Shown piece by piece: positions 1-34,985 of a stretch of DNA of 34,985 bases. Both the position numbers and the translations under genes were made by a program. The stretch is taken from the NCBI GenBank assembly GCA_903929735.1, contig CAIYVW010000031.1, positions 1 to 34,985 of the forward strand, read 5' to 3'. The number at the start of each line of letters is the position of its first letter. Positions within the stretch are counted from its first letter, which is position 1. Source of the stretch: an uncultured bacterium. Its GTDB lineage: Bacteria > Patescibacteriota > Minisyncoccia > Phycocordibacterales > UBA9973. Under the pieces are notes generated by a model. It did no database searches. It was not told where the DNA came from and saw only the letters and a list, made by a program, of their open reading frames with translations.

Positions 1-10
1 ATATTGACTT

Positions 11-27
11 ATACCCCTAGGGGGTAT
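11..27. promoter_or_regulatory. Putative CsoR operator (ATACCCC-TAG-GGGGTAT inverted repeat) over the csoR promoter
   Basis: Perfect 7-bp inverted repeat ATACCCC/GGGGTAT with 3-nt centre, between a TTGACT -35-like box (4-9) and TATAAA (25-30); resembles the GC-rich pseudo-palindromes bound by CsoR-family repressors and precedes a csoR-like gene. Confidence 0.75.
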
Positions 28-39
28 AAACTATATTAT

Positions 40-300
40 ATGAATAATAATCAAAAACTTATAAAGCGTTTAAAAATAATTGAAGGGCAAGTGAGAGGTT
101 TACAAGATATGATAGAGAAAGGAACTTATTGTATAGACATTATTACTCAGACTTCTGCTGTAAAACAAGCTCTATCGGGAGTAGAAGATGCCCTTATGGA
201 AAGTCACCTAGGCACTTGCCTAGTCCACCAAATTCAAAAAGGCCAAACAAAAAAGGCTACAGAGGAGATATTGAAAGTTTATGGACTTAAAAGAAAATAA
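40..300 (+). CDS. csoR: CsoR/FrmR-family (DUF156) copper-sensing transcriptional repressor
   Basis: MNNNQKLIKRLKIIEGQVRGLQDMIEKGTYCIDIITQTSAVKQAL...HLGTCL is typical of the family; Cys and HxxxC ligand residues present. The TTG start at 4 in the ORF track lies in the promoter; ATG at 40 is the likely start. Confidence 0.9.
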   Translation: MNNNQKLIKRLKIIEGQVRGLQDMIEKGTYCIDIITQTSAVKQALSGVEDALMESHLGTCLVHQIQKGQTKKATEEILKVYGLKRK

Positions 301-310
301 GAAGCTCCAC

Positions 311-379
311 AAATTATATTATAAAAAAGTCCTCGGATGAAGTAGGACGAGGGGCCAGACATTTTTTATAAAATAATTT
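311..379 (+). repeat. Long-stem hairpin element E (conserved apex, shares core with the element inside truB)
   Basis: Arm AAATTATATTATAAAAAAGTC (311-331) pairs with GACATTTTTTATAAAATAATTT (358-379) with one mismatch and a bulged A; apex CTCGGATGAAGTAGGACGAGGGGCCA. Confidence 0.75.
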
Positions 380-395
380 ATTACGCTTTAAATAA

Positions 396-2663
396 ATGAC
401 TACAAAAATTTACAAAATAAAAGGGATGCATTGTGCAAGCTGTGCTAGCATAATAGAGAAAACTTTAAAAAAAACTGAGGGTGTTGAATCCGTAGAAGTT
501 AATTATGCAATAGAAACTACTAAAATAAATTTTGATAAAAACATAACTAATGCAAAAGTTCTTTCAGATAAAATAGAACCTTTAGGTTATTCTTTAATGA
601 TAGATGAAGATAAGCATTCTCGAAATAAAGTAATGAATAATCCAAAAGATGAAAAATTAAAAGAGCTAAAAGATATGAAGAATAAGCTTATGTCTGTCAT
701 TCCCCTAGCGATTATAAGTTTGTTTATTATGGGCTGGGATATTTTTGCTCAATTAAACACTGTAAGCAATATGCCAAATATATGGAAAGAATTTTTCCAT
801 CATCTACTACCTATTTTTGCTACATACACTATATTTGTTGTCGGTAAACCATATTTACTTGGTGTTTATCGTTTCCTTCGCTACGGTAAAGCAAATATGG
901 ATACTTTGATAGGAATCGGAACTTCTATTGCATTTTTATATAGCTTTATTGTTGGAGCATTTGAAGAAAGTCTGGCACCATATTTAAATGTAAATCAAAC
1001 ATATTTTGATGTGACTATTATCGTTATAACTTTTATCACATTGGGTAAATATCTAGAATTTAGATCAAAAATAAAAACAGGCGATGCTATAGAAAAGTTA
1101 TTAAATCTACAAGCTAAAACTGCACTAGTAATCCGCGATAAAAAAGAAGTTGAGATTTCAATTAATGAAGTTATTCATGGTGACTTTATAATAGTAAAGC
1201 CAGGTGGAATAATTCCCGTCGATGGAATTATTACCAATGGATCCTCTTTTATAGATGAAGCTATGATTACAGGTGAGCCCATACCAGTAGAAAAAAAAGT
1301 TGGAGATAAAGTAGTAGCTGGAACTCTAAATACAAATAGTTCTTTTACTTTCAAAGCTACAAAGATCGGATCAGAGACTTTTCTTGCACATATCATAAAA
1401 ATGGTAGAGAACGCTCAAGGCAGTCGTGCTCCGATACAAGCACTGGCTGACAAAATATCTAGCGTATTTGTTCCAGTAGTACTCGTAATTTCATTTTTAA
1501 CCCTTGTAATCTGGCTCACATTAGGAACTCATTACTTAGGATTTACTCATGCACTTTCACTTGGACTTATGTCATTTGTAGGTATCTTAGTGATAGCCTG
1601 CCCTTGTGCTCTTGGACTCGCGACTCCTACTGCTATCATCGTAGGTGTCGGACTTGGTGCTAAAGAAGGAATACTCATCAAAGATGCTGCAACTTTAGAA
1701 ATGCTACATAAGGTAGATTTAGTAGTCGTAGACAAAACAGGGACAATAACAAAAGGACATCCAGAATTAGTTAACTTTAAGAATTATTCTGATACAACTG
1801 ATGAAAATTTTATTTCTATAATAGCTTCACTTGAGAATAAATCTGAACACCCTATAGCTCATGCAATAATGAATTATTCCAAAGAAAAAAATATAAAAAT
1901 AAGTGAAATTTCAGATTTTGAAAATATAAAAGGAAAAGGATTGAAAGGGAAAATAGATGGTATAGAATATTTTGCAGGTAATACAAAACTTATAGAAGAC
2001 TTGAATTTAAAATTTGATAAAGATTTACTTGAAAAAGAAACATCTGAAGGTAAAACACCTATAATCCTAGCAAATAAAGATATAGTGATTGGTTTTATTA
2101 TGGTTTCAGATGCAATAAAACCAGAAGCAAAAGAAGCTGTACAAAATCTTCATAAAATTGGGGTTAAAACTATAATGCTCACAGGTGATAATAAAAATAC
2201 AGCAGAATATATAGGTAAAATAGTTGGAGTTGACGAGGTTATATCAGAAGTAACGCCAGAAGATAAACTAAATAAGATTATTGAACTACAGAAAAATGGT
2301 TATGTCGTTGCCATGACCGGGGATGGAATAAATGATGCACCATCCCTTGCTCAAGCAGACGTAGGTATAGCTATGGGTACAGGGACTGACGTCGCTATAG
2401 AGAGTGCGGGCATTACTCTTCTCCATGGAGATATATCCAAAATTGTTAAAGCTTTTAATTTATCAAAGTTAACAATGCATGGAATCAAACAAAATCTTTT
2501 CTGGGCATTTATATACAATATTATCGGCATACCGATAGCTGCAGGAATACTCTACCCTATTTGGGGGATTACACTCAATCCAATTTTTGCTGGTATGGCT
2601 ATGGCATTATCAAGTGTTTCTGTCGTCGGAAACTCATTGAGATTAAAAACTAAGAAAATTTAA
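396..2663 (+). CDS. copA: Copper-translocating P1B-type ATPase
   Basis: HMA motif [22 protein letters not shown] (CPC), [22 protein letters not shown] motif. Confidence 0.95.
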
Positions 2664-2665
2664 TT

Positions 2666-3697
2666 ATGGAAAATAAAAACAAAAAATATACTTTTCACGT
2701 AAATGGTATGCATTGCAACTCATGCGTATTACTCACAGAAAGTGAACTTAAAGATTTACCAAATATTACAAATGTAAAATCAAGTTTGAAAAATAATAGT
2801 ATCGAAGTTGAAGGAGACTTTGGAGACAAAGATCAGAACCAGATAGTAGATGAATTATCTACTGTTTTAAAATCTCAAGGATATACACTATCTTTAGAAA
2901 AACGAAAGAAAAATCATAATTGGTCAGACTTTAAGATAGCTATTCCCATAGCGATCCTTTTTATGGCTTTATTTATACTATTACAAAAAATAGGGTTAAT
3001 TAATCTAGTCAATACTTCTAAGATGAACTATGGTACTTCTTTCATAATTGGTATTATTGCTTCACTCTCTACTTGTATGGCCGTTGTCGGAGGGCTCGTC
3101 TTATCTATGTCTGCGACATTTGCTCGTGAAGGAGATAGAGTCAAACCTCAAATACTATTCCATGGAGGAAGAATTGTATCCTTCTTTATATTTGGTGGAA
3201 TTATAGGTGCCCTCGGAAGTGTCTTTACCTTAAACACCGGAGCTACTTTTGCATTAGGATTCTTCATAGGTATAGTCATGTTAATAATGGGAATAAACTT
3301 GCTTGATATTTTTGACTTCACAAAGAAAGCTCAAATCAGCATGCCGAAGTTCATTTCCAAAAGAGCTTTTGGTCTTTCAAAGTTAAATCACACTCTTACA
3401 CCTCTCCTTGTTGGTATTGCTACATTTTTCCTTCCATGCGGTTTTACTCAATCAATGCAGATATATACCCTATCAACTGGAAGCTTCTGGAATGGAGCGA
3501 TAACAATGCTAGCCTTTGCGCTTGGAACCTTACCAATACTAGCCATTACAAGTTTCAGTTCATTTAGTATAAAAGAAAGTTCCAAGTCGGGAATATTCTT
3601 CAAATCTGCTGGACTTATTGTTATACTTTTTGCGATAATGAATATATTAAACAGTTTAGTTATTATAGGATTAATCAAACCAATATTTAATTTTTAA
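2666..3697 (+). CDS. HMA domain fused to TauE/SafE (DsbD_2/UreH-like) membrane domain
   Basis: N-terminal NGMHCNSC heavy-metal-associated motif followed by about six hydrophobic segments with the PCGFTQSMQIYTL motif; 2 nt downstream of copA. Confidence 0.8.
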   Translation: MENKNKKYTFHVNGMHCNSCVLLTESELKDLPNITNVKSSLKNNSIEVEGDFGDKDQNQIVDELSTVLKSQGYTLSLEKRKKNHNWSDFKIAIPIAILFMALFILLQKIGLINLVNTSKMNYGTSFIIGIIASLSTCMAVVGGLVLSMSATFAREGDRVKPQILFHGGRIVSFFIFGGIIGALGSVFTLNTGATFALGFFIGIVMLIMGINLLDIFDFTKKAQISMPKFISKRAFGLSKLNHTLTPLLVGIATFFLPCGFTQSMQIYTLSTGSFWNGAITMLAFALGTLPILAITSFSSFSIKESSKSGIFFKSAGLIVILFAIMNILNSLVIIGLIKPIFNF

Positions 3698-3701
3698 TTA
3701 T

Positions 3702-4103
3702 ATGAAAAATACAACTATAGCTATTATCATAGCCTCTCTACTTATCATTTTTGCTATTGTCTTTACAAATGGAAGTTCAGATAAACAATCTCAAAGTTCT
3801 AACCAAGAAATACAAGCCAATAATGTTTCTATTAAAGACGGAGTACAAATAATAGAAATACAAGCAAAAGGTGGATATACGCCAAGGAAAAGTGTAGCTA
3901 AATCAGGAATTCCAACTATTTTACGCTTTAATACGAATGGTACGTTCGATTGTTCTTCTTCTGTTAGAATCCCTAGCATGAAAATATTTAAAAGTCTTCC
4001 CCAGTCTGGTACTACAGATATTGATCTAGGATCACAAAAAGTAAGCACCTTAGATGGTATATGTGGTATGGGAATGTACCCTTTTGAAATTTCTTTTATT
4101 TAA
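3702..4103 (+). CDS. Small membrane-anchored cupredoxin-like protein
   Basis: N-terminal TM/signal segment, then YTPRKSVAKSGIPTILRFNTNGTFDCSSSVRIPSM...GICGMGMYPFEISF (Cys/Met-rich ligand loop); last gene of copper operon. Confidence 0.65.
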   Translation: MKNTTIAIIIASLLIIFAIVFTNGSSDKQSQSSNQEIQANNVSIKDGVQIIEIQAKGGYTPRKSVAKSGIPTILRFNTNGTFDCSSSVRIPSMKIFKSLPQSGTTDIDLGSQKVSTLDGICGMGMYPFEISFI

Positions 4104-4111
4104 AGAAATTT
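4087..4111. terminator. Bidirectional AT-rich hairpin between convergent genes
   Basis: Perfect 10-bp inverted repeat AAATTTCTTT-TATTT-AAAGAAATTT spanning both stop codons. Confidence 0.55.
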
Positions 4112-4556
4112 ATTTTATAATTTGGTTTAAATCTCCTAAATAATAATCATTAAGCATATTTTGAGCATTAGAAGAATGACCTCTTCCTTTTGTTGTATTT
4201 GTAGCATTAGGGTCTTTCTTATCATAAGCTAAGGTCGCATCTGTCCCACAAGTAAGAGCCATAGCTCTATCTCCTCCTGGATGAGATCCAAAAAAGCTTG
4301 TAATATCATAAATTTTACCGTTAATTAATAACCAACAATCATTTTGATTATTATGCTTAGATAATTCTTCTATACTTAGGATTAAACTACCTCCCGAAGG
4401 ATTAATCTTTGTAATTGTATTTTTAATAAGATTAGCAGAAGAGACAACAGAAGACTGACTATTTTGTTTATTCTGATAAAAAACTAAACCTGCTGTAAGT
4501 ATAGATATTAAAACCACTCCAAATATAAATAATGATACTGTAGATAATTTTTTCAT
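4110..4556 (-). CDS. Membrane-anchored cytochrome b5-like heme-binding domain protein
   Basis: ELSKHNNQNDCWLLINGKIYDITSFFGSHPGGDRA...GRGHSSNAQNMLNDYYLGDL: HPGG motif and second-histidine region of the cytochrome b5 family. Confidence 0.85.
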   Translation of the reverse strand: MKKLSTVSLFIFGVVLISILTAGLVFYQNKQNSQSSVVSSANLIKNTITKINPSGGSLILSIEELSKHNNQNDCWLLINGKIYDITSFFGSHPGGDRAMALTCGTDATLAYDKKDPNATNTTKGRGHSSNAQNMLNDYYLGDLNQIIK

Positions 4557-4562
4557 CTTAAA

Positions 4563-5831
4563 TTAAAAGTTAAAATTTTCGTAATGAATTTTATTAATAT
4601 TAATACCTAAAGAAATAAACTGTTCCTTTAAACTATTCATTAAAATAGGAGGACCACAAAAGAAAATATCTTTATCAGCCAAACCACCACTTTCAGTTGA
4701 CATGATCTCTCCATTTATAAATCCTTTATCTTTAGTACTCCACAAATTAAATTTAAAATTAGGATTTTTTAAAGCTATATCTTGTAATTCTTTTACATAG
4801 ACAGCTTCTCCTTCTTCTTTAACACAGTAATAAAAATCTATATAATATTCTTCATTTAAAACCTGTGCCATACTATAAAAAGGTGTTATTCCTATACCTC
4901 CAGCAATCCAAATCTGATTTTTATTTGTAACATTTTTATAAGAAAAATTTCCATAAGGTCCATCCACAATGACATTGTCACCTTGTTTTAAATTAATTAA
5001 TGTTCCCGTGTAGTCACCAAGATTTTTTACTGTTATTTTTAAATTAGTATCTACATCTGAAGAAGATATTGAGAAAGGGTGAGACTCTGAACTTACTCCA
5101 GAACTTAAGAAGCTAAAGAAAGCAAACTGGCCAGACAAGTAAGTCATCATCTGTCCAAATGGCTCCATCTCTATTTCTAAAATATCTTTATTTAACTGTT
5201 TAACATTTTTTATATTATATTTAAATCTATTAATAGAAAATTTTTCCATTAAGAATTTCCTTAAAATTACAAACAATGCAAAAAGAGCTAGTATTAAAAT
5301 ATAATATCTCAATATATTATTCCTAGAAACATCACTTGATATAAGCATTGTATGTAAAATTGCAAATAAAAATGCTAACGTCATGAATTTATGAGAAATT
5401 TTCCAGACATTATATTTAATCTTTATATAGAAAGTGAGACTGATAAGGATTATCATTATCAGTAATGATAAAATACCCCAAGATATTGGCATATTTATAA
5501 ATGGAACAAAGAATAAAGCAGCTTCTCTAGTAGAAACAATTAAATATTTAATAACCAGAAAAAGAGGATGGAATAACATTAAAGAAAATGCAATTGAACC
5601 AATCTTACTATGGTTCACATAAACTTTATCTAATCCTTTGAAATACTTATCTAAGAATTTAAATCTCCCTGCTAATATAATATTTACAGAAAAAAGAACC
5701 ATACCAACAAGACCTGAAATTTGTCCTAAACTGGTAGTTATAGTATTAATATCTGAAAACCTACTACCAAGTGGTGACATTAATGACCAGATAAAAATAG
5801 GAAAAATTGATAAAAATATAATAATAGTCAT
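4563..5831 (-). CDS. Ferric reductase-like transmembrane/FAD-NAD(P)-binding oxidoreductase
   Basis: Paired heme histidines (HSKIGSIAFSLMLFH and HKFMTLAFLFAILH), HPFSISSS FAD motif, IWIAGGIGITPFYSM NAD(P) motif, FCGPP. Confidence 0.85.
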   Translation of the reverse strand: MTIIIFLSIFPIFIWSLMSPLGSRFSDINTITTSLGQISGLVGMVLFSVNIILAGRFKFLDKYFKGLDKVYVNHSKIGSIAFSLMLFHPLFLVIKYLIVSTREAALFFVPFINMPISWGILSLLIMIILISLTFYIKIKYNVWKISHKFMTLAFLFAILHTMLISSDVSRNNILRYYILILALFALFVILRKFLMEKFSINRFKYNIKNVKQLNKDILEIEMEPFGQMMTYLSGQFAFFSFLSSGVSSESHPFSISSSDVDTNLKITVKNLGDYTGTLINLKQGDNVIVDGPYGNFSYKNVTNKNQIWIAGGIGITPFYSMAQVLNEEYYIDFYYCVKEEGEAVYVKELQDIALKNPNFKFNLWSTKDKGFINGEIMSTESGGLADKDIFFCGPPILMNSLKEQFISLGININKIHYENFNF

Positions 5832-5879
5832 ACGTCGCCTATTATATCAGAATATTTGAATTTCTGTTATTATATACAT

Positions 5880-7259
5880 ATGGAAAATAAACAAAGAATT
5901 AATGTCTCTGGATATAGAGGAATCTGGGGCGACACTCTTACAAAAGAAGTTGTCATTTTATATACTCGTGCTTTTGTTTCATTTTTAAAAGAAAAGAATC
6001 CTAATCCTAAAATATTAATAGGTAGAGATGGACGTGAATCTGGACCTGAAATATTACAAATAATTCTGAATGAATTAAAAAATCTTGAAGTGGAAGGAAT
6101 TAATGGAGATGTACTCCCTACGCCCACTGTCCTATTCTCAGTTCGTAACCATTCATACTCTGGTGCTATTATAATCACTGCTAGCCATAACCCTATAGAA
6201 TACAATGGGCTAAAATTCGTAAATGACAAAGCTTTATTCACCATAAATGAAGAAGTTAAAACAATTAATAAATATTACGAAGAAGAAATAGAAAAATATA
6301 ATAAAGGAGAAACTAACATAGAGCAACCCAATAATACAGAGATAAAAATATCAGATATTTCATTCACAAAAGAACATGCGAACAAAATACTTGAAAATAT
6401 AAATGTTGAAGCTATCCGTGCAAAGAAATTTAAAGTGGCAGTAGATATGATAAATGCTTCTGCTTGTGTAATGGACCCTTACTTATTTGAACAACTTGGA
6501 GTAGAAATTTTTCCTTTAAATAATATTCCTAATGGTAAATTTGGACATAGACCAGAACCTCTTCGAGAAAACCTTGTTGATATAGAAAAATTAGTTATTG
6601 AAAAAGGAGTAGATGTTGGATTCGTCCATGATCCTGATGCAGATAGACTTGTAACTGTAACTGAAAAAGGAATAGTTGTATCAGAAGAGAATTCTATAGC
6701 ACTGGCGATAGAAAATATTTTAGCTAAGAACCCAGGAAAACCTATAGTATTAAATCTTTCTACATCACAAAGAGGTGCTGATGTAGCTAAAAAATACGGA
6801 AGTAAATGCTTTAGAACTAAAATAGGTGAAGGCTTTGTTGTAGAAGGAATGCTTAATCATAATGCAATCATAAGTGGAGAAGGAAATGGTGGGGTTATAT
6901 ACCCTACTATAAATACAGCACGTGATAGTTTTGTGGGACTTTCTCTTATACTTGAACTTATGGCTGAAAGGAATAAAAATATAAGTATATTAATGGAGGA
7001 ATTACCTCAATATATAATCAAAAAAGATAAATGGAGTGTAGTAGGAGTGAACTTACCAGATATATACACTAAATTAAAAACGATTTTCAAGGATGCTAAA
7101 TATGATGAACAAGATGGTATACGTTTTGATTTTCCAGATAGTTCATGGCTACATCTTCGACCTTCAAATACTGAACCAATAATAAGACTATTTGGTGAAG
7201 CTAAAGAGCAAGACAGAATTGATAAATTATTTGAAGAAGCAAAAAGTGTAATTATATAA
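5880..7259 (+). CDS. Phosphomannomutase/phosphoglucosamine mutase family (alpha-D-phosphohexomutase)
   Basis: TASHNP catalytic loop, HDPDADR metal site, RPSNTEPIIR phosphate-binding motif; ATG at 5880 preferred to the TTG at 5856. Confidence 0.9.
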   Translation: MENKQRINVSGYRGIWGDTLTKEVVILYTRAFVSFLKEKNPNPKILIGRDGRESGPEILQIILNELKNLEVEGINGDVLPTPTVLFSVRNHSYSGAIIITASHNPIEYNGLKFVNDKALFTINEEVKTINKYYEEEIEKYNKGETNIEQPNNTEIKISDISFTKEHANKILENINVEAIRAKKFKVAVDMINASACVMDPYLFEQLGVEIFPLNNIPNGKFGHRPEPLRENLVDIEKLVIEKGVDVGFVHDPDADRLVTVTEKGIVVSEENSIALAIENILAKNPGKPIVLNLSTSQRGADVAKKYGSKCFRTKIGEGFVVEGMLNHNAIISGEGNGGVIYPTINTARDSFVGLSLILELMAERNKNISILMEELPQYIIKKDKWSVVGVNLPDIYTKLKTIFKDAKYDEQDGIRFDFPDSSWLHLRPSNTEPIIRLFGEAKEQDRIDKLFEEAKSVII

Positions 7260-7264
7260 AACCT

Positions 7265-7316
7265 AAATTAAAATGAGACAAAGTATATAGTATTATACTT
7301 TGTCTCATTTTAATTT
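7265..7316. terminator. Bidirectional terminator, 23-bp perfect stem
   Basis: AAATTAAAATGAGACAAAGTATA / TATACTTTGTCTCATTTTAATTT with 6-nt loop, between convergent genes and overlapping the truB stop. Confidence 0.9.
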
Positions 7317-8155
7317 ATCCCATACTCTCCGACTCTAGTTCTAACTATCTTTAAAGCTAGAGCACCAATACCTAACTTCTCCCCTATCTCGTCGGCAATA
7401 CCTCGTACATAGACTCCACCCCCACAAGAAATTCTTAATTTAATTACAGGATATTTCTCTTTATCTTTATTATTTAATTCATTTTCCCAAATATTTATTA
7501 TTTCTTTCTGTCTAAAATCTCCAGAAACTTTTCCTATATCATCTTTTATTTTCTCTAATAAATCTTTTCCATATATCTCTTTTTCTTCTAAAATATCAAT
7601 ATTTTCAATAAACACATCATGAGATGGTATTTCTATTTCATCAAGTTTCCCTTCTCGAGCCCACATAAAAAGAGGTTTACCTTTTACTGTGCGAGAAGAA
7701 TAAGATGGATATGATTGTTTGATACGACCTATAAATTCAGGAATAATTTTTTGTATTTCGGGAATGAAATCAGGAAACATGTGATTTGAAATGGTCTGGC
7801 ACCGATCCACATTCCCCTCGTCCGAGAACCTTTCAAATCGCATGTTTTCTGATGGAATGACTTTATTAAAAAATTCTTTTGGTTTAGTTATCAATCCCAT
7901 CACATCATATGTATCAGTTTTAAAACCAAACAAAATATCTACTTCATATTCTTTTGGGAGACTTAAATATTCATCTTTCTTCAAGCATTCATCTCCAGTT
8001 AGTATCAAAAGTACTCCTTCTGCTAAAGGATCGAGTCTTCCTGCATATGTCATAGGGATAAATTTAAGATCTGGATTATCGTTTTTCAAGGTATTTATAC
8101 AATCTAGAGGAGTTTGGCCTGCCTTTTTATAAACATTAATTACCTTATTATGCAT
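7310..8155 (-). CDS. truB: tRNA pseudouridine(55) synthase TruB, with an internal insertion
   Basis: GRLDPLAEGVLLI catalytic motif, FGFKTDTYDVMG, SYPSYSSRTVKGKPLFMWAREG, RISCGGGVYVRGIADEIGEKL. Confidence 0.9.
   Translation of the reverse strand: MHNKVINVYKKAGQTPLDCINTLKNDNPDLKFIPMTYAGRLDPLAEGVLLILTGDECLKKDEYLSLPKEYEVDILFGFKTDTYDVMGLITKPKEFFNKVIPSENMRFERFSDEGNVDRCQTISNHMFPDFIPEIQKIIPEFIGRIKQSYPSYSSRTVKGKPLFMWAREGKLDEIEIPSHDVFIENIDILEEKEIYGKDLLEKIKDDIGKVSGDFRQKEIINIWENELNNKDKEKYPVIKLRISCGGGVYVRGIADEIGEKLGIGALALKIVRTRVGEYGIN
7773..7849 (-). repeat. Palindromic element F inserted in frame within truB
   Basis: GAAACATGTGATTTGAAAtGGT / ACCTTTCAAATCGCATGTTTTC arms flank a core that on the minus strand shares GTYCTCGGAYGARG...GCCAGAC with the element at 311-379; encodes SENMRFERFSDEGNVDRCQTISNHMFP. 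Confidence 0.7.
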
Positions 8156-8156
8156 A

Positions 8157-8185
8157 TTGCCATAGTAACATAGATATGCTAGTAT
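8157..8185 (+). promoter_or_regulatory. Promoter of infC operon (TTGCCA-17-TAGTAT, extended -10 TGCTAGTAT)
   Basis: -35 at 8157-8162, -10 at 8180-8185; same extended -10 as the ribosomal operon promoters. Confidence 0.65.
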
Positions 8186-8228
8186 TCAAGTTAGGTAGGT
8201 AATCTATTTATTTCTATCGGAAAATACA

Positions 8229-8735
8229 TTGCGAGAAAGAATCAACAATCAAATAAGAGCAACTGAGGTTCGTGTAATCTCAAACGAAGGTGTAAACCTT
8301 GGTGTTTTGAGTTTTAAAGATGCTTTTGCTATGGCCAACGAACAAGGCTTTGATTTGATTGAAATAACTCCTAATGCAAATCCTCCAATAGTTAAAATAG
8401 CAAATTTTGGTAAGTATCAATACGAACAAAATAAGAAGCAGAAAAAGGCTAAAGCAGGAGCTAAAACAACAGAAACCAAGTCTATTCAAATAAAGATTGG
8501 TACTGGAGAGAATGACCTTGCTCTTAAAGCCCGTAAAGCTTCAGAATGGCTTAAAGAAGGTCATCGTATTAAAGTAGAGCTGTTTCTTTCAGGACGCTCT
8601 AAGTATATGGCAGAGTCATTCCTTAAAGAACGTCTCGACCGAGTACTTCACCTTATAACAGAGAATTATAAAGTAGCAGAGGCCTATAGAAAAGGTCCCA
8701 AAGGTCCAACAATTACATTAGAAAGAGATAAGTAA
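8229..8735 (+). CDS. infC: Translation initiation factor IF-3 (TTG start)
   Basis: RERINNQIRATEVRVISNEGVNLGVLSFKDAFAMANEQGFDLIEITPNANPPIVKIANFGKYQYEQNKK is canonical IF-3; in-frame stop at 8196 and no ATG before it. Confidence 0.95.
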   Translation: MRERINNQIRATEVRVISNEGVNLGVLSFKDAFAMANEQGFDLIEITPNANPPIVKIANFGKYQYEQNKKQKKAKAGAKTTETKSIQIKIGTGENDLALKARKASEWLKEGHRIKVELFLSGRSKYMAESFLKERLDRVLHLITENYKVAEAYRKGPKGPTITLERDK

Positions 8736-8741
8736 ATATTT

Positions 8742-8933
8742 ATGAGTATAAAAACAAACAAATCATTAACAAAGCGTTTAAAAGTTACAAAAAATGGTAA
8801 GATTCTATCTCGTGCACCTGGATTTAATCATTTTAATGCTAAACAATCTCGTACTAAGCAATTAGCTGGAAAGAAAACAAATAATTTCCAAATCTCAAAC
8901 AAAAATAAGCGAACATATTTACCAAATGCTTAA
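8742..8933 (+). CDS. rpmI: 50S ribosomal protein L35
   Basis: KTNKSLTKRLKVTKNGKILSRAPGFNHFNAKQSRTKQ; operon position. Confidence 0.9.
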   Translation: MSIKTNKSLTKRLKVTKNGKILSRAPGFNHFNAKQSRTKQLAGKKTNNFQISNKNKRTYLPNA

Positions 8934-8962
8934 AAATAATTAATAATTACTAATTAAAATAT

Positions 8963-9304
8963 ATGACAAGAGTTAAAAGAGGAACAATAAAGAATAAACA
9001 CAGAAAGAATATCCTTGCGCAAACAAAAGGAATGCGTTTTGGTCGCAGTACAAAGAAAGCTCAAGCTAAAGATGCTTTAAGACATGCTGGTAATTATTCT
9101 TTCGCTCACCGTAAAGACAAGAAAGCTGATGCTAGAAGTCTATGGACTACACGTATTAATGCAGCTATTAGACCTTTTGAATTATCATACAGTAGATTCA
9201 TTGATGGACTTAAGAAAAAGAACATAGAAATAGACCGTAAAATTCTTTCAGACCTAGCAGTTAAGAATCCTGAAACATTTGCAAGAATAGTGAAAAGTAT
9301 CTAA
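8963..9304 (+). CDS. rplT: 50S ribosomal protein L20
   Basis: TRVKRGTIKNKHRKNILAQTKGMRFGRSTKKAQAKDALRHAGNYSFAHRKDKK; operon position. Confidence 0.95.
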   Translation: MTRVKRGTIKNKHRKNILAQTKGMRFGRSTKKAQAKDALRHAGNYSFAHRKDKKADARSLWTTRINAAIRPFELSYSRFIDGLKKKNIEIDRKILSDLAVKNPETFARIVKSI

Positions 9305-9305
9305 A

Positions 9306-9345
9306 TAAATTAAAAACCCCGACATGTGTCGGGGTTTTTAATTTA
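9306..9345. terminator. Bidirectional terminator with 19-bp perfect stem
   Basis: TAAATTAAAAACCCCGACA-TG-TGTCGGGGTTTTTAATTTA between convergent genes. Confidence 0.9.
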
Positions 9346-10713
9346 ACAATCTATTTCTACAGACTCCCCCGCTAGAGGTACATGGGTGTGAACACCTAAG
9401 TTATCTTGTAATTTCTGAGCTAAGAACATTGAAGCTTTAGGCTCTCCCATAAGTAAAAATACTTTTTTAACTGTTTTTGCTGTATCTTCAACAAAAGAAA
9501 CTAAATGATCAGAATCTTTATGTCCTGAATAACCACTAATCATTTCAACATTAGCTTTTATATGTATATCTTCACCCATAATACGAATCTTCTTCGCTCC
9601 ATTTTCTATAGAACGACCAAGTGTACCGACTGATTGGTAACCGATAAGAAGTATAGTATTATTTGCATAAGGCAAGTAATTCTTTTCATGATGTAAAATT
9701 CTACCTCCATTACTCATACCACTTCCTGCCATTATAATCTTAGGGTCAGGAGCATGTAGAATAGCTTTTGATTCTTCTGTATCTTCTGTCATTTTAAGTC
9801 CTATAAAATCAAAAACATCATCCCCTCCTTTTATTATTCTAAGGGCTGTTGGATTAAAATATTTCTCATATTTTTCATAAACTGCAGTTAATTTTATAGC
9901 CAAAGGAGAATCCAAGAAAATAGACATGTGGGGAATAATTTTATTCTCTATTAAAGTATCTATTTCGTAAAGTAGCTCCTGTGTACGCTCTAAAGAGAAA
10001 ACAGGAATCATAAGTGTACCTTTTCTATCATAATTCTCTTGGATAATTTGTTGTAATTTTTTCTTTCTTGTATCTCTATCCTCGTGATTTCTATCTCCAT
10101 AACAAGATTCCATAAATAGATAATCTGCATCTGTTATTTTTTCTGTATCTCTTAATAAAGGAGAAGGAGAATTTCCTAGATCTCCAGTAAATACAATTTT
10201 TTTATTATTATAAATAATTTCCAACATACCAGAACCTAATATATGTCCTGAATCTTTAAATGAAAACTGAAAACCATGATCAATATTTAATTTTTGACCA
10301 TATTCAAGAGTATCCCATGAATCTATAGCTTTCTTTATATTTTCTGCTGTATAAATTTCAGCAAGACCGTGTTCCTCATCTCTAGATAGAAAGTGCGCTG
10401 TATCTGCCAACATTATATCTGTTATTTCTTTTGTAGGAATTGTAGAAACTATTCTGCCTTTAAATCCTTCAGAAATAAGCTTAGGTATTCGTCCTATATG
10501 ATCTATATGTCCATGAGTTATAAAAAGAATATCTATGGAAGGTACATCATATGGAAACTTCTCCCAATTCAAATCATCTGCTACTTTTTCTCCTTGTATA
10601 AGACCACAATCAACCAAAAATTTCTTACCATTACCCTCTATTAAAAAATTGGCGCCTGTAACAGTACCAGCACCAGAGCAAAATGTAACCTTTAATTTTT
10701 TATCATTCTCCAT
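9343..10713 (-). CDS. MBL-fold/beta-CASP family RNA-processing hydrolase
   Basis: FITHGHIDHIGRIPKL, GSGMLEI, FTGDLGNSPSPLL, APDPKIIMAGSGMSNGGRILHH, ISGYSGHKDSDHL. Confidence 0.9.
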   Translation of the reverse strand: MENDKKLKVTFCSGAGTVTGANFLIEGNGKKFLVDCGLIQGEKVADDLNWEKFPYDVPSIDILFITHGHIDHIGRIPKLISEGFKGRIVSTIPTKEITDIMLADTAHFLSRDEEHGLAEIYTAENIKKAIDSWDTLEYGQKLNIDHGFQFSFKDSGHILGSGMLEIIYNNKKIVFTGDLGNSPSPLLRDTEKITDADYLFMESCYGDRNHEDRDTRKKKLQQIIQENYDRKGTLMIPVFSLERTQELLYEIDTLIENKIIPHMSIFLDSPLAIKLTAVYEKYEKYFNPTALRIIKGGDDVFDFIGLKMTEDTEESKAILHAPDPKIIMAGSGMSNGGRILHHEKNYLPYANNTILLIGYQSVGTLGRSIENGAKKIRIMGEDIHIKANVEMISGYSGHKDSDHLVSFVEDTAKTVKKVFLLMGEPKASMFLAQKLQDNLGVHTHVPLAGESVEIDC

Positions 10714-10767
10714 TTATTTATTATACACGAAGTACTTTAAAATCGAAACCTAAATAATTTATGAAAA

Positions 10768-10819
10768 TCTCATAGAGGTATAATCTCTGGGGCCAGCTTG
10801 ATGTTGGACCTCTATGAGA
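10768..10819 (+). repeat. Composite element unit 1, module I hairpin
   Basis: 44-nt core ATAGAGGTATAATCTCTGGGGCCAGCTTGATGTTGGACCTCTAT, 41/44 identical to the reverse complement of 15354-15397; closing stem TCTCATAGAGGT/ACCTCTATGAGA. Confidence 0.85.
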
Positions 10820-10829
10820 CGATACACTG

Positions 10830-10942
10830 AAAAACTAAAATAATATCATAAAAAGGGTTTGCGCAAGGCTGTCGAGCCGAGCAATAAGGAAAATTTCAGC
10901 AGAAATTTATCCGGACCTTTTTATGATATTATTTTAGTTTTT
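10830..10942 (+). repeat. Composite element unit 1, module II long-stem hairpin
   Basis: 27-bp perfect stem (10830-10856 / 10916-10942) capped by a 59-nt structured core, about 53/59 identical to the core at 15240-15324 on the minus strand. Confidence 0.85.
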
Positions 10943-10956
10943 ATTTAATCCCTAAA

Positions 10957-11145
10957 AAACAAAAAATCCTTTCAAATAAATGAAAGAATCGCTTGTTAGG
11001 ACTATCCGAAAGATATTACCATAGCATAACGCTACGTGGGACAAAGGATGAAACAGATTTGTTAACATAATTTGTATACAGCACTATTCCAAAACTCTAT
11101 ATCCCCTAAAAAATTGTTCTAGGTAATAAAATTCAAATAACCCTA
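10957..11145 (-). ncRNA. Candidate 6S-like regulatory RNA (about 188 nt)
   Basis: Promoter TTGCAT-16-TATACT at 11178-11151 (minus), start predicted near 11145, terminator hairpin 10966-10989 with U-run. 5'/3' ends pair: UAGGGUUAUUUGAA (11145-11132) with UUCGGAUAGUCCUA (11010-10997), 14 bp including G-U pairs that form only on this strand, then UAUUACC-type 7-bp helix (11122-11128/11014-11020), a bubble with a small 3'-side hairpin, and an apical stem. Confidence 0.5.
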
Positions 11146-11150
11146 CTTAA

Positions 11151-11178
11151 AGTATACTCAGGTAACAGATCTATGCAA
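11151..11178 (-). promoter_or_regulatory. Promoter of candidate ncRNA
   Basis: Minus strand TTGCAT (11173-11178), 16-nt spacer, TATACT (11151-11156). Confidence 0.55.
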
Positions 11179-11232
11179 GTAAAATTGCCAATAAAGCACA
11201 ACTTTGACAGTGTTTCAATAAAAGGACTTAAT

Positions 11233-11877
11233 TTATATTGAAAAATCTTCTAATTTTTCCAAATATTTTTCAATTGAATTATTATTAATATTTTCTGATT
11301 TAATATTTGAATGAGAAAATATTTGTTTTTCTATTAATAATAAATTTTCCATAAAAACAGAACGTTCATCTTCTCCAAAAGCATGCGGATGATTCTTGTA
11401 TCTCTCCTTAGCTTCAAGACTTCTTTCTTCTGCAGAAACAACACCAAAAGGTGTCACTCTATTATCTGCATAGATACATATTTTTTTAACAAAATCATCT
11501 CCTATTGCTAGTTTTTCAATATTTTTTGGATCGATACTATCAATAATTTCAATAATATTAGAAGATAGACCTATTTCTTTAGATATCTCTTTACTTGCTT
11601 TGTGTTCATTATGACCATATTTAATAATAAAACTATCTTTAACTTTTTGCCAATAGTCTATATCCTCTGGTTCATTATGTTTCGGAAAATAGTTAAGATT
11701 AAATTTTATAATATTACCCATATCATGAAAAAGACAAGATAAAATTAAACTTTCCTTATCTAATTTAAAATCTAATGAATCAGATATCTGCATAGCAACA
11801 GCCGCAACTCTCATTTGATGCTCTGCTAAATTAGGCATTATATTATATTCTTTATATATTTCCTTTATTTTTTTCAT
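11233..11877 (-). CDS. HD-domain phosphohydrolase-like protein
   Basis: LAEHQMRVAAVAMQISDSL...LILSCLFHDMGNIIKFN: H...HD motif order. Confidence 0.75.
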   Translation of the reverse strand: MKKIKEIYKEYNIMPNLAEHQMRVAAVAMQISDSLDFKLDKESLILSCLFHDMGNIIKFNLNYFPKHNEPEDIDYWQKVKDSFIIKYGHNEHKASKEISKEIGLSSNIIEIIDSIDPKNIEKLAIGDDFVKKICIYADNRVTPFGVVSAEERSLEAKERYKNHPHAFGEDERSVFMENLLLIEKQIFSHSNIKSENINNNSIEKYLEKLEDFSI

Positions 11878-11885
11878 AAATTAAC

Positions 11886-11917
11886 AATACAAAATCCCCT
11901 TAAGGGGATTTTGTATT
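11886..11917. terminator. Perfect 32-nt palindromic terminator
   Basis: AATACAAAATCCCCTT/AAGGGGATTTTGTATT between ndk and the HD gene. Confidence 0.85.
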
Positions 11918-11925
11918 AAAAAATA

Positions 11926-12399
11926 CTATTTTTTATGTTCTGCGTAAATGAAATCTGTATCTATTTTACTATAAATAAACAATTCTGATTCATCAAAGAA
12001 ACGACTTACTTCTATTTCTCCATTTTCTACAGTATCGGAAGCATGAACAATATTTGATTGAGTTGAAAGAGAAAAATCTCCACGTATTGTCCCAGCTGTT
12101 GCCTCCCATGCTTTTGTTGGACCTACAAGTAGACGTAAAGCTGAAACAGAATTAATACCTTCAACTGCCATAACAATAACAGGTGATGATTTCATAAAAT
12201 CTCTAATACCAGGGAAAAATGGTTTATCTTTTATATGAGCATAGTGTTCTTCTAAAATAGCATCACCAATACTCATCATTTTCATTCCAATTATTTTAAG
12301 TCCCTTTCTTTCTATTCGACTTATTATCTCACCTATCAAATTACGTTGTACTGCATCAGGCTTTATTATAATCAATGTTTTTTCTTGTTTTGGTTCCAT
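11926..12399 (-). CDS. ndk: Nucleoside diphosphate kinase
   Basis: EKTLIIIKPDAVQRNLIGEIISRIERKGLKI, GPTKAWEATAGTIRGDF, NIVHASDT active-site motif. Confidence 0.95.
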   Translation of the reverse strand: MEPKQEKTLIIIKPDAVQRNLIGEIISRIERKGLKIIGMKMMSIGDAILEEHYAHIKDKPFFPGIRDFMKSSPVIVMAVEGINSVSALRLLVGPTKAWEATAGTIRGDFSLSTQSNIVHASDTVENGEIEVSRFFDESELFIYSKIDTDFIYAEHKK

Positions 12400-12468
12400 A
12401 ATTTTAAATTAAACTATTAAATAATAAGGCAATTGTACCAGAAAAAACCCTATAAAACAAATGAAATA

Positions 12469-15201
12469 TTAAATACTTCTATATTTATCCATTATTTCTT
12501 CTTCTATTTCTTCTCGAGTTCTACCGTATTTTAGATACGATAATTCTTTAATTTTATCTACTATTTCAGCATTTCCCTTAGGTGTCATACTAAAGTGAGA
12601 TGTCATACTAAAAGGTTTTGTAGGAGTTCCATTTACAAGCATACTTACATAAGAATTAAAATTATCTAACTTCATAATATCTTGAGCTGTGAATGTGGGT
12701 TTAAACTTCTGCTCTACAAAGTTAGCATCTTCTGTACTTATACGATAGATAGCCATTGATCCAACGTTTCCGAAAACAGCATTCTTAATATTTTCTTCAA
12801 GTTGAGATATATATTGATGAGCGATGGTCAGAGATAAACGATATTTACGAGCTTCAGAAAGGATAGATGCTATAGAATCTGTTGTGACATTCTGGAATTC
12901 ATCTATATATAAATAAAAGTCATTCATTTTTTGACCATACATATCTACACGTGAAAGTGCTGCCATCTGTATTTTACCTACAAGAAGAAGACCTATAAGA
13001 TTTGCATTCATTTCACCTAATCTACCTTTTGAAAGATTTACTAAAAGTATTTTCTTATTATCCATTATTTCTCTGAAATTAAAAGCAGATCTTTCTTGAA
13101 GAACAACTGGACGCATAATGTCGTTCGAGATAAAATTATCAAACTTTGAAGTAATATAAGGTACGAAGTTTGCTATAGATTGATCTCCTGTTGTCTTCTC
13201 TGCATTTACCCAGAATTCTTTAATAATTGGATTTCTACATTTAGCACAAAGTGAATCTCTATACTCTTTGTTGCCTAAAATTCTAGTTATTTCTATAAGA
13301 GTTGCGTGATTCTCTGGATCATCCATAGCTAAAAATGCTGAATTTTTAAAATATTGTTCAAACATAGGACCCATTGATTCTTTAGTAAAAAGTTTATTAA
13401 AGATACTCATAAGTTCATTCACTACGAAAGTCTTTTGTTCTGGATAACGTGGATCATACTCAAGCATATTAAGACCCATAGGACGAGCTGTATAAGCAGG
13501 ATCAAAGTATATAACGTCATCAATACGTTCTTTAGGAACATAACTTAATATATCTTGTATATCACTACCATGTGGATCAATAAAGCAACAACCATCTCCA
13601 TTCTTAATATCCTGAGCTATCATATTCTTTAGAATAGTAGTCTTACCAGTTCCTGTTTGACCTATCACATACATATGGCGCATTCGATCTTCACGAGACA
13701 TATGGATTTCTGTATCCTTACCTCTATAACTATTTATACCAAGTGTAATACCTTCATTACCCATTTCCATTGGTGCTGGAGCGATACCCGCTTTTGCTTG
13801 TTTAAGTTGAGAAGAAACAACTCCATAAGGAAAATGAAAAATGGTAGCAAGTTCTTTTAAATTTAGAGGCATAGAATATGAGTCAGAGAACATTCGATAA
13901 GAAAAGTCATGCACAAGATTAGTTAATTCCAAGCCTTTTGGATGATGAAAATTAAAACCATTTCTATCTGATTCAGTGAATTGATTAAAAGAAGACTCTA
14001 TCTCAGAAAGTATTTGTTTAGAACGAGCTTCTGTTTCAGCTGAGGCTACAATACGAATATTCGTAGCCATTATCGTACTTTTAAGTTTCTCTCCTATGTT
14101 TTCTATGGCTTTATCATTTATCTTTTTTTCTTCTTTATTTTTAGATGCTCCAAATAATAATTCAGATGCTAAATTTTTAAATTCTTTAGTAATCTGACGA
14201 GTCATACTAGAAGCAGTACGAACAGACATACCACTTTTAACATCAGCAAGAATAATATGAAACTTTCTAATAATATCATCGTCTTCAGGACAAATTGAAA
14301 ATTGAATAGAAGCACCTTCACCATGCTTTTTTAATTTAGTTAAAACATTTAAAATTACATTTAAAGGATCATAATCTATCGCATCATAAAGTTTGATAGG
14401 ATAAACTTCATGATGAGCTAATGTAGCATAAGAAGCTGAGATTGAAGCATTCTCAGAAAAAATATTATAATCATCTGGAACTTCTACAACTTTTGCATCT
14501 AAATGAACAGCAAGTAACTGCTTCTCAAATAATTCTGCCTTATGAGAAGGAACCGCCACATAAAAAATAAAACTATCTGTCCCCTCTGATATAGCAATCT
14601 CTAAAGTGAAATGATTTCGATTATAGTTTTCCCTACCATCGCCAACAGAATGCATACCAGCATAGAATTGTTCCATGGCTCCAAGTAATTCTTTTAATCC
14701 TTTTTTCTCATTTTCATGATCTGCGGCATCGGGAAGAGTTATCTCAAAGAGTTTCATGTCTAAAGATTTGAAAAGTGGTGTACCTTCTTTTAATCCAGGA
14801 ACTTGGTGTGTGCTATATAAATATTGAACAAGAAAACGATGAAAATCATCATCTATATGAGGATTATTCATACTTACTATTACTGACAAAGCATTTGAAA
14901 TACCTTTATCTAATAGAATACCTAGCATTTCTTCCATTTTACTATCATGAGATTCTGGATGTAATCTTAAAACTAAATTTTCTATTTCCTTCTTATTTAT
15001 AACTGCCGCCTTATGCATAACATCTTCTGGTTCATATTTTCTATACTCAGAAATTAAATTATGAGCAATTTCTTCTTTACTGACTTCTCTTCCTTGCTCA
15101 GCTAATGCTTTCTCTTTTTCTGCTATATGAGCACGCAAAAATTCAAGCTCCTCTTGTGGACTTTTAAATTTAGGAGCATTATTCAAATTAAATCCTTCCA
15201 T
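12469..15201 (-). CDS. TraG/VirB4-like conjugation/T4SS-type ATPase
   Basis: Walker A GQTGTGKTTILKNMI, FIDPHGSD, Walker B FYLYIDEFQNVTT, TIAHQYISQL. Confidence 0.85.
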   Translation of the reverse strand: MEGFNLNNAPKFKSPQEELEFLRAHIAEKEKALAEQGREVSKEEIAHNLISEYRKYEPEDVMHKAAVINKKEIENLVLRLHPESHDSKMEEMLGILLDKGISNALSVIVSMNNPHIDDDFHRFLVQYLYSTHQVPGLKEGTPLFKSLDMKLFEITLPDAADHENEKKGLKELLGAMEQFYAGMHSVGDGRENYNRNHFTLEIAISEGTDSFIFYVAVPSHKAELFEKQLLAVHLDAKVVEVPDDYNIFSENASISASYATLAHHEVYPIKLYDAIDYDPLNVILNVLTKLKKHGEGASIQFSICPEDDDIIRKFHIILADVKSGMSVRTASSMTRQITKEFKNLASELLFGASKNKEEKKINDKAIENIGEKLKSTIMATNIRIVASAETEARSKQILSEIESSFNQFTESDRNGFNFHHPKGLELTNLVHDFSYRMFSDSYSMPLNLKELATIFHFPYGVVSSQLKQAKAGIAPAPMEMGNEGITLGINSYRGKDTEIHMSREDRMRHMYVIGQTGTGKTTILKNMIAQDIKNGDGCCFIDPHGSDIQDILSYVPKERIDDVIYFDPAYTARPMGLNMLEYDPRYPEQKTFVVNELMSIFNKLFTKESMGPMFEQYFKNSAFLAMDDPENHATLIEITRILGNKEYRDSLCAKCRNPIIKEFWVNAEKTTGDQSIANFVPYITSKFDNFISNDIMRPVVLQERSAFNFREIMDNKKILLVNLSKGRLGEMNANLIGLLLVGKIQMAALSRVDMYGQKMNDFYLYIDEFQNVTTDSIASILSEARKYRLSLTIAHQYISQLEENIKNAVFGNVGSMAIYRISTEDANFVEQKFKPTFTAQDIMKLDNFNSYVSMLVNGTPTKPFSMTSHFSMTPKGNAEIVDKIKELSYLKYGRTREEIEEEIMDKYRSI

Positions 15202-15209
15202 ATGAAAAT

Positions 15210-15215
15210 ATTATA
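15210..15215 (-). promoter_or_regulatory. -10 box (TATAAT) of the TraG-like gene, possibly leaderless
   Basis: TATAAT ends 8 nt upstream of the ATG at 15201, immediately after repeat unit 2. Confidence 0.45.
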
Positions 15216-15223
15216 TCACAATA

Positions 15224-15340
15224 AAAAATTCCCAAATAGCTCTTCTCAGAGGGTACGGATAATTTTCTGCTGAAAATTTCCTCATTGCTCGGCTCGACAG
15301 CCTTGCGCAGCCCCTCTAATAAGACTATTTGGGAATTTTT
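15224..15340 (-). repeat. Composite element unit 2, module II long-stem hairpin
   Basis: 16-bp stem AAAAATTCCCAAATAG/CTATTTGGGAATTTTT plus an inner imperfect stem; core (minus) TGCGCAAGGCTGTCGAGCCGAGCAATGAGGAAATTTTCAGCAGAAAATTATCCG matches unit 1. Confidence 0.85.
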
Positions 15341-15353
15341 ATTTGCAAACAAA

Positions 15354-15397
15354 ATAGAGGTCCAACATCAAGCTGGCTCCAGAGGTTGTACCTCTAT
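15354..15397 (-). repeat. Composite element unit 2, module I hairpin
   Basis: Minus-strand ATAGAGGTACAACCTCTGGAGCCAGCTTGATGTTGGACCTCTAT, same 44-nt length as unit 1. Confidence 0.85.
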
Positions 15398-15409
15398 CTA
15401 TTTCTTAAT

Positions 15410-16177
15410 CTAAATCTTCGTTATAATTTCTGCCTCTCCTTCAGTAATAAGTATTGTATGTTCAAAATGTGCAGAGCGAGAGCCATCAGAAGTTTTTATA
15501 GTCCAATTGTCATTAGCACTTATTATCGAAGCTTTACCAATATTTAACATTGGTTCAATAGCTATTATCATTCCTGGTATTAATTTCTGACCCTTTCCAG
15601 CTTTACCAAAATTAGGAACATAAGGATCTTCATGAATTTTAACTCCTACTCCATGGCCTGCTAATTCTCTAACAATTCCATATTTCTTTCCAGCAAATGA
15701 TTCTATAGCATGTCCTATATCACCAACAGTAGCACCCCCTTGAGCAGCCCAAATACCTATTTCTAGAGCTTTTTTTGTGTCATCTAGTAACTTCTGGTCT
15801 ACTTTAGAAATTACTCCCACAGGAACAGTTACAGCATGATCAGTAAATAACCCTTTGTATTTAAGTCCTAAATCAAGAGATACAATATCTCCTTCTTTTA
15901 AAATTTTAGTTTTAAGAGGTATACCATGTACTATTTCATTATTAACTGAAATACAAATTGTAGCAGGAAAAGCTTTCGGTGCTCCTACCGGTTTATAATT
16001 CAAAAATGCAGGAATACATCCCTCTTCTTTTATTAAATCATATGCATACTTATCAAGATCGTAAGTGGAAATTCCAGGCTCAACTTTTTTAGCAACTTTT
16101 GCTAGAACTTTTGCCAATATTTTACCTCCTTCTTTGATAGTTTTTATTTGTTCTGGTGTTTTTATTATAATAGCCAT
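15410..16177 (-). CDS. map: Type I methionine aminopeptidase
   Basis: CISVNNEIVHGIP, GDIVSLDLGLKYKGLFTDHAVT, ELAGHGVGVKIHEDPYVPNFG, IAIEPML, FEHTILITEGEAEIIT. Confidence 0.95.
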   Translation of the reverse strand: MAIIIKTPEQIKTIKEGGKILAKVLAKVAKKVEPGISTYDLDKYAYDLIKEEGCIPAFLNYKPVGAPKAFPATICISVNNEIVHGIPLKTKILKEGDIVSLDLGLKYKGLFTDHAVTVPVGVISKVDQKLLDDTKKALEIGIWAAQGGATVGDIGHAIESFAGKKYGIVRELAGHGVGVKIHEDPYVPNFGKAGKGQKLIPGMIIAIEPMLNIGKASIISANDNWTIKTSDGSRSAHFEHTILITEGEAEIITKI

Positions 16178-16187
16178 ATATAAAATA

Positions 16188-16874
16188 TTATTTAATTGTT
16201 GTACCTATGAACGAATTTCCATTAAGATAATTTTCTAAGTCTGAAAGATTACTTCCAGACATAAAAGCAACTTCCATTCCTTCTTTTTCTGCTAATTCTG
16301 AAGCTATAGGATCAAAAGGAGTATTTAATCCTGGTGTCCACTTTGAAGATATAAAAGATCTATATTTAGACCAACTAATATTTTCAAATTTAATAGCATT
16401 TGGATTAATTTTTGGATCACTATCGTAAACATAATCTATATTAGAAATATTTATTATCTTTTTAGCATTTAATTCTTTAGCTACAAGCACAGCATCAGTA
16501 TCAGTAGAGCATCCAGGTCTCCATCCTGCTCCTATAATTATATCTCCATTAAAATCTTCTATAGTGTGAGGGTCAGTAACGATCTGATTATATGCACTAT
16601 TTCCAAATGATAGTCGAACAAATTCTGCATTTAAGCGAGTAGTATAAATACCCATCCAATCTAATTCTTCACTAGTAGCTTCTATACAATTCTTTAATGC
16701 TTCTATATAGCGTCTACAGGTCTTACCTCCTCCTACAATAATTACAAATTTTTTATCTTTTTTGATCCAGTTTAAAATAATATCTCTGAAAGCAGTAACA
16801 AATTCAAAATTTGGCATGTCAGGAACAACGATAGCTCCTCCTAGTGATATAATTATTGTTTCTTTTTCTTTCAT
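16188..16874 (-). CDS. pyrH: UMP kinase, archaeal-type amino-acid-kinase fold
   Basis: IIISLGGAIVVPD, FVIIVGGGKTCRRYI, IIGAGWRPGCSTDTDAVLVAKEL, NISNIDYVYDSDPK. Confidence 0.85.
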   Translation of the reverse strand: MKEKETIIISLGGAIVVPDMPNFEFVTAFRDIILNWIKKDKKFVIIVGGGKTCRRYIEALKNCIEATSEELDWMGIYTTRLNAEFVRLSFGNSAYNQIVTDPHTIEDFNGDIIIGAGWRPGCSTDTDAVLVAKELNAKKIINISNIDYVYDSDPKINPNAIKFENISWSKYRSFISSKWTPGLNTPFDPIASELAEKEGMEVAFMSGSNLSDLENYLNGNSFIGTTIK

Positions 16875-16875
16875 T

Positions 16876-17478
16876 TTATAATAATGATTTAATTTTATTA
16901 ATAATATCTAATTGAATCGTTTCTATATCTCCTTCGCCATCAATTGCAATATAAATATAACCTGGCTGATTTTTTAAATATTCTATCGCTGGAGAAACAT
17001 CTTTATCATACCAATCCAGTCTTACTTCCTTATTTTCTTCTGTATCATCCTCTCTTCCCCTGCTTATCATTCTTTTCTTAGATGTTTCTCTAGTAACAAT
17101 AAAATCCAAAATTATAACATCGTCTCTGTTGAAAAACTTCAAAGCTCCATCAACAACAACAGCCTCTTCTTCTCTTCTAGGGTAACCATCAATAAAAAGA
17201 TGATCATCTGGTCCTAGATTATTTAAGAAAGCATTACCCCAAAGTGAAATAGTAAGGAATAGGGGCTGAAGCATTCCTTTATCTGTTATACTCTTAGATA
17301 GATTACTAGCATAACTACCTTTATTAAAAAGTTCTCTAAAACCATCTCCAGTAGAGAAAGAAAATTGCTTTCTATTTGAGTCTTCTTTACTTAAAAAATC
17401 TCTCAATAATTTAAGCTGAGTTCCCTTACCGCAACCAGATCTACCAAAAAAAATAAATGTTTGCTTTTTGTTTATCAT
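16876..17478 (-). CDS. adk: Adenylate kinase-like nucleoside monophosphate kinase
   Basis: FFGRSGCGKGTQLKLL P-loop, FSTGDGFRE, FIDGYPRREEEA, position after secY. Confidence 0.85.
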   Translation of the reverse strand: MINKKQTFIFFGRSGCGKGTQLKLLRDFLSKEDSNRKQFSFSTGDGFRELFNKGSYASNLSKSITDKGMLQPLFLTISLWGNAFLNNLGPDDHLFIDGYPRREEEAVVVDGALKFFNRDDVIILDFIVTRETSKKRMISRGREDDTEENKEVRLDWYDKDVSPAIEYLKNQPGYIYIAIDGEGDIETIQLDIINKIKSLL

Positions 17479-17514
17479 ATAGTTTCATTATATACTAAAT
17501 TATTTAAACATAAA

Positions 17515-17540
17515 AAAAGACCCAAATGATTAGGTCTTTT
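17515..17540 (-). terminator. Intrinsic terminator after secY
   Basis: AAAAGACC...GGTCTTTT stem with T-tract on the minus strand, overlapping the secY stop. Confidence 0.7.
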
Positions 17541-18810
17541 AATATTCTCTCATGGACAGTTGAGCTTCTATCTTTTTAATCAAATCCAATACCACAGAAA
17601 CCACGATTAGAAGAGCTGTTCCTCCGATAGCTAAAGCTGATATTCCAGTAATAGCTCTCATTATTAAAGGTAAAACTGCTATTAAACCTAAGAACACAGC
17701 TCCCATAGTAGTAATACGTGTAAGTATATGTTCTATGTAAGCTCTAGTAGCAGCGCCTGGTCTGATTCCAGGTATAAAAGCTCCATTCTTTTGTAAATTT
17801 TCTGCAAGTTGATTTGGGTCAAAAGTAACAGCTGTATAGAAATAAGTAAACAAGAAGACAAAAATAAAGTAGAACAATGAATACAACCAAGTATTACCAA
17901 CAAACCAAAGTAAACCATTAGAGATAGATACTAGTATATGATTACTCATACCTTTTAATGCATTACCTATAAGCTGAGGAAATAGCAGAATAGAAAGTGC
18001 AAAAATTATTGGAATTACTCCTGCCTGATTAACACGCAACGGAAGATATGTCTGTGTGCCACCAGCTATATGATCCCCTCTCACTTGTTTAGCGTAAGTT
18101 ACAGGAATAGGTCTTTCTGCTTCTGTCATTATTACTACTCCAGCTATAATTAAAACTCCTACAGCTAAGAATATTAAATAAACAGGTAAATTTGAAATAT
18201 TGAATGTAAAGATAAATTGAGAAATTTCTGTAGGTATTCTTGCTACAATTCCAGCAAAAATTATAAGAGAAATACCATTACCAATTCCAAACTCTGAAAC
18301 TAATTCTCCTATCCACATTATAAGCATAGAACCAGCTACTATTACAGAAAGGTTAGCAAACATGTTAAACATAGATAAACTACCTAATATTCCTTGCTTC
18401 TTTAATAAGAATAGAAGACCAAAACCTTGAATAACAGCGAGTGGGATTGTAATCATTCTACTTAATTGAGCGAATTTCTTACGTCCTATTTCACCATCTT
18501 CTTGATACATAGCCTTCAAACGAGGAGACATGATTGTCAAAAGCTGCATTATAATAGAAGAAGTAATATATGGACCAACTCCAAGCATTAATATAGAAAG
18601 AGTTGATAATCCACCTCCTGAAAACATATTCAAAACTCCTAGGAATTGATTATTATTTATAAAAGTCTGAAGTTTAAGAGAATCTATTCCTGGTATTGGA
18701 ATAGCAGATAAAAATCTGAAAACGACAAGAGCTCCAAGCACAAATAAGACACGAGATCTAAGTGCCTTATCTGTAAATATAACTCTTAACTTGTTAAAAA
18801 CAATTTCCAT
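17539..18810 (-). CDS. secY: Preprotein translocase subunit SecY
   Basis: FLSAIPIPGID, FSGGGLSTLSILMLGVGPYITSSIIMQLL, GNGISLIIFAGI, PLRVNQAGVIPIIFA. Confidence 0.97.
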   Translation of the reverse strand: MEIVFNKLRVIFTDKALRSRVLFVLGALVVFRFLSAIPIPGIDSLKLQTFINNNQFLGVLNMFSGGGLSTLSILMLGVGPYITSSIIMQLLTIMSPRLKAMYQEDGEIGRKKFAQLSRMITIPLAVIQGFGLLFLLKKQGILGSLSMFNMFANLSVIVAGSMLIMWIGELVSEFGIGNGISLIIFAGIVARIPTEISQFIFTFNISNLPVYLIFLAVGVLIIAGVVIMTEAERPIPVTYAKQVRGDHIAGGTQTYLPLRVNQAGVIPIIFALSILLFPQLIGNALKGMSNHILVSISNGLLWFVGNTWLYSLFYFIFVFLFTYFYTAVTFDPNQLAENLQKNGAFIPGIRPGAATRAYIEHILTRITTMGAVFLGLIAVLPLIMRAITGISALAIGGTALLIVVSVVLDLIKKIEAQLSMREY

Positions 18811-18812
18811 TT

Positions 18813-19241
18813 TTATTTAATAGTTCCACCAATTTTTTCTATTTTTTCTTTAGCAACCTTAGAAACAAGACAATCAACTATTGAAAGTTTAACAGTCAAT
18901 TCACCAGTTCCAAGAATTTTAACTACAGGTAATTTTCCTCCAACACGTCTTACTAGATTCTTTTCAAACAAAACAGTAGGACTTATAACAGATCCAGCCA
19001 CGAAAACATTTAAGGCCCCTACATTTATTGGTGAAGGTTTTGTATCAAAAGATGCAAAACGGTAACCACGAAGTTTAGGAATCTTCTTGATTATATCACG
19101 CATTTGTGGACGACGCTTGTTACCTGCACGAGCTGTTTGTCCTTTACCTCCACGTCCTGAAGTCTTACCACGAGTCCCCCCACGACCTACTAAACGTGAC
19201 TTTTTATTTGGATGTTCTCTTTTTAATGTGTGTAATTGCAT
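18813..19241 (-). CDS. rplO: 50S ribosomal protein L15
   Basis: MQLHTLKREHPNKKSRLVGRGGTRGKTSGRGGKGQTAR. Confidence 0.95.
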   Translation of the reverse strand: MQLHTLKREHPNKKSRLVGRGGTRGKTSGRGGKGQTARAGNKRRPQMRDIIKKIPKLRGYRFASFDTKPSPINVGALNVFVAGSVISPTVLFEKNLVRRVGGKLPVVKILGTGELTVKLSIVDCLVSKVAKEKIEKIGGTIK

Positions 19242-19250
19242 AAAATTTTA

Positions 19251-19907
19251 TTATTTAACTTCTTCACTTATTACTTTATCTTTTACCTCTGCTTCCTGTT
19301 CTGATATAAAAGGAGAAACCTTAGGTAGAGATGCTTGAGCTTTTAACATATAAAGAGTTTTGTAAGCTACTCTAGCATTGTTTAATTTATTCTTACTTCC
19401 TGAATGTAATTTAGCTGTTATATTCTTTAAGCCAGCTAAAATTAGCATATCACGAACTGTACTTCCTGCAACTAATCCTTTACCACGATTAGGCATCATC
19501 GTAAGCTTAGAAGCAGAAAACTTAGAGGAAACTTCATAAGGAATAGACATTTCTTTTGTAACTTTAATCTTGAACATATTCTTCTTTGCCTGACGAAGAG
19601 CCTTTGTAATTGCAATAGCTGTATCTCCTCCTTTACCAGTTCCAAGTCCTATCGAACCTTTTTTATCTCCTATAGCAAGTGCAACTGCGAAAGTCATACG
19701 ACGTCCTCCTGCAACAACACGAGTAACGCGACGAATAGATACCATCTTTTGATCAAATTCTGGTTTTGGTTTCTCAAAGAATGTTCTAGGCTTACGATCT
19801 CCACCTTCACGTCTTGGTCCACGATTATTACTATTAGCACCATAACTTCTATTGTTATTACTTGGGGCACTACTATTTGTATACTGTTTTGGTTTTGTTG
19901 TATCCAT
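19251..19907 (-). CDS. rpsE: 30S ribosomal protein S5 with N/G/R-rich N-terminal extension
   Basis: VSIRRVTRVVAGGRRMTFAVALAIGDKKGSIGLGTGKGGDTAIAITKALRQAKKNM. Confidence 0.95.
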   Translation of the reverse strand: MDTTKPKQYTNSSAPSNNNRSYGANSNNRGPRREGGDRKPRTFFEKPKPEFDQKMVSIRRVTRVVAGGRRMTFAVALAIGDKKGSIGLGTGKGGDTAIAITKALRQAKKNMFKIKVTKEMSIPYEVSSKFSASKLTMMPNRGKGLVAGSTVRDMLILAGLKNITAKLHSGSKNKLNNARVAYKTLYMLKAQASLPKVSPFISEQEAEVKDKVISEEVK

Positions 19908-19915
19908 ATAATTTA

Positions 19916-20260
19916 TTAAAACTTTAATCCTCCCTTACGAGCACTATCTGCTAGTGCTTTAATACGGCCAGTGTATTTAAATCCATTACGATCGAAAACA
20001 CAAGATTTAATCCCCTTTGTATTCGCAGCTTTAGCTATATTAGTACCAGTTAATATTGAACGTTCTGTTTTTGTACCAGTCTTACTTTCCATATCAGAAG
20101 CAGAAGCTATAGTCACTCCTAATTCATCATTTATCATTTGAGCGTATATATAGTTATTGGAGCGGAAAACAGAAAGACGAGGAGTCTCAGCTGTACCAAA
20201 AATCTTTGAACGAATCTTTTTCTTTAATCTTATTCTTTTTTCTAATTTTTTATTTGCCAT
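19916..20260 (-). CDS. rplR: 50S ribosomal protein L18
   Basis: PRLSVFRSNNYIYAQMINDELGVTIASAS; operon position. Confidence 0.93.
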   Translation of the reverse strand: MANKKLEKRIRLKKKIRSKIFGTAETPRLSVFRSNNYIYAQMINDELGVTIASASDMESKTGTKTERSILTGTNIAKAANTKGIKSCVFDRNGFKYTGRIKALADSARKGGLKF

Positions 20261-20280
20261 AATTTTTATTCTTAGTTAGA

Positions 20281-20817
20281 TTAAGCAGCTTTTTTACCTT
20301 GCTTACGACGAATAACTTCATCAGAATAACGGAAACCTTTACCTTTATATGGTTCTGGTTTTTTCATTGCTCTGACTGACGCTGTGAAAGATCCTACTAG
20401 CTCTTTATCTATCCCTGAAACTGTAATATTATTCTTTTCAGCTGTAACAGTGAGACCGGCAGGAATTTGTACTTTAACTGGATGTGAAAATCCTAAAGCA
20501 AGATTAAACATATTACCAGCTACTTCTGATTTAAAACCTACACCTTCTAGAATAAGCTTTTTTGTGTAACCTTCATTAACCCCAATTACCATATTCTTCA
20601 CATGTGAAGCATATGTACCCCATAGAGAATTAATAGAACGATCACCTTCCTTGTTTGGAGTAAAAGTTATTTCACTTCCATTTATATTTATTGTAACAGG
20701 TCCTGGAAAATTTCTAACTAAAGTACCCTTTGGTCCTTTAACTGTAAGAGTAGTACCAGAAAGATTTACTTCTGTATTTAGAGGAACTATAACTGTTTGT
20801 TTTCCTATACGTGACAT
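20281..20817 (-). CDS. rplF: 50S ribosomal protein L6
   Basis: MSRIGKQTVIVPLNTEVNLSGTTLTVKGPKGTL, PEPYKGKGFRYSDEVIRRKQGKKA. Confidence 0.96.
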   Translation of the reverse strand: MSRIGKQTVIVPLNTEVNLSGTTLTVKGPKGTLVRNFPGPVTININGSEITFTPNKEGDRSINSLWGTYASHVKNMVIGVNEGYTKKLILEGVGFKSEVAGNMFNLALGFSHPVKVQIPAGLTVTAEKNNITVSGIDKELVGSFTASVRAMKKPEPYKGKGFRYSDEVIRRKQGKKAA

Positions 20818-20829
20818 ATATTTAAATTA

Positions 20830-21216
20830 TTACCAAATTTTAAACAATACTTCTCCTCCGACCATTTCTTTACGTGCTTGCTTGTCTGTTAAAATACCTT
20901 TTGGTGTGGAAAGCACTGTTAAACCAGCACCAGTTCTTGTTGATTTTATATCTTTAACTCCTTTATATACACGGCGTGATGATTTTGAAACACGTTCTAC
21001 CCCTATAACTTTTGGCTCACCTTCTATGTAAACTAAGCCTAGTTCAAGAATTGGCATACCTTTCTTAGTTTTCTTTGAAACAGAAGATAAAAAACCTTCT
21101 TTAACTAAACATTCTGCTATAGAATGCTTAAGTTTAGAAAATGGGACAACAACAGATTCGCGTGATACGCGATTGCTGTTCTTCACCATATTCATCATGT
21201 TTGCTATTTGATCCAT
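20830..21216 (-). CDS. rpsH: 30S ribosomal protein S8
   Basis: MDQIANMMNMVKNSNRVSRESVVVPFSKLKHSIAECL; KGILTDKQARKEMVGGEVLFKIW. Confidence 0.95.
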   Translation of the reverse strand: MDQIANMMNMVKNSNRVSRESVVVPFSKLKHSIAECLVKEGFLSSVSKKTKKGMPILELGLVYIEGEPKVIGVERVSKSSRRVYKGVKDIKSTRTGAGLTVLSTPKGILTDKQARKEMVGGEVLFKIW

Positions 21217-21275
21217 AAATTGTTTATTTAAATTACTACTTGTACCTACCTTTTAGAAATTAATCTAAAATATGA

Positions 21276-21461
21276 CTACCAACTTGATTTGCGAACTCCA
21301 GGAAGCATACCTTCATTTGCTAGCTCACGAAAACAAATACGACATAGACCGAAGTCTCTCATATATGCATGTCCACGTGAACAACGAAAACAACGATTTG
21401 TTTCTCGTGTACTAAATTTTGACTTTTTTAAATGTCTTGCTGTTACTGATGTTTTTGCCAT
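21276..21461 (-). CDS. rpsN: 30S ribosomal protein S14, zinc-binding type
   Basis: [40 protein letters not shown] with two CxxC pairs. Confidence 0.95.
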
Positions 21462-21507
21462 AAATAATTATAATTAGCTTCTAGTAGCTGTAATAACACA
21501 CAACTAG

Positions 21508-21525
21508 CCTGCCTGCGCAGGCAGG
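21508..21525. repeat. Perfect 18-nt GC-rich palindrome in the rpsN leader
   Basis: CCTGCCTGCGCAGGCAGG. Confidence 0.9.
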
Positions 21526-21561
21526 TCATGAGATTGATATCTCGTTTATTTTCTTAAATGT

Positions 21562-21575
21562 TTCGGTCGACCGAA
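21562..21575. repeat. Perfect 14-nt palindrome in the rpsN leader
   Basis: TTCGGTCGACCGAA. Confidence 0.9.
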
Positions 21576-21616
21576 CCACTCAAGGAGACAAACGGATCTA
21601 AAACTCATGTAGACCC

Positions 21617-21645
21617 ATACTAGCAAATGAATGGAAGTATGTCAA
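21617..21645 (-). promoter_or_regulatory. Promoter for rpsN-rpsH-rplF... transcription unit
   Basis: Minus strand TTGACA (21640-21645), 17-nt spacer, extended -10 TGCTAGTAT. Confidence 0.8.
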
Positions 21646-21650
21646 ATTAA

Positions 21651-21678
21651 ATAGCCAGGTAACAAGTTACCTGGCTAT
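21651..21678 (-). terminator. Terminator of the receiver-like gene, directly upstream of the rpsN promoter
   Basis: ATAGCCAGGTAAC-AA-GTTACCTGGCTAT. Confidence 0.75.
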
Positions 21679-21695
21679 AAATTATGCAAAAACGT

Positions 21696-22121
21696 TCAAA
21701 GAACAAATTTCAATACTCTTTCTACGTCCGAACTGTATATTTCACCGAACTGGTGCTTCTTAATATATCCGTCTATGTAGTCAGATTTTTCCGGTTCATA
21801 TTGGGAAAAAATGTAAAATTTTGAATTTGGATTCATTCTTTTAACAATTTCTGCCAACATTTCACCAGTTTTTTGTGACTGATCAGACCCTTGTCCTACT
21901 ATATTCCTTGATCCAAATGATTTGTCTATAAAGACAGCACTTGATATTACTACAAGATTACAATCGGTAGGGATAAGATTAACTGCTTCTTCAAAAGATG
22001 AAGCATATATTACATCCCCAGCTAACTGAGGAAGTTCGAGATTTATTATATCTCTGAAAATGAGCCTCCACTGATCTACACTTTGTACAATCAGTACCTT
22101 TCTTTTTTCTTTCGTCTTCAT
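21696..22121 (-). CDS. Response-regulator receiver-like protein (degenerate, function unknown)
   Basis: MKTKEKRKVLIVQSVDQWRLIFRDIINLELPQLAGDVIYASSFEEAVNLIPTDCNLVVISSAV resembles a receiver fold; ATG at 22121 preferred, since the upstream start overlaps the promoter. Confidence 0.45.
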   Translation of the reverse strand: MKTKEKRKVLIVQSVDQWRLIFRDIINLELPQLAGDVIYASSFEEAVNLIPTDCNLVVISSAVFIDKSFGSRNIVGQGSDQSQKTGEMLAEIVKRMNPNSKFYIFSQYEPEKSDYIDGYIKKHQFGEIYSSDVERVLKFVL

Positions 22122-22178
22122 ATCTGAATTATTTAAATTAAATGATTTTTTCTTTACATTACAATTTAAAAAATATAT

Positions 22179-22195
22179 TGTCAATTTAATTGACT
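22179..22195. promoter_or_regulatory. Overlapping divergent promoters (shared -35 palindrome GTCAATTTAATTGAC)
   Basis: Minus TTGACA (22179-22184) with TAATGT at 22156-22161; plus TTGACT (22190-22195) with TTAGAT at 22212-22217. Confidence 0.6.
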
Positions 22196-22219
22196 TTTTT
22201 ATTAAAATTCATTAGATTG

Positions 22220-22501
22220 ATGCTAAATACAGCACTCCGCTGGTTAGGAGTAAATCAAAAAATTATGTCTTTAAAACCATTCCATGAATCGATAATCGAT
22301 TCTCTTGAAAGTGTCTTGAATGTACATCAGTTTAGAATATTGGCAAAATTAATCATGGAAACCAATATTCCTAAGGATCATGATAAAATAATGGAAGCCT
22401 TTATTATTTCGCACAGAGGAATAAGATTCCCTCTCGAAAGAGAATTAATTGAATCAGTTAAGGCTTCACTGGAAAGACAAAAGGAAGAGATAGGATTATA
22501 A
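22220..22501 (+). CDS. Small protein of unknown function
   Basis: MLNTALRWLGVNQKIMSLKPFHESIIDSLESVLNVHQFRILAKLIMETNIPKDHDKIMEAF...; own promoter and terminator; start could be ATG 22220 or 22265. Confidence 0.55.
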   Translation: MLNTALRWLGVNQKIMSLKPFHESIIDSLESVLNVHQFRILAKLIMETNIPKDHDKIMEAFIISHRGIRFPLERELIESVKASLERQKEEIGL

Positions 22502-22509
22502 TCCACAGA

Positions 22510-22544
22510 AAAAAGAGTACACCCATATAAAGTGTACTCTTTTT
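22510..22544 (+). terminator. Intrinsic terminator
   Basis: AAAAAGAGTACAC-ccatataaa-GTGTACTCTTTTT. Confidence 0.85.
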
Positions 22545-22602
22545 AATTTGTTTAAATTCAAATTAAAATACACTTAGAAGGGGTATTTTAAAGTATTTTT
22601 TA

Positions 22603-22629
22603 TTTCCCCAAAGCCTTGCTTTGGGGAAA
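22603..22629 (+). repeat. REP hairpin copy 1
   Basis: TTTCCCCAAAGC-CTT-GCTTTGGGGAAA, same core as hairpins around the RAYT gene; flanked by 16-bp direct repeats GGGGTATTTTAAAGTA (22580-22595, 22669-22684). Confidence 0.85.
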
Positions 22630-22688
22630 CCTTATATTATAAGCCTATATACAAAAATACCCCCTAATGGGGTATTTTAAAGTAATCC

Positions 22689-23228
22689 TTATTTCTTAAA
22701 TGGTATACCAATAAGATCAAAGAAGTCTGTTGCTTCAGCTTTATTCTTTGCTGATGTAACTAGAGTAATTCCCAATCCAAAAACATCTTTCAATTCTTCA
22801 TCACCTGTCTCAGGGAAAATAGTGTGTTCTTTAATACTCATAGTTAGATTACCAATGTTATCAACAATCTTTCTTTCAATACCACGGAAGTCTTTTGTAC
22901 GGGGGATAGCAACATTTATAAGCTTATCTAGGAATCCATACATACGAGCACCTCTTAAAGTTACAAGAACTCCAACTGGATCTCCAATTCTTATCTTAAA
23001 AGAAGCAATTGATTTCTTTGCTCCTCTTGTTGCAGGCTTTTGACCTGTAATTTTTGCAAGACGATCCATAACAAACTTATTACGATCTTTATCACGCTTA
23101 ATACCAGAACCAGTTCCGACTGATACAACTACCTTTTTTAAACGTGGGGCAGCCATAACATTCTTATAACCATACTTGGCTTTAAGTGTACTAAATGCTT
23201 TTTTTTCTTTTTGTTTTACTGTTTCCAT
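22689..23228 (-). CDS. rplE: 50S ribosomal protein L5
   Basis: APRLKKVVVSVGTGSGIKRD, ITGQKPATRGAKKSIASFKIRIGDPVGVLVTLRG. Confidence 0.95.
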   Translation of the reverse strand: METVKQKEKKAFSTLKAKYGYKNVMAAPRLKKVVVSVGTGSGIKRDKDRNKFVMDRLAKITGQKPATRGAKKSIASFKIRIGDPVGVLVTLRGARMYGFLDKLINVAIPRTKDFRGIERKIVDNIGNLTMSIKEHTIFPETGDEELKDVFGLGITLVTSAKNKAEATDFFDLIGIPFKK

Positions 23229-23237
23229 AAATTTATA

Positions 23238-23456
23238 TTAATCTCTTTTAGCAACATTTGATACATGAATAGGCATAGCGATCTCTAAGATTTGACTCTG
23301 TTCTCCTTGCTTACGAGCCTTATGAGCTTTCTTTCTTATATTTACTCCTTCAACAATAACCTTATTCAAAGATGGGATTGCTTTTACAACCTTTCCTTTT
23401 TTGCCTTTATTTGCTCCAGCAATAACTATTACATTGTCTCCTTTTTTTATTTTCAT
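23238..23456 (-). CDS. rplX: 50S ribosomal protein L24
   Basis: [44 protein letters not shown]. Confidence 0.95.
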
Positions 23457-23460
23457 AGTA

Positions 23461-23832
23461 TTATATAACTTCTTGTGCTAATGAAATAATTTTCTGGTAG
23501 CCTTTTTCTGCAAGTTCACGAGGAATAGGTCCGAAAACACGTCCTCCCTTTGGATCCATTTTATCTTTTTCTAAAATTACAACAGCATTATCATCAAAAC
23601 GAATATAAGATCCATCTTTACGACGGAAAGCTTTAACAGTACGGACAACTACAGCCTGACAAACATCCTTCTTTTTTACAGCTTTACGAGGATCAGCAAC
23701 TTTAACTGATATAATAACTTTCTCCCCTATTGCTGCGTATCGCTTTTTTGAAGAGCCAAGTACCTTGAAAACCTTTCCGACTTTACCGCCGGCATTATCT
23801 GTTATAACTACTACTGTTCCATCTTGAATCAT
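23461..23832 (-). CDS. rplN: 50S ribosomal protein L14
   Basis: [25 protein letters not shown]...[19 protein letters not shown]. Confidence 0.96.
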
Positions 23833-23837
23833 ATAAT

Positions 23838-24080
23838 TTAAATTACTTTAAAATGCTTATCTTTAGACATTGGCTTTGTCTCTTCTATTTCGACTCTGTC
23901 TCCTATTTTCTTAACATTGTTCTCATCATGAGCTTTATAGTTCTTTGTTTTCTTTATACGCTTGCCATACTTTTTATGCTCAACAAAACGTGATACTTCA
24001 ACAACAACAGTCTTATCCATTTTATCTGAAATAACTACCCCTTTAAGAACTTTATTTAATTTTTTAATTTTTGCTTCCAT
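23838..24080 (-). CDS. rpsQ: 30S ribosomal protein S17
   Basis: [42 protein letters not shown]. Confidence 0.94.
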
Positions 24081-24084
24081 AATT

Positions 24085-24501
24085 TTATCTTGCTACTACT
24101 TTAGTTGAAACTGGTAATTTAGTTCCAGCTTTGCGGAGAGCCTCTTTGGCTATCGCAGGAGTAACTCCATCTACTTCAAATAATACTCGGCCTGGGCGAA
24201 CATCTAAACAGTATCCTTGTGGGTCTCCTTTTCCCTTTCCCATTCCTACCTCTGCAGGTTTTGCTGTGAATGGTCTATCAGGGAAAACACGAATCCACAT
24301 ACGTCCTGTTTTTCCGATTGTTCTTGAAGTTACTTTACGAGCAGATTCTAGTTGATTTGAACGAATACGTCCACCTGAAATTGCTTTTAAACCAAAGGAT
24401 CCGAAAGCAACAGTAATACCACGAGTATCAGGTGTGACTTTAGTCATATCTGTTCTACCTGTTTGCCATTTTCTAAATTTTACTTTTTTGGGTGTTAACA
24501 T
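24085..24501 (-). CDS. rplP: 50S ribosomal protein L16
   Basis: [16 protein letters not shown]...[23 protein letters not shown]. Confidence 0.96.
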
Positions 24502-24509
24502 AAAAATTC

Positions 24510-25172
24510 TTATTTTTTGATATCATTAAAAACTTCTCCACGATAAATCCAAACTTTGATTCCAATATCTCCATAACTCATATGAGCTTTCTCACGAGCA
24601 AAATCAACATCAGCACGGAAAGTCTGTAGAGGAATAGAACCACGTTTTATTTGTTCACTACGAGCTATTTCAGCTCCTCCTAATCGTCCACCCAAGTATA
24701 TACGTGCTCCTTTTACTCCACGAGCAGACATTACTTTCTCTATTGTTTGTTTCATAACACGACGGAAAGGAAGACGCTTTTCTAATCCTTCAGCTATCAT
24801 ACATCCAACAATGGCAGCATCTGCATCAGGATTTGTAACCTCTACTATATCAAGCTTGAAATCTTCAGGAATTATAACTCCTCTTTTTTTCATTGTAGTA
24901 ACTAAATCTGCTTTAAGCTTAGTAGCTCCGTCTCCTCCACGACCGATAATCATACCAGGACGTGATGTATATATCATAACCTTTGTAGCTTTTGCACTTC
25001 TTTCTATTTCTACTCTAGATACATAAAAACCACGCAACTTTTTAACAAGAAATTCACGAACAGTGACGTCACTTTTAAGTAAATCTTTATATTTTTTATC
25101 AGCAAACCAGCGTGATTTCCAATCACGGAGTGTTACTAATCTATGTGCGTATGGATGGACAACTTTTGACAT
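24510..25172 (-). CDS. rpsC: 30S ribosomal protein S3
   Basis: RPGMIIGRGGDGATKLKADL KH domain; GRLGGAEIARSEQIKRGSIPLQTFRADVDFA. Confidence 0.96.
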   Translation of the reverse strand: MSKVVHPYAHRLVTLRDWKSRWFADKKYKDLLKSDVTVREFLVKKLRGFYVSRVEIERSAKATKVMIYTSRPGMIIGRGGDGATKLKADLVTTMKKRGVIIPEDFKLDIVEVTNPDADAAIVGCMIAEGLEKRLPFRRVMKQTIEKVMSARGVKGARIYLGGRLGGAEIARSEQIKRGSIPLQTFRADVDFAREKAHMSYGDIGIKVWIYRGEVFNDIKK

Positions 25173-25185
25173 ATAAAATTAAGAT

Positions 25186-25608
25186 TTAAGCTTTTGTTTC
25201 TTTGTTTTTAGTTATTTTCGACTTCTTTACTACTTCTTTTTCTTTCTTTTCTGTTTTTTCTTTCTTTATTTTTTTAACTTCTGCATTTACTTCTTTTAAG
25301 GTAAGTACAACATGACTTGTGCGCTTATTAATACGTGATGCCGAACCACGAGCACGAGGCATACTACGTTTTAACACTATACCTTTATTAACCGTTACGT
25401 TTTCTAGTATAAGATTCTCTACATTTATTCCTGCTTGTTTAGCATTAGCAACTGCTGAAGCTAATAACTTCTCTATAGGATCTGACGCTCTCTTTGATAG
25501 ATTCTTAAGTTGCGTAAAAGCCTCGGAAACCCTTTTCCCTTTGATTAAGTCTGCTACAAGGCGAACCTTGCGGGGAGACTGTCTATAATTTTTTAAAAAT
25601 GCTTTCAT
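25186..25608 (-). CDS. rplV: 50S ribosomal protein L22 with Lys-rich C-terminal tail
   Basis: KNYRQSPRKVRLVADLIKGKRVSEAFTQLKNLSKRASDPIEKLLASAVANAK. Confidence 0.95.
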   Translation of the reverse strand: MKAFLKNYRQSPRKVRLVADLIKGKRVSEAFTQLKNLSKRASDPIEKLLASAVANAKQAGINVENLILENVTVNKGIVLKRSMPRARGSASRINKRTSHVVLTLKEVNAEVKKIKKEKTEKKEKEVVKKSKITKNKETKA

Positions 25609-25618
25609 AATAAATTAA

Positions 25619-25969
25619 TTATTTCTTTTTAGTATCTGTTGTGGCCTTGGCTGACTTTGCTGCTGTAATCTCTGCTTCTTTCTTCTTCGCTTCTAATTCT
25701 TTCTGCATTTTACCTCCATGTCTGACGAACTTACGTGTTAGTGAGAATTCTCCAAGTCTGTGACCTACCATATCTTCACTTACAAGCACTTCTACGTGAA
25801 CCTTTCCATTATGAACTCCAAACACGAATCCTACCATTTCTGGTGAAATCACGCATGCACGTGACCAAGTCTTAATAACACCTGTTTCTAGAGGTTTCTT
25901 TCCGGCAATCTTTTTTAAAAGCCTTTCATCTACATATGGTCCTTTTTTAAGTGATCTTGTCATATACAA
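25619..25969 (-). CDS. rpsS: 30S ribosomal protein S19 with C-terminal extension
   Basis: [18 protein letters not shown]...[36 protein letters not shown]. Confidence 0.96.
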
Positions 25970-26000
25970 TATAAATAAGCTCTATTGAGCTCGTTGGTTC

Positions 26001-26028
26001 ATACTAGCAAATTTAAAAATAATGTCAA
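26001..26028 (-). promoter_or_regulatory. Promoter for rpsS-rplV-rpsC... transcription unit
   Basis: Minus strand TTGACA, 16-nt spacer, TGCTAGTAT; near-identical to the tuf promoter. Confidence 0.8.
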
Positions 26029-26031
26029 CTG

Positions 26032-26064
26032 TTACTAATTATATACTCCAAATATAATTAGTAA
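26032..26064 (-). terminator. AT-rich hairpin after dgkA, just upstream of the rpsS promoter
   Basis: TTACTAATTATAT-actccaa-ATATAATTAGTAA. Confidence 0.5.
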
Positions 26065-26068
26065 AACT

Positions 26069-26476
26069 TTAAATTAAAATCATTATCTTAGGTAAAAATA
26101 TAATTAAGCCAACTATAATAGAAATAATAGCTGAAATAAGAACAGCACCAGCAGCTACATCTTTAGTATCTCTTGCATACGGATGATAATTAGGACTTGT
26201 AAGGTCTATGTCTATTTCAATAGCTGTATTAAAAGCCTCAGATACCATAACAAATCCAATTGATAATGTAATCAAAACCCATTCAATTGGTGATATTTTC
26301 AGTATATATCCTAATATAATCACAATTATTGAAAAGAAAATATGAACCCAAAAATTATGAGTACTTTTTACTAAAACACAAATACCACGGAAAGCATGAG
26401 TAAAACTTTCAGCACGGGCTACAATAGAAAACCTCTTTTTTTCAGATATTTTTTCCATTTGTCTATTATACAACAA
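26069..26476 (-). CDS. dgkA: Prokaryotic diacylglycerol/undecaprenol kinase family protein
   Basis: SFTHAFRGICVLVKSTHNFWVHIFFS...SEAFNTAIEIDID...YARDTKDVAAGAVLISAI. Confidence 0.9.
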   Translation of the reverse strand: MLYNRQMEKISEKKRFSIVARAESFTHAFRGICVLVKSTHNFWVHIFFSIIVIILGYILKISPIEWVLITLSIGFVMVSEAFNTAIEIDIDLTSPNYHPYARDTKDVAAGAVLISAIISIIVGLIIFLPKIMILI

Positions 26477-26524
26477 AAAATACCCTTTCGGGTATTTTTT
26501 TTGATAGAGATTTTAAATTATTTA
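26471..26524. repeat. Direct repeat copy 1 (terminator-containing, about 52 bp)
   Basis: CAACAAAAAATACCCTTTCGGGTATTTTTTTTGATAGAGATTTTAAATTATTTA; near-identical to 27964-28016. Confidence 0.85.
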
Positions 26525-27174
26525 TTAATATCCTTAATAAATAACATTTCCATTTCGCTTAGGTCTTTTTTATACACTTCAAAGAAAATATCTTTAAAGT
26601 TAGAATAATTATAGTTTTTATTTAATAAAGTGATCAATTCTCTTATTTTATTAAAAGAATATTCTTTAATTAAAAATGATACAAAACGAGAAGCTATTGT
26701 ATAAGCATCATAATTAACATTATCATTCCACCCTCTTGGAGTTCCTAGTTTCTTACAAAAATCTTCTTCAATATATATAACTTCTTTTTTATCTTTATGT
26801 TGACCAGCAAAATATGAAGCTAATCCTTCGTTTAACCATTTAGGAACAGCATTCCCCATTGATAACTCATGTATAAACAAATGAGATATCTCATGCGTTA
26901 AAACTTGAATAAATTCCTTCTTTTTATGACTACTTTCTTTTTCAAAAGCAAAAGGACTTAATATATTTATAAGATTATTGTTTGAGGCATTAGCTACTAA
27001 CCATTCTGGAGTATCTCTTTTAATCTCCTTATTAAATTCTTGTCTTGTATCAAAAATATGAATATACAAAGTAGGAATATCGATATTAAACGAATTCTTT
27101 AAATAAAGAAAAATTTTATTAATTTCTTTTTCATCTATCTTAGATTTTTCCCCTGTATAGATAAGTTTAAACAT
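26518..27174 (-). CDS. Peptidase-MA-like HExxH (gluzincin-type) metallopeptidase domain protein
   Basis: LTHEISHLFIHELSMGNAVPKWLNEGLASYFAGQ: HExxH plus downstream E in WLNEGLA. ATG at 27174 preferred. Confidence 0.75.
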   Translation of the reverse strand: MFKLIYTGEKSKIDEKEINKIFLYLKNSFNIDIPTLYIHIFDTRQEFNKEIKRDTPEWLVANASNNNLINILSPFAFEKESSHKKKEFIQVLTHEISHLFIHELSMGNAVPKWLNEGLASYFAGQHKDKKEVIYIEEDFCKKLGTPRGWNDNVNYDAYTIASRFVSFLIKEYSFNKIRELITLLNKNYNYSNFKDIFFEVYKKDLSEMEMLFIKDINK

Positions 27175-27194
27175 AATATATTTATTAAACCACA

Positions 27195-27223
27195 AGTTCC
27201 CCAAAGCCTTGCTTTGGGGAACT
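27195..27223 (+). repeat. REP hairpin copy 2 (downstream of RAYT)
   Basis: AGTTCCCCAAAGC-CTT-GCTTTGGGGAACT. Confidence 0.9.
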
Positions 27224-27225
27224 CA

Positions 27226-27906
27226 TTATTTATTTAACCACTCAAAAATTTCTTTTTTAAAAATTAAAGGGTCTTTAAAATAATCTGGAAACATCTCCTT
27301 ATTTAGAATTAAATTCTCTGATCTTTTAATTAAAAGATAATCATTTAAGCTACTCCATTTGTAAGTATTAATGAAACTTATTGCCTCTATTTTATCCCTT
27401 ATTCCTATTTCTTTCCAATTAGATTGAATTAATTTAACTGGATTTAAATGTATATATGAAAATAAATACTTTGCTTGAACTTCATCCTCGACATGAACAG
27501 ATTTAAACTTTCCTTCAAACAAAGAACCAGTTCTACTGTGTTTTTTATTAAAATATTTTGAATATGCTGTACACAGCTTACTCATAAACTCTGTTATATT
27601 ATTTTTACCAAAGCCTTGCTTTGGGGATTTTGGTAAAGATATTAGATATAAATGAAAATGATTGGGCATCAAAACCCATGCTCCGATAGAAACCAGTCTA
27701 TCTCCTCTTTCAAAATCCCAAGCATTTATTTTGGATTGAATAATATCTTCTCTAAAATTAACTCTTTTATTTGAATTACAAAGATATAAAAGTTTAACAA
27801 ATCTATCTCTATCTTCATCATCAATAAAAATTAATTGTTTATTATTACCTCTATTATAGATATGATAATATTCACCTTCTACAAGAGGAACTTTTCTTAT
27901 AGACAT
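27226..27906 (-). CDS. REP-associated tyrosine transposase (RAYT; IS200-like Y1 transposase)
   Basis: EGEYYHIYNRGNNKQLIF, WVLMPNHFHLYLI (HUH), SKLCTAYSKYFNKKHSRTGSLFEGKFKSVHVEDEVQAKYLFSYIHLNPVK. Start MSIRKV at 27906. Confidence 0.9.
   Translation of the reverse strand: MSIRKVPLVEGEYYHIYNRGNNKQLIFIDDEDRDRFVKLLYLCNSNKRVNFREDIIQSKINAWDFERGDRLVSIGAWVLMPNHFHLYLISLPKSPKQGFGKNNITEFMSKLCTAYSKYFNKKHSRTGSLFEGKFKSVHVEDEVQAKYLFSYIHLNPVKLIQSNWKEIGIRDKIEAISFINTYKWSSLNDYLLIKRSENLILNKEMFPDYFKDPLIFKKEIFEWLNK
27604..27637 (+). repeat. REP hairpin copy 3, inside the RAYT coding sequence
   Basis: TTTACCAAAGC-CTT-GCTTTGGGGATTTTGGTAAA; encodes the in-frame segment LPKSPKQGFGKNN. Confidence 0.8.
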
Positions 27907-27927
27907 ATAATATATATTATTCCAAAT

Positions 27928-27956
27928 ATTTTCCCAAAGCAAGGCTTTGGGAAAAT
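27928..27956 (-). repeat. REP hairpin copy 4 (upstream of RAYT, inverted)
   Basis: ATTTTCCCAAAGC-AAG-GCTTTGGGAAAAT; loop is the reverse complement of the other copies. Confidence 0.9.
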
Positions 27957-27963
27957 AGAACGT

Positions 27964-28016
27964 CAACAAAAAATACCCTTTCGGGTATTTTTTGTTGATA
28001 GAGATTTTTATTTATT
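27964..28016. repeat. Direct repeat copy 2 (rplB terminator)
   Basis: CAACAAAAAATACCC-TTTC-GGGTATTTTTTGTTG followed by GATAGAGATTTT..TTATTTA. Confidence 0.85.
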
Positions 28017-28020
28017 TAAA

Positions 28021-28872
28021 CTACTTACCGCTCTTAGCCTTTCCTACTCTACGTCTGGATACAATCCACATGTTTGAGTATTTCTTTGGTGTACGAGTCT
28101 TCTGGCCCTTACCTGATGGCTTACCCCACATAGTCTTAGCACGACGTAGTCCTCTTCCTTGGCGTCCTTCACCTCCACCGTGTGGATGGTCTACTGGGTT
28201 CATGGCTGTACCACGAACTGTAGGACGGATTCCAAGCCAACGACTTCGTCCAGCTTTACCTATATTTTGAAGAATATATTCACTATTTGAAACTTCTCCA
28301 ATAGAGGCCCATGCATTTTCTGAAACTTTACGAACTTCAGTAGAAGGCATCTTGATATTAGTATAACCATTATCATTAGCAACTACTTGTCCGAATGTTC
28401 CTGCAGAACGAGCTAGCTTTCCTCCATTGCCTGGTTTAATTTCAACACAGTAAACAAAAGTACCAACTGGTATAACTTTAAGTGGAAGTCTATTTCCTGC
28501 TGTCAAAGGAGCTTTCTCTGAAACTGTAAATTTATCTCCAACTTTAATTGATTTAGGTACAACTACATAACGCTTTTCTCCATCCGCATATACTGCAAGT
28601 CCGATGAAAGCATTACGGTTTGGATCATATTCAATAGAAGTTATTTTTGCAGGTATATCATGCTTGTTATACATAAAGTCGATTTCTCGATAAAGACGCT
28701 TATGTCCTCCTCCTTTATGACGAACAGTGATACGTCCTTGATTATTTCGTCCAACAGATCTTTTGAAGCCATGTGTTAAAGCTTTCAAAGGTTCACTTTT
28801 AGTCAAAACTTTTCTATAAGTAACTGTAGTCTGATGACGTTTTGATGGTGTTGTAGGTCTATATGTTTTCAT
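28021..28872 (-). CDS. rplB: 50S ribosomal protein L2
   Basis: GRNNQGRITVRHKGGGHKRLYR, RPTVRGTAMNPVDHPHGGGEGRQGRG. Confidence 0.97.
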   Translation of the reverse strand: MKTYRPTTPSKRHQTTVTYRKVLTKSEPLKALTHGFKRSVGRNNQGRITVRHKGGGHKRLYREIDFMYNKHDIPAKITSIEYDPNRNAFIGLAVYADGEKRYVVVPKSIKVGDKFTVSEKAPLTAGNRLPLKVIPVGTFVYCVEIKPGNGGKLARSAGTFGQVVANDNGYTNIKMPSTEVRKVSENAWASIGEVSNSEYILQNIGKAGRSRWLGIRPTVRGTAMNPVDHPHGGGEGRQGRGLRRAKTMWGKPSGKGQKTRTPKKYSNMWIVSRRRVGKAKSGK

Positions 28873-28873
28873 A

Positions 28874-29206
28874 TTATACGAATGTTATTTTATCACCCTT
28901 TTTCAAATATACGACCGCTTTTTTACCTCCTTTTTTTGATCCAACAATTCCGCGACGAAGAACTACTTTTTCTTTAATTTGAACTATTGAAATTTTTAAA
29001 GGAGTTACTCCGTAAATCATCTTAATAGCCTTCTTCAATTCACTTTTATTTGCATCTACCCCTACATTAAAAGTATAAATACCCTTTTCTGCACCAATAG
29101 CTGCCTTTTCTGTAATACGTGGTCCTTTTATTAAAGGATGTGTCTTTGCTGTTTTAGAAGTTTCTACAACTTCTTTTGTATTCTTTTTTATTTTTGTTGT
29201 TGCCAT
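28874..29206 (-). CDS. rplW: 50S ribosomal protein L23
   Basis: PRITEKAAIGAEKGIYTFNVGVDANKSELKKAIKMIYGVTPLKI. Confidence 0.94.
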   Translation of the reverse strand: MATTKIKKNTKEVVETSKTAKTHPLIKGPRITEKAAIGAEKGIYTFNVGVDANKSELKKAIKMIYGVTPLKISIVQIKEKVVLRRGIVGSKKGGKKAVVYLKKGDKITFV

Positions 29207-29207
29207 A

Positions 29208-29876
29208 TTATTTCTTTTCTATTTTACCACCCAAGAAAGCAATACTTTCTGTTGGTTGTGAGATAATAATATATCGGTAAGTAAGCAAATCAACAACGTT
29301 GAGATTACGAACTTCATCGACTTCGACTGTTTTAATGTTAGCAAAACTCTTCTTGATAACATCTCCTTTTGCAGGAACTGAAATGAAAGTATTTGGTCTT
29401 TTTCCTCCTACTATCTTTTCAAAACCTTTAACAGAACTCAAATCATTCATAACAGCAACTGCATCTTTAGTCTTAATAGCCTTAAGATTTAATTCCTCAA
29501 GGAATATTAACTGACCTTTTCTAAGCTTTTCTGAAAGTACTGTATAAAGAGCCTTTGCTTTCATTTTTTTGTTTATTTTCTGGTCGTAATTCTTTTCATT
29601 ACGAGGTCCATGAGTAACACCACCACCTACCCAAATAGGAGAACGTGATGATCCATGACGAGCTCGTCCTGTACCTTTTTGTTTCCAAGGTTTTCTTCCT
29701 CCTCCTCGAACATCTGATCTATCTTTAGTGTGAGCAACTGGAGTACGAGCATTTGCTTGCATAGCTGTTGCTACTTGGTGAACTAAGTCACCATTCCAAG
29801 GTAAACCGAATATTGATTCTGGAAGTTCAAATTTACCAACTGACTTACCTTTTTGATTGTATATTTGTGTTTCCAT
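29208..29876 (-). CDS. rplD: 50S ribosomal protein L4
   Basis: ANARTPVAHTKDRSDVRGGGRKPWKQKGTGRARHGSSRSPIWVGGGVTHGPR. Confidence 0.95.
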   Translation of the reverse strand: METQIYNQKGKSVGKFELPESIFGLPWNGDLVHQVATAMQANARTPVAHTKDRSDVRGGGRKPWKQKGTGRARHGSSRSPIWVGGGVTHGPRNEKNYDQKINKKMKAKALYTVLSEKLRKGQLIFLEELNLKAIKTKDAVAVMNDLSSVKGFEKIVGGKRPNTFISVPAKGDVIKKSFANIKTVEVDEVRNLNVVDLLTYRYIIISQPTESIAFLGGKIEKK

Positions 29877-29877
29877 A

Positions 29878-30477
29878 TTATCCGATTATTTCTACGAGCG
29901 TTCCGCGTCGGCCAGGAATCGCGCCCTTAATAAGTAATTGGTTATTTGCGACATCAACACCAACAATTTCTAAATTTCTTACAGTTATGCGATCACTGCC
30001 CATACGGCCAGCCATACGCATTCCCTTTGGAACTTTGTTTCTTAGACCTCCACCTATAGAACCGTGTTCACGTTCAGAATGCTTCTGTCCGTGACTTCTT
30101 GGTCCTCCGTGAAAGCCATGGCGTTTAACAACACCTTGAAACCCTTTTCCTTTTGAAATACCAGAAACAGTAACAATATCTCCCTTTTTGAAAGCATCAA
30201 CTGTTATTCTATCTCCAATAGTCATTTCTTCTATATCTCGGAATTCTTTAAGATGTTTATAAGCACCTGTTTTGACATGTCCAAGATGCGCCTTTGTTGC
30301 GCGACTTTCTTTCTGTTCTTCGAAAGCTACCTGCACTGCAGTATAACCATCGCTATCAGGACTTTTCATTTGAGTAACAACGAGTGGTCCAGCTGAAATA
30401 ACTGTAGTAGGAACCACTTTGCCATCATCTAGAAAGCACTGCATCATATGCTGTTTTTTACCAAGGATAAATTTCAT
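29878..30477 (-). CDS. rplC: 50S ribosomal protein L3
   Basis: DIVTVSGISKGKGFQGVVKRHGFHGGPRSHGQKHSEREHGSIGGG. Confidence 0.95.
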   Translation of the reverse strand: MKFILGKKQHMMQCFLDDGKVVPTTVISAGPLVVTQMKSPDSDGYTAVQVAFEEQKESRATKAHLGHVKTGAYKHLKEFRDIEEMTIGDRITVDAFKKGDIVTVSGISKGKGFQGVVKRHGFHGGPRSHGQKHSEREHGSIGGGLRNKVPKGMRMAGRMGSDRITVRNLEIVGVDVANNQLLIKGAIPGRRGTLVEIIG

Positions 30478-30491
30478 AAAATTAAGATCTA

Positions 30492-30860
30492 TTACATCAT
30501 TTTCACATCTATATCAACACCAGAAGGTAATGATAGATTTGTGAGTGCTTCGATAGTTTTAGAATTAGGGTTTAATATATCGATAACACGTTTATGGATT
30601 CTGATTTCAAACTGTTCACGAGCATTCTTAAACACAAACGAAGCTCTGTTTACTGTATATTTTTTGATTTCGGTAGGAAGTGGAATTGGTCCAACTATTT
30701 TTGCATCATAGCGTAGAGCAGTATCAATAATCTGCTTGACAGATGTATCAAGAATTTTATTCTCGTAAGCTCTTACTCGAATACGTAGTTGAACAACTGC
30801 GTCTTCTTTTCCTTTTTTTGCTTTTATTCCACCTATTGGTGGGTTAGTCTTTGTTGTCAT
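30492..30860 (-). CDS. rpsJ: 30S ribosomal protein S10
   Basis: VQLRIRVRAYENKILDTSVKQIIDTALRYDAKIVGPIPLPTEIKKYTVNRASFVFKNAREQFEIRIHKRVIDI. Confidence 0.95.
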   Translation of the reverse strand: MTTKTNPPIGGIKAKKGKEDAVVQLRIRVRAYENKILDTSVKQIIDTALRYDAKIVGPIPLPTEIKKYTVNRASFVFKNAREQFEIRIHKRVIDILNPNSKTIEALTNLSLPSGVDIDVKMM

Positions 30861-30891
30861 ACGTTTGTAATTAAAAGAACGTGCTAATGAT

Positions 30892-32091
30892 TTATTTGAT
30901 GATCTTTGTTACGACTCCTGCACCAACTGTTTTACCTCCTTCACGGATGGCAAAGTGCATAGCTTCTTCTAGAGCGACTGGAGTTACTAGTTTAACAGTA
31001 AGTTTTACTGTATCTCCTGGCATAACCATTTCTACTCCTGCTGGTAATGTTGATTCTCCTGTTACGTCTGTTGTACGGATATAGAATTGAGGCTTATAAC
31101 CTGTGAAGAATGGTGTGTGACGACCTCCTTCTTCTTTCTTTAATACGTAAATTTCACATTCAAATTCTGAGTGAGGAGTAACTGTTCCTGGCTTAACTAG
31201 AACTTGTCCACGAGTAACATCTTCTTTTTTGATACCACGAATAAGAATTCCGGCATTGTCTCCAGCCATACCTTCTTTTAAGTTTTTATTAAACATTTCA
31301 ATACCAGTAACAGTTGTCTTTGCTGTATCTTTAATACCAACAATTTCAACATCTTCACCAACTTTGATAATTCCACGTTCAATTTTACCTGTAACAACAG
31401 TTCCACGTCCTTCAATTGAGAATATATCTTCAATAGGCATAAGGAATGGTTTTGTAATATCACGTTCTGGAACTGGGATGTATGTATCCAAAGCAGTAAC
31501 TAAGTCTAATATCTTCTTTGCCCAATCATTAGTATTATCTGCTGACTCAAGAGCTTTAAGAGCTGATCCACGAATAACTGGAGCGTTAGCACCATCAAAA
31601 CCTTGTTTTGTAAGAAGTTCACGAACCTCTTCTTCAACTAGATCAAGCATATCAGGATCATCAACCATGTCGCATTTATTTAGAAATACAACAATTTTAG
31701 GAACGTTAACTTGTTTTGCTAGAAGTATGTGTTCACGTGTCTGTGGCATAACACCGTCAGTTGCAGCAACTACGATAACTGCACCATCCATTTGAGCGGC
31801 ACCTGTAATCATGTTCTTAATATAGTCAGCGTGACCTGGAGCATCAATGTGAGCATAGTGACGTGTTGGTGTCCAATATTCATTATGAGAAAGAGCAATC
31901 GTGATACCACGAGCTTTTTCTTCTGGAGCTGAGTCAATTTGATCAACGCCTTTAATTTTAGCACCATATTCACCTCCTTGTCTTGATAATACCTGCAAAA
32001 TAGCCGCAGTTAGTGTAGTTTTCCCATGATCGACGTGACCAATAGTACCTACGTTAACGTGAGGCTTGTCTCTGTTAAATTCTTCTGCCAT
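30892..32091 (-). CDS. tuf: Translation elongation factor Tu
   Basis: [59 protein letters not shown] at 32091 preferred to the longer ORF start. Confidence 0.97.
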
Positions 32092-32220
32092 ATGTTTTAT
32101 TGGTTGATAAACGTAACAAAGTATACGAGAATACCTTACTCTATTATAATTACCAACATAAATTAATAATAAATTCATCCCACTAAAGTGGAATTAGCGC
32201 AAAAATTGCGATTGACCTTC

Positions 32221-32248
32221 ATACTATCAAATATAAAAATAATGTCAA
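32221..32248 (-). promoter_or_regulatory. tuf/S10 operon promoter
   Basis: Minus strand TTGACA, 16-nt spacer, TGATAGTAT; TTGACATTATTTTTA-ATTTG-TAGTATGAA shared with the rpsS promoter. Confidence 0.8.
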
Positions 32249-32265
32249 TATTTTAATAAAACTAC

Positions 32266-32305
32266 AAATAAAATACAGCCCTCTGTAGAGGGCTGTATTT
32301 TATTT
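32266..32305 (-). terminator. Terminator, 19-bp perfect stem
   Basis: AAATAAAATACAGCCCTCT-GT-AGAGGGCTGTATTTTATTT. Confidence 0.9.
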
Positions 32306-32306
32306 C

Positions 32307-34985
32307 TTAAATTGCTCTTATAGTTGGACTTATCTTACCAACTTTAACTGTTGCAGTTTGAGTACTATCTCCACCATCACCAGAACAATACAAACTATAT
32401 ATAGTAGTCTTATTCATATTTTTAATAGTCAGACTATTGTTTGTTGTAGGAGTTAAACCATTCGTTAATATCAGATCTGTTGAAGTATCGAAGTTGGATT
32501 TCAAAGTACAATAATTTGCATTTGTTGAACTCCATGACAATGTAACACTTTGTCCATAATTCAAATATGTAGTAGAAGGACTTACAGTTATAGTAGAAGA
32601 TGCAGCAGGTGGTAACACTTTAACTGTTATTGGGAATGTTGACCAAGAAGAATTTGCTCCATTAAAATCTTGAGCCAATGCTTTTACAGAGTATGACCCT
32701 GCTGTTGGCCATGAATTTGTTCCTGATGTCATAGTTGTTCCTGAAGCAGAATAAGGTGGATTTAATGGCACCCAATTATCGGCCACCCCATCATTGTTCC
32801 AGTCAAAACCATAACGAACTGTATCTCCTTCAGGGTCAGTAGAAGTTGCATTAAATGTCTGAAGGACATTCGTATAGAAAGTAGAATTACCGGTAATAAC
32901 AGGAGCAACAGGAGGATTATTTACAGTTACAGCTATCCACGCACTACAATTATTATTTTCATTTATTTCTGTGATAGTTCCAGTGTTTGCAGCTGAACTT
33001 TTATCAGCACAAGCTCTCATATAAATAGTACCTGCTGAAGAAAATGTAATAGACTTAGAAGCAACTGAATTTCCACCAGCTCCAATAGCTGCCATACCAG
33101 CAACTGGGTAATCTACTACTCCACTTGCACCATTAGACACAGGAGAGGTCTGGAATAAGTTAGTAAATGAAGATCCAGTAGAAGCAGGGCCTGTATTTGA
33201 AATAGTAGAACTAAATGTCTGTGCAACATTTAAATTAGCCATAACAGGAGTAGTAACTGATGCTGTTAGGTCTGCTCCTGTCGTCGTAAATGTTCCATCT
33301 ACTGAATAACCAGTACCAGCGGCATTTGTTGCATAACCTGCATAGTAATATGTTGTTCCAGGAGTAAGTCCTGAGATAGCAGAAGTAAATATTCCAGTTG
33401 TAAGTCCTGTTGTAATAGTTGTACATGTATCTGTTCCTAATCTTGGACTTCCAGCTATGTCATAACAAACACCTTTAGCTGAAATTGAAGCTGGACTACC
33501 AAGTGATGAAACTGTAGCTCCTAATGTAGCAGTTGTAGTAGAAATAGAAGCTGAAGTTGGAAGTGTAACTGTTGGAACCATAGTTGTCGTAAATGAAACA
33601 TCAGAACCATAAGTTGTACCTTTGGAGTTAGTTGCGTATGCACGGACATGGTATGTATTATTTGGAGAAAGTGATGTCATACTATCTGTCCATGGTCCAC
33701 CTGATGCAAAACCATCTGTTGTCTTACCTATATTAGTAGCAGTTGTAGGATTTGATGTTGTTCCCCATACTATACCACTTACACTTATTACTGCTCCTCC
33801 ATCTGTGACTATAGTACCTCCTCCTGAAGCTGTAGTTGGTGTAATACTTGTAACTGGTGTTGTAGTTGTGACGGTTGGAGTAGTAAGAGCTACTGTAGTA
33901 AAAGATAAATTAGAACCATATGATGTTCCTACACTGTTAGTCGCATAGGCTCGAACGTAATATAAAGTATTTGGATTAAGACCTGTAATGCTGTCAGACC
34001 ATGGTCCACCTGAGGCCCAACCATCTGTTGTTTTTGTAGCAAGAGCTGTTGTAGGATTTGATGTTGTTCCCCATACTATACCACTTACACTTATTGCTGC
34101 TCCTCCGTCTGAAGATATTGTTCCTCCACTTAGAGCAGAAGTATAACTTACACTTGATGGAGTTACTGTTGTGACGGTAGGAGATACAGCTGTTACACTA
34201 CAGGAAGTATTTGTATATGTTCCAGACATAGAACCTGCTGAACAAGTTCTAGTTTGATAAGTACAAGAAGAAGGATATGTCACAGATGATGTAGAGTATG
34301 CTGTATTAGAATATCCATTTATAACGCTTCCCCATGGAGTACCAGTACATCCTGCTGTACAAGATGTAGCGGTATAACTTCCTGACAAAGTTCCATTAGT
34401 ACATGTTCTTGTTTCTGAACTACAAGATCCTGCAGGAGAAGAAGATAAATATGCTGTATTTGAAGTTCCACTTGTCATTGTTCCCCAAGGGGTTCCATTA
34501 CAACTTATTGCAGATATAGTGGTAAACGATAAATCTGATCCATATGAAGTTCCAAGTGGGTTTGTTGCATAAGCCCGAACGTGATATGTAACACCAGCAC
34601 TTAGACCTGTCATACTGTCAGTCCATGGTCCACCAGATGCAAAACCATCTGTAGTTTTGCCTATATAAGAAGAAGTAGTTGGATTAGAAGAAGTTGACCA
34701 AACAATACCACTTACACTTATTGCTGCTCCTCCGTCTGAAGATATTGTTCCTCCACTAACAGCAGAAGTAGAACCTATGCTTGTAACTGCAGCTGTTGTA
34801 ACCGTTGGAGCAGTAGAACCTGCAGGTACAGAAGATAAAGAAGTCCAAGAACTACAGTTATCACTCTCGTTTGTTTCAGTAACAAGACTTGTACTGTCTG
34901 CACAAGCTCGAACATAGTAAGTTCCAGTAGAAGCAAAAGTATAAGACGGAGCTTGTATTGTGTAAGATTGACCACCTGCTGGAAC
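32307..34985 (-). CDS. Large repetitive, probably secreted/surface protein (partial; 5' end beyond the window)
   Basis: Frame stays open past the M at 34613 to the window edge (ASGGPWTDS precedes it). Repeats SDGGAAISVSGIVWGTTSNPTTA..KTTDGWASGGPWSDSITGLNPNTLYYVRAYATNSVGTSYGSNLSFTT; Cys-rich CTGTPWGSV..TRTC; CARDB-like and PKD-like C-terminal segments. Confidence 0.85.
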   Translation of the reverse strand, partial: VPAGGQSYTIQAPSYTFASTGTYYVRACADSTSLVTETNESDNCSSWTSLSSVPAGSTAPTVTTAAVTSIGSTSAVSGGTISSDGGAAISVSGIVWSTSSNPTTSSYIGKTTDGFASGGPWTDSMTGLSAGVTYHVRAYATNPLGTSYGSDLSFTTISAISCNGTPWGTMTSGTSNTAYLSSSPAGSCSSETRTCTNGTLSGSYTATSCTAGCTGTPWGSVINGYSNTAYSTSSVTYPSSCTYQTRTCSAGSMSGTYTNTSCSVTAVSPTVTTVTPSSVSYTSALSGGTISSDGGAAISVSGIVWGTTSNPTTALATKTTDGWASGGPWSDSITGLNPNTLYYVRAYATNSVGTSYGSNLSFTTVALTTPTVTTTTPVTSITPTTASGGGTIVTDGGAVISVSGIVWGTTSNPTTATNIGKTTDGFASGGPWTDSMTSLSPNNTYHVRAYATNSKGTTYGSDVSFTTTMVPTVTLPTSASISTTTATLGATVSSLGSPASISAKGVCYDIAGSPRLGTDTCTTITTGLTTGIFTSAISGLTPGTTYYYAGYATNAAGTGYSVDGTFTTTGADLTASVTTPVMANLNVAQTFSSTISNTGPASTGSSFTNLFQTSPVSNGASGVVDYPVAGMAAIGAGGNSVASKSITFSSAGTIYMRACADKSSAANTGTITEINENNNCSAWIAVTVNNPPVAPVITGNSTFYTNVLQTFNATSTDPEGDTVRYGFDWNNDGVADNWVPLNPPYSASGTTMTSGTNSWPTAGSYSVKALAQDFNGANSSWSTFPITVKVLPPAASSTITVSPSTTYLNYGQSVTLSWSSTNANYCTLKSNFDTSTDLILTNGLTPTTNNSLTIKNMNKTTIYSLYCSGDGGDSTQTATVKVGKISPTIRAI

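Follow-up and report, generated by a model that had tools for sequence, protein, structure and literature searches.

A composite of two dispersed palindromic repeats between map and a TraG-like gene in a Patescibacteria genome

The window analysed here, a stretch of 34,985 nucleotides from the 763-kb, 52-contig genome of an uncultured member of the Patescibacteria, contains between map and a TraG/TrwB-like coupling-ATPase gene a minus-strand element, unit 2, which is made of a short hairpin (module I), a spacer, and a larger hairpin (module II) raised on a stem. The same module pair, on another stem, is found inside the same window as unit 1 (10772-10934). The features are the following.

15410-16177, minus strand: map, type I methionyl aminopeptidase (stop codon 15412-15410)
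15354-15397, minus strand: module I of unit 2, a 44-nt REP-like hairpin AGAGGTACAACCTC...GTTGGACCTCT, repeat of 10772-10815
15341-15353, minus strand: spacer of 13 nt between module I and module II (sequence)
15331-15340, minus strand: copy-specific 5' arm of the outer stem, AAAAATTCCC, pairing mainly with its own 3' arm
15234-15330, minus strand: module II, AAATAG...CTATTT with inner P1, P2, P3 and a three-way junction (covariance model, covariation)
15291-15302, minus strand: P2 hairpin of module II, GGCTGTCGAGCC (covarying helix 2)
15257-15281, minus strand: P3 hairpin of module II, GGAAATTTTCAGCAGAAAATTATCC (covarying helix 3)
15224-15233, minus strand: copy-specific 3' arm of the outer stem, GGGAATTTTT, running into a T run (sequence, fold, flank pairing)
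15210-15215, minus strand: TATAAT box of the downstream gene (sequence; kept in relatives with and without the element)
12469-15201, minus strand: TraG/TrwB-like coupling-ATPase gene, ATG at 15201
10772-10815, plus strand: module I copy of unit 1, repeat of unit 2 module I
10840-10934, plus strand: module II copy of unit 1, on an unrelated A+T stem (covariance model, 98.3 bits)
27226-27969, minus strand: RAYT-like gene (NCBIfam REP_Tyr_transpos, E-value 5.9e-12, under the curated cut-off)

Two further features of the window are recorded for completeness: a Beta-CASP nuclease (9343-10713, minus strand), which matches the NCBIfam type VII Cas14 and archaeal aCPSF1 models below their cut-offs, and diverged direct repeats of about 150-190 nt (33579-34799), within and beside the ORF at 32307-34613.

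A first-pass annotation of the window had placed module I at 15397-15354 on the minus strand, and this is confirmed by its 93% complementarity to the unit 1 copy. The spacer and the gap after the map stop codon are also where that annotation put them, and each measures one nucleotide less than it gave (13 instead of about 14 nt, and 12 instead of 13 nt, respectively). Module II with its stem spans 15340-15224, of which 15328-15234 matches the covariance model described below with 105.6 bits. The 16-bp stem (AAAAATTCCCAAATAG/CTATTTGGGAATTTTT) is perfect, but it had been called unrelated, which is true for the outer 10 bp alone (AAAAATTCCC/GGGAATTTTT), specific to the unit 2 copy; the inner 6 bp, AAATAG/CTATTT, are common to most copies of the genus. 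Compared with shuffled sequences, unit 2 folds with z scores of -7.1 (minus strand) and -6.8 (plus strand) as RNA and of -8.1 as DNA, and the module II stem ends in a T run on each strand. The TATAAT box lies, as had been described, at 15215-15210, 8 nt ahead of the ATG at 15201. It adjoins unit 2 without being part of it, as it occupies the same place in about 12 relatives, with the element or not, and is kept wherever the gene downstream of map has its own gap (both by eye).

Neither module is confined to this site. BLAST gave 18 matches in the source genome, where the two modules are found independently of each other and in either orientation, and matches were obtained in 66 of the 101 genomes searched, the source genome included. 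Further module I copies were found in the source genome, again in both orientations, and module II forms head-to-head pairs at several loci. At one place (G000:C6:14592-14724; G and C numbers denote genomes and contigs) module I is nested within a module II copy, which implies that one moved into the other. The modules are thus found separately, in composites and once nested, in line with the reading of unit 2 as a composite element, and the pattern of a gene-specific UTR, conserved at the map site only, which had been named as the observation that would speak against this reading, is not seen. Unit 2 joins two dispersed palindromic repeat families. With a covariance model built from 51 copies, we detected module II in 24 of 24 congeneric genomes (2-34 copies each, 378 in total) and, in a sample of 381 genomes from across the phylum, in 26, some of them with about 10 copies. 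No Rfam family matches module II, and no account of it in Patescibacteria was found in the literature, of which our coverage is incomplete.

Module II is a 95-nt three-way-junction hairpin composed of the outer stem P1, of P2, a 4-bp helix with a GNCG loop, and of P3, whose stem carries a bulged A and ends in a YAGYAR apex. Its unpaired bases (e.g., CGAGCA) are nearly invariant and its helices covary: two-sided changes occur at 26 of 30 pairs, with 240 two-sided cells, a number that falls to 56 in shuffles and does not exceed 44 in slid controls. The inner P1 (AAATAGTCTTATCAGAGG) is common to many copies of the genus, and in distant families the whole of P1 differs in sequence while pairing is kept. 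We compared these pairs with those of tmRNA from the same genus, folded from its alignment. G-U pairs make up 1.7% of module II pairs versus 14.8% in tmRNA of the same genomes, and one-sided changes account for 8% of pair changes versus 32%. By heuristic ORF calling, module II is found 30 times in sense and 30 times in antisense orientation relative to tandem genes (n = 60), and 8 times each in divergent and convergent gaps. Because G-U pairs are so scarce, the hairpin appears to be under constraint in its DNA form, or on the two strands alike. Such strand symmetry is not predicted by a function of the RNA of one strand; it is predicted by a hairpin that acts in DNA or by homogenization through template copying.

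The part of the stem that lies outside the core behaves differently. Beyond ATAG/CTAT, the left flank of a module II copy scores on average 10.4 against its own right flank versus 2.7 against the right flanks of other copies, and 29 of the 51 copies exceed the 99th percentile of swapped flank pairs, a level that the unit 2 stem itself also passes. Outside the core, every copy has a stem sequence of its own, in which each arm is complementary chiefly to the opposite arm of the same copy. Lengths of 12-17 bp and a composition of mostly A+T are common among the stems. As regards MITE features, in a comparison made between species, the inner ends AAATAG/CTATTT are common within the genus and the flanks are inverted, not direct, copies.

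Insertions within genes, in which protein homology shows the native side, allowed the origin of the arms to be addressed. In dus, four congeners (G005, G023, G001, and G022) have a short native loop and no insert; at this loop G014 and G017 carry module II in frame and free of internal stops (45.9 and 71.2 bits), and other congeners carry different palindromes. In iscS, module II lies in frame in G001 (79.2 bits), module I is present in G000, and RAYT-type or other caps occupy the site in others. Congeners that lack an insert exist for both the dus and the iscS site. Each gene (dus, loci L273-L293; iscS, L172 and L303-L324) has a permissive loop, where in-frame palindromes of different families are found according to the congener. 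REP and RPE families are known to include palindromes that lie in frame within genes (PMC3733652). In five of the six cases tested, the inserted arm matches native gene sequence in inverted orientation. The clearest is iscS of G011, whose arm repeats 22 nt of the native left sequence exactly, in inverted form, with none of 400 shuffles as good; the corresponding numbers are 5/400 for G017 dus, 7/400 for G010 dus, 4/400 for G023 iscS, and 11/400 for G020 iscS. These last four positive cases are only modestly significant, and G014 dus gave no inverted-copy signal in the shuffle test. In iscS, G004/G012 and G015 share a palindrome whose two outer arms have been replaced together (by eye).

The same intergenic sites were then compared among relatives. 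The gap 3' of map holds module II in G000, G010, G021, G003, G017, and G007, two copies of it in G005 and a modified copy in G006; other palindromes are found there in G012, G004, and G019, and a plain hairpin resembling an intrinsic terminator in G002 and G018, as well as in G011 and G023, where the next gene is different. The gap is very short, or the genes are fused, in G008, G001, G013, G016, G020, and G022. Empty sites in sister genomes had been proposed as a check, and the element is indeed absent from the map gap of G015, in a comparison of species and not of strains; the congeners are about 80% identical in DNA, a distance at which insertion and loss between genes look alike. Upstream of dus, G000 carries module I, other genomes carry module II in one orientation or the other, and G014 and G010 have different palindromes; G012 and the genomes with fused genes have no element there. 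A second cap family, with a TTTACCC...GGGCTCC-type core on long site-specific stems, was encountered at several of these places (map gap of G012 and G004, loci L121 and L120; upstream of dus in G010, L276; iscS of G011, L318). At two sites the module II core is inverted while flanks and outer arms are unchanged, between G021 and G003, where a good match of the core is obtained in flipped orientation only, and between G012 and both G023 and G001. The module II core thus flips in place between species.

The position of unit 2 raises the question of transcription, and the first-pass annotation had suggested a terminator or insulator. As with intrinsic terminators, a hairpin and a T run are found in the slot downstream of map; because unit 2 takes the place of a terminator, the promoter-like box that follows it is conserved, and its stem ends in a T run on either strand, it may terminate transcription at this site. 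Extending this to the whole family, so that module II would be a dedicated intergenic terminator or insulator, with a cap that the transcription machinery recognizes and a stem that is free to vary since only pairing matters, seems unlikely to us. A requirement on both strands would account for the scarcity of G-U pairs, the fold is very stable, the stem has T runs on both strands, and ordinary terminator-like hairpins fill the map slot in G002 and G018. On the other hand, the even split of orientations (30:30) and of divergent and convergent gaps (8:8) leaves no 3'-end bias, module II copies lie in frame within dus and iscS, and module II has a large conserved cap, all of which set it apart from intrinsic terminators; moreover, a pattern scan for terminators passed over the module II stem, its loop being too long for that scan. 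The suggestion is thus possible for the map site and not supported as a property of the family.

Plain hairpins in the map slot of some relatives, and the small natural quasi-palindrome that G002 has in iscS where G011 has a long capped one, would also be expected if a mobile element targeted the loops of palindromes that were already present, for instance those of terminators, so that the stem would be the former target instead of a product of the element. This we regard as quite improbable, given that element-free sites show no palindrome in dus (G005, G023, G001, and G022), upstream of dus (G012), or at map (G015), and that the many long A+T stems are unlike the compact terminators of these genomes. 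A multicopy structured noncoding or cis-regulatory RNA of the riboswitch or ribozyme kind, to which the strong covariation and the conserved unpaired bases might point, is very hard to reconcile with the near absence of G-U pairs, the equal use of both orientations, the lack of an Rfam match, and the different elements held by relatives at the same site.

The two modules differ in their relation to RAYT-like genes, which were found in 21 of the 24 congeners. Most of those inspected lie between copies of an inverted palindrome of their own, as does the RAYT-like gene of the window (TTCCCCAAAGCAAGGCTTTGGGGAA); others lie on contigs C12, C36, C43, and C51 of G000. No module I copy was seen next to a RAYT gene, but cousin palindromes (AGACGTCCAACGTCT) surround two of them, one in G000 and one in G005. 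Since these have the same architecture as module I, the latter is probably a REP relative, for which a RAYT-type (HUH) transposase is a candidate mobilizer, and for module I only. We also considered an attC-like integron site, because module I contains GTTGGAC, and set it aside, as its copies lie dispersed in either orientation and we noticed no integron-like array. For module II, a RAYT mobilizer was rejected: at 24 RAYT loci there was a single match, which was not flanking, and module II and RAYT numbers are not correlated (rho 0.004). An autonomous parent with module II at each end was considered as well; one inverted pair, 3.7 kb apart (G041, L253), encloses ORFs with no obvious transposase (by eye). 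No mobilizing gene for module II was found among the RAYT loci and ORFs inspected.

Besides intrinsic terminators, three known systems resemble unit 2 in part. With REP/BIME/REPIN elements and their RAYTs (PMC2817692, PMC3116915) it shares short dispersed palindromes, inverted pairs, hybrid composites, and RAYT-carrying genomes, in one of which (G000) palindromes with the architecture of module I flank the C12 RAYT. Module II departs from them by its size (about 95 nt), its three-way junction, its location off RAYT flanks and a stem that changes with the site, and alignments show no GTAG tag at the foot of either module, where flanks vary from copy to copy (by eye). CGTC-tagged REPs and Rickettsia palindromic elements (PMC3733652) likewise combine intergenic and in-frame intragenic palindromes, small genomes, and no known dedicated transposase, but their stems are 8-9 bp long and fixed within a family; the CGTC tag, the 8-9 bp stem, and the 4-5 nt loop are absent from the module I and module II structures, and we noticed no sequence relation. 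In mitochondria of Nematomorpha, perfect inverted repeats within genes change both arms together, for which template switching has been proposed (PMC6649704); those palindromes have no conserved mobile cap, whereas the stems described here are tipped by a repeat family.

On balance, we find it rather probable that unit 2 is a pair of small nonautonomous mobile palindromes of the REP/BIME/RPE kind, with stems derived from host flanks and kept perfect by template switching. Module II would then be a cap, a conserved folded core tipping a long stem of local DNA sequence. During replication, the hairpin would form where the DNA is single-stranded, and a polymerase switching template on it would copy one flank in inverted form, either making the stem at insertion or perfecting it afterwards. 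Selection for pairing could be an alternative keeper of perfect stems. Effects on transcription at the map site, by termination or by insulation of the next gene's promoter, would be a plausible by-product. A bolder proposal, which we offer tentatively, is that across Patescibacteria the cap makes its own stem on arrival by hairpin-primed template switching that copies the host flank inverted, and flips later. A stem made in this way would possibly amount to an inverted, rather than direct, target duplication.

To our knowledge, small palindromic repeats are known in many bacteria, and how most of them spread is unsettled. A conserved cap, changing perfect stems of host origin, flips, and in-frame inserts in two genes provide evidence, at the level of sequence, for the ways in which palindromes may grow and move, and they add a repeat family that is present across a phylum whose members have tiny genomes, in which repeats would be expected to be rare. 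If the inverted copying of flanks holds true in strains, the family would be a natural record of template-switch events.
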